A stretch of 64,000 nucleotides of DNA from Chryseolinea soli (GTDB taxonomy: Bacteria > Bacteroidota > Bacteroidia > Cytophagales > Cyclobacteriaceae), in contig NZ_CP032382.1 of NCBI RefSeq assembly GCF_003589925.1, forward strand, positions 2,480,001-2,544,000. The letters run 5' to 3'. A program made the position numbers and the translations under genes. The notes beneath the pieces are model-generated. The model had not been told where the DNA came from, did no database searches, and was given only the letters and a program-made list of their open reading frames with translations. Positions within the stretch are counted from its first letter, which is position 1. Every line of letters begins with the position of its first letter. This document shows, in pieces, positions 1 to 64,000 of this stretch.

Positions 1-959
1 TGCACGATCTTCTGTTCCATTTGATTAAAAAACTTCGCCCGCTCTTTTTCCCCCGTCGTACTGATTAGCACCGACTTGTTAATGAGATTAATAAGATAAT
101 CCTCCGTCTGCTGACAGAAAGGTTCCTGCGTTGTGGTAAGAATGTTCATCGTGTTATAAGGGATAAAGGTTACTCGTTTATCCCCCATCCGAAATAGAAT
201 GGTGTTGTCCGCGATCAGCAGATCGTTCTTATAAAGATGAAATTTATTCTCAACACTTGCCTTAAACCCTACACTCGCCCACGAACGAATCTCCTGCACC
301 AGCGCGATGTATTCATTACAAAGCTGTGTCCCATATTTCGGGTCGGCGAAGAATCCGCACTCATGATAAAACTCGATCTGCCGCAACGTCACGTTCAGCG
401 TCTCTTCACTCCATATTTCAATGCGTGGCGTCTCCGTATATCGCTTCCAGATCTTTTCCCCCAGCGCGACCAATTCCCTCGGGATGAGGTCGGGCGAGAA
501 CGGTACATTCTGATAGCCTTCTTCTTTCAACACAGAGTTCATCCAAAAGAACATTTTGAAGGGCCCCATCAGCGGCGAATTGAAATAATAGAACACCGGA
601 ATGTCTTTCGCGAAATAGATGAGCTGTTTGTCGGCAAAGGGAACCAACATTTCCAGGTTGTTCAACACAGACTTCAGCCATTTATCAAACGTGAAATGCT
701 GCGAATCCACTACCCTGTAGTGAAACGACACCATTTCATTGGAAGGTGACAGCAACGCATCCACCGACACCCCAAAGCGGTTACAAAGCGTCTTCACCTC
801 GTCCAGCGAAAGGATGGTTTCGCCCCGGATGCGGCGGTAGGCGCTGTCGCGGCTGATGTTCAGGATTTCCGAAAGTTCGTCGGCCATGGAAAGATTGGGG
901 GGTAGGCGTTTCTTAACCTGGTCCAAAAAGGCCGATTGGATGTTGTCTGTGAGGATCAT
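1..959 (-). CDS. HTH transcriptional regulator, BetR/XRE-like (3' end outside window)
   Basis: The reading frame runs on the minus strand from an ATG at 959 to the window edge without a stop, giving at least 319 residues, so the C-terminus is missing. Residues about 10-65 look like a helix-turn-helix of the Bacteroidota BetR/XRE type (SMADELSEILNISRDSAYRR followed by a GETILSLDEV segment), expected to bind DNA. The remaining 250 residues are a helical, aromatic-rich region of unknown role, which in this family is thought to be a sensor or dimerisation domain. The gene is divergent from the AraC-type regulator starting at 1290. A palindrome TTTGCAAA overlaps its start codon and is repeated 32 bp upstream, which suggests autoregulation. 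Family call from motif reading only. Confidence 0.75.
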   Translation of the reverse strand, partial: MILTDNIQSAFLDQVKKRLPPNLSMADELSEILNISRDSAYRRIRGETILSLDEVKTLCNRFGVSVDALLSPSNEMVSFHYRVVDSQHFTFDKWLKSVLNNLEMLVPFADKQLIYFAKDIPVFYYFNSPLMGPFKMFFWMNSVLKEEGYQNVPFSPDLIPRELVALGEKIWKRYTETPRIEIWSEETLNVTLRQIEFYHECGFFADPKYGTQLCNEYIALVQEIRSWASVGFKASVENKFHLYKNDLLIADNTILFRMGDKRVTFIPYNTMNILTTTQEPFCQQTEDYLINLINKSVLISTTGEKERAKFFNQMEQKIV

Positions 960-998
960 TTGCAAATAATACTACTAAAGTTTGCGGCCATTTGCAAA
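957..998. promoter_or_regulatory. Paired TTTGCAAA palindromes, candidate operator
   Basis: The 10-mer CATTTGCAAA occurs at 957-966 and 989-998. Each contains the perfect palindrome TTTGCAAA, and the two are 32 bp apart, close to three helical turns. The first overlaps the start codon of the minus-strand HTH gene. The arrangement fits binding by a dimeric regulator, possibly the HTH protein itself; this is inference. The rest of the 960-1289 gap holds nothing else I recognise beyond a purine-rich stretch near 1200-1245. Confidence 0.35.
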
Positions 999-1289
999 AA
1001 ATGCAACTCGCGGGGCGTTTCCATCCCTTGTCAGGCAATCGACGGGTTAGTTTCCATTAATATTATTTCGGGGCTAGGAGAATATGCCACGGCCCGGCCC
1101 AACCCACCCATTACTTTCGAATCGAAGTTTCTCGCGGCCTTTTGGAGCGGCCGCCCACTGCGCCAGGCAGTACATCTTGAAACACGAAGCGGGGATAAAA
1201 GAGGAATGAGGAGGAGAGCGGGGGAGAAGTGTGGGGAATGTTTTCGAGCGCTGGGCGCGGGTCTTCACCAAGCACGAACAAACACCCTT

Positions 1290-2183
1290 ATGAAACCTTA
1301 TATCTTTCCCACCTTCAGCGAACCGGAGATCTTCCTGTCGCTTTCATCGGAGCCCCGTTCCAATAACCGCTGCACGCTGCTCATCATCGACACCGATGAA
1401 TCCCTCGCGGCTTCGTTGGCCACCGCTTTCCAAAACAACTACAACGTGCATGTGGCCACCACCAGTGAACACGGCCTCGCCCTCGCGCAGCGCGTTATGC
1501 CCGACCTCATCCTTACCGAGCTGATGATGCTGACCAACGAAGGCATGCCGCTCTGTGCCCAGCTCAAACAGCAAAATTGTACCTGCCACATTCCGGTCAT
1601 CCTCTTGTCGGAACAAACCGACCACTACAGCAGAATGAAAGGCCTCTACCTGGGCGCCGACGATTTTGTGGTCCGTCCTTTCCATTTCCTGGAGCTGCAA
1701 ATGCGCATCCAAAACCTCATCCAATCGCGCAAAATGCTTCAGCAAAAATATAGCAAGGCCGCCACGCAGCAGACCGCGGTTGCCAACATGCTCTCGGAAG
1801 ACGAGCGCTTCCTGCAACAAGTGATGGCCGTAGCAGAAAAGAACATAGAGAACAGCAGCTTCAACATCGCCGCTTTTGCCCGCGAAATGGGTCTGAGTCG
1901 TGCGCAACTCTACCGCCGCCTCATTGCCGTCACCGGCTATTCCGCCAACGACTTCATGCGCCGCCTCCGTCTGCAGCGCGCCGCCGAAATGCTCCACAAA
2001 AAAGTGGGCAACGTCAGCGAAGTCGCCTACCGCGTAGGCTTCACCAGCCTGTCCTACTTCGCCCGCTGCTTCAAAGAACACCACCAAACCTCCCCCAGCG
2101 ACTACACCCGCCAACCCCAAAGACCCGAAGCAACCGACCGCGTCATCCGGGTGAAATCGAAATCGGAAGTGTGGCATGATTAA
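1290..2183 (+). CDS. AraC-family regulator with degenerate receiver domain
   Basis: A 297-residue protein starting at the ATG at 1290; the open frame extends upstream to 936 but that part has no recognisable coding character. Residues about 29-145 are a CheY-like receiver and residues about 190-290 an AraC-type double helix-turn-helix (FAREMGLSRAQLYRR and VSEVAYRVGFTSLSYFARCF). The receiver is unusual: the phospho-acceptor position reads DLILTELMML, so the usual Asp is Glu77; the acidic pair reads D34-T35-D36 instead of two adjacent acids; and the conserved Lys is Arg129. Ser107 is kept. The architecture matches the output half of Bacteroidota hybrid two-component systems, here as a stand-alone protein. 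Phosphorylation is unlikely, so it may be constitutively active or respond to another signal. Confidence 0.85.
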   Translation: MKPYIFPTFSEPEIFLSLSSEPRSNNRCTLLIIDTDESLAASLATAFQNNYNVHVATTSEHGLALAQRVMPDLILTELMMLTNEGMPLCAQLKQQNCTCHIPVILLSEQTDHYSRMKGLYLGADDFVVRPFHFLELQMRIQNLIQSRKMLQQKYSKAATQQTAVANMLSEDERFLQQVMAVAEKNIENSSFNIAAFAREMGLSRAQLYRRLIAVTGYSANDFMRRLRLQRAAEMLHKKVGNVSEVAYRVGFTSLSYFARCFKEHHQTSPSDYTRQPQRPEATDRVIRVKSKSEVWHD

Positions 2184-2330
2184 GCATCGCTTGGTCAGAC
2201 GGATATCATTTGGATTAGATCCCAGGATGTAAGAGATACTTCGGATCAAAAAAAGGGAATGAATGAAAGAATAAACTTTTAAAACAGAACCCCTGATATC
2301 ATCCAAGCCCGAATGGCTTTCCCATCATAG

Positions 2331-2389
2331 CCCCCAGTGAAACTGGGGGGTAAATTGTATTTTGTTAAAACAACCCGCCTAGACGGGTT
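2331..2389. repeat. Two tandem hairpins in an intergenic region
   Basis: The 317-bp gap 2184-2500 holds no convincing gene. It contains a perfect 8-bp stem with a three-base loop (CCCCCAGT / ACTGGGGG, 2331-2349) and a second inverted repeat (AACCCG / CGGGTT, 2372-2389). A further short one (CCTCT / AGAGG) lies near 2468-2482, next to an A-rich run at about 2445-2455 that would read as a T-tract on the minus strand, so that one might terminate the minus-strand gene ending at 2501. The first pair could be a transcription end point for the plus-strand regulator or a dispersed palindromic element. No genome copies can be checked here. Confidence 0.4.
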
Positions 2390-2500
2390 ATCCCGTTCTA
2401 TGCACAGACAGCAAATAGACAAGTAACAGCAATTGGGCGGTTCGCAAAAAAAAAATCGATTTGAAGACCTCTTCAAGAGAGGGACGAAAAAACTCAACCC

Positions 2501-3706
2501 TTAGTTATTCTCAAACTGCTTCTCCAACGGCGCGATCTTCTCCAAGTCATCCAACACCTTCCGGTCGATCGGCGTCTCCTTGATCACGTTATACTCATCC
2601 CAAAACTTTTTATTATACGGATAGTCCTGATACTGCAATCCATAATTCCGCATCTTCTCCGTCGTCCCGATCCGCGACAGCGGGTTCGGCAACACATGGT
2701 TGATCAGCAAATGCTGCACCAGCTCCGTCTCAAATTTGAATTGATCGGTAGACGCATCATACCACCGCTCCTTCGACGTCACGGTAATATAGTTGAGATA
2801 CATCTTCCCATCATACCGCTTAAAATCGATCGACTTCTTAAAGGAAACAAACTTGCTCACTAGGTTCCTCCGTTTCTCCTGGCTGTCGCCACTGATCTCG
2901 AACTCGAGGTGAAGAATAGAGTAGTCCGCCTTATTGATATACACCTGCAAGAAGAAGTCCTTCGTGTTCGACACCACATAAATTTCCTGGTCGTTATAGA
3001 ACGAATCTTTTTCCCGTACGATGTTGTTCAGAAATTCATCGTCGGCATCGATCTGGCGATACCGAATGTTGTTGTGGAGCAACAGGTCTTCCAACAGGTT
3101 GCGCTGCCCGAAATAGGTGGTGAACTTATTGTCATACCCCAGGCTCTTGCGCACCTCCACCAATTTCACGCGCTCGCGCAGTTTGGATTTGTTGCGCGGC
3201 TCTGCATAGTTCTCGTCAAATATTTTTACGGCCGCTTCCAGCAGGCTGATATAGGTGCCGCCTACTTTTTTCACGTCGCGGTAGAAGCCATCGAGCATGA
3301 AGGGTTGCATGGGAAAATTTTGTTCCACGCGGCTCAAGGCGATCTGCAGGATCTCGCCCCCGGTGAGCGAGTCGGTCACTACGATCTCCGGCAGCATGGT
3401 GGTGGACTTCGACATAAGGATCACCCGGCTTTCGTTTTCCAGCAACGACCAGATCGGGGCCTCAAAATTCTCGTAGCCGATCATGCTGATGACGAGCAGC
3501 TCGTTGCGGTATTCCGATGGAAAGTGAAAATCAAATTCCCCATTCAGGTTGGAAATCGTCCCGATAGGTTTGCCCTTGATGCCAATGGAGGCATAGGTTA
3601 AAGGCTCCTGTGTTTCATTGTCGAGCACCCGGGCGGAGAGGGTCAATTTTTGCCCGTAGGCGCTAAAAAACAGGAGACTTGCCGCGAAAAGGAGTAGTAC
3701 CCTCAT
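2501..3706 (-). CDS. Secreted CarboxypepD_reg-like domain protein
   Basis: A 401-residue exported protein. The N-terminus is a signal peptide (LLLFAASLLFFSAYG, residues 4-18). Residues about 21-105 form a CarboxypepD_reg-like beta-sandwich with the typical LSARVLDNETQEPLTYASIG opening and a GTISNLNGEFDF turn. The remaining 290 residues have no motif I recognise; similar proteins in Cytophagales are annotated only by the N-terminal domain. It has no plug or barrel signature of a TonB-dependent receptor. It is probably monocistronic: it ends at the hairpin-rich gap and is divergent from the LytS kinase. Molecular function unknown. Confidence 0.75.
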   Translation of the reverse strand: MRVLLLFAASLLFFSAYGQKLTLSARVLDNETQEPLTYASIGIKGKPIGTISNLNGEFDFHFPSEYRNELLVISMIGYENFEAPIWSLLENESRVILMSKSTTMLPEIVVTDSLTGGEILQIALSRVEQNFPMQPFMLDGFYRDVKKVGGTYISLLEAAVKIFDENYAEPRNKSKLRERVKLVEVRKSLGYDNKFTTYFGQRNLLEDLLLHNNIRYRQIDADDEFLNNIVREKDSFYNDQEIYVVSNTKDFFLQVYINKADYSILHLEFEISGDSQEKRRNLVSKFVSFKKSIDFKRYDGKMYLNYITVTSKERWYDASTDQFKFETELVQHLLINHVLPNPLSRIGTTEKMRNYGLQYQDYPYNKKFWDEYNVIKETPIDRKVLDDLEKIAPLEKQFENN

Positions 3707-3839
3707 GAAAAGTCCTCAAAGACGAAAGATGGCCATTTGTGCCCGTCTTTCAAACTCCCTGTAGGATATTCCCCGAAAATGAAGATTTACCCCCGTTAAT
3801 CTTTCTTTGAACGGGTTTACGTTTCATTCCGTAACTTTA

Positions 3840-4985
3840 ATGTACAATTTGTACCCCTTGAAATTTTTAGAGGACATACCGCGCATTTGGAAGAAAGCCT
3901 ATCTCTGGCTGTGTTTCTGGTATGCCATAAATTATGGTGTTGGAACGTTCATTGAATGGGAACTGAACACACCACACACCTACATTTTCTGGAATGCCCT
4001 CTACCTTTTTGAGGCCCTTTGCCTCCTCATCATCGGCATTTTTTTCTATTCCAATTGGCTGTTCCAGTTCAGCATCTACGTCCAGGTGGCCGGTCACGCC
4101 ATTGGGGCGACCCTGCACTTCCTGATCATGGGGTCGCTGTCGTATTACCTGGAGAATTATGTAGAAGGCTATATCGGCTGGGACGTGTGGCTGGCACACT
4201 TACAAGGGTTGTTGCGCTGGGAGGGGCTGCATTTTCACGATCAATACATCATCACCGTGGGGGTGTATTATGTGATCAGCTACTTCAAGGGTTTGCAGAA
4301 GCGGGAGGCCGAAAAAAGCGAGCTGTCGCTGAAGAACCGCGAAATGCAGATCTCGCTGCTGAAGTCGCAGATCAACCCTCATTTTTTGTTCAACACGCTC
4401 AACTCGATCAATACGCTGATCGGTTCCAGCAAGGAACAGGCCCGCAAAGTGATCACCCAGCTTTCCGACATCTTCCGCTATGCCCTGGATTCACATGGCG
4501 ACCAGATGGTGAAGCTTATCCACGAATTGGATTTTATCGACAACTATATTCGCATCCAGCAGGTCCGCTTTGGCGACCGCATGAAGTTTGTGAAGCAGGT
4601 GGATTTCACCTGTCTGGGGGTGGAAATCCCGCCCATGATCCTCCAGCCGCTGGTGGAGAACTCCGTAAAATACGGCATCGCCCCCAAAGACGATGGCGGC
4701 ACCATCATTCTCACCGTGAAGCGCTTTAACAATATGATCTTTTTTGAAGTTAAAGATGACGGGCTGGGCTCCAACGCCAAGAAGGTGATGGATGGCAGCT
4801 CCAGCGGCGTGGGCTTGAACAACACCGATCTGCGATTAAAGAGTATCTTCGGACCAGGTTCCGGGCTCCGCATACGGTCAAACGAGTGGGGATATTCCGT
4901 GAGCTTCTTCATCCCGTTTGAAGACGCCGAACAGCAAAACCAAGTATCATCAACCATAGACGAATTAAATAGCAAAGCAGTATGA
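3840..4985 (+). CDS. LytS-family sensor histidine kinase
   Basis: A 381-residue membrane histidine kinase. The ATG at 3840 was chosen over an in-frame TTG at 3807. About four transmembrane segments fill residues 20-150 with no extracellular sensor domain, then a short coiled coil leads to the His_kinase domain. The phospho-acceptor is His181 in QINPHFLFNTLNSINTLI. An N-box (MILQPLVENSVKYGI) and a G-box (GVGLNNTDLRLKSIFG) of the HATPase fold follow. The stop overlaps the start of the LytTR regulator by four bases (ATGA), so the two are translationally coupled and form a two-component pair. The signal sensed is unknown. Confidence 0.93.
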   Translation: MYNLYPLKFLEDIPRIWKKAYLWLCFWYAINYGVGTFIEWELNTPHTYIFWNALYLFEALCLLIIGIFFYSNWLFQFSIYVQVAGHAIGATLHFLIMGSLSYYLENYVEGYIGWDVWLAHLQGLLRWEGLHFHDQYIITVGVYYVISYFKGLQKREAEKSELSLKNREMQISLLKSQINPHFLFNTLNSINTLIGSSKEQARKVITQLSDIFRYALDSHGDQMVKLIHELDFIDNYIRIQQVRFGDRMKFVKQVDFTCLGVEIPPMILQPLVENSVKYGIAPKDDGGTIILTVKRFNNMIFFEVKDDGLGSNAKKVMDGSSSGVGLNNTDLRLKSIFGPGSGLRIRSNEWGYSVSFFIPFEDAEQQNQVSSTIDELNSKAV

Positions 4986-5725
4986 ACATAACCTGTGTTA
5001 TCGTAGACGACGAAAAGTTAGCACGTGATCTTCTCCAGGAATATTTGCAACAGATGCCCAACATCCAGGTGTTGGCCGAAGCCAGCAAGGGAAAGGACGC
5101 CGTGGAAACCATCGACAAGTTGAAACCCGACCTCGTGTTTCTCGACGTACAAATGCCCGGCATGACCGGCTTCGACGTGCTCGACGAGATTACGCACGAC
5201 CCATACGTTATTTTCTGTACGGCCTACGACCAGTACGCCATCAAAGCCTTCGAAAAAAATGCGGTCGACTATATTCTGAAGCCCCTGGACCAGGAGCGCT
5301 TCAAGCTCGGCGTGGAGCGGGCCATCAACCGCATGAAGGTGGAACAGAACAACGTGGGCGAACTGCTGCGCAACCTCAAGACCGAAAACAAGACCAGCTA
5401 CGATTCGCACATCTTCGTGCAAAAATCGGAGAAGCTGCTCAATCTTCCCGTGGAGGAAATTGTTTACCTGGAAGCTTCCGGCGACTACACCATCCTCACG
5501 ACAAAGAACGATCAGTTTGTCAGCTCTTCGGGTATCGGTAAACTGGAGGAGATTCTGAATCCGGAGACATTCATTCGCGTACACCGCAGTACCATCATCA
5601 ACATCAACAGCTTGAAAGAAATTGAAAAGCATTTCAACGGCGGTATGGTGGTGAAAATGCTAAACGGCAAGAGCTTCCCGGTGAGCCGGACGTATGCGAA
5701 ATTGATACGGAAGAAAGTAGTATAA
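4982..5725 (+). CDS. LytTR-family response regulator
   Basis: A 247-residue regulator. The N-terminal receiver (residues 1-120) has the acidic pair D9-D10, the phospho-acceptor Asp55 in LVFLDVQMPGM, and the conserved Lys in YILKPLD. The C-terminal LytTR domain (residues about 145-245) binds DNA through beta strands (VEEIVYLEASGDYT, FIRVHRSTIININ). It is coupled to the upstream LytS kinase by an ATGA overlap and is the presumed phosphotransfer partner. A strong rho-independent terminator at 5753 closes the pair, so this is a complete two-gene operon. Confidence 0.95.
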   Translation: MNITCVIVDDEKLARDLLQEYLQQMPNIQVLAEASKGKDAVETIDKLKPDLVFLDVQMPGMTGFDVLDEITHDPYVIFCTAYDQYAIKAFEKNAVDYILKPLDQERFKLGVERAINRMKVEQNNVGELLRNLKTENKTSYDSHIFVQKSEKLLNLPVEEIVYLEASGDYTILTTKNDQFVSSSGIGKLEEILNPETFIRVHRSTIININSLKEIEKHFNGGMVVKMLNGKSFPVSRTYAKLIRKKVV

Positions 5726-5752
5726 GATTTTTTGATTCAACCCAGATTGGAA

Positions 5753-5783
5753 GGGCTGTGCCGAGAGGTGCAGTCCTTTTTTT
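5753..5783 (+). terminator. Rho-independent terminator after the LytTR gene
   Basis: GGGCTGTGCC (5753-5762) pairs over 10 bp, including G-U pairs, with GGTGCAGTCC (5767-5776) around a GAGA tetraloop and is followed by seven T. It ends the LytS/LytTR transcript and lies four bases from the stop of the converging DUF4230 gene. Confidence 0.85.
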
Positions 5784-5786
5784 GAT

Positions 5787-6437
5787 TTATAATTTCTCGA
5801 TCCGCGCGCGTTCTACGTAATGGATCTCCACGTCTTTGCCATGTCCTTTCAAGATGGCCCGCAACTTGGTCTCCATTTCTGTCTGTGCTTTGCTCACAAA
5901 GACACCTTGCTCGGCATAGGCGCGGGCGTCGCGCGTGAAGGCATTCATGGCCTGCGAGCGGTCATCCTGGTGCACCCAGTTCCACAAGCCGTGCTCGTCT
6001 TGAAACTTCACGTCTGGCATCGGCTCCAGCGACAACAGTTGCGCGTGGGGGAGGGTGACAATAGCTTTTGTGTCGTCGATGGTGATGCTGAACCTTTTAT
6101 TTAGATCGAAGCCAGCCTTGGCTTCGAACGTTCCAGTGATGTCGATTTTTTTGGTGCTGCCCAGCATCGTATTCGTCCAGGCATAGTGATGTTGGAATTT
6201 CTGCGAAAGCGTGGCCACCTCCAGGATGGGAGTTTGTTGTTGCAGCACCACGGTGTTGTTCACGGTGACTTCCGGTGTCACGTGAAAGGCGGCGGCAATG
6301 TCGTGGCCAATTTGTTTTGCGCCGGCGTAGCTTTTCTCGGCCAGTCGAGTGGGAATAACCACCACGATAACATAGGCGGTAATAGCCACCGTGATCAGCA
6401 ACACGATGAGCAATATGATCTTTCGGTTGGAGAACAT
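5787..6437 (-). CDS. DUF4230 domain protein
   Basis: A 216-residue membrane-anchored protein. One transmembrane helix at residues about 6-28 (IILLIVLLITVAITAYVIVV) is followed by an extracytoplasmic domain resembling DUF4230, with the usual patterns of a VTLPHAQLLSLEP stretch and a C-terminal RAIL / VEIHYV segment. The role of this family is unknown. It lies 21 bp downstream of the anti-sigma/TonB fusion on the same strand and may share its transcript, but there is no functional evidence for a link. Confidence 0.75.
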   Translation of the reverse strand: MFSNRKIILLIVLLITVAITAYVIVVVIPTRLAEKSYAGAKQIGHDIAAAFHVTPEVTVNNTVVLQQQTPILEVATLSQKFQHHYAWTNTMLGSTKKIDITGTFEAKAGFDLNKRFSITIDDTKAIVTLPHAQLLSLEPMPDVKFQDEHGLWNWVHQDDRSQAMNAFTRDARAYAEQGVFVSKAQTEMETKLRAILKGHGKDVEIHYVERARIEKL

Positions 6438-6458
6438 GCGTGGGGTTTGGGTGGAGGA

Positions 6459-7901
6459 TTATTTTTTGGGTAACACAAATTTCATTCTCACTTTCACCCG
6501 GTCGCGCACGGCCTCGTTGGCACGTTTGGTAGGAAACCATTTGGGGCCTTGACGCACCAGGCGCATCACTTCCTCGTCGCATCCAAAGCCGATTCCTTTT
6601 ACTACGGAGAAGTCCGAAAGCAGTCCGGTTGATTCGACCGTAAATTGAATGGTCACCCGTCCTTCCACTTTATTTTCAATGGCTTGCTGCGGGTAGAGCA
6701 GATTTTTTTCAAGGTATTGTTTATAGGCGCGGCGTCCCCCTTCGGGGCTCGCGAGTTCCAGGGCTTCGGCGCGTTCCTCGTCTTTGTCGAAGGCCGGTTG
6801 ATAACCGGTCACCACCACCTCGCTGAGTTGGGATGCGTCCACATCCAATTGTACGTCTACTTTGGCTTTTTTAGTGTCGACCTCCTGGCTGGTGTAGCCA
6901 ATGTAGGTGAATGAGAGTTTGTCGTTTTCCTGGAGCGTGATCTGGTAATCACCCGTGGCGTCGGTAACGGTACCGATGCTGGAGCCTTTGATCATTACGT
7001 TCACACCGGGCAATCCCTCACCGTCTTCGCCGGTCACGCGCCCGGTCACTACTTTTGGTTTGGTCACTACTTTTGATTCCGTCACAGCCACGCCAGCCAT
7101 ACGGCCCTGCAAGGCTTTGGATAGAGCGATCGTTGAGTCGGCTTGTTGGTTTTTATTGGACGAAACGTATCCATCCAATGTAGAGGGGGCGGCCCGCTCA
7201 CCTTGCGCTCTCTTTCTTTTGACATCGGATTGCACCAGGGCATCGTCGGCTTGTTCCTTGAGAATGAATTGATCTGCTTTTTCCTCGGGCACTGTGGCAG
7301 GCGCACTTTGTGTTGCCGATTCGGTTTTTGCCACTTGTGCCTGCTCCTCAGTTTCAGTGGCCCTGTACTCTGCTCCACTGGCGTCACCGGATGCGGGGGC
7401 TTCCAAAACTATCGGTGAGGGTTTCTGGTTTTCGTCGGATAGCGAAAAGGTTAAATTTTCCTGAGATGGCGGAGCTTGCGCCTGTGAAGGTTTCTCCTCG
7501 GCCGGCGTAGGAGCCGGTTCTTTTTTTGGAGGAGCCGGTGTTATTTTTTTATCTAGGTCCAGGTCCTGGATCATCGACAAATCTTCCCTTTTGTTCCGTG
7601 AGGAGAGTTGAAAAATGATCACGGAGGCCACGGCCACAACGGCAAGCCCCGCGGCAATGCGCGCGCTCCATACCCAAAGCGAAACGACTTTCTTTTCTTC
7701 TTTTCTGACGATGCGTTGTTGGAGTGCACGCTGCAGATCAAGCAGATCGGCCTCGAATTCCGGAGGCTCGATTTCACTGGCGCCTTCCAGGGCATCGGCC
7801 AAAAAAGGATCGCTCAGCGCCTTTTTTTCGAGCGCGTGCATTTCTGCGGGGCTGAGTTCGCCTTTCAGGTATTTGTCGATATCGTTTTTCAGGTCAGCCA
7901 T
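6459..7901 (-). CDS. Anti-sigma-like / CarboxypepD_reg / TonB C-terminal fusion protein
   Basis: A 480-residue single-pass membrane protein. Residues 1-70 are a helical, cytoplasmic, anti-sigma-like region (DIDKYLKGELSPAEMHALEK). A transmembrane helix lies at about 78-98, then a long Pro/Ala/Glu/Gln linker to 255. Next come ALQGRMAGVAV (263-273), a CarboxypepD_reg-like domain (284-353), SEVVVTGY (360-367) and a TonB C-terminal domain (about 398-478). ALQGRMAGV and EVVVTGY closely resemble signatures at the N-terminus of SusC/RagA receptors, although the order is rearranged. The start overlaps the end of the sigma gene by eight bases, as expected for a sigma/anti-sigma pair. TonB_C normally contacts receptor TonB boxes, so the protein could link outer-membrane transport to sigma release; that is inference. 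Confidence 0.8.
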   Translation of the reverse strand: MADLKNDIDKYLKGELSPAEMHALEKKALSDPFLADALEGASEIEPPEFEADLLDLQRALQQRIVRKEEKKVVSLWVWSARIAAGLAVVAVASVIIFQLSSRNKREDLSMIQDLDLDKKITPAPPKKEPAPTPAEEKPSQAQAPPSQENLTFSLSDENQKPSPIVLEAPASGDASGAEYRATETEEQAQVAKTESATQSAPATVPEEKADQFILKEQADDALVQSDVKRKRAQGERAAPSTLDGYVSSNKNQQADSTIALSKALQGRMAGVAVTESKVVTKPKVVTGRVTGEDGEGLPGVNVMIKGSSIGTVTDATGDYQITLQENDKLSFTYIGYTSQEVDTKKAKVDVQLDVDASQLSEVVVTGYQPAFDKDEERAEALELASPEGGRRAYKQYLEKNLLYPQQAIENKVEGRVTIQFTVESTGLLSDFSVVKGIGFGCDEEVMRLVRQGPKWFPTKRANEAVRDRVKVRMKFVLPKK

Positions 7902-8457
7902 GTTGCTCCATGCAGAGCTTCAGGTTGCGTTTTCCGTTTTGAATATAACTCTTCACTTTGTTTGCATCGTAACCGGTCAGGTCGCCGATGTCTTTATAAC
8001 ACTTTTGCTGAAGATAAAACAACTCCACACACCGTTTCTGTTCAGCGGCCAGCGTGCCGATGCACTTTTCCAGTTGCGAAAGGTTGGCCTCCAGGTCCGG
8101 TTCCTCTTCCAGATGCAAAGCGGGGCTGTCTTCCATAAGAAAAGGCGAAATTTCTTCGAAATTCTTGCCTTTTCGGGCCCTGAGCTGCATCAGGCAGTGG
8201 TTTCGGGCCGTCACATAGAGCCAGCTCTTAAAATGAGCAACGTCGTGTTCCTTTAAACTGTTTACCAGCTTTTCGAATATCTGCATCACCGCATCGCGGC
8301 TTTCCTCCCTGTCTTTCAGGTACTTCAGACACACTCCGTAGGTGAGCGACATGTAGCGGTTATACAATTCCCCCAAAATATCCAGCGCGCCCGACACCTT
8401 ATAGTGTTGGATCAGCTCGGCGTCGGTCGACGCCTTATATTCTTTGGGAGAAAGCAT
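7894..8457 (-). CDS. ECF-type sigma-70 family RNA polymerase sigma factor
   Basis: A 187-residue sigma factor of ECF size. Region 2 spans residues about 25-95 (GVCLKYLKDREESRDAVMQI, then WLYVTARNHCLMQLR), and region 4 spans about 125-185 with a helix-turn-helix (CYKDIGDLTGYDANKVKSYI). Between them is an acidic linker (EISPFLMEDSPALHLEEEP). It overlaps the downstream anti-sigma/TonB fusion by eight bases and is divergent from the vWA protein gene starting at 8544, which may be a target. Regulon unknown. Confidence 0.92.
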   Translation of the reverse strand: MLSPKEYKASTDAELIQHYKVSGALDILGELYNRYMSLTYGVCLKYLKDREESRDAVMQIFEKLVNSLKEHDVAHFKSWLYVTARNHCLMQLRARKGKNFEEISPFLMEDSPALHLEEEPDLEANLSQLEKCIGTLAAEQKRCVELFYLQQKCYKDIGDLTGYDANKVKSYIQNGKRNLKLCMEQHG

Positions 8458-8543
8458 TTTTGAAAAATAGTAAAAAAATAATTGGATGCTTTATGGAATC
8501 GGAAGACCGGCATCATCTCAGTAGCAAACAAAATCATTTTGCT

Positions 8544-10466
8544 ATGAAAAAGTCAATCTGGATGCTCGTCGCGCTGTTCGTGGTCTCGGCCGGCTTTATG
8601 GCCCCACCCCAAACCCGCACCATTACTGGTAAGGTCACGGCCGCCACCGGGGGAAGTCCCATCATGGGCGCCACGGTTATATTGAAAGGCTCGGCCAGCG
8701 GAACCACGACTAATGTGGAAGGAAAGTATAGTATAGTGGTGCCGGTAAACGGCGGAACGTTGGTGGTTTCGTTTTTGGGCTACAAAGCTAAGGAGGTGAA
8801 GATTGGTTCGGAAAATATTCTAGACATTAAACTCGATGAGGATATTACCAAGTTACAGGAGCTCGTCGTGAAGGAAGACGAAAAGGCATTGCCGTCAGTT
8901 CATGTAGAGCAGGTGTTGCAAGGCCGGGCGGCGGGAGTACAGATCAGGGGCACGCGTTCGATGCATCGCAATAAGAGTGAAGTAGCGCCCTCGATGGGCT
9001 ATGTAGCTGCAGACTATGAAGAGCAACAATCCCAATGGAACACCGAAGAATACGACGCCATAAACGAAAATATTTTTCACGACGCGTTAAAGAATCCACT
9101 GTCCACTTTTTCGATCGATGTGGATGCCGCTTCCTACAACAACGTGCGTCGCTTCATCAACAATGGCCAGCGCCCTCCGAAAGACGCTGTGCGCATCGAG
9201 GAGATGATCAATTATTTCGACTACGACTATGATCAGCCAAAAGGCGACGACCCCTTTGCCGTGATCACCGAAATATCGACCGCACCCTGGAATGCCAAAC
9301 ACAAACTGGTGCACGTCGGATTGCAGGGAAAGAAAATCCCGACCGACAATCTGCCGCCCTCCAACCTCGTGTTCCTCATCGATGTGTCGGGCTCCATGGA
9401 CGAACCCAACAAGCTTCCGTTGCTGAAAACATCATTCAAAATGTTGGTGGAACAATTACGCGAACAAGATCACGTGGCCATCGTGGTATATGCTGGCGCA
9501 GCGGGATTGGTATTGGAACCCACCTCGGGCGCAGATAAGAAAACGATCATCGCAGCCCTCGACAATCTCCAGGCTGGCGGCTCGACGGCTGGCGGTGCCG
9601 GCATCCAATTGGCCTATGCCACGGCCAAAAAACATTTCAAGGCCGGCGGCAACAACCGCGTGATCCTGGCTACCGACGGCGACTTCAACATCGGCGAATC
9701 CAGCAATGCGTCCATGGAACGTTTGATCGAAGAGAAAAGAAAAGACGGCGTGTTCCTCACCGTGCTGGGCTTTGGCATGGGCAACTACAAAGATTCCAAA
9801 ATGGAGATCCTGTCCGACAAAGGCAATGGCAACTATGCTTACATCGACAACATCACCGAAGCGCGCAAGGTGCTGGTGAATGAATTTGGCGGCACGTTGT
9901 TTGCCATCGCTAAAGATGTGAAGCTTCAACTCGAGTTCAACCCTGCAAAAGTGAAAGCCTACCGTCTTATCGGCTATGAGAACCGCATGCTGAAAAGCGA
10001 AGACTTCAACAACGATAAAAAAGATGCCGGCGAATTGGGCTCAGGCCATACGGTCACTGCTCTTTATGAGATCATCCCCGTGGGCGTGGAGAGCGAGTTC
10101 TACAAAATAGACGATCTGAAATACCAAACTGCGCAGGTAAACAAGTCGGCCAACACTTCCAAAGAATTGCTGACCATCAAACTTCGCTATAAAAAACCTG
10201 ACGAAGACGTGAGCAAGCTCATCGTACACCCCCTGGTGGACGACAACACGCCACTGGCAAAGACCACTGACAATTTCCGCTGGTCGGCTTCGGTGGCTTC
10301 CTTCGGCATGCTGCTGCGCGAATCGGAATATGTCAATCATTTCACATACGACCAAGTGGTACAAATGGCACAGGGTGCCAGGGGCGAGGATAAGGAAGGG
10401 TACCGTATCGAGTTTATCAACATGGTGAAAGCCTTCGGATCAACGGCAAGCTCTGGCCGGCATTAG
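8544..10466 (+). CDS. vWA domain protein (YfbK-like) with CarboxypepD_reg N-terminus
   Basis: A 640-residue exported protein. The ATG at 8544 precedes a clear signal peptide (MKKSIWMLVALFVVSAGFMA); the upstream TTG in frame at 8460 is unlikely. Residues about 26-97 are a CarboxypepD_reg-like domain, followed by a short SusC-like plug signature VLQGRAAGVQIRG (124-136). Then come a YfbK-type N-terminal region (STFSIDVDAASYNNVRRFIN), a vWA domain with the metal-binding DVSGS (280-284) and TDGDFNIGE, and a C-terminal DUF3520-like region. It is divergent from the sigma gene and shares the receptor-like signature with the anti-sigma fusion, suggesting one system. YfbK homologues have no firmly known function. 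A terminator follows at 10530. Confidence 0.88.
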   Translation: MKKSIWMLVALFVVSAGFMAPPQTRTITGKVTAATGGSPIMGATVILKGSASGTTTNVEGKYSIVVPVNGGTLVVSFLGYKAKEVKIGSENILDIKLDEDITKLQELVVKEDEKALPSVHVEQVLQGRAAGVQIRGTRSMHRNKSEVAPSMGYVAADYEEQQSQWNTEEYDAINENIFHDALKNPLSTFSIDVDAASYNNVRRFINNGQRPPKDAVRIEEMINYFDYDYDQPKGDDPFAVITEISTAPWNAKHKLVHVGLQGKKIPTDNLPPSNLVFLIDVSGSMDEPNKLPLLKTSFKMLVEQLREQDHVAIVVYAGAAGLVLEPTSGADKKTIIAALDNLQAGGSTAGGAGIQLAYATAKKHFKAGGNNRVILATDGDFNIGESSNASMERLIEEKRKDGVFLTVLGFGMGNYKDSKMEILSDKGNGNYAYIDNITEARKVLVNEFGGTLFAIAKDVKLQLEFNPAKVKAYRLIGYENRMLKSEDFNNDKKDAGELGSGHTVTALYEIIPVGVESEFYKIDDLKYQTAQVNKSANTSKELLTIKLRYKKPDEDVSKLIVHPLVDDNTPLAKTTDNFRWSASVASFGMLLRESEYVNHFTYDQVVQMAQGARGEDKEGYRIEFINMVKAFGSTASSGRH

Positions 10467-10529
10467 AAGGCGCCATGTTGATTAAATAACTTACCGTTGC
10501 CCTAGCCTATCGTTGCCTGTAACACCCGG

Positions 10530-10570
10530 GCCTGTCTCAAAAGCGCGAGTTTTTTGGACAGGCTTTTTTT
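10530..10570 (+). terminator. Rho-independent terminator after the vWA gene
   Basis: GCCTGTC (10530-10536) pairs with GACAGGC (10557-10563); the stem extends inward through A-T pairs around an interior mismatch, and seven T follow. It separates the vWA gene from the glycosyltransferase starting at 10627. Confidence 0.8.
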
Positions 10571-10626
10571 ATGACGCTTGTTTTAATTGCCGTCAACGCG
10601 GACCTTTGCAGGCATTACTACACCCA

Positions 10627-11862
10627 ATGGTCAACATCAGCGCGGTCATCATCACGTTCAACGAAGAAAAAAGGATCGGCCGTTGCATCGACTCCGTGCG
10701 CAAAGTGGCCGACGAAGTGGTGGTCGTCGATTCATTCTCCCAAGACCGCACACGTGAAATATGCCTGGCGAAAGGCGTCACGTTCGTCGAACATCCCTTC
10801 ACGGGGTTTACGGCACAAAAGAAATTCTCCGTCACGCAAGCTGCCCACCATTATATTTTGGCGCTGGATGCGGATGAATACCTGTCGCCGGAACTGGAAC
10901 AGTCCATCCTCCAGATAAAATCAAACTGGACAGCCGATGCCTACGACTTCAACCGGCTGAATAGTTATGCCGGCAAATGGATAAAGTCCAGCGGTTGGTA
11001 TCCCGACCGCAAGATCCGGTTGTGGGACAGGCGCAAGGGCAATTGGGCCGGTGGCAAAGTCCACGAAACGGTGACGATGCAGTCCGGTGCAAAAAAGGCG
11101 ACGCTAAAAGGAGACCTGTTGCACGAGGCGTATCAAAATGCTTCACAGTTGATCCGCAAAATGCAACTGCAGTATGCCGACCTCTATGCCGAAGAACACG
11201 CCTTTCGCAAAACCGTCACGCCCTTCAAGATCTTCTATAAAACCGTGGCAGCATTCTTCAAAAGCTATGTCTTGAACGGCGGTATTTTTGATGGATACGA
11301 AGGCCTGCTCATCTCGGGTTCAAATGCCAACGGCGTATTCTATAAATATGCCAAGCTGCTCGAGCGCAACCGCTCACTTAAATTGTCACTCATCATCACC
11401 ACCAACGAAACCGCGGCACTTCAGAAAATTTTTCAAAGCCTCAAAACCCAAACCGTTTTGCCCGACGAAGTGGTCACTCAGAAATTGACCGGAGAACAGC
11501 GCGACGTCGTGAAGGCGTATCAGGAAAGTTTGGCGATCTCGTTTGTGCAATCTGATGATGATAACATGCTGAGCGGGGCCACGGAAGAATACGTTTTATG
11601 GATCGAAGGGCCGGCAGATCTTTCCGAAGAAACCATCGCCCTGCACAAACAATACGCCCGGAAAGACAAAGCCCTCGTCGACGGCCGTTCAAAAAAAGGA
11701 ACGATGATCTCTTTTTGGCGGGACGAAGCAGGCGCCGGAGCTCCGGACACAGCAAAGCCTTGGATCGAACATTTGAAACAGCGTTCTGTTTCCTTTTATG
11801 AATTGAAAAAAGGTGTGTGGGGCTACGGCGTCAACCGTACTTCTGCACCGGATATAAACTGA
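10627..11862 (+). CDS. Family 2 glycosyltransferase with a degenerate second GT domain
   Basis: A 411-residue cytoplasmic glycosyltransferase. The ATG at 10627 starts directly at the catalytic domain; the open frame to 10513 would cross the terminator and is rejected. Residues 1-235 resemble the WaaE-like GT2 group that adds sugars to lipopolysaccharide core, with SAVIITFNEEKRIGRCIDS, the VVVVDSFSQDRT nucleotide-binding strand and the metal-binding DADE (81-84). Residues about 250-400 look like a second GT2 domain in decay: SLIITTNETAALQ and LKTQTVLPDEVV match typical GT2 strands, but no second DxD is evident. It is followed after 13 bp by another transferase, suggesting a two-gene envelope-sugar operon. 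Donor and acceptor unknown. Confidence 0.85.
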   Translation: MVNISAVIITFNEEKRIGRCIDSVRKVADEVVVVDSFSQDRTREICLAKGVTFVEHPFTGFTAQKKFSVTQAAHHYILALDADEYLSPELEQSILQIKSNWTADAYDFNRLNSYAGKWIKSSGWYPDRKIRLWDRRKGNWAGGKVHETVTMQSGAKKATLKGDLLHEAYQNASQLIRKMQLQYADLYAEEHAFRKTVTPFKIFYKTVAAFFKSYVLNGGIFDGYEGLLISGSNANGVFYKYAKLLERNRSLKLSLIITTNETAALQKIFQSLKTQTVLPDEVVTQKLTGEQRDVVKAYQESLAISFVQSDDDNMLSGATEEYVLWIEGPADLSEETIALHKQYARKDKALVDGRSKKGTMISFWRDEAGAGAPDTAKPWIEHLKQRSVSFYELKKGVWGYGVNRTSAPDIN

Positions 11863-11875
11863 GCAAGCGAGAGCG

Positions 11876-12778
11876 ATGAATTTACTCTACATAACGTTTG
11901 GCCCCCGACTCGAGATCCACCACCAGGCAGCGTTCTCTATGCTGAGCTTCCTCACGCAAAAAGAGCACGTCCATTCCATAACCCTCATCACCGACGCGCC
12001 CGAATTCTACGGCCATGTCCGCGATCACATCGAATTGATTGCCATCACGCCCGACACTTTGAAGGAATGGCGGGGTCCGCATGATTTTTTCTGGCGCATC
12101 AAGATCAAAGCCCTCGAACACCTCGCCCTGAAGTTGGGTGAGAAGCCCATGGTTTATCTTGACACCGATACGTTTTTATTTGGCGACGGTGCCGCCCTGG
12201 CCAAGCGCCTGAGCACGGAATCTTTCATGCACGAGAATGAAGGTGCGCTGGCAACGCTCAAAACAAAAACAGAACGACGCATGGCCGCCCAAATCGTGGG
12301 CAAGGCATTTGGTGGTGTGACGATCCGCGGCGATCATGCCATGTGGAATGCCGGCGTGGTGGCGGTGCCCGGCACAAATAATTTGAAGGCAATTCAACTG
12401 GCGCTTGCCATTTGCGATGATATGTGCGCCGCCGATGTGGAGCGCCGGCTGGTAGAACAATTTGCCCTTGCGGTGGCGCTCGCCGAAAGTTATCCCTTGC
12501 ATGCCGGTGCCGATTTCATCGGACACTATTGGGGAAACAAGGCGGGATGGAACGAAGTGATCACAAAATTTTTTGTAGAAAGTTATCTACGAAAATCAAC
12601 CCTCGACAAAGAGCTCGAGGCCCTTCGCACATTCGACTTTTTCAGTGAGCCGCTGCGCACACGACGGAGCAGTGCACATGCCCGCTGGGTTAGGATGCTG
12701 GATGGTCTGTACCCACCCAAAGGGGTCGTTTACGTCACGCAACCGGAAGGGGATGTAAACCGGAAAAAAGGGAGATAA
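11876..12778 (+). CDS. Putative glycosyltransferase (GT-A type, DxD motif)
   Basis: A 300-residue protein with no signal or membrane segment. The N-terminal half has a GT-A-like alternating pattern (MNLLYITFGPR, VHSITLITDAPE) and a clear metal-binding motif in MVYLDTDTFLF at about residues 84-94. A later MWNAGVVAVPG segment resembles the acceptor-side strand of GT8-like enzymes. It directly follows the GT2 gene and probably acts in the same polysaccharide or LPS pathway. The family assignment rests on the DxD context; substrates cannot be read. Confidence 0.65.
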   Translation: MNLLYITFGPRLEIHHQAAFSMLSFLTQKEHVHSITLITDAPEFYGHVRDHIELIAITPDTLKEWRGPHDFFWRIKIKALEHLALKLGEKPMVYLDTDTFLFGDGAALAKRLSTESFMHENEGALATLKTKTERRMAAQIVGKAFGGVTIRGDHAMWNAGVVAVPGTNNLKAIQLALAICDDMCAADVERRLVEQFALAVALAESYPLHAGADFIGHYWGNKAGWNEVITKFFVESYLRKSTLDKELEALRTFDFFSEPLRTRRSSAHARWVRMLDGLYPPKGVVYVTQPEGDVNRKKGR

Positions 12779-12800
12779 ACGGAGGGTTTCGGCCACTGGA

Positions 12801-12832
12801 TTGCAGAATCGTATTTTTTAGGACTATCTTTT
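12801..12832 (+). promoter_or_regulatory. Candidate Bacteroidota promoter for the sigma/anti-sigma/gmk cluster
   Basis: TTG (12801-12803), a 21-base spacer, then TATCTTTT (12825-12832), one mismatch from TAnnTTTG. It lies 19 bp before the ATG of the sigma gene at 12851. Motif match only. Confidence 0.4.
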
Positions 12833-12850
12833 TACTATTTTTAGGCCCAC

Positions 12851-13441
12851 ATGGAACTAGAAGAGGCCCCGAAACAGCATTACTCAGAGGAGGAGAAACA
12901 AAACATCTTCAACAATGAGTTTATGCCCCATATACATTCAATGTACAACTTTGGTTACCGGCTCACGCTGGACCAGGACGATTCGAAAGACCTGGTGCAG
13001 GACACGTACCTGAAGGCCTATCGATTCATTGAATCTTTTCAGAAAGGAACTAACGCGAAGGCATGGCTGTTTCGAATTTTAAAAAACAGCTTCATTAATG
13101 ACTACCGGAAGAAGAGTAAGGAGCCTTCGAAGGTAGACTACCAGGAGGTTGAGACGTATTATAACTCCGAAGAGGTTGACCGGCAAATAACGCCCGATCT
13201 GCGTGTGGAGGCGCTGAAAGATATGATCGGCGATGAGATATCAAATGCCCTCAACGCGCTCGACGTAGATTTCAGAACTGTGATCATATTATGTGATCTC
13301 GAAGGTTTTAAATATGATGAGATGGCCAAGATACTGGACATCCCCATTGGAACCGTTCGAAGCCGGTTACACCGGGCAAGAAACTTACTGAAAGAAAAAT
13401 TAAGCGAGTACGCGAAACAAATGGGTTATAAAACTACCTGA
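12851..13441 (+). CDS. ECF sigma factor
   Basis: A 196-residue sigma-70 family member. Region 2 (residues about 28-95) shows HIHSMYNFGYRLTLDQDDSK and DLVQDTYLKAYRF; region 4 (about 130-185) contains LCDLEGFKYDEMAKILDIPI followed by GTVRSRLHRARNLL, the DNA-binding helix-turn-helix. The stop is three bases before the anti-sigma gene, which is a zinc-binding type. The pair is followed by gmk and nadD, apparently one transcriptional unit, an arrangement I recall from other Cytophagales. Inducing signal unknown. Confidence 0.93.
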   Translation: MELEEAPKQHYSEEEKQNIFNNEFMPHIHSMYNFGYRLTLDQDDSKDLVQDTYLKAYRFIESFQKGTNAKAWLFRILKNSFINDYRKKSKEPSKVDYQEVETYYNSEEVDRQITPDLRVEALKDMIGDEISNALNALDVDFRTVIILCDLEGFKYDEMAKILDIPIGTVRSRLHRARNLLKEKLSEYAKQMGYKTT

Positions 13442-13444
13442 ACC

Positions 13445-13711
13445 ATGAGTAATTCCGATCAGAGTCATATGAAGCAAGACTGTTCGAACAAACGAGAGTG
13501 TCTGGAGATGTTACAACTCATCCTGGATGGCGAAGCCACCCACGAACAGAAAGAAGAATTTCTCAAGCATCACCTCGACGAATGCTTGCCCTGCTATAAA
13601 AACTATCACCTTGAAATGAAGATCAAGGAGTTGCTCAAATCAAAATGCTGTGGCGGCCAGGCGCCTTCCGACCTGGTGGAGCAAATCAAAAGTAAAATCG
13701 GCGCAGCATAA
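13445..13711 (+). CDS. Zinc-binding anti-sigma factor (ZAS type)
   Basis: An 88-residue soluble protein. The HHLDECLPCYKNYH segment carries the HxxxCxxC signature of zinc-binding anti-sigma proteins, and there is a second Cys pair near the C-terminus (KSKCCGG). It has no transmembrane helix, so it would be a cytoplasmic, possibly redox-responsive, inhibitor of the sigma factor encoded three bases upstream. The partner and mechanism are inferred from position and family. Confidence 0.85.
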   Translation: MSNSDQSHMKQDCSNKRECLEMLQLILDGEATHEQKEEFLKHHLDECLPCYKNYHLEMKIKELLKSKCCGGQAPSDLVEQIKSKIGAA

Positions 13712-13717
13712 TTCCGG

Positions 13718-14281
13718 ATGGCAGGCAAAGCACTCATTTTTTCAGCGCCCTCCGGTTCCGGAAAAACGACAATCGTCAAACATCTTCTTGAAAGCAACCC
13801 CACCCTCGGGTTCTCCATCTCCGCGTCCACACGCGACAAACGGGGACGGACCGAATCGCACGGAAAAGATTATTATTTTCTCACGCCCGAAGAATTCAAA
13901 CACAAGATCGACGCCGATGAATTTATCGAGTGGGAAGAAGTCTACGCCGGCAATTTCTATGGCACCCTCAAGTCCGAGATCGACCGCATCTGGGCCGCGG
14001 GCAAAGACGTGATCTTCGACGTGGACGTGAAAGGCGGATTGAATCTCAAAAAATATTTCGGCGACAAAGCGCTCGCCATCTTTGTTAAAGTGCCATCCAT
14101 CGAAGTGCTCAAGGCCCGCTTGAACGATCGCGGCACCGAAAGCGAAGAAAGCCTCTCACGCCGGCTCTTCAAAGCCAACTTCGAAATGTCGTTTCAGGAT
14201 CAGTTCGATGTCGTGCTCGTCAACGAGCATCTGAATACATCCCTGGCCGAAGCCCAGCGACTGTACGACAACTTCCGCTAG
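13718..14281 (+). CDS. gmk: Guanylate kinase
   Basis: A 187-residue cytosolic enzyme converting GMP and ATP to GDP and ADP. The P-loop is in [18 protein letters not shown] (residues 7-24). The GMP-binding region includes [20 protein letters not shown] and [16 protein letters not shown], both standard for the family. Length is normal. It lies six bases after the anti-sigma gene. Confidence 0.97.
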
Positions 14282-14363
14282 TTTGCACATCCTGCAAAAG
14301 GCACTAATTTTACAGACATCCTTCCCATACAAAATTTTCCCTTAACCGGAAGGTCGAAACGCT

Positions 14364-14951
14364 ATGAGCGCCACCCAGAAGATTGGACTTTTCTTCGGCT
14401 CCTTCAACCCTATCCATATGGGTCACCTCATCATTGCTAACCTGATGGCAGAAACCAGCGACCTCAAAAAAGTATGGTTCGTGGTGTCACCCCAAAATCC
14501 GCTTAAACCCGCCAAGGGATTGCTCCACGAGTTCGACCGCTATGACATGGTGCGGGCTGCCATTTTCGACAACTATAAATTGGAAGCTTCCGACGTGGAG
14601 TTTCACTTGCCAAAACCCAGCTATACCATCCATACGCTGGTACACCTGAAAGAGAAGCATCCAGACAAAGAATTTCGTATCATCCTGGGCGAGGACAACC
14701 TGGAGAGCTTCACGCGATGGAAGAATTATCAACAAATCCTGGATTATTACGGTTTATACGTTTATCCGCGACCCCACACGCAACTTTCAGAACTCCGGAC
14801 GCATCCTAACGTTACCATGATAGATGCCCCGACCCTCGACATTTCGGCAACTTTTATCCGGAACTGCATCAGAAAAAAACAATCTGTGCGTTACCTTGTT
14901 CCCGACGCGGTGGAGGAGATGATCAGGGTAAAGGGATTTTATCAAGACTAA
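14364..14951 (+). CDS. nadD: Nicotinate-nucleotide adenylyltransferase
   Basis: A 195-residue NAD-biosynthesis enzyme that adenylates nicotinate mononucleotide. The nucleotidyltransferase signature GLFFGSFNPIHMGHLIIA (residues 8-25) holds the HxGH-type motif, and LDISATFIRNCIRKKQSVRY is the C-terminal ISATxIR motif. Length is typical. It lies 82 bp after gmk. Confidence 0.97.
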   Translation: MSATQKIGLFFGSFNPIHMGHLIIANLMAETSDLKKVWFVVSPQNPLKPAKGLLHEFDRYDMVRAAIFDNYKLEASDVEFHLPKPSYTIHTLVHLKEKHPDKEFRIILGEDNLESFTRWKNYQQILDYYGLYVYPRPHTQLSELRTHPNVTMIDAPTLDISATFIRNCIRKKQSVRYLVPDAVEEMIRVKGFYQD

Positions 14952-14972
14952 TCAAATCACGAAACCGGCGCT

Positions 14973-17708
14973 ATGCGTGTTCCAACGTTACCCTATAGGT
15001 TCTCCATCCAGAGAACTCTTTTGTTTTTCTCTTTATTTCTATTCTGTATCGCCGACGCCTTTGGTCTCGGGGGCATCCGCGGCCAGGTAAAAGACGACAA
15101 AGGCGAGCCTCTGCCGTATGCGACTATTTTTGTAAAGCAAACCGGAAGCGGCACCACCACCAACGTGAAAGGCCTCTACGAGATCACGCTCTCGCCGGGA
15201 AAATATGACGTGAGCTTTCAATACCTCAGCCACGAGTCGGTGGTGAAACAAGTTGAGATCGGCGACGACTTCATCGAGGTGAACGTGACCCTGAAAGATC
15301 AGGCCACTCTGCTGGAATCCGTCACCGTGAAGGGTGGCGATGAAGACCCAGCCTACACCATCATGCGCAAAGCCATCGCAAAAGCAAAGTATCACACACA
15401 GGAGATCGACACGTACTCGGCCCGCGTGTACATCAAAGGCACAGGCGTGCTCAAAGACTATCCCTGGCTGGCCAAACGCGCACTGGCCAAGGAAGGCATT
15501 AAGAAGGGCGATGCTTATGTGACCGAGTCGGTAAGCGATATAAAATATACCCGCCCAAAGAAATTCGAAGAAAAAGTCATCTCCATCCGCAGCGACGGCA
15601 ACAGCAACAACACTTCCCCAAACCAATACATTTTTGGAAGCTTCTACGAACCGGAAATAGCCGAAACGATCAGCCCGTTATCACCAAAAGCCTTTTCATA
15701 TTATCGCTTCGAGTACATGGGCACGTTCAAGGACCGCGACTATGAAGTGAGCATGATCAAGGTCATCCCCCGCTCCAAGGGCGACAACGTGATCGACGGC
15801 ACACTGAACATCGTGGAAAACTGGTGGAGCATCCACAGCATGGACATCCACACCGTGAAGCTGGGCATCGACATAAACATCAAAGCGGTTTACGCACCCA
15901 TCGAAGATAAGGCATGGCTCCCCGTGTCGCACCGCTTCATGGTTTCAGGGAAGATTTTTGGCTTTGAATTTGAATACAACTACCTCGCTACCGTAAGCAA
16001 CTACAAGATCAAAATGAACCCCGAATTGTATGTGGAGACTGACAAAATGGAGGTGGTCGACGAGAAGGTAGACAAAGAAGAAGCAAAGAAGGTACAGCAA
16101 AAAGCCCTGGCCGCGCAGAAAAGCAAAGCCGCTGCAAACCAAGCCGCCAACCAGAAGCTGAGCAAGAGTGCCAAAAAAGCCCAGGCCGCCGAGGAACAAT
16201 CCAAGCAACTGCAAGAGCGACTCGCCTCCGGCAAAGAGATCACCCGCAAGGAGTTGAACGGCATGCTCAAAGACTACGAAAAAGCCGAAGCCAAACAAGA
16301 GAAACAACCCGAAGTCCTGTCCGATGTCACGTTCAAGGTAGATAGCATGGCCTATAAAAAAGACTCCACCTATTGGTCGGAAGTCAGACCGGTGCCCCTG
16401 ACCGAACAGGAAGTGAAAGGCTATCACAAGATGGACAGCATGGCGGTGGTGGAACGCAAGAAAGCCGAGGGCGACACGCTGAAAGAGTCAAAACACAAAG
16501 GCTTCCAACCGTGGGATCTTTTGATCGGCGATAGTTATAAAGTCTCCAAACATTCGAATGTAAAAATTCACTTCCCGATGCCGGGATTCAACACGGTGGA
16601 AGGATGGAACCTGGTCTACAAAGTTTCCTATGGCACGGTGCTGCAGGACACCAACAAAACGCGCCTTACCATTACTCCAGCCTTCCGCTATGCCTTTTCA
16701 CGCAAAGTGGCCTCCGGCAACCTCACGTTTGCCCTGCGAAATAAAAAATACAAGTTCGACGTACAGGGTGGCCGTTACATCCAACAATACAATCGCGACG
16801 AACCCATTCTTCCCATCGTCAACGATTTTACCACGCTGCTCCTGGAAAAAAATCTCATGAAGATCTATGAGCGCGAATACGTCGATGTGAATTATACCCG
16901 CCACCTCAATGAATATTTCACCGTCAATACAACCTGGTCGTGGATGAACCGGCGCGAACTTTTCAACAACACGAATTATAAATGGGTCGATCGCGAGAAA
17001 ATCGAAGGCTACACCGCCAACCAGCCCGTGAATGATGAATTGACCGATACGTCTTTCCCGGAACACCAGGCCTTCATTGGTTCTGTGGGGCTTGTGGCCC
17101 GCCCCTGGATAAAATACAACATCCGGAACGGACACAAATCGGAGATCCCCAACTCGTCGCCTTCCTTTATGTTGGACTACCGGCGCGCTTTCGATAACGT
17201 GTTGGGCAGCGACGTGAGCTATGATCAGATCGAATTGGGATTCAAACACCGGTTTAAAGTCGGAGTGCGCGGCACAACCGACATTGCCTTGCGCGCCGGC
17301 TCGTTCCTGAACACCGACAAGATGTATTTCATGGACTACAAACATTTCCTCGGCAACCAAACACCGTTCATCACCAACGACCCCGTGGGCAGCTTCCGGT
17401 TGCTCGACTACTACCGCTACAGCACGGCCGACAAATATTTTGCGGGCAATCTGCATTATCAGTTCCGGAAATTTCTCGTGACCAACATTCCGCTGGTGCG
17501 CCTGGCCGGCATTCGCGAAAATGTGTTTGTCAACTACCTGGCCACCCCCACGTCCAAGAACTACACCGAAGTGGGCTATTCCATCGATGGCATTTTGCGC
17601 ATTTTCCGTTTGGAAGCGGCGGCAGCATTTCAGGATGGGAAATACCTGGATTATGGAATCCGGATTGGCATCACCTCCAATTTCATGGTTTCATTCTCGG
17701 ATCAATAA
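14973..17708 (+). CDS. DUF5686 / CarboxypepD_reg-like outer-membrane protein
   Basis: A 911-residue protein with a signal peptide (LLFFSLFLFCIADAFG). A CarboxypepD_reg-like domain follows (about 33-115: IRGQVKDDKGEPLPYATIFV, GTTTNVKGLYEITL), then a DUF5686-type region. Residues about 370-440 are a Lys/Ala/Gln/Glu-rich low-complexity, probably coiled, insert. The C-terminal 350 residues have alternating aromatic strands (YRFEYMGTF, FRYAFSRKVASGNLTF) consistent with an outer-membrane beta barrel and end in Phe-containing SFSDQ. Such proteins are common in Bacteroidota but uncharacterised. Start 22 bp after nadD. Confidence 0.85.
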   Translation: MRVPTLPYRFSIQRTLLFFSLFLFCIADAFGLGGIRGQVKDDKGEPLPYATIFVKQTGSGTTTNVKGLYEITLSPGKYDVSFQYLSHESVVKQVEIGDDFIEVNVTLKDQATLLESVTVKGGDEDPAYTIMRKAIAKAKYHTQEIDTYSARVYIKGTGVLKDYPWLAKRALAKEGIKKGDAYVTESVSDIKYTRPKKFEEKVISIRSDGNSNNTSPNQYIFGSFYEPEIAETISPLSPKAFSYYRFEYMGTFKDRDYEVSMIKVIPRSKGDNVIDGTLNIVENWWSIHSMDIHTVKLGIDINIKAVYAPIEDKAWLPVSHRFMVSGKIFGFEFEYNYLATVSNYKIKMNPELYVETDKMEVVDEKVDKEEAKKVQQKALAAQKSKAAANQAANQKLSKSAKKAQAAEEQSKQLQERLASGKEITRKELNGMLKDYEKAEAKQEKQPEVLSDVTFKVDSMAYKKDSTYWSEVRPVPLTEQEVKGYHKMDSMAVVERKKAEGDTLKESKHKGFQPWDLLIGDSYKVSKHSNVKIHFPMPGFNTVEGWNLVYKVSYGTVLQDTNKTRLTITPAFRYAFSRKVASGNLTFALRNKKYKFDVQGGRYIQQYNRDEPILPIVNDFTTLLLEKNLMKIYEREYVDVNYTRHLNEYFTVNTTWSWMNRRELFNNTNYKWVDREKIEGYTANQPVNDELTDTSFPEHQAFIGSVGLVARPWIKYNIRNGHKSEIPNSSPSFMLDYRRAFDNVLGSDVSYDQIELGFKHRFKVGVRGTTDIALRAGSFLNTDKMYFMDYKHFLGNQTPFITNDPVGSFRLLDYYRYSTADKYFAGNLHYQFRKFLVTNIPLVRLAGIRENVFVNYLATPTSKNYTEVGYSIDGILRIFRLEAAAAFQDGKYLDYGIRIGITSNFMVSFSDQ

Positions 17709-17835
17709 CGGGATTCGTCGAAAAATAGGGTGAAAGGCATGTGCGTGATGGTTTCGGTCGAACATTATATGGGGGGTATTGCGTTTGATCAGTATCTTGG
17801 GTCTCCAAATTTTTCCGGGATAACGTGCAGCGCAG

Positions 17836-18774
17836 ATGAAAATGAACCTCTCCAACTTTCTATCGATCGGTTCTTTGATTATTCTTTTTGGATACATCAC
17901 CTATAACGAAGTGTCCACACGAACCACCGAACACGCCATCTCCGACGAGGGCGTGTACGAAGTTCCGTTCGATGAATCCGATCAGCGTTTGCCCGCCGTG
18001 TCGTTCGATGTGCCAGCGGAAATGACCTTTGCCGGCGAGCCCGTGCCCCTCAGCATTCCCGACGTGCACGAGCGTCTCGACAAAGAATTGCAGATCAATT
18101 GCTACCTGCACAGCAACACCATATTCCTCATCAAGCGCGCCAACCGCTGGCTTCCACAAATGCAGGCGATCCTGGAGAAACATGGCATCCCCCAGGATTT
18201 CAAATACCTTCCCCTCATCGAAAGTAATTTATTGAACGTGGTGTCGCCCCGCGATGCCGTAGGCTATTGGCAGATCCTGAAAACTTCCGGCAAGGAATTG
18301 AACCTCGAGATCACCGACGAGGTGGACGAACGCTACGATCCCCTGAAGGCCACCGAGGCAGCGTGTAAATATTTGAAGAAAGCCTACCAGAAATTTGGAA
18401 GCTGGACCATCGTGGCCGCATCCTACAACCGCGGCATGGGCGGCATAGAACGGGCTTTGGAAGATCAACAGGAAAAGTCGTACTACGATCTGTATCTCAA
18501 CGATGAGACTTCCCGCTATGTGTTTCGCATTCTGGCCATCAAAGAAATTGCCGAACACCCGCTGCGCTATGGCTTCAAGATCGACCCCGCCCACCTGTAC
18601 CAGGAAGAACCGTTGAAATACATCGAGGTGACCGAGTCCATAAAAGACCTTGTCTCCTTTGCCAAAGCGCAGGGCACCAACTATAAATTGTTGAAGCGCC
18701 ACAATCCCTGGCTCCGCGAAGATCGCCTCACGGTGAAACGCGGCGAGCATTACCGGATAGCCCTCCCGGCATAA
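17836..18774 (+). CDS. Membrane-anchored lytic transglycosylase (SLT/MltD-like)
   Basis: A 312-residue murein hydrolase. One hydrophobic segment at residues 5-22 (FLSIGSLIILFGYITYNE) exports or anchors it. The SLT domain spans about 110-230, with catalytic Glu in YLPLIESNLLNVVSP and the family motifs AVGYWQILKTSGKELNL and VAASYNRGMGG. The C-terminus (about 265-312: FAKAQGTNYKLLKRHNPWLR) resembles a degenerate LysM-like peptidoglycan-binding module. It would cleave glycan strands in the periplasm. Separate from its neighbours by more than 100 bp on each side. Confidence 0.92.
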   Translation: MKMNLSNFLSIGSLIILFGYITYNEVSTRTTEHAISDEGVYEVPFDESDQRLPAVSFDVPAEMTFAGEPVPLSIPDVHERLDKELQINCYLHSNTIFLIKRANRWLPQMQAILEKHGIPQDFKYLPLIESNLLNVVSPRDAVGYWQILKTSGKELNLEITDEVDERYDPLKATEAACKYLKKAYQKFGSWTIVAASYNRGMGGIERALEDQQEKSYYDLYLNDETSRYVFRILAIKEIAEHPLRYGFKIDPAHLYQEEPLKYIEVTESIKDLVSFAKAQGTNYKLLKRHNPWLREDRLTVKRGEHYRIALPA

Positions 18775-18901
18775 CGGATCGCGCCGGCAACTTCCTGTTC
18801 GCAGCTTTCGGACACACTGCTTTTTACACGTGCGGTTTGTGATTTGCATGAGTGAAACCATGCTTTTCTTTACCTTCGCTGTCGTAAAAAAAGAAATTGC
18901 T

Positions 18902-19663
18902 ATGCGCCCGTACATCCTCGCCGAGAACAACTGGAAAACGATTAACGAAACAGGTTTCGAAGTAGCCGTGCTGCCCTGGGGGGCATGCGAGGCGCACAAC
19001 TATCATCTGCCTTATGGTACGGATATTATCGAAGCAGATCAGGTGTCGGCCGAAGCCGCGCGCATCGCGTGGGAAAGTGGATCGCGCGTGATCGTGCTCC
19101 CCACCATTCCCTTTGGCGTAAACACAGGCCAGTTCGATGTCAAGCTCGACATCAACATGAACCCCAGCACGCAGTTCGCCGTGTTGCGCGACATCATCAC
19201 AGTACTGAATAGGCAGGGAATTTTCAAGCTGATCATCCTCAACAGTCACGGCGGCAACGACTTCAAAACCATGATCCGCGAATTGGGGCTGGTCTTTCCC
19301 GACATGTTCCTTTGCTCCTGCAATTGGTATCAGGCATTGGATCAAAAAGAATTCTTCGAGAACAAAGACGACCACGCCGGCGAAATGGAAACCAGCGTGA
19401 TCATGCACCTCCGCCCCGAACTGGTAGCACCCCTTTCCACAGCCGGCGATGGAGCAGCAAAAAAATTCCGGATCTCGGCGATGCGCGAAGGCTGGGCATG
19501 GGCCGAACGCAAATGGCTGCAGGTGACCAAAGACACCGGCGTGGGCGATCCCCGCAAGGCCACACCGGAAAAAGGAGCAGCCTATTTCAAAGCCGTCACA
19601 GAGAAAGTAGCCGGATTTTTTATCGAGGTGGCTAAAGCAGATCGCACCGATCTGTATGCCTAG
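18902..19663 (+). CDS. Creatininase-family amidohydrolase
   Basis: A 253-residue cytosolic metal-dependent hydrolase. The ATG at 18902 was chosen because similarity begins at MRPYILAENNWK; earlier starts at 18830 and 18848 add a hydrophobic stretch unlike the family. Metal-ligand motifs are visible: ACEAHNYHLPYGTD near the N-terminus, ILNSHGGND in the middle and DDHAGEMETS further on. The family includes creatininase and formamide hydrolases; the substrate cannot be told from sequence. It stands alone. Confidence 0.88.
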   Translation: MRPYILAENNWKTINETGFEVAVLPWGACEAHNYHLPYGTDIIEADQVSAEAARIAWESGSRVIVLPTIPFGVNTGQFDVKLDINMNPSTQFAVLRDIITVLNRQGIFKLIILNSHGGNDFKTMIRELGLVFPDMFLCSCNWYQALDQKEFFENKDDHAGEMETSVIMHLRPELVAPLSTAGDGAAKKFRISAMREGWAWAERKWLQVTKDTGVGDPRKATPEKGAAYFKAVTEKVAGFFIEVAKADRTDLYA

Positions 19664-19703
19664 TGGACGCTGAAATGAAAACAAGGAACAGGAAGCATTC
19701 GAC

Positions 19704-19770
19704 TTCTTTGCGTACCCGCGCCCTCTGTATTTCTTTGCGTTGACTTTGCGCCTCTGCGCCTTCGCGGTTC
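19704..19770. repeat. Dispersed TTTGCG-rich repeat
   Basis: The stretch carries several copies of CTTTGCG(T) and related units and ends in GCGCCTTCGCGGTT. Its complement has the form AACCGCGAAGGCGCAGAGGC, a repeat I know from many bacterial genomes as short intergenic arrays that often give spurious open frames. It lies in the 373-bp gap 19664-20036, which holds no gene. Copy number in this genome cannot be checked here. Confidence 0.5.
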
Positions 19771-19817
19771 AATGCCTTTAATACTTCCTTGTTGAGTCTT
19801 TCGAAGTAAAACAAATT

Positions 19818-19918
19818 TTGGCGGCCCCCTTCGGAGGCCTCAGGGTCGGGCTATCCGTTCCAAGTCCGTCCACGCCCAGGCCCACGCACTTCGGGCTTTC
19901 CACTTCTATCCCTGGCCG
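19818..19918. repeat. Candidate Bacteroidota dispersed element (CGGGCTATCCG type)
   Basis: GGGTCGGGCTATCCGTTCCA (19843-19862) and TTCCACTTCTATCCCTGG (19898-19915) bracket a variable segment. I recall this layout, with a GGCTATCCGCT-like core and a mirrored half ending in CTATCCC, as a common dispersed intergenic sequence in Bacteroidota. The preceding CCCCCTTCGG is part of the same pattern. It is next to the TTTGCG repeat. Function unknown; recognition is from memory. Confidence 0.45.
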
Positions 19919-20036
19919 GTGTATGGAATGCCTTTGCTTCGAAAAAAAACACGCAACAAATACGGCGACTTAAAAACTACAGGAAATGCACGGGGCCGGA
20001 TTGGCCACGTGCGATAAGAATGTTAACAAAGAAAAA

Positions 20037-20801
20037 TTAAAGAACCGCTTCCGACGACTCACCCTTCGAGATCCAGAAATTGCCAAAGCCCTCACCAATC
20101 TGGATGGTCAGGATCTGCAACGCCAACATCTCCAGGATGGCCAGGAAATTAAAGATCACACCGATGCGTGTTGGATATTGTTCCAACAGCTCTGTAAACG
20201 ACATGCGCTGACGGCGCGTAAGTTCATCCACGATATGTTTCTTTTGCCCCTCAACGGTATAAGGATATTGGATCACCTGGTGAACAGGTTTATTCTTTTC
20301 CGCATCAAAACGCTTCAACACTTTTTCGAAGATGGTCATCAGCTTGAACACCGTAACGTCCTGCAACTCGGCCTCCACGTTGGTGCTCTCGGCCAGCGTT
20401 TTCAATTCCTTCATCAGGTTGCCGCGGCGTTCTTTCATCAGTTCGGTCTCTTCCATTTTGTGGAAGCTTTCGATCACCGATTTGTATTTCTTATACTCCA
20501 ACAGGTGCTTCACCAGTTCTTCGCGCGGGTCGATCTCGTTGCCGGCTTCGTCCAGTTGCGGGCGGGGCAGCAACATTTTCGATTTGATGCGCATCAGCGT
20601 AGCGGCCACCAAAATAAACTCACTGGCAACCTCGATGTTGAGGGCCTCCATTTGGCGGATATAGTCCAGGAAATCGTTTGTGATCTTGGCGATGGGAATA
20701 TCGTAGATATCCAACTCGTCGCGCTCGATAAAGAACAACAAAAGGTCGAAAGGACCTTCAAAAAGGGGAAGTTTTACTTCAAAGTTTTCCTGCGTTGTCA
20801 T
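20037..20801 (-). CDS. scpA: Segregation and condensation protein A
   Basis: A 254-residue kleisin, the bridging subunit of the SMC-ScpAB complex. The ATG at 20801 is preferred over a TTG at 20834, because the family begins near FEVKLPLFEGPFDLLLFFIE. This N-terminal helix bundle (about 1-80) contains DELDIYDIPIAKITNDF and the conserved LMRIKSKMLLPRP. The C-terminal winged helix spans about 185-245 (RQRMSFTELLEQYPTR). It is divergent from dxs; scpB is not in the window. Confidence 0.93.
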   Translation of the reverse strand: MTTQENFEVKLPLFEGPFDLLLFFIERDELDIYDIPIAKITNDFLDYIRQMEALNIEVASEFILVAATLMRIKSKMLLPRPQLDEAGNEIDPREELVKHLLEYKKYKSVIESFHKMEETELMKERRGNLMKELKTLAESTNVEAELQDVTVFKLMTIFEKVLKRFDAEKNKPVHQVIQYPYTVEGQKKHIVDELTRRQRMSFTELLEQYPTRIGVIFNFLAILEMLALQILTIQIGEGFGNFWISKGESSEAVL

Positions 20802-20859
20802 AAGAATGGCCACAAATTTATTTAAATCCGACAATAAAAATGGATAGGGTAGAAATAAC

Positions 20860-20867
20860 TAACTTTG
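20860..20867 (+). promoter_or_regulatory. Bacteroidota -7 box upstream of dxs
   Basis: TAACTTTG matches TAnnTTTG exactly and lies 74 bp before the dxs ATG. No clear -33 TTTG is seen. The implied leader is about 65-70 bases. Confidence 0.45.
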
Positions 20868-20941
20868 TGGCCTGTTTGGCGTTGAAAAGCTCGATAGAAC
20901 ACTTAGCTTGTACCACTGTTAGGGTCCTTTGAACAAATACT

Positions 20942-22855
20942 ATGCTGATAACCCCCGGAAAATTATTGGCCGGTATAAATAGCCCGGACGACATCAAAAA
21001 ACTTGATCAGGCGCAGTTGGTGCAACTTTGCGAAGATCTCCGCCACTTCATCATTGACAACGTTTCCGTGTATGGCGGCCATTTTGGGGCCAGCCTGGGC
21101 GTGGTCGAGCTCACGGTGGCCCTCCACTACGTGCTCAACACCCCCTACGACCAACTGGTCTGGGATGTGGGCCACCAGGCCTACGGACACAAGATCCTGA
21201 CCGGCCGCCGCGACCAATTCCACACCAACCGCCTCTACAAAGGCCTTTCCGGCTTCCCCAAAAGAAAAGAAAGCGAATACGATACCTTTGGCGTAGGCCA
21301 CTCGTCCACATCCATTTCCGCAGCCCTGGGGATGGCCGCCGCATCGCAATACCTCAAAATTGAAGATAAACAGCACGTAGCCGTCATCGGCGACGGCGCC
21401 ATGACGGGCGGCATGGCCTTCGAAGGCCTCAATCACGCCGGCGTTTCCGACACCAACGTCCTGATTATCCTCAACGATAACTGCATGGCGATCGACCCCA
21501 ACGTGGGCGCCCTGAAAGATTATCTCACCGACATCACCACCAGCCGCACCTACAACAAACTGAAGGACGAAGTCTGGAACCTGCTGGGCAAACTTTCCAT
21601 GTTTGGCAAAAGCGCCCAGGAGATCGTTTCAAAGGTGGAGAACGGCATCAAGGGCACGCTGCTCAGCCAAAGCAACCTCTTCGAATCGCTCAACCTGAGA
21701 TATTTTGGTCCCGTAGATGGTCACGACGTCAATCACCTCGTAGCCGTACTCAACGACCTGAAAAACATCAAGGGTCCGAAAATTCTGCATTGCATCACCA
21801 CAAAAGGAAAGGGCTACGCGCCCGCAGAAAAAGGCAACGCCACCACCTGGCACGCACCCGGCACATTCGATAAGATCACGGGAGAGATCCACAAAAAAAT
21901 ATACAGCGTCCCCCAAGCACCCAAATACCAGGACGTTTTTGGCCACACCATCGTAGAGCTTGCCAAGGCCAACGACAAGATCATGGGCATCACGCCCGCC
22001 ATGCCTTCCGGCTCGTCCCTCAACATCATGATGAAGGAAATGCCCGAGCGCGCCTTCGACGTAGGCATTGCTGAGCAACACGCCGTCACTTTTTCGGCTG
22101 GTCTGGCCACGCAAGGTCTCATTCCGTTCTGTAACATCTACAGCACGTTCATGCAGCGCGCCTACGACCAGGTGATCCACGACGTCTGCATTCAGAACCT
22201 TCCGGTGAATTTCTTCCTCGACCGCGCTGGATTTTCAGGAGCCGACGGCCCTACGCACCACGGTGCTTATGACCTGGCCTACTTCCGGTGCTTGCCCAAC
22301 ATGATCGTGGCTGCGCCGATGAACGAAGCGGAGCTGCGAAACCTCATGTTCACGGCACAGCTACCGCGCACCGAGCAAGCCTTTTCCATCCGCTATCCCC
22401 GTGGCCAGGGCGTCATGCCCAATTGGCGTACACCCATGGAGGAGATCAAGATCGGCACCGGGCGTAAGATCCGTGCCGGCGAAGAACTGGCCATCCTCAC
22501 CATCGGCCACATCGGCAACTATGCCGTCGAGGTGTGCGAGCGCCTGGCAGCCCAACACATCGAGGTGGCGCACTACGACATGCGCTTTGTGAAACCGCTC
22601 GACGAGGCCATGCTCCACGAAATATTTTCGACCTACAAAAAAGTGCTCACCGTGGAAGACGGCTGCGTGCAGGGTGGTTTTGGAAGCGCCGTGCTGGAAT
22701 TCATGGCCGACCACCACTATCACGCAGACGTGAAACGCCTCGGCATTCCCGATGGCATCGTGGAACACGGCGAACAATACGAACTTCACCGCGAGAGCGG
22801 CTTCGATCCCGATGGCATCGAAAAAGCCGTGATCGGCATGTTGGAACACGCATAG
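20942..22855 (+). CDS. dxs: 1-deoxy-D-xylulose-5-phosphate synthase
   Basis: A 637-residue thiamine-diphosphate enzyme that condenses pyruvate and glyceraldehyde 3-phosphate, the first step of the MEP isoprenoid pathway. Visible motifs: HYVLNTPYDQLVWDVGHQAY, the ThDP/Mg site GDGAMTGGMAFEGLNHAG, AEQHAVTFSAGLA with catalytic Glu, and the transketolase segment DRAGFSGADGPTHHG. Length is standard. The alpha/beta hydrolase begins 15 bp downstream and probably shares the transcript. Confidence 0.98.
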   Translation: MLITPGKLLAGINSPDDIKKLDQAQLVQLCEDLRHFIIDNVSVYGGHFGASLGVVELTVALHYVLNTPYDQLVWDVGHQAYGHKILTGRRDQFHTNRLYKGLSGFPKRKESEYDTFGVGHSSTSISAALGMAAASQYLKIEDKQHVAVIGDGAMTGGMAFEGLNHAGVSDTNVLIILNDNCMAIDPNVGALKDYLTDITTSRTYNKLKDEVWNLLGKLSMFGKSAQEIVSKVENGIKGTLLSQSNLFESLNLRYFGPVDGHDVNHLVAVLNDLKNIKGPKILHCITTKGKGYAPAEKGNATTWHAPGTFDKITGEIHKKIYSVPQAPKYQDVFGHTIVELAKANDKIMGITPAMPSGSSLNIMMKEMPERAFDVGIAEQHAVTFSAGLATQGLIPFCNIYSTFMQRAYDQVIHDVCIQNLPVNFFLDRAGFSGADGPTHHGAYDLAYFRCLPNMIVAAPMNEAELRNLMFTAQLPRTEQAFSIRYPRGQGVMPNWRTPMEEIKIGTGRKIRAGEELAILTIGHIGNYAVEVCERLAAQHIEVAHYDMRFVKPLDEAMLHEIFSTYKKVLTVEDGCVQGGFGSAVLEFMADHHYHADVKRLGIPDGIVEHGEQYELHRESGFDPDGIEKAVIGMLEHA

Positions 22856-22869
22856 CAACACGACGTTTG

Positions 22870-23643
22870 ATGGGCAGAATTTTTTTCCAGGAACGTGGAC
22901 AAGGACGACCAGTGATACTCCTGCATGGTTTCCCGATGCACCAAGAGGTGTGGAACGATTTTGCCCCGCGCTTGGCCGACTCCTGCCGCGTCATCACACC
23001 CGATCTCCCCGGTTTTGGCAAGACCCCCATATTGCCACAGGCATTTTCCATCGCCGACGTGGCCCTGGAAGTCCTGAATTTTTGCGCGGAAAAAGAAATT
23101 CACAACAGCGTGGTCATTGGCCATTCGCTGGGCGGCTACGTGGCCCTGGCGATGGTCGAAAAAAATCCCGTGCGTTTTGCAGGCCTCGGACTTTTTCACT
23201 CCACAGCCTATGCCGATTCGGCAGAGAAAAAATATTCCCGGACGAAGGTCGTGGAATTTGTGGATCAGCACGGCGCGGAACCTTTCACGTCCAATTTTAT
23301 TCCGCCGCTTTTTGCCCGCCCCGATCATCCCGCCATTCCCCAGGTGCGCAAGCTGTCGGTCCAGGCGACAGCCGATGCGGTGAAAGGCTACACCATTGCC
23401 ATGCGTGACCGCCCTGAACAACTCAAAACGTTAAAAAATTTCAAAAACCCTACTTTATTTATTGCCGGCGAAAAGGATGGCGGGATCCCGGTGCAGACCG
23501 TTCTGGAGCAGTCGAAGCTCTGTCAACAACCTGAAAATCACCTGCTTCAGGATGTGGCCCACATGGGCATGTTCGAGAAACCTGAACAGACAGCCGCTAT
23601 TATCAGGGACTTTTTGGGCAAAATATCACATTTCAAAGATTGA
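22870..23643 (+). CDS. Alpha/beta hydrolase
   Basis: A 257-residue cytosolic alpha/beta-fold hydrolase. The ATG at 22870 fits the fold; the in-frame extension to 22534 lies inside dxs and is rejected. Oxyanion-hole motif VILLHGFPM at residues 14-22, nucleophile Ser in VVIGHSLGGYVALA, acid in LFIAGEKDGGIP, and base His in DVAHMGMFEKPEQ complete the triad. An ester or C-C hydrolase role is possible; nothing fixes the substrate. Same strand, 15 bp after dxs. Confidence 0.9.
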   Translation: MGRIFFQERGQGRPVILLHGFPMHQEVWNDFAPRLADSCRVITPDLPGFGKTPILPQAFSIADVALEVLNFCAEKEIHNSVVIGHSLGGYVALAMVEKNPVRFAGLGLFHSTAYADSAEKKYSRTKVVEFVDQHGAEPFTSNFIPPLFARPDHPAIPQVRKLSVQATADAVKGYTIAMRDRPEQLKTLKNFKNPTLFIAGEKDGGIPVQTVLEQSKLCQQPENHLLQDVAHMGMFEKPEQTAAIIRDFLGKISHFKD

Positions 23644-23703
23644 AAACGGCATTTTGGCGACATTAACTACAACCCTTTGCTAGGTTTAAAGAAAAGAGGA
23701 AAT

Positions 23704-23711
23704 TATATTTG
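23704..23711 (+). promoter_or_regulatory. Bacteroidota -7 box before the zinc-ribbon membrane protein
   Basis: TATATTTG matches TAnnTTTG exactly, 33 bp before the ATG at 23744. A TTTG lies at 23676-23679, giving a somewhat long 24-base spacer. Confidence 0.5.
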
Positions 23712-23743
23712 CTATTAAGAATACTAATAACCAATCCGATTCT

Positions 23744-24481
23744 ATGGAAGGAAATTTTGACGCATGGAACGCAATGGCCAAAAACATTGCTTATGTCGCG
23801 TGGGCAATCTCAATCTTGATCGTAATCTACCACGTGATTCGTCTGGCGACCATGAATGACGCCAAGGTGAAGTACGATTTCATCAACAAAAGCGAGATCA
23901 GAACGCTCTGGATAGCTGCTATTATCCTCATCATCGGATGCTGCTTCTACGCTAACGCCAACATCGGCGAACTGTCACCGTTGTGGATCTTCGTACGCGG
24001 ATTTACCACGTTTGCTATGGGTATGATCGTGGCGTTGATCATTCAAAACATGCTCAAATTCTATTACCCCTTCTTCATCGAAAAACGGTTGAAAGCACTG
24101 CGCTACAAGCCGCGCGTTTCTCCGAAAACAGGCAAGGCCATGAAGCTCCTGGGCGAAGAAGAAGAAGATGCTTACCTCGATGAAGGTATGCAAGCCGAAG
24201 AAAACGTTTTCTCCGTCGACTACGACGTGTGGAAAGACGAAGAAACCGGCTACGTAAAGATCGAGCGCTATTCTGGTCACCTGCATGCGCTGCAGTGCCC
24301 TGAGTGCAACTACCAAACTTTCAAAGTAGTGCGCGAAGAGATCCTGAAGGCCCCTTCCGTAGGCGAAGAAGGCCAGCTGTTGAAACATTTCCAGTGCGGC
24401 TACTGTGGCTACAAAGCCAAGAAGACCGTGACACTGAGAATCTCCCAGAAATTCGAAGAGTCTTCGGCTGCTACAGCATAA
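23744..24481 (+). CDS. Membrane protein with C-terminal zinc ribbon, function unknown
   Basis: A 245-residue protein I do not recognise as a named family. Three hydrophobic segments at about residues 12-35, 50-70 and 78-105 form a membrane domain (VAWAISILIVIYHVI, LWIAAIILIIGCCFYA, FVRGFTTFAMGMIVALII). An acidic linker (GEEEEDAYLDEGMQAEE) leads to a cytoplasmic or periplasmic zinc ribbon with CPEC at about 184-187 and CGYC at about 223-226. It has its own promoter-like box and terminator, so it is probably monocistronic. The zinc ribbon may mediate protein or nucleic-acid contacts; this is speculation. Confidence 0.7.
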   Translation: MEGNFDAWNAMAKNIAYVAWAISILIVIYHVIRLATMNDAKVKYDFINKSEIRTLWIAAIILIIGCCFYANANIGELSPLWIFVRGFTTFAMGMIVALIIQNMLKFYYPFFIEKRLKALRYKPRVSPKTGKAMKLLGEEEEDAYLDEGMQAEENVFSVDYDVWKDEETGYVKIERYSGHLHALQCPECNYQTFKVVREEILKAPSVGEEGQLLKHFQCGYCGYKAKKTVTLRISQKFEESSAATA

Positions 24482-24504
24482 GACTACACTTTAATCAAAA
24501 TATG

Positions 24505-24535
24505 AAAGGCTGCCTTCTAAGAGGGCAGCCTTTTT
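24505..24535 (+). terminator. Rho-independent terminator after the zinc-ribbon protein
   Basis: AAAGGCTGCC (24505-24514) pairs with GGCAGCCTTT (24524-24533) around a nine-base loop and is followed by more T. It closes the single-gene unit. Confidence 0.85.
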
Positions 24536-24663
24536 CGTTTCACGCCTGCAGCAAGGAGCAGCGCGTTTATTCAATTCTGCATTCGACATTCGTGTTATTT
24601 CAATCCACCTTCGTGGGATGCTGGAATGGCTCCTGACTTTTTCAGCGCGACGACAACCGCTGG

Positions 24664-25086
24664 TTACTTACTATCAAGCCGTTCAATACGCGTGGCAAAA
24701 TATCTTGTTTCACCTCGCCAGGGGAAGATCGCATAACGCTTAATGAAGTAGAGATTCACGCGCTCGCCGCTGAGGGCAACGGTCTCCAATTCCTTGATGA
24801 GGTCTGTGTCGCTTTTCTCGACCGAGAAATCGAACGATTCTGCAATGGGACTGGCGTTCTTCAAAGCCCCAAAAGCTTGAAGGTCGATCTTGCCTTCATA
24901 CGTTTTAAAGGCCACGCCCTTTGTACTGATCCGCAATATTCTTCCGGCCATCACGCCGTCTTCATACACGCCCCAGTAGTAAAAACTGAAAAGCGAAATG
25001 AGGGTGATGACAACCAGCGCAATAACAATGCGGAAAACTTTTTTTGATGTGCGCTTAATTTTTTCGCCGAGGGTTAAACGTTCCAT
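24664..25086 (-). CDS. Small single-pass membrane protein, function unknown
   Basis: A 140-residue protein. A basic N-terminus (KIKRTSKK) precedes one transmembrane helix at about 17-38 (VFRIVIALVVITLISLFSFY). The rest is an extracytoplasmic domain of about 100 residues with no motif I can name (GRILRISTKGVAFKTYEGKI; ERVNLYFIKRYAIFPWRGE). The conserved-looking RISTKG and FPWRG patterns suggest a real family in the group, but I cannot assign it. Same strand as the nucleoid-associated protein 58 bp upstream. Confidence 0.65.
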   Translation of the reverse strand: MERLTLGEKIKRTSKKVFRIVIALVVITLISLFSFYYWGVYEDGVMAGRILRISTKGVAFKTYEGKIDLQAFGALKNASPIAESFDFSVEKSDTDLIKELETVALSGERVNLYFIKRYAIFPWRGETRYFATRIERLDSK

Positions 25087-25144
25087 AGGTCTTTTTTTTA
25101 GAGGTCACTAAAGTTACTAAAGGGCCTGCTGATAAAAAAAGCCA

Positions 25145-26185
25145 CTAGCTCTCCTCGTCGAAATAAATCTTGTAATAGTGCTTGTTCATCGCCTCGTCGT
25201 AACCCTTTTCGATGAGCTCGCGGCTGCCATGAATGTAGATGTGAAAATTCTTGTCGAGTTTGAGCACACTCTTGAAGACGCGGGCCTGGCGCTTCACCGC
25301 CTGCGCGGAGATCTCGAAATTGTCGGCGATCTGTGCGTCCGACATAAATGTTTTCTCATATTTCCGGAAAGACTCGATCACCGAAGCATCCGCCAGCACC
25401 TCCACTTCGAACTCGCTTTGGTTGAACTGCTCCTTCGATTTGAAGAACTCCATAGACCGGTTCAACAGGTCGATCTTGTCGGCCTTCGAAACGCTGAACT
25501 CTTCGTCCAACTGATCCCCTACATACTGGCGCGTGAGGTTCATGAAGTTGTGTGTATGATGAAAGGCATCCGACACGGGTTTCACATTGAGAAAATCACT
25601 TTTCCAAAACTGAGCGTCCGACTTGTTGGCATTGTCCACGATCAGGATCGAATACCCCTCTTCAACGCCCCGGTTCAAAATAAGACACCCCTTGTCGAGC
25701 TTGCGGATGTTCACACCTTCGTCGGCGTGAACGTTGAAGTCACCGGGATTTGCTTTTAACTTCAAATACGTCTCCTTGTTTTCTGACTTGAAGATGCCGA
25801 TGGCATCCATCGCCTGGTTTTCGATCACCACCCCCGACAAACGGGCCACATATAAGTCACCCGACTTGATGTTGGGATGCTGTGTCGCTTCGTATAAATG
25901 CTTCGCGATGTTGACCGAGTTTTCGTGAAACGATTCGGCCTCTTCAAAAATGTTTCGTGCAAATTGAAACAAGGGGTTCAGGGAGAAATCCTCGTTCGAA
26001 AACGTGAACGCATAATATTCCGGCGTCGTAAAGTTGGATAGGAAATAGGTGAGGAGCAGTTCTTGCAAGGCATCGTCCTCCACATCCAGGGGTTCTTCGG
26101 ATAGCCTCAGCAACTCTTGCGCACCACGGTTGCCCACCACATGCACCGACACCTGGAGAATACTACTTTGACTGCGTTCGATCAT
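25145..26185 (-). CDS. 37-kDa nucleoid-associated protein (NdpA-like)
   Basis: A 346-residue cytosolic protein of the NA37/YejK type, which associates with the nucleoid; its biochemical role is not settled. Recognisable stretches are the N-terminal QVSVHVVGNRGAQELLRLSE, the central GDLYVARLSGVVIENQAMDA followed by an IFKSENKETYLKL segment, and the C-terminal KNFHIYIHGSRELIEKGYDE. Length fits the family. It lies 50 bp downstream of serS on the same strand. Confidence 0.85.
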   Translation of the reverse strand: MIERSQSSILQVSVHVVGNRGAQELLRLSEEPLDVEDDALQELLLTYFLSNFTTPEYYAFTFSNEDFSLNPLFQFARNIFEEAESFHENSVNIAKHLYEATQHPNIKSGDLYVARLSGVVIENQAMDAIGIFKSENKETYLKLKANPGDFNVHADEGVNIRKLDKGCLILNRGVEEGYSILIVDNANKSDAQFWKSDFLNVKPVSDAFHHTHNFMNLTRQYVGDQLDEEFSVSKADKIDLLNRSMEFFKSKEQFNQSEFEVEVLADASVIESFRKYEKTFMSDAQIADNFEISAQAVKRQARVFKSVLKLDKNFHIYIHGSRELIEKGYDEAMNKHYYKIYFDEES

Positions 26186-26235
26186 AAGCGCGGTAGGAAA
26201 TGATCCGTCTTATCCCGGGGGATCGTTGACGAAAA

Positions 26236-27510
26236 TTAGTTGATGAATTCAAATTTGGTATAGGGCACCAGCGCTTTTGGAATGCGAATGCCTTCCGGCG
26301 TCTGATTGTTCTCCAGCAGCGCCGCCACAATGCGAGGCAACGCCAGCGCACTGCCGTTCAAGGTGTGGAGCAGTTGCGTTTTGCCTTCTTTGTTTTTGTA
26401 GCGAAGCTTCAGCCGGTTGGCCTGGTACGTTTCAAAGTTGCTGACGGAACTTACTTCCAGCCAACGCTGTTGTCCTGCTGAGTACACTTCCATGTCATAC
26501 GTCAACGCGGAGGTAAACCCCATGTCGCCGCCGCAAAGTAACAGCTTGCGGTAGGGGAGTTCCAGCTTCTCCAACAGGCCCTGCACGTGGGCACACATTT
26601 CGTCCAGGATGCCGTAAGAATCTTCCGCCTTCGCGATCTGCACGATCTCCACTTTATCGAATTGGTGAAGACGATTCAGTCCGCGCACGTGTGCTCCCCA
26701 GCTGCCGGCCTCGCGACGGAAGCACGGCGTGTAGCCCACGTTCTTCACTGGCAATTCTTCTTCTGCTACGATGACGTCGCGATAGAGGTTGGTGATGGGT
26801 ACCTCGGCCGTAGGGATGAGGTAGAGACCGTCTTCGGTGATGAAATACATCTGGCCTTCCTTATCGGGCAATTGGCCGGTGCCATAGCCGGAAGCTTCAT
26901 TCACGACGATGGGAAGCTGCACTTCCTTGTAGTTTTGTTTCTCCGCTTCGTCGAGGAAGAAATTGATGAGGGCCCGTTGCAGCTTGGCGCCCTTTCCCTT
27001 GTAGACCGGGAAGCCTGCGCCACTGATCTTGTTGCCGAGATCAAAGTCGATGATGTCGTATTTCTTGATGAGATCCCAATGTGGCAAAGCCTGTGCACCA
27101 AGCGTAGGAGGGGTACCGTGTTGGTGCACGGTGATGTTATCTTCAGCGCTTTTGCCGGCGGGTACCTTTTCGTGGGGGACGTTGGGGATCTTGTAGAGAA
27201 TTTCAGTTTGCTTTTTCTCATACACATCCAGGTCGGCTTCCAGATTTTTGATCTTTTCTTTATCGGCAGCGACAGAAGCGCGCAAGGCCGTGGCCTCAGT
27301 GGCTTGGCCGCCTTTCATCAGCTCGCCGATCTTTTTGGAATCCAGGTTTGATTTTGCTTTCAGGTCATCCAACACCCTTTGCGTATCGCGACGCAACAGG
27401 TCATTGTCCAGGATCGCTTGTATGAGGACATCGGCGTCCTTCAGATTTCGTTTCCGGAGGCCTTCCAATATTTTCGCTGTGTGTTCGCGGATGACAACTG
27501 CCTGTAGCAT
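26236..27510 (-). CDS. serS: Serine--tRNA ligase
   Basis: A 424-residue class II aminoacyl-tRNA synthetase that charges tRNA(Ser). The N-terminal coiled-coil arm (residues about 30-105) is evident from its charged heptads (KSNLDSKKIGELMKG, AADKEKIKNLEADLD). Motif 2 is in CFRREAGSWGAHVRGLNRLH, where the family usually has GSAG; motif 3 is near the C-terminus (LNGSALALPRIVAALLE). Length is normal. Divergent from rho across a 290-bp gap. Confidence 0.97.
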   Translation of the reverse strand: MLQAVVIREHTAKILEGLRKRNLKDADVLIQAILDNDLLRRDTQRVLDDLKAKSNLDSKKIGELMKGGQATEATALRASVAADKEKIKNLEADLDVYEKKQTEILYKIPNVPHEKVPAGKSAEDNITVHQHGTPPTLGAQALPHWDLIKKYDIIDFDLGNKISGAGFPVYKGKGAKLQRALINFFLDEAEKQNYKEVQLPIVVNEASGYGTGQLPDKEGQMYFITEDGLYLIPTAEVPITNLYRDVIVAEEELPVKNVGYTPCFRREAGSWGAHVRGLNRLHQFDKVEIVQIAKAEDSYGILDEMCAHVQGLLEKLELPYRKLLLCGGDMGFTSALTYDMEVYSAGQQRWLEVSSVSNFETYQANRLKLRYKNKEGKTQLLHTLNGSALALPRIVAALLENNQTPEGIRIPKALVPYTKFEFIN

Positions 27511-27596
27511 GAGAATTTTTAGTTTTTTTTAAGGATTCAAAATTAGTTTTTTTGCACAGCGGACGGCTTTTTGGGGCGAATAAAATATTTTCACAA

Positions 27597-27627
27597 TTTG
27601 ATAATAGTCAAATTTCGCCTATACTTG
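27597..27627 (+). promoter_or_regulatory. Promoter of rho
   Basis: TTTG (27597-27600), a 19-base spacer, then TATACTTG (27620-27627), one mismatch from TAnnTTTG. Spacing is ideal for the Bacteroidota primary sigma factor. It predicts a leader of about 165 bases before rho. Confidence 0.65.
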
Positions 27628-27633
27628 CATCAT

Positions 27634-27800
27634 CATACGGCTTCATCTCAAGCCCTCTGAACAAAAAATCCGAACTTTATTTACCCAAAACTTAGTTCTC
27701 TAGTTAGTTGTTTCCATGATCCTAACTTCAGCTTGGCTGATCACAACACAACCAATTCAACAAAAACACTTTTTTTCAACAACCTCATTTTTAAATTAAC
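27634..27800 (+). promoter_or_regulatory. Long rho leader with a G-free tract
   Basis: From 27740 to 27802 there is no G in 63 bases, while C occurs 16 times (TCACAACACAACCAATTCAA and onward). C-rich, G-poor, unstructured RNA is what Rho binds, and rho of Escherichia coli is autoregulated by premature termination in its leader. Autoregulation here is inference from composition and position. Confidence 0.45.
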
Positions 27801-29405
<1,605 letters not shown>

Positions 29406-29430
29406 AACATAGCAAACCTTTAACTAAAAA

Positions 29431-29462
29431 AGAGGCTGCCCAAAAACGCAGTCTCTTTTTTT
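29431..29462 (+). terminator. Rho-independent terminator after rho
   Basis: AGAGGCTGC (29431-29439) pairs with GCAGTCTCT (29448-29456), including one G-U pair, and is followed by a run of six or more T. The rho gene itself is thus ended by an intrinsic terminator. Confidence 0.85.
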
Positions 29463-29520
29463 ATTCCGGAAAACCGGGAGAGACAGATTTCGGGAAAGAG
29501 GGGGAAAGCCCCGGAAAGGG

Positions 29521-29859
29521 TCATTTCAATACCAAATCAATCAATTCACGCTGCACATTCCAATCTCTGGCAAGTTTTAGCATGGCTGTAGCTTCCATCT
29601 CGGTAACATAGCCCTTCAGGTTGTTCGCCTGCCACACCATGTTGATCAGTTCGATTCTTTTTTCCTTTGGATAGTCGGCAATGATGTCGTTCAGATAGAG
29701 GCGGGCCCGTTCGAAGGAAGTAAGGTGATCCTGGCCCACAAAATCCAGGGCCCATTTGTATTCCACATGGGCGTCCAGTTCGTCGGCCGTTTTGTCAAGG
29801 TCCAGCTTTTCCTGCTCGTCCAGTCCGTGATAGTGGAAAATGACCGATTTCAGGAGCAT
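29521..29859 (-). CDS. TerB-like small helical protein
   Basis: A 112-residue protein. The ATG at 29859 has a good ribosome site (AGAAAAAAAGG) just upstream; the open frame extends to 29946 but that part looks non-coding. The sequence is helical and acidic (LDEQEKLDLDKTADELDAHV, FERARLYLNDIIADYPKE, MEATAMLKLARDWNVQRE) with spacing reminiscent of TerB-type helical bundles. That resemblance is weak. It converges on rho and precedes nothing downstream but the terminator region. Function unknown. Confidence 0.55.
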   Translation of the reverse strand: MLLKSVIFHYHGLDEQEKLDLDKTADELDAHVEYKWALDFVGQDHLTSFERARLYLNDIIADYPKEKRIELINMVWQANNLKGYVTEMEATAMLKLARDWNVQRELIDLVLK

Positions 29860-29956
29860 GTATACCTTTTTTTCTTCCGTTGATCTCACAATGATGGTGT
29901 TAGAGGATGAAACAACATCGAAAAATACAAAAGTTCTTCGTGGCACCGCGCCGCAA

Positions 29957-31090
29957 TCAGGGCGTTAGTAAAAATAGATCGGAAGCAATTTTATCGGCCA
30001 GCAGTTTGCCGTTTTTGGTGAGGCGGAGCACCCGGCCTTCCAGGAGGGCATGCCCGTTTTCCACCAGCGCGCCAATATACCCCTCGTGGGCCGCCAGCAG
30101 GTCATACCCCCACAGGCTCAGAATGCGCGCCAGATCGGTCCCCCACGACGTGCGCAGGGTGGTGAGTAAATAGTCATTGATCTGGTCTTCGCGCGTGAGA
30201 ACCTCTATCGTAGCGGGAATGCGCCGTTCCTGAAGTGCTTTCAGATAGAACGCATTATTGCTCACGTTAAATTGCCGGCTCACCCCATTGTAGGAGTGGG
30301 CGCTGGGCCCCACGCCCAGATATTTTTCCGACCGCCAATAGCTGCTGTTGTGTTTGGACTGAAATCCAGGCAGTGAGAAATTCGACACCTCATACTGCTC
30401 GAACCCCGCGCGCTCCAGCCGGTCGACCAGAACCAGCAACTGATGTCCTGCCGTGTCGTCGTTCACGGGCATGAGCTTTCCCTTGGCGGCCCACCGCCCG
30501 AACGTGGTTTTTTCCTCGATCGTGAGCGAATACGACGAAATATGTTGGGGTTTGAGACGCAAGGCTTCTTCGATGTTCCGTTCCCACACGACCTCGTCCT
30601 GGTCGGGAATGGCGTAAATCAGGTCCAGGCTGATGTTCTGGAACCCAACTTCGTAGGCGTCGGAGATACATCGCTTGGCCAAGGTGGCGTCGTGGGCGCG
30701 GTGGAGGAATTTTAAGACCGTATCGTCGAAGGATTGAATGCCGACACTGAGCCGGTTAATGCCTGCCTGGCGCAGAGCTTTTAGTTTTTCTCGGGAAAGG
30801 TCATCCGGATTGGCCTCCAGGGTCACCTCGGCAAGGGAATTGACCGAAAAGGTTTTATGAACCGTATCCAGGATCTGGTCCAACTCCCGTGGTGTGAGCA
30901 CCGACGGCGTTCCTCCCCCAAAATAGAGCGTGTTCACCGCCTCCACACCGAGATAATCGCGTTGTAAAACCAATTCCTCCGAAAGCGCTTGTACAATAGC
31001 CGCCCGGTTTTCAAGATTGGTCGAAAAGTGAAAATCGCAATAGTGACACGCCTGCTTGCAAAAAGGAATATGAATGTAAATACCCGCCAT
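29957..31090 (-). CDS. hemW: Radical SAM heme chaperone HemW
   Basis: A 377-residue radical SAM protein. The ATG at 31090 starts at the conserved MAGIYIHIPFCKQACHYCDF, which contains the CxxxCxxC iron-sulfur motif; an earlier ATG at 31114 adds eight residues. TLYFGGGTPSVL and GINRLSVGIQSFDD are further family signatures. HemW inserts heme into respiratory proteins rather than making coproporphyrinogen oxidation products. It is divergent from the DUF4271 gene, which sits next to hemD, so heme-related genes cluster here. Confidence 0.94.
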   Translation of the reverse strand: MAGIYIHIPFCKQACHYCDFHFSTNLENRAAIVQALSEELVLQRDYLGVEAVNTLYFGGGTPSVLTPRELDQILDTVHKTFSVNSLAEVTLEANPDDLSREKLKALRQAGINRLSVGIQSFDDTVLKFLHRAHDATLAKRCISDAYEVGFQNISLDLIYAIPDQDEVVWERNIEEALRLKPQHISSYSLTIEEKTTFGRWAAKGKLMPVNDDTAGHQLLVLVDRLERAGFEQYEVSNFSLPGFQSKHNSSYWRSEKYLGVGPSAHSYNGVSRQFNVSNNAFYLKALQERRIPATIEVLTREDQINDYLLTTLRTSWGTDLARILSLWGYDLLAAHEGYIGALVENGHALLEGRVLRLTKNGKLLADKIASDLFLLTP

Positions 31091-31138
31091 AAAGCGATAC
31101 AAACTTACTTGCATTTCGGATATAAGGCGATATTCTGA

Positions 31139-31146
31139 TACTTTTG
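31139..31146 (+). promoter_or_regulatory. Bacteroidota -7 box before the DUF4271 gene
   Basis: TACTTTTG matches TAnnTTTG exactly but lies only eight bases before the ATG at 31155, so a transcript from it would be nearly leaderless. No strong -33 element is seen. It may be real or chance. Confidence 0.35.
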
Positions 31147-31154
31147 AAAGTTAT

Positions 31155-32261
31155 ATGAAGGCAACCTCGCATTTTTTGATCGCCGCGCTCCTGACCCTCC
31201 TGAGCGCCACCGCGCTGCTCGGCCAGGAGTATACGGTGTTGAAAGATTTGAAAGCCGAATGGCAGGTGAACCAGGAAGATCGCTTCGAGCCGTTCCAAAA
31301 GAAAACCGGCGACGTGAGCACGGTCTATTTCTGGATCGAAGCCGCAAAATATCCGGGTGTTGCACTCCACGTGAGCAGCACGGAACCCGTTTCCCTTTTT
31401 GTGAATGGCCAGTTGGCTGCCCAACACAGCACCGGTCTCTATCTGAAAATAGACAGTCTCCGCAAAGTATTTCACGCCCCCGTGCTACAGATCGGTGTGC
31501 ACCAAACACGCGTCAAAGAAGGCGGTCTTCAGACCACGCTGGAGACGGTTTCCAATGCTGCCTCGACCGCCATCGTGCCGCTGCAGTTCGCCTCTTTTCG
31601 TGATTTTGCTATCGTGGGCATGATGATTTTGCTCACCATGTTGGTGGTAATCATCAAGCTGAACCCCAAACTCACCTCAGATTATTTCTCCATTACGAAA
31701 ATATTTTCCATGCGTGAAGGCGAGGAAAGCCAGGTCTATTCGCGCATCACCAGCAGCACCAACGTTTTGTTTTACGCCTACAGCAGCTTGATGCTGGGCT
31801 ATTATCTGATCATTATTTTTCATTTTCTGCCCACGCACTATTCGGCCGCACTGGCCTTCCAGGCTACCACCTTTTGGGAGGCGATGCGCGAGTGGACAAG
31901 GTTGAGTTTTATCGTGCTGGCACTGTTTTTCCTGAAGATTGTGTTGGTCTATGGCCTCTCTTTTGTGTTCGGCATGCGCGAAGTGAGTGGCATCCATTTC
32001 TTCAATTGGGTGCGGTTGTTGCTGGGCGTTTTCGGTGTTCTAACGATCATTCTCTTCCTCTACTTCATCACCCACGGACAGCGTGAAGGCTTCTACGTAT
32101 TTCTGCTGAGCATGATGTCGTGGTTGCTCGCGGGATGGACCATCCTCATTCTTTTAAAGTTGCAGCGGGCGATGGGTCACTCAATGTTTCATTTATTTTC
32201 GTACATTTGTGCGACGGAATTAATACCCTTTCTCATAACAATTAAGGTTCTTTATAATTAG
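31155..32261 (+). CDS. DUF4271 membrane protein
   Basis: A 368-residue protein with a signal peptide (FLIAALLTLLSATALLGQ). A beta-rich extracytoplasmic domain covers about 25-145, and six or so transmembrane helices cover about 150-365 (GMMILLTMLVVIIKL, LFYAYSSLMLGYYLIIIF, LSFIVLALFFLKIVLVYGL). The C-terminal membrane part fits DUF4271, which I recall next to hemD in Bacteroidota. Function unknown. The hemD start is about 17 bp downstream, so the two are probably co-transcribed. Confidence 0.85.
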   Translation: MKATSHFLIAALLTLLSATALLGQEYTVLKDLKAEWQVNQEDRFEPFQKKTGDVSTVYFWIEAAKYPGVALHVSSTEPVSLFVNGQLAAQHSTGLYLKIDSLRKVFHAPVLQIGVHQTRVKEGGLQTTLETVSNAASTAIVPLQFASFRDFAIVGMMILLTMLVVIIKLNPKLTSDYFSITKIFSMREGEESQVYSRITSSTNVLFYAYSSLMLGYYLIIIFHFLPTHYSAALAFQATTFWEAMREWTRLSFIVLALFFLKIVLVYGLSFVFGMREVSGIHFFNWVRLLLGVFGVLTIILFLYFITHGQREGFYVFLLSMMSWLLAGWTILILLKLQRAMGHSMFHLFSYICATELIPFLITIKVLYN

Positions 32262-32278
32262 CCCGATTCGTTTACGTG

Positions 32279-33055
32279 ATGAGTGAAATTGCTACTGAAA
32301 GGATGCGCAAAGTGAAGAGCATCCTCGTAACCCAAGAAGCTCCAGCAGATGCTAATTCTCCCTATTTAAAACTTGCTGAAAAGTTTAACCTGAAAATTGA
32401 CTTCAGGCCGTTCATACAGGTCGAACCCGTACCCGTCAAAGAATTCCGTAAACAGAAGATCGACATCCTCAACCACACGGCCATCATCTTTACGAGCCGG
32501 AATGCCGTGGATCACTTCTTCCACATCTGTCAGGAATTGAAAGTGGAAATGCCCCCGGAGATGAAATACTTCTGTATCTCCGAACAAACGTCGAACTACC
32601 TTCAGAAATACATCGTCATTCGCAAGCGCAAGATCTTCACCGGCCTCAAAACCGCGCAAGACCTGTTGGAAATTCTGAAGAAGCACAAGAACGAGAAGTA
32701 TCTCTTCCCGTGTTCCGATATCCGCAAGAATGACATCCCCGACTTCCTCAAAGACGGCGGATACCACTATACCGAGGCCATCATCTACCATACCGTTGCG
32801 GCCGACCTGTCCGACCTGAAGGAAGTGTTCTACGACATCCTGGCCTTCTTCAGCCCCTCGGGTATCAACTCCCTTTTTGTGAATTTTCCCGAATTTAAAC
32901 AGAACAACACCCGCATAGCCGTCTTCGGCCCCACAACGGCCAAAGCCGTACGCGACGCGGGTTTGATCCTGGATATCGAGGCCCCGCTGCCCAACGCCCC
33001 GTCCATGACCGGAGCCTTGGAACTCTATATTAAGAAGGCTAATGGCATCAAGTAA
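32279..33055 (+). CDS. hemD: Uroporphyrinogen-III synthase
   Basis: A 258-residue cytosolic enzyme that cyclises hydroxymethylbilane to uroporphyrinogen III. The ATG at 32279 is immediately preceded by an in-frame GTG. The two-domain fold shows TAIIFTSRNAVDHFF in the first half and the C-terminal FFSPSGINSLFVNFP and IAVFGPTTAKAVRDAGL segments, all typical of this poorly conserved family. It follows the DUF4271 gene. Confidence 0.92.
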   Translation: MSEIATERMRKVKSILVTQEAPADANSPYLKLAEKFNLKIDFRPFIQVEPVPVKEFRKQKIDILNHTAIIFTSRNAVDHFFHICQELKVEMPPEMKYFCISEQTSNYLQKYIVIRKRKIFTGLKTAQDLLEILKKHKNEKYLFPCSDIRKNDIPDFLKDGGYHYTEAIIYHTVAADLSDLKEVFYDILAFFSPSGINSLFVNFPEFKQNNTRIAVFGPTTAKAVRDAGLILDIEAPLPNAPSMTGALELYIKKANGIK

Positions 33056-33114
33056 CTACTTCATTCATTGAATTTTACTAAGTGAGATATTTTATTACAC
33101 TTTAATTACATTTG

Positions 33115-33146
33115 TTGACAGTGTCGTAAAAAAGCGTTTACTTTAG
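33115..33146 (+). promoter_or_regulatory. Candidate promoter of the PorP/SprF - gldKLMN cluster
   Basis: TTG (33115-33117), 21 bases, then TACTTTAG (33139-33146), one mismatch from TAnnTTTG, 20 bp before the ATG at 33166. An overlapping TACTTTTT lies slightly further downstream. Confidence 0.45.
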
Positions 33147-33165
33147 CTTCTACTTTTTAAACTTA

Positions 33166-34116
33166 ATGCTGAAAAGGACTTTTTATACCCTCTCGCTGCT
33201 GCTTTTTACCGCAGGTGCTTTTGCTCAGCAAGACCCCCTCTTCACGCAATACATGTTCAATAACTTGTACATGACACCAGCGTACGCAGGGGTTGATGGT
33301 GTTACCCGTTTCTCGGCAATTCACAGAAGCCAATGGTTGGGCTACCAGTCGAGCTTTGGCGACGGCGGTGCTCCGACTACGCAAATGGTTACGTTCAACA
33401 CACCCATCCACAAGCTCAACAGCGGCGCCGGTGCGTACATCATGAACGACAAACTCGGTCCTCAGAATAACCTCGAAGCGCAAGTGATGTATGCCTATCA
33501 CCTCGGCATCAAAGACACCAAACTAAGCTTCGGTATCAAAGCGGGGATCTACTCGCAAACGGTCAACGGCAAATACTACCGCTACGTACAGGAAGGCGAC
33601 CCGCTCATTGTCGAAGGAAAAGAATCACAAGTAAGACCCGACCTCGGTTTGGGCGTCTTCTATAGAGCCGAAAAATACTACCTCGGCTTAGGCTTCAACC
33701 ACCTCCTGCGCTCCAAGTTCAACTTCGGCCAGGACAGCGTCCGGGGCGCTTTGGAAAATCACATCAACTTCACTGGCGGATACTTCTACGAGGTCAGCTT
33801 CGACCTGAAAGTACAGTTCTCTGCCGCCGTTAGAACCGATTTGAACAAGACTCAAGTCGATTTGGCGGGAATTGCCTACATCAAAGATACGATGTGGGGA
33901 GGCGTGGCGTTTAGACAATCGGAAGCGGCCAGTTTACTACTGGGTTATGCTCTGCTGAAAGACAAGTCACTGAAGTTGGGAACGGGCATCGACTTTATCG
34001 TAAAGGATCGGGCTGCAAAAGAGACTTTTTCACTGGAATTTATGATAAGCTATGATCTACCGGTAGTTGGCACCAGCGGCAAAAAAGTCGTTCGGACCCC
34101 CCGGTATAGGCACTAG
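33166..34116 (+). CDS. PorP/SprF-family type IX secretion membrane protein
   Basis: A 316-residue outer-membrane protein. The signal peptide (TLSLLLFTAGAFA) is followed by the family opening QQDPLFTQYMFNNLYMTPAY and AGVDGVTRFSAIHRSQWLGY. The rest alternates glycine/aromatic strands of a beta barrel (SFGIKAGIYSQTV, YYLGLGFNHLL). PorP/SprF proteins attach T9SS effectors or adhesins to the cell surface. It lies directly upstream of gldK, the usual position of the core PorP. Confidence 0.93.
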   Translation: MLKRTFYTLSLLLFTAGAFAQQDPLFTQYMFNNLYMTPAYAGVDGVTRFSAIHRSQWLGYQSSFGDGGAPTTQMVTFNTPIHKLNSGAGAYIMNDKLGPQNNLEAQVMYAYHLGIKDTKLSFGIKAGIYSQTVNGKYYRYVQEGDPLIVEGKESQVRPDLGLGVFYRAEKYYLGLGFNHLLRSKFNFGQDSVRGALENHINFTGGYFYEVSFDLKVQFSAAVRTDLNKTQVDLAGIAYIKDTMWGGVAFRQSEAASLLLGYALLKDKSLKLGTGIDFIVKDRAAKETFSLEFMISYDLPVVGTSGKKVVRTPRYRH

Positions 34117-34241
34117 CCGACATTTGATTTTGGTATTTTTAAGAATTTGTGGAATTTGTAAATAGTTTCTCCAAAAAGTAAGGCGAATAAAGGGTAACTT
34201 TCGAGCCTCAAAATTTAGCATAGCAAACTGAGCAGAAGTAT

Positions 34242-35327
34242 ATGAATAAATCGGTTGTTTCTAAAGTAGTTTTAGTATTCGCAGGGGCTGTTGCCAGTGC
34301 TTGTGGATTACTTGGCCTTGGCGGCAAAAAAGGCGGCGACCAAGGTGAACTCGTTGGTGTTCCCGGGCGAGAAGGCTGGGTGATGACCATCCCCTATGGT
34401 ATGGTGCCCATTCCTGCCGGAACATTCCACATGGGGCAAGCGGATGAAGACCCTGCTTCTACGCAGATCAACTTCAACAAGCAAGTAACGATCGGTTCGT
34501 TCTTCATGGACGATACAGAAATCACGAACAATGAGTATCGCCAGTTCACAAACTTTTTCCTGGTCGATAACGGAAGCATCGAAGGCTTCGAAACCGTAGA
34601 CGCAGAAACGTTCCGTCAGAAATACTATCCGGATACCGCTTCCTGGGTTCGCGACTTCGCACACCACATGGGCGATCCTATCCAGGACTACTACTACTGG
34701 CACCCCGGCTACGACGACTATCCGGTCGTGGGCGTGAACTGGGACGCTGCCGTGTTCTTCGGTCAATGGAGAACTGCTTACCTGAACGACTACCGCAAGA
34801 GCGTGGGCGACTTCCCGATGCCCGCCTTCCGTCTCCCTTCCGAAGCAGAATGGGAATATGCAGCCCGCGGTGGCCGCGATATGGCAAAATATCCTTGGGG
34901 TAACCCGTATATCCGTAACTCGAAAGGTTGTATGCTGGCCAACTTCAAACCCGGCCGCGGTAACTTCTACGACGACGGCTTCGCCTACTCCTCACCCGTA
35001 CAGTCCTACTTCCCCAATGACTATGGTCTGTACGACATGTCGGGCAACGTATCCGAATGGTGCCTCGACGACTTTAACCCCGCATCCGTACCCACGGTAT
35101 GGGACTTGAACCCGCAATACATCGACCCTCGTACCAACCCGGAAAGTGCCAAGTACAACCCCCGTGTTCCGCCCAAGAAAGTGGTTCGTGGCGGATCGTG
35201 GAAAGACGTGGCCTACTACCTGGAAACCGGTACGCGGACATATGAATTCAAAGATTCCACCCGTGCGTATATAGGCTTCCGTTGCGCCATGACGCACTTG
35301 GGCCGTTCATCAGGTCAGGAATTTTAG
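34242..35327 (+). CDS. gldK: Type IX secretion ring lipoprotein GldK/PorK
   Basis: A 361-residue lipoprotein of the T9SS periplasmic ring, which works with GldN. The lipobox VASAC places the lipidated Cys at residue 21. Residues about 55-355 form a formylglycine-generating-enzyme-like fold (PIPAGTFHMGQADEDP, MDDTEITNNEYRQFTNFF, PVVGVNWDAAVFFG, AFRLPSEAEWEYAARGG, GLYDMSGNVSEWCLDDFN). The catalytic activity is presumed lost, as in other GldK proteins. It is the first of four consecutive gld genes. Confidence 0.96.
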   Translation: MNKSVVSKVVLVFAGAVASACGLLGLGGKKGGDQGELVGVPGREGWVMTIPYGMVPIPAGTFHMGQADEDPASTQINFNKQVTIGSFFMDDTEITNNEYRQFTNFFLVDNGSIEGFETVDAETFRQKYYPDTASWVRDFAHHMGDPIQDYYYWHPGYDDYPVVGVNWDAAVFFGQWRTAYLNDYRKSVGDFPMPAFRLPSEAEWEYAARGGRDMAKYPWGNPYIRNSKGCMLANFKPGRGNFYDDGFAYSSPVQSYFPNDYGLYDMSGNVSEWCLDDFNPASVPTVWDLNPQYIDPRTNPESAKYNPRVPPKKVVRGGSWKDVAYYLETGTRTYEFKDSTRAYIGFRCAMTHLGRSSGQEF

Positions 35328-35398
35328 TACTCAGATCGACCCTAATCCATTTTCTATATTTTATAATATCAAAAGGCAAAACTTAAACCATTACTACA

Positions 35399-36223
35399 AT
35401 GAGCAAGAAAAAAGGCGGATTTGTTGAACTACTCTACAAAACTATAATGCCAAAAGTCTATGGTATTGGTGCGGCAGTCGTAATTATTGGGGCGTTATTC
35501 AAGATCCTCCACTACGAAGGTGCTGACCAAATGCTGTTCATAGGCTTGACCACTGAAGCAGTTATCTTCTTTCTGAGCGCTTTTGAGCCGCCTCATCAAG
35601 AGCCCGATTGGTCGAAAGTATACCCCGAACTGGGCGAAGACTACGAAGCTCCTGCAACCCCCACCAGAATCTCTAACAAGCCTGCAGGCGCATCGCTGAC
35701 ACAACAATTGGATGTTTCCCTGGAGAAAGCCAAGATTGGCCCCGAACTGTTGGATAGCTTAGGCAAAGGTCTGACCAACCTGGCCGACTCTGCCAAGAAA
35801 ATGTCGAACCTCTCCGATGCAGCCGTAGCCACTAACGACTACGCTACCAACGTGAAGAAGGCTTCTACGCAGCTTTTGGAAATGAACAAGTCCTACGACA
35901 CTGCCATCAAGGCCGTATCGAGCATGTCTGAAGCTTCCAAAGATGCTGGCGAATACCACTCTCAAGTACAAAAAGTGACTAAAAACCTTGCTGCTCTCAA
36001 TTCAGTGTATGAAATGGAGTTGAAGGATGCCGATAGCCACGTTAAAAACATGAACAAGTTCTACGAAAGCCTCACCGGCGCTATGACTGGACTCTCCAAA
36101 GTTGGTGATAACACGGCGAAGTTCACTTCCGAACTTGGTAAGCTCACAGACAACCTGACTTCTTTGAACAAGGTTTATGGCAGCATGCTCACCGCGATGA
36201 AAGGCGGCGGACAGAACGCATAA
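35399..36223 (+). CDS. gldL: Gliding motor/T9SS protein GldL
   Basis: A 274-residue inner-membrane protein. Two transmembrane helices at about 19-37 and 43-62 carry the conserved membrane Glu53 (GLTTEAVIFFLSAFEPP), equivalent to the glutamate needed for proton-driven rotation in Flavobacterium GldL. The rest is a cytoplasmic region of long helices rich in Ser, Thr and Lys (SLEKAKIGPELLDSLGKGLT). GldL and GldM form the T9SS motor. Lies between gldK and gldM. Confidence 0.96.
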   Translation: MSKKKGGFVELLYKTIMPKVYGIGAAVVIIGALFKILHYEGADQMLFIGLTTEAVIFFLSAFEPPHQEPDWSKVYPELGEDYEAPATPTRISNKPAGASLTQQLDVSLEKAKIGPELLDSLGKGLTNLADSAKKMSNLSDAAVATNDYATNVKKASTQLLEMNKSYDTAIKAVSSMSEASKDAGEYHSQVQKVTKNLAALNSVYEMELKDADSHVKNMNKFYESLTGAMTGLSKVGDNTAKFTSELGKLTDNLTSLNKVYGSMLTAMKGGGQNA

Positions 36224-36267
36224 TGAAATTGGGTTTTTAACGTTTATAACTTAAAAGGAACTATACA

Positions 36268-37860
36268 ATGGCAGGTGGAAAAGAAACCCCGCGTCAGAAG
36301 ATGATAGGCATGATGTACCTCGTGCTTACAGCGCTCCTCGCGCTGCAAGTAAGTAACGCGGTACTGGAGAAATTCGCCATCATCAACGTTACCCTTACCG
36401 GCCTGATCACCGACGGGAACAAGAAAAGCGACGAGATTTTGAAAGGAATCATTGCGGATGCAGGCGAAAGCCAGTCAGCCAATGTGATCAAGGCAAAAAC
36501 GAATGCAGAGCAAGTGAGAAAAATCACGAAGGATGCATTGAACTATATTGATGAATTGAAGAAGCGTATGATGGCTACTTCAGGCACCGATAAAATTGAT
36601 GAGAAATTGATCAACGACCACAGCTCGAAAGTAGCGGCGATGATGATCGATGTAAAATCAAAAGAACAAGAAGGTAAGAAATACGAAAAGCTTTTGAATG
36701 ACTATGTCGCTCAACTGAAGGATCTTTCTGGACTTGACTTCGCCAAATTGGCAAAGCCGCCGAAAGATATTCCCATCTTTGCGACCAACGAAGATCACGT
36801 TCGTAAAGATTACCTGACATTTACCTTCGAAAACACGCCTGTGATCGCAGCGCTTGCCTCTGTAACCCAGACGCAAACCGAGATCCTCGAATATGAGGCA
36901 ACAGCCCTCGATAAATTGGCCAAAGATGCTGGTGCAAACCGGATCAGCTTCGACCAGTTCATCCCGATGGTAAGAGCTAAATCCTCTACTGTCGCTGCCG
37001 GTGCGAAATATGAAGCGGAAATGTTCCTCACAGGATCTTCTACTTCGATCTCCTCGGAGTTCTACAAGGATGGTGCAAAGCTTCCGATCATCGCCGATGC
37101 AGGTGGAGTTCAGATGGGTAAAATTGAATTTACAGCTTCGGGTGGTGGTTATGATGCCACAGGTATCGCCAAAAAATCCTTCAAGGCTGAGATCAAAGTA
37201 AAAGGCCAGACCTTCACACAAAACATCGAGTATTACGTAGCACAGCCCGTGATCCGTGTGACAACGGGTAACGCTCCCACGCTCTACATGAATTGCGGAA
37301 ATACGGTGAACATTGAAGTGCCTGCCTTGGGTACAAATTATAATCCTTCTTTCTCTGCAGCGAGTGCGGAGATCAGAAAGGGTGATAAGCCCGGCCGCGT
37401 TACAATCATCCCCAGTGCTCGCAAGATCACTGTAGGTGTTACGAATGGTGGCACGAAAATCGGCGATCAGCAATTTGATGTGAAAAACGTTCCGGATCCC
37501 CGCTATGTAGCCTACATCGGAAGCACAGCTGTGGATTTGAGAAATGGTATTAAGCCCAACCAACTCGCTAACCTGCGTTTTGTTGCTGAGCCTGAGAACA
37601 ACTTCAAAGAAGAAGTTCCCAAGGACGCACGCTACAAAATCAAACGCGCAGAAGTGATCTTGGGTCGTGGAACGGCAGGTGTGCAACGTCTTAATGCAAC
37701 CAACGAAAATCCGGATCTCCGCTCCTGGTCAAGCCAGGCAAGACCCGGTGACCGCGTGGTTATCGACATCAAGGAAGTTGCCCGCAGAACGTTCACCGAT
37801 GGCGAAGAAAAGGTTCCCGTTAAAGGTTCAAGTGGTATTATAATCATACCGATAAACTAA
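36268..37860 (+). CDS. gldM: Gliding motor/T9SS protein GldM
   Basis: A 530-residue single-pass protein. The conserved N-terminus GGKETPRQKMIGMMYLVLTA and the helix at about 14-32 anchor it in the inner membrane beside GldL. The periplasmic part holds a helical D1 region (IADAGESQSANVIKAKTNAE) and then beta-sandwich domains (AGAKYEAEMFLTGSSTSIS, IEYYVAQPVIRV). The dimer spans the periplasm to the GldK/GldN ring. The stop overlaps the gldN start by one base (TAATG). Confidence 0.97.
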   Translation: MAGGKETPRQKMIGMMYLVLTALLALQVSNAVLEKFAIINVTLTGLITDGNKKSDEILKGIIADAGESQSANVIKAKTNAEQVRKITKDALNYIDELKKRMMATSGTDKIDEKLINDHSSKVAAMMIDVKSKEQEGKKYEKLLNDYVAQLKDLSGLDFAKLAKPPKDIPIFATNEDHVRKDYLTFTFENTPVIAALASVTQTQTEILEYEATALDKLAKDAGANRISFDQFIPMVRAKSSTVAAGAKYEAEMFLTGSSTSISSEFYKDGAKLPIIADAGGVQMGKIEFTASGGGYDATGIAKKSFKAEIKVKGQTFTQNIEYYVAQPVIRVTTGNAPTLYMNCGNTVNIEVPALGTNYNPSFSAASAEIRKGDKPGRVTIIPSARKITVGVTNGGTKIGDQQFDVKNVPDPRYVAYIGSTAVDLRNGIKPNQLANLRFVAEPENNFKEEVPKDARYKIKRAEVILGRGTAGVQRLNATNENPDLRSWSSQARPGDRVVIDIKEVARRTFTDGEEKVPVKGSSGIIIIPIN

Positions 37861-38771
37861 TGAAAAAGAGCATTTTTATAACACTGTTTTCAGTTGGACT
37901 GACCGGCGCATTTGCGCAGGAGGTGCAGGATTTGGAAGTTCAGTACAATCCGAATTCGCTCAATCCAATTCCCGTGTATGAGCAGCACTACAAAGTGCGT
38001 GTGTGGAGGAATATCGATCTCCGGGAAAAGCAAAACAAAGGCTTCTTCGCCAAAAACGGAGAGATCAGCAAACTCATTGTTGATGCCGTAAAGTCTGGAG
38101 AACTAACAGACATTTATAACAGTGACTCTTTGACTACCAAATTATCGAAGGAAGACTTCCTGGGACGGTTGGTACAAGAGCAAGCCCAGACCTTCCCGGC
38201 CTGGAACCCCACTACCGACTTCTACACGGATGATATCGTGAGCTTCAACGGCAAGAACTATCGCGCCGTGCAAGACAGCAAGGGCATCACGCCCAGCGAA
38301 GACGCCACCGACTATTGGGCAGCCACCAACCAAGGTAGCGGTCTCGAATACGCCGTAGGCGACATGAGCTCCATCCACATGATGGAAGACATGATCTTCG
38401 ACAGAAGAAGATCCAGATTGTACTACGACATTCAGGCTTTTGAGATCATCGTTCCCGGTGCGAAGACCACCACAGGTATCGATAACTCGCTCGGATGGTT
38501 CAAATACAAGGACCTGGAGAAATTATTCAGAAACAACATTCCGAAGGCTGTTTGGTTCAATCGCCAGAACACCGCGCAAAACAAGAACTTTGCCGATGCA
38601 TTCTTACTGAGATTGTTCCAAGGCTCGATCTACAAAGTGCAGAACCCCGACGATGAAACCATCGACGATACTTACCGTGGCAATGGACGTCCCTACAGAG
38701 AAGGCGTTTGGGCTCGCGAGTGGACGGAGATGATGCTCATGGAGAAGGAACACAACCTTTGGGAATTCTAA
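37860..38771 (+). CDS. gldN: T9SS ring protein GldN with a CBM5/12-like insertion
   Basis: A 303-residue periplasmic protein. After the signal peptide (IFITLFSVGLTGAFAQ) residues 34-106 match GldN (PIPVYEQHYKVRVWRNIDLR). Residues about 110-158 read FPAWNPTTDFYTDDIVSFNG and KNYRAVQDSKGITPSEDATD, then YWAAT. This is the pattern of a small CBM5/12-like carbohydrate-binding module (aromatic, YxxxDxVxxNGKxYxA, Px, W). The normal GldN sequence then resumes (MEDMIFDRRRSRLYYDIQAF). It begins on the gldM stop (TAATG). GldN with GldK forms the T9SS ring; the insertion could bind peptidoglycan or surface glycan, which is inference. Confidence 0.93.
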   Translation: MKKSIFITLFSVGLTGAFAQEVQDLEVQYNPNSLNPIPVYEQHYKVRVWRNIDLREKQNKGFFAKNGEISKLIVDAVKSGELTDIYNSDSLTTKLSKEDFLGRLVQEQAQTFPAWNPTTDFYTDDIVSFNGKNYRAVQDSKGITPSEDATDYWAATNQGSGLEYAVGDMSSIHMMEDMIFDRRRSRLYYDIQAFEIIVPGAKTTTGIDNSLGWFKYKDLEKLFRNNIPKAVWFNRQNTAQNKNFADAFLLRLFQGSIYKVQNPDDETIDDTYRGNGRPYREGVWAREWTEMMLMEKEHNLWEF

Positions 38772-38791
38772 GAATTTGCTTTTTGATATTG

Positions 38792-38820
38792 AGAAGGGAG
38801 GTCACTTGACCTCCTTTTCT
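38792..38820. terminator. Bidirectional terminator between gldN and uvrC
   Basis: GGGAGGTC (38796-38803) and GACCTCC (38108 of the stem's second arm is at 38808-38814) form a stem with an ACTT loop, flanked by AA on the left and TTTT on the right, so it can act on both strands. The stop codon of uvrC (38802-38804 on the minus strand) lies inside the hairpin. Confidence 0.75.
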
Positions 38821-40598
38821 TTTATACCCAAAATGATCTCCGCCTTTTTGCGCCCTACCAGTTTCTCGATCTCCTCAAACGGCGCTTCCTTGATCTTCTT
38901 CACGGACTTGAAATGCTGTAATAATTTCACGGAGGTTTTCTGACCGATACCCTCAAGACCCTCCATCTCGGTTTTCAACTGCACCTTGCTTCTCTTTTGC
39001 CGGTGGAAAGTGATGGCAAAGCGGTGGGCCTCGTCACGGATCTGCTGCATCAATAACAGCCCTGGCGATTTTTTACTGATGTGCAGCGGCAACGGGTCCT
39101 CTGGATAGTAGATCTCTTCTAATCGCTTGGCGATGCCGATGATCGGGATCTGACCATAGAGATTCAATTCCTTTAATGCCTCGCAGGCACTGCTCAATTG
39201 TCCTTTGCCCCCGTCGACCATGATCAGGTCGGGGAGCTTGCCGGCCTCCTCCTGGATCCTTTTGTAACGCCGGCCAACGATCTCTTTCATGGATGCAAAG
39301 TCGTCGGGCCCTTCCACGGTCTTGATGTTGAAATGGCGGTAGCCTTTTTTATCAGCCTTCCCATCAACAAAGCGCACCATGGACGCCACCGGTGTGGTGC
39401 CTTGCAGGTTGGAGTTGTCGAAGCATTCGATGATGTTGGGCAAGTGTTGGATCTGCAGATCCTTTTGAAGGATCAGCAATACTTCTTTTTGCTTTGATTT
39501 CTTTCCCTCGCGGAAGATCTCGCGTTCACGTTTTAACTCAAGGGCGTTTTTGATCGACAACGCGAGGAGTTTCTTCTTGTCGCCGATCTGAGGGATCACG
39601 TTTTCGACTTTGTCTTCCAGCAGCGTGATCGCCACATTGCTTAAGATCAGTTTGTTCTGACTGTGGGTTTGCTCTCGTAGTTCGAAAACCGTAAAGCTCA
39701 GAATTTCGTCGTCGGGCTCGTCGAGTTTCTTCTTCACCTCCATGGTCTTGGAGAAGATAATCGCCCCTTCACGGATCATTAGGTAGTTCACATAGGCATA
39801 AGATTCCGTGCTGGTGATGGTGCACACATCGATATCCGTAAGGTCTTTATTGACGACAAGCGATTTGGATTGGAATCTTTCCAGCGTTTCCAGCTTCTCC
39901 TTATAAAAATGCGCCCGCTCGAATTCCATATTGCCGGCCGCTGTTTTCATTTGGGAGGTAAAGTGATTGTAGACGATGCTGAGATTGCCTTTCAGGATGT
40001 TGCGGGCCTGCTCGATTTCTTCCAGGTATGATTTTTCGTCCTGGTAGCCTTCGCAAGGACCCTTGCAATTGCCAAGGTGGTATTCGAGACATACTTTGAA
40101 TTTTTTTTGCTCCACGTTCGCTTCGCTGAGCAGGAGATTGCAAGTCCGGATGGAGTATAGCTTGCGGGTTAACTCCAATACATTCTTCATGGCTACTACG
40201 CTGGAGAAAGGGCCAAAGTACTCGCCTTGTTTAGGCAGGTATTTGCGCGTGTAGATAATACGAGGGAATCGTTCCTTGAGAATGACCAAATAGGGAAACG
40301 TCTTGTCGTCCTTCAGCAGGATGTTGTACTTGGGCTGATTCTGTTTGATGAAATTGTTCTCCAGCAACAACGCGTCGAACTCGGAATTGGACACCGTAAA
40401 GTCGATGCGTTCGATCTCCGAGACCAGCTTGAGCGTTTTGCGATTCACGCCCGTGCTCTTGCTGAAATAACTGCTTACCCTTTTCTTGATGCTCTTTGCC
40501 TTGCCGACGTAGATGAGCACATCTTCGTCGTTATAGAAGCGATAGACACCAGGAGATTCCGGCAGTCGCTGAACAACTTCTTTGAGCCGGTCGTACAT
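38802..40598 (-). CDS. uvrC: Excinuclease ABC subunit C
   Basis: A 598-residue nucleotide-excision-repair nuclease. The N-terminal GIY-YIG domain (SPGVYRFYNDEDVLIYVGKA, residues about 14-90) makes the 3' incision. A UVR helix pair follows near 200 (MKTAAGNMEFERAHFYKEKL), then the RNase H-like domain for the 5' incision (FDNSNLQGTTPVASMVRFVD, IMVDGGKGQLSSACEAL). A helix-hairpin-helix pair ends the protein (LEGIGQKTSVKLLQHFKSVK). It lies five bases after the penicillin-binding protein gene. Confidence 0.97.
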   Translation of the reverse strand: MYDRLKEVVQRLPESPGVYRFYNDEDVLIYVGKAKSIKKRVSSYFSKSTGVNRKTLKLVSEIERIDFTVSNSEFDALLLENNFIKQNQPKYNILLKDDKTFPYLVILKERFPRIIYTRKYLPKQGEYFGPFSSVVAMKNVLELTRKLYSIRTCNLLLSEANVEQKKFKVCLEYHLGNCKGPCEGYQDEKSYLEEIEQARNILKGNLSIVYNHFTSQMKTAAGNMEFERAHFYKEKLETLERFQSKSLVVNKDLTDIDVCTITSTESYAYVNYLMIREGAIIFSKTMEVKKKLDEPDDEILSFTVFELREQTHSQNKLILSNVAITLLEDKVENVIPQIGDKKKLLALSIKNALELKREREIFREGKKSKQKEVLLILQKDLQIQHLPNIIECFDNSNLQGTTPVASMVRFVDGKADKKGYRHFNIKTVEGPDDFASMKEIVGRRYKRIQEEAGKLPDLIMVDGGKGQLSSACEALKELNLYGQIPIIGIAKRLEEIYYPEDPLPLHISKKSPGLLLMQQIRDEAHRFAITFHRQKRSKVQLKTEMEGLEGIGQKTSVKLLQHFKSVKKIKEAPFEEIEKLVGRKKAEIILGIKEKEVK

Positions 40599-40603
40599 AG
40601 ACT

Positions 40604-42931
40604 TTATTCGTTATTGGGGTTCCAATCTTCCTGAGGCGTTCCGGCATCGTCGGGCGGTAGCTCATACGAGCTACAGTCGAAGGTGATGTCCATTTTGGCG
40701 GCCGGCCTTCTGAACTGTCCTTTTTTATATTCCAGCGATGCATCGGCATACACTTTCAACATGAATTTTTCCCAGATGGGGCGTGCTGTTTTTGAGCCCT
40801 GCCCCAGATCCCATTGTTTGTAGTGAATACTGCGCTCATCGCCCCCCACCCAGGCACCCGAAACCAGGTCGCGCGTGATGCCCATATACCAGCCGTCGGA
40901 GGCGTTGTTGGTGGTTCCTGTTTTGCCTCCAATTTCGTTTTCGGTCTTGAGGTTAAAGTTTAGTCCTCGCGAGGTTCCGCCTTCTTCCTGCACACCGCCC
41001 ATCAACATGTAGATCATCTTGTAGGCCGTTTGCTCACTGATGGCTTGCCGCGTTTTGGGTACAAAGTTCTCGATCACGTTGCCGTTTTTATCTTCGATCT
41101 GTGTGATGTAGAAAGGTTGCGTGTGAATGCCCGAGTTCACGAAGGTGCTGTAGGCGCCCACGATCTCATACAACGACACGTCGCTCACCCCCAGGCACAA
41201 CGACGGCACAGCATCCAGCGGGCTGGTGATGCCCACGCGTCGCGCAAAGTTCACGACATTCTCGGGGCCCACGCGCTGCAGCACCTGGGCCGTGATGGAG
41301 TTCTTCGATTTGGCCATGGCTTGCCGCATGGTGAGCCATTCGCCCGTTCCACGATCGCCCTCCGCATTGGGCGGGCTCCACGTGCCACCCGGGACTTTGA
41401 AGGTGGGAGATACGTCCTGCAATTTCAAACAAGGATTGTAACCCGCTTCCAGCGCTGTGCCATACACAAACGGTTTGAAAGAAGAACCCGGCTGCCGTGT
41501 TCCCTGCCGAACGTGATCGTACTTGAAATATTTGTGATTGATGCCGCCCACCCAAGCTTTGATGGCACCGGTCCGGGCGTCCATCGACATAAAGCCGGCG
41601 TGGAGGAAGCGCTTGTAATAGTTCAACGAGTCCATCGAGCTGAACAGCGTGTCGCGCTCTCCGTTCCAGGTGAAGATGGTCATGGGTTTCTTCAACTTCA
41701 GCATGATTTTCACCGAGTCGCTGCCTGCGCCATAGCGGGCCACCAGGTTCCGGTAGGTCTCCGTTTGTTTGATGCGCGAATCGAGAAAACCCTTGATCTC
41801 ATTCCAATCCTCGTCGATCCAGGGGTTCTTGCCTTTCCAATGGGTGTCGAATGTCTTTTGCTGAGGCTTCATGCTTTCGGCCATGGCCTCTTCGGCATAG
41901 CGTTGCATGCGGCTGTCGATCGTGGTATGGATTTTTAATCCCGATTCCCATAGGTCATAGCCGTGCTCTTTGCACCACGCCATGAGATCGTTCAGGATCA
42001 CGGTACGGAAATAGGTGGCCAGCCCTTCGTTTTGATTTTGCACAGCATACTCCAGGTGGATGGGAAGCTTCAACAACGAATCGTAAGTTTCGCGCGAGCG
42101 GATGTAGCCGTGGTTGTATAACTTAAACAATACCTCGTTCCTTTTGGACAGGGCATTCTTGGGATTGCGCTTGGGGTTATAGAATGAAGGGGCCTGCAAC
42201 ATACCCACCAGCACCGCCGCTTCCTGGACGTTCAGTTCGGAGGGTTGTTTGTTGAAGTAGGTTTCGGCGGCCACTTTGATGCCGTAGGCATTGCTGCTGA
42301 AATCGCTTGTGTTGAGATACATGGTGATGATCTCCTGTTTGGTGAAGTTCTTTTCGAGCTTCACGGAGATGATCCATTCTTTGGTCTTGCTGATGAGAAT
42401 GCGCAGCGGTCCCACCATCAAAGGTCCATCCAATTCCTCCCCGCGGGTGCTGAAGAGGTTTTTGGCCAGCTGTTGGGTGATGGTGCTTCCACCGCCCTTG
42501 GAAGACGAGTTGAACGTGAGCACCCCGAAGATCACCCGCATATAGGCGCGGAAATCCAGGCCGGAATGGTCATAAAAACGATGGTCTTCCGAAAGCAACA
42601 GGGTGTTCACCAGATCCGGCGACAGCTGTTCGTAGCTCACCTGGCTGCGGTTAAACCGGAAATAACGACCCAACGAAACACCATCGGCAGAAATCAACTC
42701 AGACGACAAGTCGTTCTTGGGGTTTTCAATGGCTTTCAGGCTGGGCATGTCGCCAAACAGGCCGAACAGGTTGATGCTCACCGAGAGCACGTAGAGTGGA
42801 AAACCGAGGATGATACAGAGGAAAAGTATCCAGATGCCTTTTGTAGCTTTTTTAAACCAAGGACTTTGGGTAAGCAGGATTCTATTGACTTTCTGCAGGG
42901 TAGTTTCTTTCAAAGAATTGGAGGTATTCAT
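40604..42931 (-). CDS. Class A penicillin-binding protein (PBP1A type)
   Basis: A 775-residue bifunctional murein synthase. The ATG at 42931, preceded by AAAAGG, is used rather than 42982. One transmembrane helix at about 32-54 (GIWILFLCIILGFPLYVLSV) precedes the GT51 domain (LLLSEDHRFYDHSGLDFRAY, GGGSTITQQLAKNLFS). The transpeptidase domain has SxxK in RQPGSSFKPFVYG, SxN in SKNSIT and KTG in GGKTGTTNNASDGW. It polymerises and cross-links peptidoglycan at the inner membrane. It overlaps the end of the SprE gene by 50 bp, implying coupled translation. Confidence 0.96.
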   Translation of the reverse strand: MNTSNSLKETTLQKVNRILLTQSPWFKKATKGIWILFLCIILGFPLYVLSVSINLFGLFGDMPSLKAIENPKNDLSSELISADGVSLGRYFRFNRSQVSYEQLSPDLVNTLLLSEDHRFYDHSGLDFRAYMRVIFGVLTFNSSSKGGGSTITQQLAKNLFSTRGEELDGPLMVGPLRILISKTKEWIISVKLEKNFTKQEIITMYLNTSDFSSNAYGIKVAAETYFNKQPSELNVQEAAVLVGMLQAPSFYNPKRNPKNALSKRNEVLFKLYNHGYIRSRETYDSLLKLPIHLEYAVQNQNEGLATYFRTVILNDLMAWCKEHGYDLWESGLKIHTTIDSRMQRYAEEAMAESMKPQQKTFDTHWKGKNPWIDEDWNEIKGFLDSRIKQTETYRNLVARYGAGSDSVKIMLKLKKPMTIFTWNGERDTLFSSMDSLNYYKRFLHAGFMSMDARTGAIKAWVGGINHKYFKYDHVRQGTRQPGSSFKPFVYGTALEAGYNPCLKLQDVSPTFKVPGGTWSPPNAEGDRGTGEWLTMRQAMAKSKNSITAQVLQRVGPENVVNFARRVGITSPLDAVPSLCLGVSDVSLYEIVGAYSTFVNSGIHTQPFYITQIEDKNGNVIENFVPKTRQAISEQTAYKMIYMLMGGVQEEGGTSRGLNFNLKTENEIGGKTGTTNNASDGWYMGITRDLVSGAWVGGDERSIHYKQWDLGQGSKTARPIWEKFMLKVYADASLEYKKGQFRRPAAKMDITFDCSSYELPPDDAGTPQEDWNPNNE

Positions 42932-45485
42932 CAAGACCTTTTGTTCGGTAAAATATATCGAAATTGTCTTTTGTAATGACAAAGCTATGGAATTTATGGT
43001 TCCTTAACTCGGTGAGTGTGGAAAGCTTTTCGTTGAACGTTTTCTTGTACTCCAAGGCCCAGCTGATGCGGGGCAATTCGTCTACCAACGTGAGGACGTA
43101 TTCGTCGTTTAGGACCAGGTTGCTGGTCTTCAATTTCAGCTCTTTGAAATTCTCCTCGTCAAATCGCTCCAGCATACCGCTCACCAACGCGCTGAGGTTA
43201 TCGGCCCTGCGGTGAACCAACACAAAATAGTGCGGCTCTTCGAACGAGCGGATGTATTGTATGCCCTTCACTTTCTCCTGGTCGGCCTGGAAGGTGTGCG
43301 AAGCATCCAGCAATTTCTTGGCGTAGGTCGTCAGCGGATCGTCGGGATGGGCTTTTATAAACTGATCGAGGGCGAATTGATATTGGTTGATGTCTTCTGT
43401 TTTTCCCAACAGGATCACCTTCATCAGTTCGATGTTGGAAGAAAATGAGGTTTCGCCCATTTCCGAAGCCTGGTTAAGGGCTTGCAGGGCCTGCCGGTAT
43501 TCGCCATTCTGATAAAGGTCGTAGCCTGTTTTGTACAGTTCTTTTTGCTTCTCGGCCGTTTGACTCGATTCCTTCAGATAGTCGGGGTTGATGAGGATCT
43601 TGGCGAAATCCGAATTCGGATACTTTGTCTTTAACAAGGATGCATAGCTTTCGGATTTGGCGGCGTCGACGTCTTTAAAGATCAGATAGAGCTTGTATAA
43701 TATTTCGGGCTCATATGCGGTGTCCGGGAAACGGCGAAGCAAGGTGTTGTATGACGTTACGGCATTGTCTTTTTCCAGCAATTTAAAATAGTAGATATCG
43801 CCGAGGTTAAAATAGGCATCCTCGATTTTTTTGAGAGCCTCCTTTTTCTGCTCGTCGGTGCGTGGAATCTGTTTGTCTACGCGCGTGTATTCGGCGGCAA
43901 CGGGATCGCTGGCGGCTGGCTCGGGCACAGCTTGTTGATCTGTGGCGGCCGGTGTGGCACCATCGGAGGCGCTGCGGGCTGCCGTGGCGGTGGACGTTCG
44001 CAGCGACCGTCGCCAGTTGTCTTCCAGTGCGATGTTACCCCAGATGCGTTTGAATTCGGTTTGGCCCAGCGACATGGCCGATGGATTGCCAAAATACCAA
44101 TCGGTGGCGTCGTCGCCCTCTTGTTGTTGCCCGTTGTCATCGCCCGAGGAAAAAACATTGTTCGTGTTGGAGACGATCTCTATGCGGTTGCGCTTTTTCT
44201 TTTTCTTGCTCTCGTTGCTATCGGCCAGACGCTTCTTAGCCTGGAAGGCGGAGTCGATGCGCGCGCGCAGGGTAGACGAGTCCAGCGCTGACATAGCCAA
44301 AAGGCTGTCCTGCCATTTGATGGTATTGAGGTTCTTCACGAACTCATCCAGGATGCTTTGACGTGCCTTTATTCGATCGTAGCCCTCATAGTCTTTGGGC
44401 AGAGCATTGATGGCGCTATCGTAGTAGGCTTGTGAGAGTTCATATTTGCGCAGCGTGTCGTAGTAAATTTCTCCCAACCTCAGGTAAGCTTCGCCGTCGA
44501 TTCTTTTGTTGTTGCCCTCGCGGATCGAGCGGTTAAAGTCCTCCAGGGCCTGCGTTAGATTTTTTTGTTTCAATTCAAAAACACCCATCTCGTAAAAGAT
44601 CTTGTCTTTGAATTCCTTGTTCTTGCTATCCTTCAAAAGTTTCCGGAACGATTTGCGCGCCGCATTCACACTCTTGCTGCGCGATATTTCCGTTACCTGT
44701 GCCATATAGAGGCGTGCATAGAAGTCTACCTCGTATTCGGGATTGGTAGACAGGCAGCGCTTATAGTAATTGTACGCTTCTGATTCGAAGCCGAGTTTTT
44801 GATAGGTCTGTCCGACGATAAAAAAGATCCGGCCGGGACGATCTTTCTTTCTGAGCAGGGGCGTCACCTCCGTGAGATTTCTCACCATATAGTCAAGGTC
44901 GCCCTGTTCCTGGTAGAAGTAAGCTTTGGCCAACAGCAGGTTCTTCTTGTTCTCCTTGCTCAGTTTCCCTTTCTGCACAAAGTCGATCGCAGCTTGTGCA
45001 TTGTTGTATTCTTTGTGTTCGGTGAAGGTGCGTACCAGCTCGATGATGGCGGCGTGTTTTGTGTCGAGGTCCAGGCTCTTGGTGTTCACAAACTTGAAGG
45101 TCTGGATGGCATTGCCCCAGTCCATGCTGTAGAACCGGGCCTTGCCCACCAACAGGTAGGAGTCGTCGACCCACTTGCTGTTGGGGTGGCGTTGGATGGC
45201 GAGCGAGGCCATCTTGATGGCTTCTTGTATGTCTTTGTCATAACCCTTGGCCTGAGCGGAGTCCAGCGCGGGGTAGAGTCTCAGGATGCGGTTGTAGTCA
45301 TCGACCATACTGCTCCAGACGCTCTTTTCAACTTTCCTGATCTCTTCGCGTGCGTAGTAATATCCGTTGAAGTGCGCCGTTGTGTTGTGATAGGCAAGGG
45401 ACGTTAGGGTCTTTTGGTCAGACGAACAGGCCGTCATGACAGCCAGAATGAAGACAAGCAGTATATAAAAAAGGGGGCCTCTCAA
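42882..45485 (-). CDS. sprE: T9SS TPR lipoprotein SprE/PorW
   Basis: An 867-residue lipoprotein. The lipobox AVMTAC puts the lipidated Cys at residue 20. The mature N-terminus (LTSLAYHNTTAHFNGYYYAR) matches the opening seen in SprE/PorW, which couples the GldK/GldN ring to the outer-membrane translocon. Many TPR-like repeats follow (GKARFYSMDWGNAIQTFKFV, KAYFYQEQGDLDYMVRNLTE), interrupted near 430-560 by a Lys/Asp/Gln- then Ala/Thr-rich low-complexity stretch. It sits upstream of a PBP gene and close to gldKLMN, which supports the assignment. The call is by length, lipobox and repeats. Confidence 0.88.
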   Translation of the reverse strand: MRGPLFYILLVFILAVMTACSSDQKTLTSLAYHNTTAHFNGYYYAREEIRKVEKSVWSSMVDDYNRILRLYPALDSAQAKGYDKDIQEAIKMASLAIQRHPNSKWVDDSYLLVGKARFYSMDWGNAIQTFKFVNTKSLDLDTKHAAIIELVRTFTEHKEYNNAQAAIDFVQKGKLSKENKKNLLLAKAYFYQEQGDLDYMVRNLTEVTPLLRKKDRPGRIFFIVGQTYQKLGFESEAYNYYKRCLSTNPEYEVDFYARLYMAQVTEISRSKSVNAARKSFRKLLKDSKNKEFKDKIFYEMGVFELKQKNLTQALEDFNRSIREGNNKRIDGEAYLRLGEIYYDTLRKYELSQAYYDSAINALPKDYEGYDRIKARQSILDEFVKNLNTIKWQDSLLAMSALDSSTLRARIDSAFQAKKRLADSNESKKKKKRNRIEIVSNTNNVFSSGDDNGQQQEGDDATDWYFGNPSAMSLGQTEFKRIWGNIALEDNWRRSLRTSTATAARSASDGATPAATDQQAVPEPAASDPVAAEYTRVDKQIPRTDEQKKEALKKIEDAYFNLGDIYYFKLLEKDNAVTSYNTLLRRFPDTAYEPEILYKLYLIFKDVDAAKSESYASLLKTKYPNSDFAKILINPDYLKESSQTAEKQKELYKTGYDLYQNGEYRQALQALNQASEMGETSFSSNIELMKVILLGKTEDINQYQFALDQFIKAHPDDPLTTYAKKLLDASHTFQADQEKVKGIQYIRSFEEPHYFVLVHRRADNLSALVSGMLERFDEENFKELKLKTSNLVLNDEYVLTLVDELPRISWALEYKKTFNEKLSTLTELRNHKFHSFVITKDNFDIFYRTKGLDEYLQFFERNYPAESQ

Positions 45486-45525
45486 GTGACTGTGATTTGT
45501 GATGTTAAAAACGCAAAAAACCTAA

Positions 45526-45561
45526 ATTCCATATTATAATAGCCTGGAATATCTAATTTTG
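45526..45561 (+). promoter_or_regulatory. Promoter box and inverted repeat before the M23 peptidase gene
   Basis: TAATTTTG (45554-45561) matches TAnnTTTG exactly. Just upstream, ATTCCA (45526-45531) and TGGAAT (45545-45550) form an inverted repeat around the expected -33 region, a possible operator. The site is in the divergent region between SprE and the M23 gene. Confidence 0.45.
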
Positions 45562-45580
45562 TGCAAAAAAGCGGAATATT

Positions 45581-46441
45581 TTGAAGCCGAAAAAAACATT
45601 ATCGAACTGGTTGACCACCCGTTATCAACTCGTTATCCGCAACGAAGAGAACTTCGCCGAAAAAACGAGCATGGGTTTTACCTACTCGAAAGTAATTCTT
45701 TTTTCAGTGATTTTATTTACGGGCCTTTTCACGATGAGCCTGTTTATGTCCAAGACGATCCTGGCCAAATGGTTTGACCCCAAACACGAGCAGATGGTGC
45801 TGAACCGGCAGCTGCTCGAGCTGGCCCTGAAGGTGGATTCGCTGGGTCTGGAAGTGGAACGCAAGGACCAGTTCATCGCCAATTTTCAGCGCGTGCTGAG
45901 CGGCGACACCAGCAACTTTGAAGATCCCGCCAAGACCCTCGGGAGCGATCAACAGCCCGTAGCGAAGCCTACCGACTTAAAAGCCACTCCCACCGATTCG
46001 GTGTTTCGCAAAGACTTCGAGCAATCGGACATGTCGCTGATCGCGCTCAACTCGAAATACAAGGAATTGCAGGAGACGTTTTTCTACTCGCCCATCACCG
46101 GATTTATCTCCGACCAGTATGATGTGAAAAAGGGTCACCTTGGGGTGGACGTTGTGGCGAAGGCGAACGAACCCATCAAGTGCATCGCCGATGGCACGGT
46201 GGTTTTTTCATCGTGGACCCAGGATTCCGGTTATGTAATAATGGTGCAGCACCGCGGTAATTTGATCTCCACCTACAAGCACAATGCCCAACTCTTGAAA
46301 AAAGTTGGTACTTTTGTCAACGGAGGTGAAATTATCTCTATAGTTGGCAATAGCGGAGAGTTAACCAATGGCCCACACCTTCACTTCGAATTGTGGTATA
46401 ACGGCAATTCTCTGAACCCCGAAGAATTTGTAACTTTTTAA
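45581..46441 (+). CDS. M23 family metallopeptidase (LytM type)
   Basis: A 286-residue membrane-anchored murein endopeptidase. It appears to start with TTG at 45581, because RYQLVIRNEENFAEKTS near the N-terminus is conserved in relatives and no ATG lies upstream in frame. A transmembrane helix lies at about 38-60. After a coiled stretch, the peptidase domain has the zinc ligands in KKGHLGVDVVAK and GPHLHFELWYNG. It probably trims peptidoglycan or activates amidases. The bactofilin follows after 12 bp, a common pairing in shape-determining loci. Confidence 0.92.
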   Translation: MKPKKTLSNWLTTRYQLVIRNEENFAEKTSMGFTYSKVILFSVILFTGLFTMSLFMSKTILAKWFDPKHEQMVLNRQLLELALKVDSLGLEVERKDQFIANFQRVLSGDTSNFEDPAKTLGSDQQPVAKPTDLKATPTDSVFRKDFEQSDMSLIALNSKYKELQETFFYSPITGFISDQYDVKKGHLGVDVVAKANEPIKCIADGTVVFSSWTQDSGYVIMVQHRGNLISTYKHNAQLLKKVGTFVNGGEIISIVGNSGELTNGPHLHFELWYNGNSLNPEEFVTF

Positions 46442-46453
46442 AACCAGAACGTC

Positions 46454-46885
46454 ATGCTAACTTCTAAAGAACAAAAACGCGCAGCCGAAGAGATTAGCAA
46501 CTCCAGCAACAACATCGGCAAAGGCACCTTTTTGGAGGGCAACATCGAAACGTACGGCAACATCCGCATCGAAGGAAAGATTACCGGCAACGTAAAGTCC
46601 AAATCCAAAGTGGCGCTGGGCACCTCTTCGCAGGTGCAGGGCAATATCATTGCTCAAAATGCCGACATCGAAGGCGAAGTGAAGGGAAAGATCGAGGTCA
46701 CCGAATTGCTGGTGTTGAAAGCCACAGCCGTCATTAACGGTGACATCATCACCGGCAAGATGGTGGTTGAACCCGGGGCTGTTTTCAACGGCTCCTGCAA
46801 GATGGGCGCCGTGATCAAGGACATCAAAATCGGCGAAAATGGGCTTAACCGAGCCATCCCCCAACAAGAAGTTAAAAACGTATAA
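46454..46885 (+). CDS. Bactofilin
   Basis: A 143-residue cytoskeletal protein that polymerises without nucleotide. The central beta-helix is seen from repeating hydrophobic and glycine turns (GTFLEGNIETYGNIRIEGKI, VQGNIIAQNADIEGEVKGKI, EVTELLVLKATAVINGDIIT). Short disordered tails flank it. It is paired with an M23 peptidase upstream, as in cell-shape systems. Its last 47 bp overlap the AtpZ/AtpI-like gene in another frame. Confidence 0.95.
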   Translation: MLTSKEQKRAAEEISNSSNNIGKGTFLEGNIETYGNIRIEGKITGNVKSKSKVALGTSSQVQGNIIAQNADIEGEVKGKIEVTELLVLKATAVINGDIITGKMVVEPGAVFNGSCKMGAVIKDIKIGENGLNRAIPQQEVKNV

Positions 46886-47075
46886 CAGCTATCTGAAATA
46901 TAGCAGCCTGGCCATTCAACTCCTGGTAGTGATCGGCGTGTTTGGATGGCTGGGACATTGGCTGGACCTCCGGCTGAAACTCAAAATGCCCGCCTTCATG
47001 CTGTTGTTTGGATTTGTGGCGTTTGCGGGCATGATGTACCAGGTCTACCGGTCAATAAAACGCGACAATCCTTGA
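46839..47075 (+). CDS. AtpZ/AtpI-family protein
   Basis: A 78-residue protein with two transmembrane helices (about 22-41 and 49-68: LAIQLLVVIGVFGWLGHWLD, MPAFMLLFGFVAFAGMMYQV). The GHWLD and C-terminal YRSIKR are typical of this group, which helps assemble the ATP synthase c-ring or carries magnesium, depending on the source. It overlaps the bactofilin by 47 bp and ends on the TTGA start of the next gene, so translation is chained into the atp operon. Confidence 0.9.
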   Translation: MGLTEPSPNKKLKTYNSYLKYSSLAIQLLVVIGVFGWLGHWLDLRLKLKMPAFMLLFGFVAFAGMMYQVYRSIKRDNP

Positions 47076-47446
47076 TCCGTTTTTTAATAGCACTGCTCGC
47101 ATGTGCCGTGTTGCTCGCATTGGGCAGCCTGTACGCACACGCACACGGTTGGATCGGTGTGCTGCCTTCCTTTTTTTATCAGACGCTCATTTTCCTGGTG
47201 TTTAGCACCGCAATTATTTTCCGCTATCTCTATAAAAGCAACAAGACCGGTTTGTTCCTGCAATTGTACCTGCTCACCATGGTGGTGAAATTCATTGCCT
47301 ACGGTGCCTACAATTTGTTTGTCATTCTAGAAGACAAGCCCGGCGCCGTGGCCAACGTCGTCTTTTTCATGCTCGGTTATTTCATTTTTACGGTCGTAGA
47401 GATCGCTTTTTTGTACCACCGGATTACCAGCGGCGGAGAGCGTTGA
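47072..47446 (+). CDS. Four-helix membrane protein of the atp operon
   Basis: A 124-residue protein, probably starting with TTG at 47072 in the overlap TTGA with the AtpZ stop. Four hydrophobic segments (FLIALLACAVLLALGSLYAH, YQTLIFLVFSTAIIFRYLY, LFLQLYLLTMVVKFIAYGAY, VVFFMLGYFIFTVVEIAFLY) fill the chain. It occupies the position of AtpI in other operons, but I see no diagnostic motif. Likely an accessory factor for F0 assembly. Confidence 0.7.
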   Translation: MIRFLIALLACAVLLALGSLYAHAHGWIGVLPSFFYQTLIFLVFSTAIIFRYLYKSNKTGLFLQLYLLTMVVKFIAYGAYNLFVILEDKPGAVANVVFFMLGYFIFTVVEIAFLYHRITSGGER

Positions 47447-47494
47447 AGAGGGGTAAAATCTTTATAAAAGATTTTTTTCTGGAGCATTAATTAA

Positions 47495-47502
47495 TACCTT
47501 TG
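47495..47502 (+). promoter_or_regulatory. Bacteroidota -7 box before atpB
   Basis: TACCTTTG matches TAnnTTTG exactly and lies 35 bp before the atpB ATG. It would give the structural atp genes their own promoter, separate from the bactofilin/AtpZ transcript. Confidence 0.5.
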
Positions 47503-47536
47503 CGCTCGTATTCAAAAACCTTGAAATTAGCCCTGA

Positions 47537-48583
47537 ATGAGCGTATTTTTGAGTCTTTCCAAGAAATTTTCTGTTGCCCTCATCGTACTGCTCGCCGCCT
47601 TTTCGCCGGCCCTTTCTGCGACCGATGAAGCCCAGGTACACGAGCTGCAGGAAGAGCCTACCGCTTCCGAACACGGGTTCAATGCCAGCGAGGTGATTAT
47701 CCACCACGTGCTGGATGATCATATTTGGCATTTGTGGGATCATGGCGGCACCATCTACCTGCCGGTGATCGTCTATTCTGAAAAAGGCCTGAATATCTTT
47801 TCTTCGCACAACCTTTACGACGAGCATCATAACAAAGTAGAATATAACGGCTACAAACTTGACGAACTGGGGCACATCGTGCTGAACGGTAAGTCTGTGC
47901 TGGATCTTTCCATAACCAAGAACGTGGCCATGCTGCTCATCAACGCGGCGTTGTTGTTGTTGGTGTTCATGGCGGTTGCAAAAGGCTATAAAAAGAACCT
48001 TGGTAAAGCCCCCAGCGGTATCCAATCGTTCATGGAGCCGGTGATCGTTTTTGTGCGCGATGAGATCGTGAAGCCCAACATCGGCAAACACTATGAAAAG
48101 TACTTGCCCTACATGTTGACGCTGTTCTTCTTCATCCTCTTCGGAAACTTCCTCGGCTTGTTGCCGGGTGCAGGGAACCTGACGGGTAATATCGCGGTCA
48201 CCATGACCTTGGCCGTACTCACCTTCCTCATCACGAACATCAAAGGGAACAAAGATTATTGGGCGCACATTTTCTGGACGCCTGGTGTGCCGCTGCCCCT
48301 TCGCTTGATCATTTTGCCAGTTGAAATTGTAGGCATCTTTACAAAACCCATTTCGCTGACCATCCGTCTTTTTGTGGCCATCACCGCAGGACACATTGTA
48401 TTGCTGAGCTTGATCTGCCTCGCGTTCATTTTCAAGAGCGTGTGGGTAGGCGCGGGATCGACCGTGATGGTATTGTTTATTAGTTTGATTGAATTGCTGG
48501 TTGCAGGTATACAAGCTTATGTGTTCACGTTGTTCTCTTCGTTGTACATCGGCATGTCCACCGCAGAACATGAACATCATTAA
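47537..48583 (+). CDS. atpB: ATP synthase F0 subunit a
   Basis: A 348-residue membrane subunit that carries protons to the c-ring. A signal-like helix (VALIVLLAAFSPALSA) and an acidic, His-rich N-terminal extension (about 30-130) are common in Bacteroidota subunit a. The core helices begin near 132. The essential Arg is in KPISLTIRLFVAITAGHIVL. A His-rich C-terminus ends the chain. First of six consecutive F-type ATPase subunit genes. Confidence 0.96.
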   Translation: MSVFLSLSKKFSVALIVLLAAFSPALSATDEAQVHELQEEPTASEHGFNASEVIIHHVLDDHIWHLWDHGGTIYLPVIVYSEKGLNIFSSHNLYDEHHNKVEYNGYKLDELGHIVLNGKSVLDLSITKNVAMLLINAALLLLVFMAVAKGYKKNLGKAPSGIQSFMEPVIVFVRDEIVKPNIGKHYEKYLPYMLTLFFFILFGNFLGLLPGAGNLTGNIAVTMTLAVLTFLITNIKGNKDYWAHIFWTPGVPLPLRLIILPVEIVGIFTKPISLTIRLFVAITAGHIVLLSLICLAFIFKSVWVGAGSTVMVLFISLIELLVAGIQAYVFTLFSSLYIGMSTAEHEHH

Positions 48584-48590
48584 GATTTAA

Positions 48591-48890
<300 letters not shown>

Positions 48891-48900
48891 AAAAATCAGG

Positions 48901-48931
48901 AACCTGTCTTAGGCACTTGGCCGGGCAGGTT
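48901..48931 (+). promoter_or_regulatory. Hairpin between atpE and atpF
   Basis: AACCTGTC (48901-48908) pairs with GGCAGGTT (48924-48931) with one G-U pair. Only a mixed TCTCTTTG follows, so it is not a strong terminator. A partial stop or a 3'-end stabiliser after atpE would help supply many c subunits per complex; that is inference. Confidence 0.5.
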
Positions 48932-48969
48932 TCTCTTTGTTGAACTACACCAGATATTTTTTATAAAAT

Positions 48970-49464
48970 ATGGAACTTCTTACCCCCGGCACCGGCCTCA
49001 TCATTTGGCAACTTATCATTTTCGTGCTGTTGTTTTTACTGTTGTCAAAACTGGCATGGAAACCCATTCTGTCATCGCTGAAAGAAAGAGAGAAATCCAT
49101 CCAGGATGCTCTTGACACTGCCGAGAACACGCGTGCCGAGATCGCCAAGCTCAAAGCCGACAATGCGAACCTGCTGAGGGAAGCCCGCGACGAACGCGAC
49201 AAAATGTTGCGCGACGCCCGCGAAGCCGGCAACCGTTTGAAAGAGGAAGCGCAGATCGCCGCCAAAAAAACGGCCGACAAGATCATCGAAGATGCCCGCG
49301 CGGCCATCAACGTCGAAAAACAGGCGGCCATGAAAGACATCCGGATCCAGGTTTCCAATTTTTCGTTGGAGATCGCCGAAAAACTATTGAAGAAAAACCT
49401 TTCCGACGATTCGTCGCAAAAGGCGTTGGTGGATACCTATCTCAAAGATCTAAAGATCAACTAA
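48970..49464 (+). CDS. atpF: ATP synthase F0 subunit b
   Basis: A 164-residue peripheral-stalk subunit. One N-terminal transmembrane helix (IWQLIIFVLLFLLLSKLAWK) is followed by a long charged helix (EREKSIQDALDTAENTRAEI and onward) that dimerises and joins F1 to F0. Length is standard. It is three bases before atpH. Confidence 0.96.
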   Translation: MELLTPGTGLIIWQLIIFVLLFLLLSKLAWKPILSSLKEREKSIQDALDTAENTRAEIAKLKADNANLLREARDERDKMLRDAREAGNRLKEEAQIAAKKTADKIIEDARAAINVEKQAAMKDIRIQVSNFSLEIAEKLLKKNLSDDSSQKALVDTYLKDLKIN

Positions 49465-49467
49465 GGC

Positions 49468-50028
49468 ATGGCAGACTCAAGAGCAGCGTCACGCTACGTA
49501 AAGTCTCTGCTGGGCCTCGCCGTAGAGAAGAATGCACTGGAAGCCGTGCACACCGACATGCAATTGCTGTCGAAGATTTGTAATGAGAACCGGGCATTCG
49601 AATTGATGCTCACCAATCCCATTATCAAACACGACAAGAAGAGAGACATCCTGGAAAAGTTGTTCCAAGGCAAAATGAATGCCCTCACACTTTCCATCCT
49701 CGACATCCTCACCCGCAAGAACCGTGAACCCCTGTTGCCCGCCATAGCCCGTGAATTTCACACGGCCTACAACGTATACAAAGGCATCGGCAAAGCGAGC
49801 ATCACCACGGCCATTCCGCTGGACGCTAAGTTGCGCGGCGAGTTCGAAACCATCGTGAAACAACTGACCGAAAAGAAACAAGTCGAGCTCACCGAGAAAG
49901 TAGACAAAGACATGATCGGTGGCTTTGTGCTCAACGTTGGCGACCGTCAGATCGACGCTTCCATCAAGAACAAGTTGAAGGCGCTGAAAGTGAATTTTAG
50001 TTATAACCCCTACATAAAAGAATTTTAA
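49468..50028 (+). CDS. atpH: ATP synthase F1 subunit delta
   Basis: A 186-residue stalk subunit linking the b dimer to the alpha subunits. The helical N-terminal domain (SRAASRYVKSLLGLAVEKNA) and the C-terminal signature VDKDMIGGFVLNVGDRQIDA with SIKNKLKAL are typical. It lies between atpF and atpA with 13 bp to the latter. Confidence 0.95.
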   Translation: MADSRAASRYVKSLLGLAVEKNALEAVHTDMQLLSKICNENRAFELMLTNPIIKHDKKRDILEKLFQGKMNALTLSILDILTRKNREPLLPAIAREFHTAYNVYKGIGKASITTAIPLDAKLRGEFETIVKQLTEKKQVELTEKVDKDMIGGFVLNVGDRQIDASIKNKLKALKVNFSYNPYIKEF

Positions 50029-50041
50029 TCTCTAAAGAATC

Positions 50042-51622
50042 ATGGCAGAGATCAGACCAGAAGAAGTATCAGCAATATTGCGCGAGCAACTTTCCCAATC
50101 CCGCACCGAAGCCGAACTCGAAGAAGTGGGCACCGTTCTCACCGTGGGCGATGGTGTGGCCCGTATCTACGGCCTTACACAGGCACAAGCCGGCGAGTTG
50201 CTGGAGTTTGAGACCGGCCTGAAAGCGCTGGTGCTTAACCTCGAAGAAGACAACGTAGGCGCCGTGTTGCTGGGCGAGTCCAAAGGCATCAAGGAAGGCG
50301 ACACCGTGAAACGCACCGGCAAGATCGCCTCCGTGAATGTAGGCGACGGCATGTTGGGTCGCGTAGTGGATACACTCGGTCAGCCCATCGACGGCAAAGG
50401 CCCGTTGAGCGGCAAGCTGTATGAAATGCCACTCGAGCGCAAAGCTCCCGGGGTTATCTTCCGTCAGCCCGTGAACGAACCGCTGCAAACCGGTATCAAG
50501 GCCATCGACTCCATGATCCCTGTAGGTCGCGGTCAACGCGAGCTCATCATCGGCGACCGTCAGACCGGCAAGACGGCTGTGGCGCTTGACACGATCGTGA
50601 ACCAAAAAGAATTTTACGAAAAAGGTCAACCTGTATATTGTATCTACGTGGCCATCGGACAGAAGGCTTCTACCGTAGCTTCCGTAGCTTCGGCTTTGGA
50701 GAAAGCAGGTGCTCTTCCTTATACTGTGATTGTATCTGCGTCGGCTGCAGATCCCGCACCTATGCAATTCTTCGCTCCCTTTACCGGTGCAGCGATTGGC
50801 GAATTCTTCCGCGACACCGGCCGCCCTGCGCTGGTGATCTACGATGACTTGTCGAAACAAGCTGTTGCCTACCGCGAAGTGTCCCTCTTGTTGAGAAGAC
50901 CTCCTGGACGCGAAGCTTATCCTGGCGATGTGTTCTACCTCCACTCCCGTTTGCTGGAGCGGGCGGCGAAGATCATCAACAACGACGCCATCGCGCAGAA
51001 CATGAACGACCTGCCTGCTTCCATCAAAGGATTGGTGAAAGGCGGCGGATCGCTGACCGCGCTACCCATCATTGAAACACAGGCCGGCGACGTGTCTGCT
51101 TATATTCCCACGAACGTGATCTCCATCACCGATGGTCAGATCTTCCTGGAAACAAACCTTTTCAACTCCGGTATCCGTCCGGCGATCAACGTAGGTATCT
51201 CGGTATCGCGCGTAGGTGGTTCGGCACAGATCAAGTCGATGAAGAAAGTAGCCGGCACGTTGAAGTTGGATCAAGCCCAATTCCGCGAACTCGAAGCTTT
51301 TGCGAAATTCGGTTCCGACCTGGATGCGGCTACGAAACTTACGATCGAACGCGGTCGCAGAAACACGGAGATCTTGAAACAAGATCAATATGCTCCCGTG
51401 CCGGTGGAAGAGCAAGTGGCCATCATCACGGCGTCGACCCGTGGTTTTATGGATCAAGTTCCCGTGAACAAAGTGAAGCAGTTTGAGAAAGAATTCCTCG
51501 ACCTGCTCCGCGCCCAGAACCGCGGCTTGCTGGACAACCTGCGCGCCGGCAAATTTGAAGATGCCGATGTGGCCATCATCAAGAAAACGGCTCAGGACCT
51601 TGCATCCAAATACGCTGCTTAA
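50042..51622 (+). CDS. atpA: ATP synthase F1 subunit alpha
   Basis: A 526-residue non-catalytic nucleotide-binding subunit. Walker A is GDRQTGKT at residues 171-178, and the arginine finger lies in [19 protein letters not shown]. The N-terminal crown ([20 protein letters not shown]) is conserved. Length is normal for the family. The beta and epsilon genes (atpD, atpC) are not in this operon, as usual in Bacteroidota. Confidence 0.98.
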
Positions 51623-51645
51623 TCTGTAGACACTGATCACCAGGT

Positions 51646-52536
51646 ATGCCTAATTTAAAAGAAGTTAAGAACCGGATCACGTCGGTGATGAGCACGCAGC
51701 AGATCACCAAAGCCATGAAAATGGTGGCGGCGGCCAAGCTGCGCAAGTCACAGGAAAGGATCACCCAGATGCGTCCCTACGCGCAGAAACTGAACGCTAT
51801 TCTGAAGAATCTTTCAGAAGCCCAGCTTTCCGGCGACAGCGACAACTGGTACAGCAAAGTGCGCGAAGAGAAACGCATTCTCGTTGTGGCCGTGAGCTCC
51901 GACCGTGGTCTTTGCGGATCGTTCAACACCAACGTGATGAAAGGCGTGACCCGCCTGATCCAGGAAAAATACGAAGCGCAATCGCGTCAAGGCAACGTTG
52001 TGATTTTGCCTATCGGTAAAAAATCGGCCGAGTATTTTGCCAAGCGCAAGTATGAGGTCGTGGGCCAATACTCCGGTCTGTTTTCTTCCCTCACCTTCGC
52101 GCACGCTTCCGAAGTGGGCGAATACATTATGAAGGTTTTCCGCGAAGGCAAATTCGATAAGGTCGAATTGGTCTACAACGAATTCAAGAACGTAGCCACA
52201 CAAATCCTGCGCACGGAACAACTGTTGCCGGTGGTGTCGCCCGAGCCTCAGGCCGGTGCTGCACCCACACAGATCGACTACATCTACCAGCCCAGCCAGC
52301 AAGAGATCGTGGAAGCCTTGATCCCCAACTCGCTGAAAGTACAGATCTTCAAAGCCCTGCTGGATTCCAACGCTGCCGAAAACGGTGCACGGATGACGGC
52401 CATGGACAAAGCCACGGAAAACGCGGGCGAGCTTTTGAAGGAATTGAAATTGAGCTACAACCGGTCACGCCAGGCGGCCATCACCAAAGAGATCCTCGAG
52501 ATCGTGGGTGGCGCGGAAGCGTTGAAGTCGGCATAA
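51646..52536 (+). CDS. atpG: ATP synthase F1 subunit gamma
   Basis: A 296-residue rotor shaft. Both terminal coiled-coil helices are clear: LKEVKNRITSVMSTQQITKA at the N-terminus and KLSYNRSRQAAITKEILEIV at the C-terminus, where the family signature lies. The middle Rossmann-like part has VVAVSSDRGLCGSFNTNVMK. It is the last gene of the operon and is followed at once by a strong terminator. Confidence 0.97.
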   Translation: MPNLKEVKNRITSVMSTQQITKAMKMVAAAKLRKSQERITQMRPYAQKLNAILKNLSEAQLSGDSDNWYSKVREEKRILVVAVSSDRGLCGSFNTNVMKGVTRLIQEKYEAQSRQGNVVILPIGKKSAEYFAKRKYEVVGQYSGLFSSLTFAHASEVGEYIMKVFREGKFDKVELVYNEFKNVATQILRTEQLLPVVSPEPQAGAAPTQIDYIYQPSQQEIVEALIPNSLKVQIFKALLDSNAAENGARMTAMDKATENAGELLKELKLSYNRSRQAAITKEILEIVGGAEALKSA

Positions 52537-52563
52537 GAATTATAGTTTTAAGGCATACATTTG

Positions 52564-52594
52564 AAGTCTCTCCGCTTGCGGAGAGACTTTTTTT
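52564..52594 (+). terminator. Rho-independent terminator of the atp operon
   Basis: AAGTCTCTCCG (52564-52574) pairs perfectly with CGGAGAGACTT (52579-52589) around a CTTG loop, then the T-run continues to 52594. The ATG of the next gene begins at 52595, directly after the T-tract. Confidence 0.88.
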
Positions 52595-53425
52595 ATGACC
52601 GGATTTTCACGGGTATATCGCTACGTCAACCTCCTGAGCCTCGACATTGTGGTGGGAGCGGTGGTGAGTGCGCTTTTTTTTGCCCGGGTGCTGGACGTAG
52701 CCATCCGGCCCGTGGGGCTCCTAGCGCTGGGGTTGACGGTGTGGGTGATCTATACGGCCGACCACCTGCGGGACGCCTACACCATTGGCAAAAGTGCTTC
52801 CACATTGCGTCACCGGTTTCACCAGGAGCATTTTAAGACGTTGTTGATCGCGGCCCTTGCCGGGGTGCTGGTGAACGTGGTGATCGTGTTCTTTATACGG
52901 AAACAGGTTTTTGTCTGGGGCACGGTGCTGGCGATTGGCGTGGGGATCTACCTGATCGTGCAGCGGTATCTTAAGTTTTTAAAAGAGATCTGTATTGCCT
53001 GTCTGTACACCTGTGGTGTGCTGTTGCCTTCCATTACTGTCACGGGCGACACACTCACGACCGGGCACTACCTGCTCATCGTTCAATTCATGCTGGTCGC
53101 CTGGCTAAACCTGCTTATCTTTTCCTGGTTCGACCGCGAAGACGACAAACAGGATCGGCAACCTTCGTTTGTAACGATGTTGGGCGAGCCCGTCACCCGG
53201 GCAAGCATCTGGTGCCTGACCGGAAGCATCTTTGTGGTGGCAGGATTTTCTTTCTACCATACCGAAATGAAACCGGCTGTGCTCATCGTGGCAACGATGG
53301 GTTTGGTGCTGGCATTGATCTTTGCCTTTCGAAAGCATTTTGCCCAACACGACTCCTATCGCCTGCTGGGCGATGCAGTATTTCTCCTTCCCTTGTTCTA
53401 TTTGGTATGGAGCAGCAATCTTTAA
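52595..53425 (+). CDS. UbiA-like polytopic membrane protein
   Basis: A 276-residue protein with about nine hydrophobic helices (IVVGAVVSALFFARVL, LLIAALAGVLVNVVIVFFI, MLVAWLNLLIFSWF). Two polar Asp clusters face the expected active-site side: VIYTADHLRDAYTIG after helix 2 and FSWFDREDDKQDRQPSF after helix 6. These resemble the two Asp-rich motifs of UbiA prenyltransferases, with atypical spacing. The stop overlaps the start of a methyltransferase by 19 bp. No ribosome site can exist upstream except within the atp terminator. A prenyl-quinone or lipid modification role is inferred. Confidence 0.6.
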   Translation: MTGFSRVYRYVNLLSLDIVVGAVVSALFFARVLDVAIRPVGLLALGLTVWVIYTADHLRDAYTIGKSASTLRHRFHQEHFKTLLIAALAGVLVNVVIVFFIRKQVFVWGTVLAIGVGIYLIVQRYLKFLKEICIACLYTCGVLLPSITVTGDTLTTGHYLLIVQFMLVAWLNLLIFSWFDREDDKQDRQPSFVTMLGEPVTRASIWCLTGSIFVVAGFSFYHTEMKPAVLIVATMGLVLALIFAFRKHFAQHDSYRLLGDAVFLLPLFYLVWSSNL

Positions 53426-54054
53426 AAGGCTTTGATGTACTGGCTCCTGTATACGACCGGTTTGCCAGCCTGGTCTATGGGTCGGCCATACGCAAGGCGC
53501 CATTGTTTTTTCTGAAAGCCATACCCTCCTCCGCCGATGTTTTGATTCTGGGTGGTGGTACGGGGTGGCTATTGGCCGAACTCTTGAACCGGCATCCGGA
53601 AAGTAAGGTGTGGTATATTGAAGCCTCAGCGAAAATGATCGAGCAAGCGCAACAGAAGCTTTCGGAACGACAGAAATCCCAAGTGAAATTTATCCATGGA
53701 ACAGAAGATTCTATTCCTGGCGAAGTTCAATTTCACGCGGTGATCACAGCTTTTTATCTGGATCTGTTTCCATCCGCGAAGTTACAGCGCGTGATCGATA
53801 AGATAGACGCATCGCTTACGCCCGAAGGTGTCTGGCTTGTATCCGATTTTATAGCGCGCAAAGTCTGGTGGCAACGGATATTGCTAAACGTGATGTATAC
53901 ATTTTTTCGCTGGTGCTGCGGCATCGAGGCAAAACAGCTTCCGCCATGGGAGCAGCAGATGACGGCGCAGGGGTGGGAGGCAAAGGAGGAGCAGCTTTTT
54001 TTTGGGAGCTTTATGAAAAGCGTCCGGTATTCCCGTCGGGGAAAAGAGCGTTAA
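53407..54054 (+). CDS. Class I SAM-dependent methyltransferase
   Basis: A 215-residue enzyme. The ATG at 53407 starts at MEQQSLKGFDVLAPVYDRFA; the open frame from 53212 overlaps the previous gene and is rejected. Motif I, VLILGGGTGWLLAELL, binds S-adenosylmethionine, and motif II follows in KVWYIEASAKMIEQA. The opening YDRFASLVYG resembles UbiE/COQ5 methylases, which fits the upstream UbiA-like gene. A basic tail ends the chain. Substrate unknown. Confidence 0.8.
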   Translation: MEQQSLKGFDVLAPVYDRFASLVYGSAIRKAPLFFLKAIPSSADVLILGGGTGWLLAELLNRHPESKVWYIEASAKMIEQAQQKLSERQKSQVKFIHGTEDSIPGEVQFHAVITAFYLDLFPSAKLQRVIDKIDASLTPEGVWLVSDFIARKVWWQRILLNVMYTFFRWCCGIEAKQLPPWEQQMTAQGWEAKEEQLFFGSFMKSVRYSRRGKER

Positions 54055-54092
54055 GAATCAAAGGGTAAGTGTGGAAGAGCCTTGTCCGGGCG

Positions 54093-54470
54093 TTATTGAA
54101 GCATCATCGAATCTTTTCCCAGTTGCTGCACCAGCTCGGCTTTTTCCTCCATCAGTTTGATGATCCTGCGCAGGTAGTCGATTTCCTTCCGGGAGAGTTC
54201 CAGCTGTTTTTGAAAGTCCGAGGTTTCGGTTTTGAGTTGTTTGATGGCCTCGCCTTCTTCCTGGATGGGGGACGACACGTAGTACTGGAAGAAATTATGA
54301 TCCAGCACCTGTGAAATTTTCAGGAGCAGGCCCGTGTCCACGTGACGCTTTTTAAAAATACGATAGACGTTTTGCCGAACGGTTCCCAACTCGTCGGCAA
54401 AATCAGTCAGCTTCATGTGGCGGTTGTCGAAGACTTCCTTGATTTTCTCACCAATTTCTATGGTTGCCAT
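54093..54470 (-). CDS. XRE-type HTH regulator with coiled-coil tail
   Basis: A 125-residue protein. The N-terminal helix-turn-helix (residues about 8-60: VFDNRHMKLTDFADELGTVR, QNVYRIFKKRHVDTGLLLKI) is followed by a coiled coil (about 78-120: ETSDFQKQLELSRKEIDYLR). This small format is common in Bacteroidota; targets are unknown. It is divergent from the STAS-like gene at 54600. Confidence 0.85.
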   Translation of the reverse strand: MATIEIGEKIKEVFDNRHMKLTDFADELGTVRQNVYRIFKKRHVDTGLLLKISQVLDHNFFQYYVSSPIQEEGEAIKQLKTETSDFQKQLELSRKEIDYLRRIIKLMEEKAELVQQLGKDSMMLQ

Positions 54471-54599
54471 GGGGATTGGATTTTGTACTTCTAAGTTACG
54501 TAAAATTTGCGGTTACGGTTTGGCCCTTTTCAGGGGTGGTTTTGTAACCAATTATTTTACAGTGTCGCCTTTAAGCCGTAAACTTACGTATGCAAAGCC

Positions 54600-55058
54600 A
54601 TGACTCTAGGTTTTGCCCCACCTCTCACCGCTTCAGAAAGCATGGTAAAAGCTTTTTATAAGGACGAATACGCCACCATCGAGCTGGACGAATCGATTCC
54701 CTGCATCAAGCTCACCCTGAATGGCGTGCCCCGCTATAGCGAGCATTACAACTTTGTGCAAATGAAGCGCCTGGAGCTGATGCGCCAGGAAATTCGCAAC
54801 TACCCCAAACTCCATATGCTCACCGACAGTCGCACGGCCGGTCCCGTGCTGGACGAGGATGTGGCCTATTTCCGGGGCCACGTGATGCCGGAAATGGAGA
54901 AAGCCGGTGTCCGCTACCTGGCCATTGTCATGCCCAGCAGCAAATTCACGCAGCTCACGATCCGGGAAATGATCGACGAAGCCACTATCATGAAAGTGCA
55001 ATTCTTCGACTCCATCCGCGACGCCCGGCACTGGCTCCGGAAGATGACACTGTTATAA
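54600..55058 (+). CDS. STAS/SpoIIAA-like protein, uncertain
   Basis: A 152-residue soluble protein, or 138 residues if the ATG at 54642 is used. The alpha/beta pattern (YKDEYATIELDESIPCIKLT, YPKLHMLTDSRTAGPVLDED, VRYLAIVMPSSKFTQLTIRE) resembles SpoIIAA-like STAS folds. No catalytic residues are evident. It may be controlled by the divergent XRE regulator 129 bp away. Function unknown. Confidence 0.6.
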   Translation: MTLGFAPPLTASESMVKAFYKDEYATIELDESIPCIKLTLNGVPRYSEHYNFVQMKRLELMRQEIRNYPKLHMLTDSRTAGPVLDEDVAYFRGHVMPEMEKAGVRYLAIVMPSSKFTQLTIREMIDEATIMKVQFFDSIRDARHWLRKMTLL

Positions 55059-55070
55059 TCCAGGTTACAT

Positions 55071-55721
55071 TTAGTCGCGAACGAAGAGCCATTTTATCCC
55101 TTTATACAGACCCACGAACGGATAGCCCAACAGGCCGATCTTATGCTTTTTCCGCAGGTGGATGGTCACCGTGGAAAAGGCCGCCAGGTGGTCAAAACGG
55201 GCAAGCTTGCCCTTGAGCAAATCGATCTCGCTGTTGAGGCGTTCCAGCTCCTTTTCAACTTTCACAGCGGCTTCGACGTTTTCTGCTTTTTCCAGTAACT
55301 GCAAGTAGCGTTGCCTGGCTTTCTCGGCGTTGTCGAGCCGGATGGTGTAGTCAGTATAATCATCGGTCACGTCCTGGCCAGAAAGGGAACGGGCTGTCAC
55401 TTTGCCCATGGCAGACAGGTCCTGTAGAACATTGCTAAGCTGTGCGGCAGGCACCCGTATGGTTGACAGCTCGTCGCCAACGGTCATCACATAGCCGTCG
55501 TATTTTTTTGTGAGCAGGGGAAGCTTTTTGTTAAGGCTGTCGGGCTCCTTTAACAGTAGCGTTATGGAGGCGTTGTAAAGCACTACGCGGTTTTTGTCGG
55601 CCGCAGCCTCGGCTGTTGGTGCCGACCGGAGGTCACTCAAATACCGGGCGCTGTACGAAGTATGCGTCCCGCATGAAGCAAGGCATAGCAGGAGGGTGGC
55701 ACAGAGAAGCATGTTTTTCAT
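55071..55721 (-). CDS. DUF4349 lipoprotein
   Basis: A 216-residue lipoprotein. The ATG at 55721 begins a signal with lipobox CLASC (lipid Cys17); the longer start at 55745 adds eight residues. DUF4349 features include NRVVLYNASITLLLKEPDSL, the TIRVPAAQLSNVLQDLSAMG strand-helix and a long coiled helix (AEKARQRYLQLLEKAENVEA). A final hydrophobic segment (IGLLGYPFVGLYKGIKWLFV) may touch the membrane. Function unknown. Confidence 0.85.
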   Translation of the reverse strand: MKNMLLCATLLLCLASCGTHTSYSARYLSDLRSAPTAEAAADKNRVVLYNASITLLLKEPDSLNKKLPLLTKKYDGYVMTVGDELSTIRVPAAQLSNVLQDLSAMGKVTARSLSGQDVTDDYTDYTIRLDNAEKARQRYLQLLEKAENVEAAVKVEKELERLNSEIDLLKGKLARFDHLAAFSTVTIHLRKKHKIGLLGYPFVGLYKGIKWLFVRD

Positions 55722-55779
55722 GGGATAGATTTTTTTACATCCCATAAAAAAACAAAAATCAATCCAAGCCGAAAGCTAT

Positions 55780-56649
55780 TTAGCTGCCGGGGTTCTTTTT
55801 GCCCGCGAGGAGTTTTGTTAATGTGTCGTCGAGCCTTTTCAAGCGGGTTTCCTCTCTTTTGGCGGAAGTGATCCAGACCGCATATTCCTTGCGATTGGTA
55901 TACGACAGGGTCTCGAAGAACTTCCGGGCAGCGGCATTCTTTTTCAACAGGGCCTGCAGGTCATCGGATATTTCCAGTACTCTTTCTTCGGTGTCTTTTT
56001 CGAGGGTGACATCGATCTTATCGCCGGCTTTTTTGCCGATCGCTTCGCGGATGTCTTTCCGGACAATGATGACGTGCCCACCGTTTCCCATCGGCGCCAG
56101 GATGCCACGATAGGGGTGGCCGTCGAAGGTGGCCTTCACTTTCACCTGGCCGCGGGTGCCATATTCTTTCTCAACATCGAAGGGCACGGTGATGAAGGCG
56201 CCATCAATTCCATCGGAAGGTTTTTCCATCGTAGCACGGAAGCGTTTTCCCGAGGTCTTCGAGGAGCGGTTCAGCACGGGGATTTTTGCACGCGAACGGA
56301 ATCGTAGTGCAGACCAGGTGTCGTCGATGGCGACCAGGCTCACGGCTTCGTATCCTGCAGCTTGAAGCCCATCCCAGCCGTTGTCGCGGGTGATGTCGGT
56401 TTTAATAGCGCTGCTCTTCTTGGGATAGGCGACCCAAAACAAGGCATCTTCTTTCAATGCCTTCAGTGCCTTAGGAAGGAGCTTATCGAGTGCTGCTTTG
56501 TCTTTGGTGAAAAGCAAAACAAATCCATAGGAGACTTTTGCTTTTGGGGTGGTGTCGTAAGGCTTCTGATCAAAGCCCGAAGGAGCGTTCAATACCAGCC
56601 CCTCGTCGGTCGTTTTGACTTTCAATTTGCCTGTTAGAATCTTGTCCAT
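55780..56649 (-). CDS. YdeI/OmpD-associated family protein with DUF1905
   Basis: A 289-residue cytosolic protein of three parts. Residues about 1-115 look like a small nucleotide-independent alpha/beta domain (DUF3052-like: LLFTKDKAALDKLLPKALKA, ALFWVAYPKKSSAIKTDITR). Residues about 130-225 match DUF1905 (FRATMEKPSDGIDGAFITVP, GHVIIVRKDIREAIGKKAGD). Residues about 230-285 match the YdeI C-terminal helices (KKNAAARKFFETLSYTNRKE). None has an established molecular function. Stands alone. Confidence 0.8.
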   Translation of the reverse strand: MDKILTGKLKVKTTDEGLVLNAPSGFDQKPYDTTPKAKVSYGFVLLFTKDKAALDKLLPKALKALKEDALFWVAYPKKSSAIKTDITRDNGWDGLQAAGYEAVSLVAIDDTWSALRFRSRAKIPVLNRSSKTSGKRFRATMEKPSDGIDGAFITVPFDVEKEYGTRGQVKVKATFDGHPYRGILAPMGNGGHVIIVRKDIREAIGKKAGDKIDVTLEKDTEERVLEISDDLQALLKKNAAARKFFETLSYTNRKEYAVWITSAKREETRLKRLDDTLTKLLAGKKNPGS

Positions 56650-56952
56650 AGCAGTTACATTTTTCCGGCTTAAGAATGGTTTTCTTACTTCCCATTGAGG
56701 GACATGAAACCTTCAAGCCCGTTCAAATTTAAAGGTCGAAGCCGAAAGGGAGGGTAAAATTTTAACTTCTTCCCCGAAAAAATACAGAATAAAATGGTGA
56801 AACTCCTTTATAATGAGGCAATAAACTTTGGAAAAGGGGGTGCTTTGCCTTGTTTTCTTAAGCCTATATAAATTATCTTGCGCAGTTTAAGATTAGACAA
56901 CCATTCCTAGGCCCGCTATTTGCACTCAAGCCGTTTGCTTGTCACGAAACCT

Positions 56953-58779
56953 ATGCGCGATCTTATAAAGCATTTGCCCGCTGTTATCTACGAATACACG
57001 ATTCTGCCCAATGGAATCCGTCGTTTCGATTTCATCAGTGAGGCTTGCGAGTCGTTGCTGGGCATTTCGCCAGAGGCGGTCATGAACGACGCCGGGGCGA
57101 TGGACGCCCTCGTACATAGGGAGGATATCGGGCAACTACAGGCCAGCTCGCTGGTCAGCGAACAGGCCGGGCGCGAATGGAATTGGCAAGGGCGCATGCA
57201 AGTGCGCGGCAAGATCAAGTGGGTCGAAATACGCTCGAATCACGAGCTTCGAAGCGACGGCGTCATCATCCGCCGGGGCATTATCCAGGACATTACCGAA
57301 CGCATAGAAACCGCCCGCGAAAGCGAAGAGCGATATCAATCCTTGATCGAACGACTGCCCATTGGGGTGGTCATCCACAAACAAGGCAAATTGGTTTTTG
57401 CCAATGCTTTTGCCCACGCCATTTTAGGGGGTGAAAAAAGCGAGAACCTGGTGGGCACAGATGTATTGAACTTTGTGCACCCCGAATATCATCAACGCGT
57501 CATTCGTAGAATGAAAGAAGTGGCCGTAGGGTTGCCCGGGGCCATGATCGAACAAAAATACGTGCGCCAAGACGGCCAGGTCATCGACGTGGAGACGATG
57601 GCCTATCCGTTCACTTTCCGCGGCGAGCCCTGTGTGCAGGTGATCTTCCGCGACATTACGGAGCGCAAGCAGGTGGAGGCGCGGATCAAAAAGAATGAAA
57701 CCCTGTTGGCCCAACTTTTTCAGAATGTGCCCATGGCCGTCGTACTGCTCACTGACTCGGGAAAAGTGGAGCAGGTTAACAGAGGGTTCGAAGAAATGTT
57801 CGGCTATACGCTCCCGGAATTGAAGGGGCGCAGCATCAACGATTTTATCGTGCCCGAGGAACTCACCCACGAGGGCGTCGACCTCAACAACCTCATCACC
57901 AGCCATCGCATCGTGAGCATCGAAACCGTCAGAAGGCATCGTCACGGCCGGATCGTGAACGTGATCCTTTACGGTATGCCGGTGATGTTGGACAACGAGA
58001 CCATCGGGATCTATGGCGTATATGTCGATATCACGGAACGCAAACGGGTAGAAGAAGAATTGAAGATCCGCAATGGCGAACTCGACAATTTTGTTTATAA
58101 AGTTTCGCACGATCTGCGTGCCCCCCTGTCGTCCATCCTGGGCCTGGTGAATCTGGCCAAGCTGCCGGGCAACACCGACAACCCGATGGACTACATCGAC
58201 ATCATCGGCAGCAAAGTAGAACACCTCGACCATTTCATCGGCGATGTGTTGAGCCATTCCAAAAACCTGAAAATGGAGGTGAGTGTGCGCAAAGTCGACT
58301 TCACCAAGATCATCGAGGAGACCTTCAACGATCTCAACTACCTGGAGGGGGCCAAGGAGATCAAGCGCATGATCAAGGTGGAAGGCATCGATTTCTACAG
58401 CGACCCGTGGCGTATTGCCGAAATCCTGCGAAACCTCATTTCCAATGCCATTAAATACCGCCAGTTAGAACAAGTCGCTCCCGAAATTGGTATTAAAATA
58501 AACATTGATCACCTTCGTGCCGAAATGGTCTTTGCCGACAACGGCATCGGCATCAGTGAAGAGAACCTGGAAAGAATTTTTGAAATGTTTTATCGCGCCA
58601 CAGAACAATCCGACGGATCGGGAATCGGTCTCTACATCGTGAAAAATGCCATCGACAAATTGGGTGGACAGATCACGGTGGCCAGCCGGTTGGGTCATGG
58701 CACCCGCTTTGCTATTTTGCTGCCCAACCGCATAAACAGTATGATTGGCAAAATGCCTTCCATAGGCGTTGAACAATAA
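56953..58779 (+). CDS. PAS-domain sensor histidine kinase
   Basis: A 608-residue soluble kinase with no transmembrane helix. The ATG at 56953 is used; a TTG at 56920 is also in frame. Three PAS domains are visible (about 3-130, 132-255, 260-380), each ending in a DITER-type motif (GIIQDITERIE, VIFRDITERKQ, VDITERKR). The dimerisation domain holds the phospho-His in KVSHDLRAPLSSILG, and the ATPase has N-, G1- and G2-box motifs (LISNAIKYR, DNGIGI, GSGIGLYIVKNAI). It shares a TAATG with the next gene. The 303-bp gap 56650-56952 upstream holds nothing I recognise. Confidence 0.93.
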   Translation: MRDLIKHLPAVIYEYTILPNGIRRFDFISEACESLLGISPEAVMNDAGAMDALVHREDIGQLQASSLVSEQAGREWNWQGRMQVRGKIKWVEIRSNHELRSDGVIIRRGIIQDITERIETARESEERYQSLIERLPIGVVIHKQGKLVFANAFAHAILGGEKSENLVGTDVLNFVHPEYHQRVIRRMKEVAVGLPGAMIEQKYVRQDGQVIDVETMAYPFTFRGEPCVQVIFRDITERKQVEARIKKNETLLAQLFQNVPMAVVLLTDSGKVEQVNRGFEEMFGYTLPELKGRSINDFIVPEELTHEGVDLNNLITSHRIVSIETVRRHRHGRIVNVILYGMPVMLDNETIGIYGVYVDITERKRVEEELKIRNGELDNFVYKVSHDLRAPLSSILGLVNLAKLPGNTDNPMDYIDIIGSKVEHLDHFIGDVLSHSKNLKMEVSVRKVDFTKIIEETFNDLNYLEGAKEIKRMIKVEGIDFYSDPWRIAEILRNLISNAIKYRQLEQVAPEIGIKINIDHLRAEMVFADNGIGISEENLERIFEMFYRATEQSDGSGIGLYIVKNAIDKLGGQITVASRLGHGTRFAILLPNRINSMIGKMPSIGVEQ

Positions 58780-59948
58780 TGAAGATCTACGAAGTATCTA
58801 CGCGCCAGCAGGCCCATGAATTTCTCATGCTGCCGGTGAAGCTTTATAAAAACGAACCCCACTGGATCCGTCCGCTGGACAAGGATGTGGAGGCTGTCTT
58901 CGACAAAGAAAAGAACAAGACCTTCCGTCATGGCGAATGCGTTCGCTGGATCTTGGTGAACGACAAACAGGAGACCATCGGCCGTGTGGCCGCTTTTGTG
59001 AATCAGAAAACCGTAAAGAAGGGGAACGACCAGCCTACCGGCGGAATGGGATTCTTTGAATGCATCAACAACAAGGATGCGGCCTTCATGCTCTTCAACC
59101 AGTGCAAGCATTGGCTCCAGGGCAAAGGCATGGAAGCGATGGACGGTCCGGTTAATTTTGGCAGCCGCGACCGGTGGTGGGGATTGCTCATTGAAGGCTT
59201 CGATCGCGAGCCGAACTACCAGTGCAACTATAATTTCCCCTACTACAAAGATTTTTTTGAGGAGTACGGATTCAAGGTCTACTTCTATCAACTCACCTTC
59301 TTCCGCCTCATCAAAGAGCCCGTCATCGAGCGACTGCGCGAGAAGGCGGCCATCACGGCGAAAGATCCGGACTACGATTTTCATTGCCTCGAAAAAAGCG
59401 AACTTCCTAAATTGGCCGAGTACCTGCACCACGTGTACAACAAAGCCTGGGCAAACCGTTCGGAAAATCCGGAGCTGAGCTTGCAGCAGGCGCGTTTGCT
59501 GGTGGCGCAGATGAAACCCATCCTGGACCGTCGCTTATTGTATTTTGGATTTTATAAAGGTGAGCCGGTGAGCTTCTTTCTATCGCTGCCGGAGATCAAC
59601 CAGATCTTCAAATACGTGAACGGAAAACTGAACTGGATCGGCAAATTGAAGTTCCTGTATCACACGATCATGAAGACCAACCGCAAGGCGTTTGGAATTT
59701 TGTTTGGCGTGGTGCCCGAGCATCAAGGCAAGGGGCTGGACGGTGCCATGATCATGAATTCGCGGGTCGTGCTCCAGGACCAGTACAACCGTTACGATGA
59801 ATATGAAATGAATTGGATCGGCGACTTCAACCCGAAGATGATCCTTGTCGTAGAACAGGTGGGCGGAACGGTCTGCAAGCGGCATGCCACCTATCGCAAG
59901 CTGTTTGATGAGACCAAACCCTTCAAGCGGGCGCCCATCCTAGGTTAG
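58779..59948 (+). CDS. GNAT-fold acyltransferase-like protein
   Basis: A 389-residue soluble protein of a type widespread in Bacteroidota. The C-terminal 120 residues contain the GNAT acyl-CoA loop as VPEHQGKGLDGAMI, and the N-terminal half has a second GNAT-like pattern (GRVAAFVNQ, MGFFECINN). The conserved MDGPVNFGSRDRWWGLLIEG and PNYQCNYNFPYYKDFFEEYG blocks mark the family. Substrate unknown. Its ATG overlaps the stop of the PAS kinase, and hemH follows after eight bases, so all three appear to be one operon. Confidence 0.75.
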   Translation: MKIYEVSTRQQAHEFLMLPVKLYKNEPHWIRPLDKDVEAVFDKEKNKTFRHGECVRWILVNDKQETIGRVAAFVNQKTVKKGNDQPTGGMGFFECINNKDAAFMLFNQCKHWLQGKGMEAMDGPVNFGSRDRWWGLLIEGFDREPNYQCNYNFPYYKDFFEEYGFKVYFYQLTFFRLIKEPVIERLREKAAITAKDPDYDFHCLEKSELPKLAEYLHHVYNKAWANRSENPELSLQQARLLVAQMKPILDRRLLYFGFYKGEPVSFFLSLPEINQIFKYVNGKLNWIGKLKFLYHTIMKTNRKAFGILFGVVPEHQGKGLDGAMIMNSRVVLQDQYNRYDEYEMNWIGDFNPKMILVVEQVGGTVCKRHATYRKLFDETKPFKRAPILG

Positions 59949-59956
59949 AGAAAAGT

Positions 59957-60964
59957 ATGAAAAGCAAAACCGGCGTTTTACTGATAAATCTCGGCACACC
60001 CGATAGCCCCGCTGTTGGCGATGTGCGTTCGTATCTCTCACAATTTCTCAACGATCCACGGGTGATCGATCTGCCGTGGCTATCGCGAAAGTTGCTTGTG
60101 AACTTTTTGATCGTCCCGTTCCGCGCACCCAAGTCGGCCAAAATCTATCAAAAACTATGGACGGCCAACGGGTCGCCGTTGTTGTATTACAGCGAAAAGG
60201 CAAAAGATTTGTTACAAGCGTCGCTGGGGAGCGACTACGAAGTGCACCTGGCCATGCGCTACAAGAATCCTTCCATTCCTGATGTCCTGGAAGCGATGCG
60301 AAAGCTGAATTATGAGAAGATCGTGGTGCTGCCCATGTTCCCGCAATATGCGTCGGCATCGACGGGTTCGGCCTTGGATGAAGTGATGCGGGTGATGCGC
60401 ACCTGGTGGGTGGTGCCGGAAGTGAAATTCATCAGCCAGTATTACGATCATCCGAAATTCATCGAGGCTTTCGTAGCCCGTGGACGCCAATATAATTTAG
60501 CGGACTACGATCATATTCTTTTCTCTTACCACGGCCTACCCGAACGGCAGGTAGATAAGGTGCACAACGATGGTCGTTGTGCAAATCACAACTGCGAGCA
60601 AGAGATCACCGAAGAAAACAAATACTGCTACAAGGCCACGTGCTATGGCACTACCCGGCTGTTGGTGGAAAAGCTGAACATTCCCGAGGGAAAATACACG
60701 GTCTGCTTTCAATCACGCCTGGATAAAAAATGGCTCATGCCGTTTTCCGATAAAGTCGTGGAGGAATGCGCTCGCAAGGGAATGAAAAAGATCCTTGTAT
60801 TTTCGCCCGCCTTCACAGCCGATTGCCTGGAAACGATCATCGAGATCGGTGACGAATACCAGGAGATCTTTAAAGAACACGGCGGAGAAAAAGTGCAGCT
60901 GGTGGAGAGTCTGAATGATCATCCTACCTGGATCGACTGTCTGAAAGACCTGGTGATCACCTAA
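59957..60964 (+). CDS. hemH: Ferrochelatase with Cys-rich internal segment
   Basis: A 335-residue enzyme that inserts iron into protoporphyrin. Motifs: GVLLINLGTPDSPAVGDVRS at the N-terminus, catalytic His in LFSYHGLPERQ, and Glu in PAFTADCLETIIEIG. A Cys-containing internal segment, GRCANHNCEQEITEENKYCY then KATCYG, has four Cys in the position where some bacterial ferrochelatases bind an iron-sulfur cluster. It converges on the LytTR gene, overlapping it by four bases. Last gene of the kinase/GNAT/hemH unit. Confidence 0.97.
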   Translation: MKSKTGVLLINLGTPDSPAVGDVRSYLSQFLNDPRVIDLPWLSRKLLVNFLIVPFRAPKSAKIYQKLWTANGSPLLYYSEKAKDLLQASLGSDYEVHLAMRYKNPSIPDVLEAMRKLNYEKIVVLPMFPQYASASTGSALDEVMRVMRTWWVVPEVKFISQYYDHPKFIEAFVARGRQYNLADYDHILFSYHGLPERQVDKVHNDGRCANHNCEQEITEENKYCYKATCYGTTRLLVEKLNIPEGKYTVCFQSRLDKKWLMPFSDKVVEECARKGMKKILVFSPAFTADCLETIIEIGDEYQEIFKEHGGEKVQLVESLNDHPTWIDCLKDLVIT

Positions 60965-61701
60965 TCGGTGGCGTCGTTCACGCCAACCTTATTCAGTCGT
61001 TTCATAATTTCCTGCTTATACAACGGACCCACGGGCAGTTCTGTCTTGCCCATGAACACGGCGTGTTGACTGTAGGAATCTATTTTCTTTACGGCCACAA
61101 TGAAGGAGCGATGGATGCGCATGAAGTCTTCCTCCGGCAACATTTCTTCCAACGCGGTGATGGTCTGTTTGGTGATGACCTGTCTGGTGGTCACGATCTT
61201 TACATAATCTTTCAAGCTTTCGATGTATTGGATCTCGTCCACCATGATCTTTACCATTTTGCGGTCGGCGCGGACGTAGAGGAAACGCTCGTCGGCAGCG
61301 TGCAGCGATTCTTTTCTGCCGGGCGTTGGGGCTTGACGTTGTTCGAGGTCCAGCACTTTGTGCACGGCGCGCAGGAAGCGTTCCAAGGAGTAGGGCTTCA
61401 ATAAATAATCGACAGCGCCCAATTCAAAGCCTTCTACGGCGTAGTCGCGGTGCGCTGTGGTGAAGATGACCCGCGGAGGATTGGGGAGCGCCTTCAGAAA
61501 TTCTGTGCCCAGCAAGCGGGGCATCTGGATGTCGAGGAAGAGCAGGTCCACGGGATGCTGGCGGAGAAACTCGAAGGCTGCCAGGGCGTGATGGCATTCC
61601 CCCACGACTTCCAAGGTGGGCAGCGTTGCGATATACGTCCGCAACACCTCCAGCGCGGGGGGTTCGTCGTCGATCAGCAGGCAGCGAAATTTGGGGATCA
61701 C
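60961..61701 (-). CDS. LytTR-family response regulator
   Basis: A 246-residue regulator. The receiver has D11-D12, phospho-acceptor Asp57 in LLFLDIQMPRLLG and Lys in YLLKPYSL. The LytTR DNA-binding domain covers about 140-240 (VDEIQYIESLKDYVKIVTTR, FMRIHRSFIVAVKKIDSY). It overlaps its kinase by four bases, and its stop overlaps that of hemH on the other strand. A second LytS/LytTR pair besides the one at 3.8-5.7 kb. Confidence 0.95.
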   Translation of the reverse strand: MIPKFRCLLIDDEPPALEVLRTYIATLPTLEVVGECHHALAAFEFLRQHPVDLLFLDIQMPRLLGTEFLKALPNPPRVIFTTAHRDYAVEGFELGAVDYLLKPYSLERFLRAVHKVLDLEQRQAPTPGRKESLHAADERFLYVRADRKMVKIMVDEIQYIESLKDYVKIVTTRQVITKQTITALEEMLPEEDFMRIHRSFIVAVKKIDSYSQHAVFMGKTELPVGPLYKQEIMKRLNKVGVNDATD

Positions 61702-62795
61702 GCGTAGGGTATTTTAATCTTGTCCAGCTCGATGGTTAAAGAGACCACAAACAGGTCCGTGTCTTCGGTGATACGGAGTTCGTGGCCGTTGGGATACAGC
61801 AGCTCCAGTCTTTTCTTCACGTTGAGGAGGCCTACGTGAGCGGAATTTTCCTGCGAGGTGCTTTCATCTACCCTTCCGTTTGCCAGTTTGAATTTCAGCA
61901 CCGATTGCTGTACGTTAAGATCGAGACTGATCCATGCCTGTTCGATCATTTCGTTGGCGCCGTGTTTAAAACTGTTCTCTAGAAAGGGCAGGAGCAACAA
62001 CGGCGCGATGTAGGGACGCTGCAGATCGCCTTGCACGTTCACGGTCATATCCAGTCGGTTGCCAAACCGTTCCTTCTCCAGGTCGATATAGTCATACAGC
62101 ACTTGGATCTCTTTTTGCAATTCGATGGTGGCTCCCCGGCAATCGGTGAGCATGTAGCGCATGAGCTGCGAAAGCTTCAAGATGGTCTCGGGAGTGCGAT
62201 CCGATTTTTTCAGGGCGAGCGAATAAATGCTGTTGAGCGTGTTGAACATGAAATGCGGATGCAACTGTCCTTGCAGCAATTCCAACTCGGCGCGAAGCTT
62301 TTCTTTTTCGAGCTTTTCGGTCTCGACGCGCTTGCGATAGAAATTCTTCACCAGCTTGATGGCCACGGCAAATCCAGCTGCTGTCATGGAGCCGCGCAGC
62401 CCGCCCATGAACGAATAAAAAACCGTCGTGTGTCTCATGGGAAAATCTACCCATGCCCGATAGCCTGCGATAACAAACTTGTTCAACAGCGTCGATATTC
62501 CGGCGGCTACCATGATCATGAAAAGCGTAGACAGCAAGGCCTGCCAGTAGCGGTCTTTCAGGATGAGCCTGGGCAGCACGCCGTAGATGATGCTATAGCT
62601 GAGAAACATATGCGCCGGCAAAAAGATAAGCGCTTCGACGAAGGAGATCTTGAACAGCGTGGAGGAGTCTTCGATATAGTAAAATCCATAGAGCACCCCA
62701 AAGAATAGCCACCACGCCAGCCAGAATAGAAAATGCCGCGCAAAACGGTAAGAAGGGATTCCGGACAGGACCAACCGCGAAAAGAAACTATCCAT
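61698..62795 (-). CDS. LytS-family sensor histidine kinase
   Basis: A 365-residue kinase. The ATG at 62795 begins just before the membrane part; the open frame to 62879 is less likely. Four transmembrane helices fill about 20-150 without an extracellular sensor domain. The phospho-acceptor is His181 in LHPHFMFNTLNSIYSLAL, and the ATPase N-box is LLLPFLENSFKHGAN. It is upstream of, and overlaps by four bases, the LytTR regulator, forming a two-component pair. Confidence 0.93.
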   Translation of the reverse strand: MDSFFSRLVLSGIPSYRFARHFLFWLAWWLFFGVLYGFYYIEDSSTLFKISFVEALIFLPAHMFLSYSIIYGVLPRLILKDRYWQALLSTLFMIMVAAGISTLLNKFVIAGYRAWVDFPMRHTTVFYSFMGGLRGSMTAAGFAVAIKLVKNFYRKRVETEKLEKEKLRAELELLQGQLHPHFMFNTLNSIYSLALKKSDRTPETILKLSQLMRYMLTDCRGATIELQKEIQVLYDYIDLEKERFGNRLDMTVNVQGDLQRPYIAPLLLLPFLENSFKHGANEMIEQAWISLDLNVQQSVLKFKLANGRVDESTSQENSAHVGLLNVKKRLELLYPNGHELRITEDTDLFVVSLTIELDKIKIPYA

Positions 62796-62984
62796 CGCTA
62801 AACTTACTCGTTCTGCAGCTAAAGGTTGTGGGAAAAAGTCATTTGTAGACAAAAGTGCCGTTATCGTCGATAAAACCATTTGATCGCCGGGCTTCTTCTC
62901 TATGTCTGGTAAAGGCCTGCATAAGGCTAAGTCTCAAATATTTCTCAACAGACTTCACGTATTTCCATCAAAAGATCAAAAGTT

Positions 62985-63281
62985 ATGAAACGCCTTGTCC
63001 TTTTATCCGCCTTTGCGCTGTTGGCCCTGACCACAGCCTTTGCTCAAGCCTCGCCGTCGCCCGTTTATTGGGTTGTAGAAACCAATCCCAAGCACACCAA
63101 TTATTCCATCGTCCGTTTTTATGACGCCGGCAATGCGCTGGTACATGAAGTCACGATCGATGGTGCCTACATCAACATAAAGAAAGCAAAATATAGAAAG
63201 AAGCTTGACCAGTTGTTAAAGCAATACAATGATCGCGACGCGGTTGCTTCAAAAAAGAACAGATCGAGACGTTCGATTTGA
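62985..63281 (+). CDS. Small secreted protein, function unknown
   Basis: A 98-residue protein with a clear signal peptide (LVLLSAFALLALTTAFA). The mature part (PVYWVVETNPKHTNYSIVRF, YDAGNALVHEVTIDGAYINI) is beta-rich and ends in a basic, Lys/Arg-rich tail (KKNRSRRSI). I recognise no family. It has its own terminator at 63297 and is divergent from the LytS gene. Confidence 0.6.
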   Translation: MKRLVLLSAFALLALTTAFAQASPSPVYWVVETNPKHTNYSIVRFYDAGNALVHEVTIDGAYINIKKAKYRKKLDQLLKQYNDRDAVASKKNRSRRSI

Positions 63282-63296
63282 TTTAGTAGTTAGAGC

Positions 63297-63330
63297 AAAA
63301 GCCCGGCATTCGCTGGGCTTTTTTATTTTT
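63297..63330 (+). terminator. Rho-independent terminator after the small secreted protein
   Basis: AGCCCGGC (63300-63307) pairs with GCTGGGCT (63312-63319) around an ATTC loop, with flanking A and T runs that extend the stem. The symmetric A/T flanks could also stop the minus-strand DUF2721 transcript. Confidence 0.85.
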
Positions 63331-63342
63331 ATTTTTCAGTAA

Positions 63343-63741
63343 CTATTCCTCCAGCATGTCCTTCAACTCAATCTCCAACGCCCGCGTGCTGATATAAATT
63401 TCATTCAACGAAAGTGCCAGCGAGATCAGCAAAAACAATAAGCTCAGCCCAAAGCAGCTAAAAGCCATCACCTGATTCTCCAGGTAAAAGAACAGCATCG
63501 AAAGCACACAAAGGAAGAAGCTGCTGATCCCGGCGCCCTGCATGTGCTTGATCAGCGTCAACCTCTTTTTGAGATTCCGGATCTGAGCCTGAATAATCTC
63601 ACGTTCCTCCTGCACCTGTTTGTATTTCGTGTGAAGGCTGCGGATCAATGTGGCCAACGCCAGGAAACGATTGGTGTAGGCCAGCATCAATAATGTGATG
63701 GCAGGGAAGAGCAGGGCCGGTGTATTGATGGAGATATCCAT
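63343..63741 (-). CDS. DUF2721 membrane protein
   Basis: A 132-residue protein. An N-terminal helix (PALLFPAITLLMLAYTNRFL) precedes a charged cytoplasmic coiled coil (about 38-65) and two further helices (AGISSFFLCVLSMLFFYLEN, FSCFGLSLLFLLISLALSLN). The layout and the LAYTNRFLALATLIR motif fit DUF2721. Function unknown. It lies six bases after the MFS transporter fragment on the same strand. Confidence 0.85.
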   Translation of the reverse strand: MDISINTPALLFPAITLLMLAYTNRFLALATLIRSLHTKYKQVQEEREIIQAQIRNLKKRLTLIKHMQGAGISSFFLCVLSMLFFYLENQVMAFSCFGLSLLFLLISLALSLNEIYISTRALEIELKDMLEE

Positions 63742-63747
63742 ATCCGT

Positions 63748-64000
63748 TTAGTGAACACGTTGTAGTCGACGCAAAGATTTTGCCAGCACCGCGATTGTCC
63801 CAACCGAAACCAGCGTCATGCATCCCCCGAAAATTACCGAGGGCACAACCCTCAGCAATCTTGCCGCCACGCCCGACTCGAACATGCCGATCTCGTTTGA
63901 CGAGCCGATGAAAATGTGATTCACGGCCGACACTCTTCCTTTCATGTTTTCGGGCGTTAGCGTTTGCAACAGTGTGCCGCGGATGATGACGCTCACGCAA
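63748..64000 (-). CDS. MFS transporter, C-terminal fragment (5' end outside window)
   Basis: The last 83 codons of a gene that continues beyond the window. The sequence VSVIIRGTLLQTLTPENMKG and RVSAVNHIFIGSSNEIG is characteristic of the EntS-like group of major facilitator proteins, where the TPENMKGRV loop lies between helices 10 and 11. The two remaining hydrophobic segments fit helices 11 and 12. The substrate cannot be judged from this fragment. Confidence 0.8.
   Translation of the reverse strand, partial: CVSVIIRGTLLQTLTPENMKGRVSAVNHIFIGSSNEIGMFESGVAARLLRVVPSVIFGGCMTLVSVGTIAVLAKSLRRLQRVH

Follow-up and report, generated by a model that had tools for sequence, protein, structure and literature searches.

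A predicted sigma/anti-sigma system of Bacteroidota whose membrane protein carries receptor and TonB parts

We describe a three-gene module of Chryseolinea soli that we read, with a probability of about 0.6, as a cell-envelope sigma/anti-sigma system of Bacteroidota, in which the periplasmic arm of a fusion protein would sense receptor-type proteins and the sigma factor would drive a regulon marked by a shared promoter-like motif. The window, i.e. the whole stretch of DNA analysed, comprises 64,000 nt (NZ_CP032382.1, positions 2,480,001 to 2,544,000, of GCF_003589925.1). The module appears to be a widespread switch of soil and water bacteria, which restrains its own activator through a membrane protein assembled from parts of receptors and of TonB, and the shared motif suggests that this switch turns on secreted envelope proteins, many of them with a receptor-derived handle. 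In the open-licence PMC literature we found no description of an anti-sigma factor with an NTE (N-terminal extension of SusC type) and a TonB domain, or of the motif TATGGAAW-N14-CATCYYA.

Gene linkage and the fusion protein

The gene at 7894..8457 (minus strand) encodes an ECF sigma factor of 187 aa, with Sigma70_r2 and Sigma70_r4_2 both above cut-off in Pfam (PF04542, 39.5 bits; PF08281, 33.0 bits) and TIGR02937 matched in NCBIfam (76.1 bits against a cut-off of 42.9); region 3 was not among its Pfam matches. As the first-pass annotation had it, this ORF shares 8 bases with that of a 480-aa protein (6459..7901, minus strand), in which an anti-sigma-like start is fused to an NTE, which is followed by a TonB box and, at the C-terminus, a TonB domain. 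Divergent from the pair is a secreted YfbK-type vWA protein of 640 aa counted from its ATG (8544..10466, plus strand), a predicted target of the sigma factor.

The co-occurrence of these neighbours was surveyed at homologous fusion loci, of which 129 were found and the best 80 kept; 24 of the 80 had no N-domain match, leaving 56. At all 56 the sigma gene is immediately upstream of the fusion, and 39 of them place the fusion start at -8 from the end of the sigma gene; a divergent vWA gene is present at 37. In 35 of these 37 no more than 300 bp separate the vWA gene from the sigma start, and the two others are L061 (1.9 kb) and L045 (broken frame). The proposal that sigma gene and fusion belong to one module is therefore upheld, and because the neighbouring genes co-occur in this way across loci, the chance that unrelated genes were merely grouped here is virtually nil. 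One further locus, L042, has the NTE and TonB parts and lacks N-domain and sigma matches.

The vWA protein carries an NTE (CarbopepD_reg_2, 8622..8870, plus strand), a TonB-box-like LQELVV (8853..8870, plus strand) and a vWF_A, VWA and YfbK_C core (9036..10433, plus strand, Pfam), and TIGR04056, a SusC model, matches residues 53-137 of its frame with 79.7 bits. E. coli YfbK has the same vWF_A, VWA and YfbK_C parts, and in a control search the YfbK_C model gave hits in E. coli too, whereas the NTE, the box and the promoter-like motif beside an ECF sigma gene go beyond it.

Residues 1-70 of the fusion (7692..7901, minus strand) form, according to structure model and conservation, a predicted cytoplasmic anti-sigma-like domain, which ranks with the best-conserved stretches of the protein and is modelled as four helices (residues 2-12, 18-29, 32-41 and 46-69) with a mean pLDDT of 81.8. 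Class I anti-sigma N-domains are defined by a three-helix bundle plus a fourth helix. When the model was searched with Foldseek, ECF anti-sigma domains made up 6 of the 11 top matches, weak ones with E of 4-8, and RsiW, RslA and the SigK anti-sigma were among the first. No anti-sigma family in Pfam or NCBIfam matched the fusion at E<=1, and an N-domain profile gave 4 matches at E<=10 to PDB sequences, 0 of them anti-sigma; family membership by curated profile was therefore abandoned, and we say only that the domain would work like an anti-sigma domain. The earlier view of an anti-sigma-like start thus loses the expected profile match and keeps the linkage to sigma and the four-helix model with its weak fold matches, on which we also predict sigma binding. 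RseA and RsiW of class I resemble the fusion in the four-helix N-domain model, the one membrane helix and the adjacent ECF gene; the fusion differs from them in its weak matches, in belonging to no curated family, in having no zinc site, since residues 1-110 contain no cysteine, and in a wholly different periplasmic part.

The only membrane helix, at residues about 79-100 (7602..7667, minus strand; sequence and model), contains no histidine, and the same holds for 53 of the 56 fusions longer than 150 aa, window included. This bears on the possibility that the main job of the fusion is to transduce energy to NTE proteins as a functional TonB, with an N-domain that reports ExbB/ExbD activity to sigma. 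Such a role would suit the genuine TonB C-terminal domain and the suggestion, in excerpts of PMC7782687, that the NTE confers TonB specificity; we consider it very improbable, however, in view of the helix without histidine, of the SHLS motif that TonB and TolA use according to part of PMC12204202, and of the ORFs at 3000-14000, among which no ExbB- or ExbD-like gene was seen by eye. With a TonB_C match above cut-off and a fold that matches TonB C-terminal domains of known structure, the protein resembles TonB transducers, as had been noted at first; it departs from them in the anti-sigma-like domain ahead of the helix, the lack of a helix histidine and the NTE and box within the chain, and it is probably not a motor-driven TonB. 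Because the helix lacks histidine, we read the fusion as a putative anti-sigma protein whose TonB and receptor parts serve as a sensing arm.

A variable spacer rich in Ala, Glu, Ser, Gln and Pro (residues about 106-275 by alignment; 7077..7586, minus strand) leads to this arm. The SusC-type NTE (CarbopepD_reg_2, PF13715; residues 285-364; 6810..7049, minus strand) scores 60.8 bits against a cut-off of 32.2, and its model matched the SusCdex NTE 9hfj in a structure search (E 1.3e-6, TMt 0.89). TIGR04056 aligns to residues 284-368 through its first 87 positions, with 92.6 bits, far below a cut-off of 368 that applies to the whole protein. The TonB box EVVVTGY (residues 361-367; 6801..6821, minus strand) is predicted to be flexible, and the TonB C-terminal domain (residues 400-477; 6471..6704, minus strand) scores 54.6 bits against 24.6 and matches 6i97_D (TMt 0.72), a chain of 90 residues from the FoxA/TonB C-terminal complex. 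SusC/RagA receptors have the identical order of NTE and then TonB box, and excerpts of PMC7782687 give the box of Bt1763 as 81-VDEVVV-86 or 82-DEVVVTG-88. They also have a Plug and a beta-barrel, whereas in Pfam neither the fusion nor the vWA protein matched the Plug model PF07715 at E<=1 or any beta-barrel family. The first-pass annotation had claimed receptor N-terminal parts joined to a TonB C-terminal domain, with no barrel in either protein; this agrees with the PF13715, TIGR04056 and TonB_C matches, except that without a Plug match the receptor parts are to be taken as NTE plus TonB box.

Judged from alignments, NTE and TonB box are the conserved parts of the fusion. An L-x-E-[VI]-V box is present in 25 of the 26 hand-picked rows of alignment A3 (A2 has 31 such rows), a looser TonB-box pattern occurs in 45 of the 55 fusions longer than 300 aa, and box and TonB domain rank with the best-conserved columns of the fusion alignment; alignment A1 holds 29 of 120 homologues (the best 120 of 1571) and the window protein. 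Pairing in cis of the box with the TonB domain of one chain was also considered, and the model gives it no support.

Promoter-like motif and predicted regulon

A bipartite promoter-like motif, TATGGAAT-N14-CATCTCA, is aimed at the vWA gene from 8492..8520 (plus strand), with the vWA ATG 52 nt downstream of its start. It was recognised by cross-locus conservation, with the consensus TATGGAAW-N14-CATCYYA, and this is the sole exact match within the window; neither motif nor regulon figured in the first-pass annotation. Because the motif sits at 8492-8520, the vWA start is most likely the ATG at 8544, followed by a signal peptide, and not the TTG at 8460. With up to 2 mismatches the motif points toward vWA at 33 of the 37 vWA loci, compared with 3 such cases among 740 shuffles; on the other strand it was found at 0 of 56 loci with up to 3 mismatches. 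Matches at L144 (1 mismatch) and L145 (2 mismatches) are inside genes and were set aside. In 44 related genomes there are 40 exact sites and 2 matches to the reversed control; the corresponding counts in a phylum sample of 247 genomes are 26 and 4. A comparison of 13 genomes with sites and 16 without is to be read with the latter hand-picked from many and with a cut-off of 1e-7 that was fixed after the values were seen. The earlier idea that the vWA protein is a regulated partner fits a motif so directed, by which the gene would be controlled.

The motif adjoins the sigma gene with similar spacing in most loci, and it is retained there in 13 of the 19 loci without vWA; a role beyond vWA expression may therefore exist. 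Several of the loci lacking vWA have kept the motif, with flanking glycosyltransferase or sigma/gmk-like genes coming next, and these we read as cases of vWA loss. This retention is also what one would see if another regulator or sigma factor read the motif while the adjacent pair controlled other genes, and excerpts of PMC9723704 indicate that Flavobacterium ECF factors may share sites. We regard this as distinctly unlikely, because the distance to the sigma gene is so similar in most loci and because no site was found in any of the 10 genomes that lack an N-domain match. The genes behind the motif are thus predicted, from sequence, to be the regulon of the adjacent sigma factor.

Among the 40 exact sites of the 44 genomes, 29 have a start codon 33-75 nt beyond the motif, and PF13715 is carried by 20 of these 29 genes, or by 13 of 22 once the vWA genes that defined the motif are excluded; the background in the C. 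soli genome is 126 PF13715 matches in 8.2 Mb. The NTE genes concerned encode vWA, DUF4139/4140 (MuiA-like), alpha-2-macroglobulin, SusC-like and small proteins, the phylum sample adds further vWA, VIT-NTE-Plug and alpha-2-macroglobulin-NTE genes, and several predicted products have a TonB-box-like stretch after the NTE. Since NTE genes make up 20 of 29, sensor and predicted targets would share a receptor-derived handle. The second vWA copy, at locus L123, has no motif found upstream of it, so that YfbK genes are not all targets. At the other 11 of the 40 exact sites no start codon lies within 33-75 nt: those at L176, L199, L206 (the second) and L207 fall within the sigma gene and are dismissed as coincidence; the one at L180 adjoins a vWA gene for which +212 was taken as the position of the first ATG; and those at L179, L181, L194, L195, L204 and L205 we read as unexplained or due to chance. 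For the C. soli alpha-2-macroglobulin gene (L208), a near-match with a 13-nt spacer was seen by eye, with 5 mismatches to the scored pattern.

Proposed signalling and known systems

In the model that we infer, the N-terminal domain of the fusion would hold the ECF sigma factor at the inner membrane, and the long spacer would carry the NTE, a free TonB box and the TonB C-terminal domain through the periplasm. Lacking motor energy, the TonB domain would most likely bind proteins of the outer membrane and periplasm by their TonB boxes or NTE domains, so that the arm may report the state or load of receptor-type proteins and a change may release sigma. Freed sigma would then read TATGGAAW-N14-CATCYYA promoters and activate the divergent vWA gene together with distant MuiA-like DUF4139/4140, alpha-2-macroglobulin, SusC-like and small NTE genes. 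Because most predicted products share the NTE of the arm, they could bind it and close a feedback loop. A more specific version, which we offer as tentative, is a TonB-box homeostat, in which the TonB domain of the anti-sigma protein reads the level of free NTE/TonB-box proteins and controls a regulon tagged with the same parts. If so, sensor, input and output would share one receptor-derived adaptor, and the regulon would comprise secreted vWA, alpha-2-macroglobulin, MuiA-like, VIT and SusC-like proteins.

The same pair and regulon could instead use the NTE/TonB arm solely as an outer-membrane tether, with a mechanical or envelope-damage signal, in a manner comparable to Dma anti-sigmas. Excerpts of PMC13088901 describe Dma proteins of Bacteroides and Phocaeicola with an anti-sigma domain, one membrane helix, a long disordered tether, a C-terminal beta-barrel and an adjacent sigma gene, and in part of PMC9308784 the authors tie a barrel-bearing pair of P. 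vulgatus to envelope stress. Dma and fusion are alike in occurring in Bacteroidota, in the sigma gene next door, the N-terminal domain, the single helix and the tether, here the long, variable spacer; the Dma arm reaches the outer membrane and the fusion arm possibly does so. In the fusion, however, NTE, box and TonB domain replace the barrel, box and TonB domain are conserved beyond the need of a plain anchor, and the NTE is common to 20 of the 29 predicted targets, for which reasons we judge a tether unlikely, though less so than the alternatives above. A partner sigma factor of group ECF21 is one criterion for a Dma anti-sigma. According to the same excerpts Dma effects concern OMVs and PULs, whereas the predicted targets of the fusion system are largely NTE proteins.

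FecI/FecR/FecA also combines an ECF sigma factor, a membrane anti-sigma, and TonB-box and receptor parts. In Fec signalling, the receptor, which bears an STN signalling domain, the anti-sigma and TonB are each a protein of their own, whereas here parts of receptor and TonB are built into the anti-sigma-like protein. Pfam and NCBIfam gave no FecR or STN domain in the sigma, fusion or vWA protein; the STN domain of receptors is treated in excerpts of PMC7782687.

According to PMC7406223, 6% of Bacteroidota ECF sigma factors have an adjacent recognised class I anti-sigma, against 32% over all phyla, and the module would supply a candidate anti-sigma family in several families of the phylum, with a regulon that the motif makes predictable. 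It also adds a set of non-receptor proteins with NTE and TonB box, and would tie roles of these parts outside receptors to the sensing of envelope state; the role of the NTE in SusC receptors is described as an open question in excerpts of PMC7782687. YfbK-type vWA, DUF4139/4140 and bacterial alpha-2-macroglobulin proteins would gain a common regulatory context.

LQGR-type motifs

Two short stretches like the plug start of SusC had been taken as SusC hallmarks: ALQGRMAGV in the fusion (residues 263-271; 7089..7115, minus strand) and VLQGRAAGVQ in the vWA protein (8913..8942, plus strand), the latter correctly placed behind a CarboxypepD_reg domain. SusC receptors have their plug start of LQGR type after the TonB box. 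Both stretches are present, after the box in the vWA protein and ahead of the NTE in the fusion, where the order is thus reversed relative to SusC. The motif occurs in 7 of the 55 fusions longer than 300 aa, window included, where shuffled sequences lead one to expect 0.04, in 11 of the 120 homologues listed (the best 120 of 1571), and in 4 of the 36 vWA proteins longer than 500 aa against 0.01 (8 of 36 against 0.02 for a looser pattern). Having been found in only 7 of 55 fusions, it was dropped as a general, defining motif, and by these sequence counts it appears to be a recurring minority feature above chance. The order of box and then LQGR is also present in locus L188.

The three-gene module and its conservation

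In the 8.24 Mb genome holding the window (G000:C1:2480001-2544000), domain matches identify an ECF sigma factor gene (7894-8457, minus strand) and, divergent from it, a gene for a YfbK-type vWA protein, whose start is most likely ATG 8544, with 86 bp between this ATG and the sigma start; on our reading of the sequence, the N-terminus from this ATG carries a putative signal peptide. The sigma gene overlaps by 8 bases the gene (6459-7901, minus strand) for a 480-residue membrane protein, called here the fusion, in which an anti-sigma-like N-domain, one helix and a spacer precede a SusC-type N-terminal extension (NTE; PF13715), a TonB box and a TonB C-terminal domain. This overlap and the receptor-like motifs described in the first-pass annotation were all located in the window sequence: ALQGRMAGV at fusion residues 263-271, EVVVTGY at 361-367, and VLQGRAAGVQ in the vWA frame from about residue 152 onward. 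A model of the beta-barrel-assembly protein BamP weakly matches fusion residues 284-367 and vWA-frame residues 29-149, and 9n2d_E, a chain of a solved F. johnsoniae BAM complex, is among the structure matches.

Several neighbouring genes were also recorded: a DUF4230 protein gene directly downstream of the fusion gene (5787-6437, minus strand), tandem histidine-kinase-like and LytTR-like response-regulator genes as read from the sequence (3807-5725, plus strand), and a gene (2501-3706, minus strand) whose 401-aa product likewise contains an NTE (PF13715, 50.8 bits), together with the box-like sequence PEIVVT. A further sigma-70-like gene followed by one for an anti-sigma-like 88-aa CxxC protein (12851-13711, plus strand) adjoins a guanylate-kinase-like gene, and by eye a similar order is present at loci L015, L021 and L039.

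The protein search gave 1571 fusion homologues at E<=1e-5, and among the 120 matches listed the nearest named ones come from Chryseolinea and Ohtaekwangia. Aligning 30 sequences (29 of these 120 and the window) shows conservation of the first ~100 residues, the NTE, the TonB box and the TonB domain, and none of residues ~110-275. A scan of genome contigs for encoding loci, from which the best 80 of 129 were kept, found the N-domain at 56 of the 80; the titles of the records holding these loci include Chryseolinea, Ohtaekwangia, Cyclobacteriaceae, Mucilaginibacter, Desertivirga, Flavihumibacter, Saprospiraceae and one Prevotellaceae MAG. The grouping proposed in the first-pass annotation recurs there: a sigma gene directly precedes the N-domain in all 56 (gap -25 to +16, some ends being defined by alignment), with the same 8-base overlap in 39 as judged by script-picked start codons, and a divergent vWA gene accompanies it in 37, with 35 of these genes no more than 300 bp away from the sigma start. 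Among the 19 loci without vWA, 17 were inspected, and in several of them the neighbours that vWA has in the window (a glycosyltransferase gene; the sigma/gmk-like cluster) come directly next, which suggests that vWA was lost there.

The nearest known systems include the Bacteroidota Dma/Das anti-sigma/sigma pairs (PMC13088901), whose arm ends in a beta-barrel, unlike the fusion; a similar pair is reported for P. vulgatus (PMC9308784). Fec-type signalling, also among the nearest, distributes over several proteins what the single fusion combines. No description of this arrangement was found in the open-access literature searched.

A promoter-like motif and its predicted targets

Side-by-side comparison of upstream regions revealed a two-part element, TATGGAAW-N14-CATCYYA, pointing from sigma toward vWA (window copy 8492-8520, plus strand), with a GGAA similar to the -35 element in ECF promoters. 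At <=2 mismatches it occurs at 33 of the 37 vWA loci and 13 of the 19 loci without vWA, versus 3/740 in shuffled sequence; the opposite strand gave no match at <=3 mismatches at any of the 56 loci. At L026, L027, L031, L039, L040, L047, L049, L050 and L052, where no vWA was found, the motif (0-1 mismatches) adjoins the sigma gene. On the sigma side, our reading of the aligned upstream regions gives TAnnTTG-like boxes near the start codon, resembling the TAnnTTTG box given for the main sigma factor of Flavobacterium (PMC9723704).

The own genome has three exact sites, before the vWA gene, a 628-aa DUF4140/DUF4139 protein with NTE and an LSEVVVMAYGY box inserted (L142), and a 241-aa NTE protein (L143); a site with one mismatch precedes a 956-aa protein beginning with NTE (L146). 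Exact sites number 40 in 20 of 44 genomes, the own genome included (reversed pattern, 2). At 29 of them an ATG-started frame of >=100 aa begins at promoter distance, 33-75 nt downstream of the motif start, and for 27 of the 29 this distance is 43-59 nt. PF13715 is present in 20 of these 29 genes (13 of 22 without vWA): seven vWA, that of G002 by tblastn, three DUF4139/4140, three alpha-2-macroglobulins (MG2, A2M_BRD), four small NTE proteins and three of 957-996 aa, called SusC-like from size and layout with no Plug or barrel family listed. The other nine comprise two TED/SQHop-like, one SIMPL, one NQR2-like, one penicillinase-repressor-like and four small proteins with no Pfam match. The 11 exact sites without a start at promoter distance include four inside sigma genes and one beside vWA.

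Box-like stretches follow the NTE in several targets (L142, L184, L188, L223 and vWA). The bacterial alpha-2-macroglobulins of L182, L184 and L188 carry an NTE behind the same motif; in those of L184 and L188 the NTE is followed by a TonB-box-like stretch and also by a plug-start-like motif. The protein of L223:322-3981, also behind the motif, combines a VIT domain with an NTE and TonB-box-like stretches; its match to the TonB Plug is nearly full-length, and no barrel family matches it.

Association with the N-domain and proposed working

No exact motif site occurs in those 10 of the 44 genomes that lack an N-domain match (E<=0.01); at least one is present in 16 of the 23 with E<1e-9 (14 when sites inside sigma genes are excluded) and in 4 of the 11 with intermediate values. 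In a phylum sample of 247 genomes, the count was 26 motif sites versus 4. A start codon follows at promoter distance for nine of the 21 previously unseen sites and for none of the other 12; PF13715 is present in four of these nine targets (two vWA-NTE, one VIT-NTE-Plug, one MG2-NTE), the others being a VIT/DUF2135 protein without NTE, a TED-like, a DUF4349 and an OEP protein, and a frame within another frame, left out of the Pfam scan. In 29 genomes chosen by us, 9 of the 13 genomes that have a site encode an N-domain at E<1e-7, a cut-off set after the values were seen, versus 4 of the 16 that have none.

Linkage, domain make-up, motif and the genes behind the motif are direct observations. 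From knowledge of the families, the fusion would act as an anti-sigma on the sigma factor and its TonB domain would bind TonB boxes. The fusion arm might sense the load of boxes or NTEs, the sigma factor might then be released and read the motif, and the NTE-bearing products might feed back on the system. Taken together, the kinds of protein among the targets (vWA/VIT, macroglobulin, SusC-like) point to a possible role of the regulon in envelope surveillance or protection.

A second YfbK module in the same genome

A second module of the own genome (L123:4409-8099, in G000:C1:1762000-1774000) has a YfbK vWA gene without NTE (L123:4409-5962), lipoprotein-like as judged by its start, divergent from genes for another ECF-like sigma and a protein joining an anti-sigma-like N-domain to a trypsin-like one; the motif was not found upstream of this vWA gene. 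The NTE of vWA is present where the partner is the NTE/TonB fusion and absent where it is a protease. Over 482 residues the cores of the two vWA proteins share 92.5% identity and the N-termini differ with partner type, which suggests that the choice of partner depends on the N-terminus of vWA.
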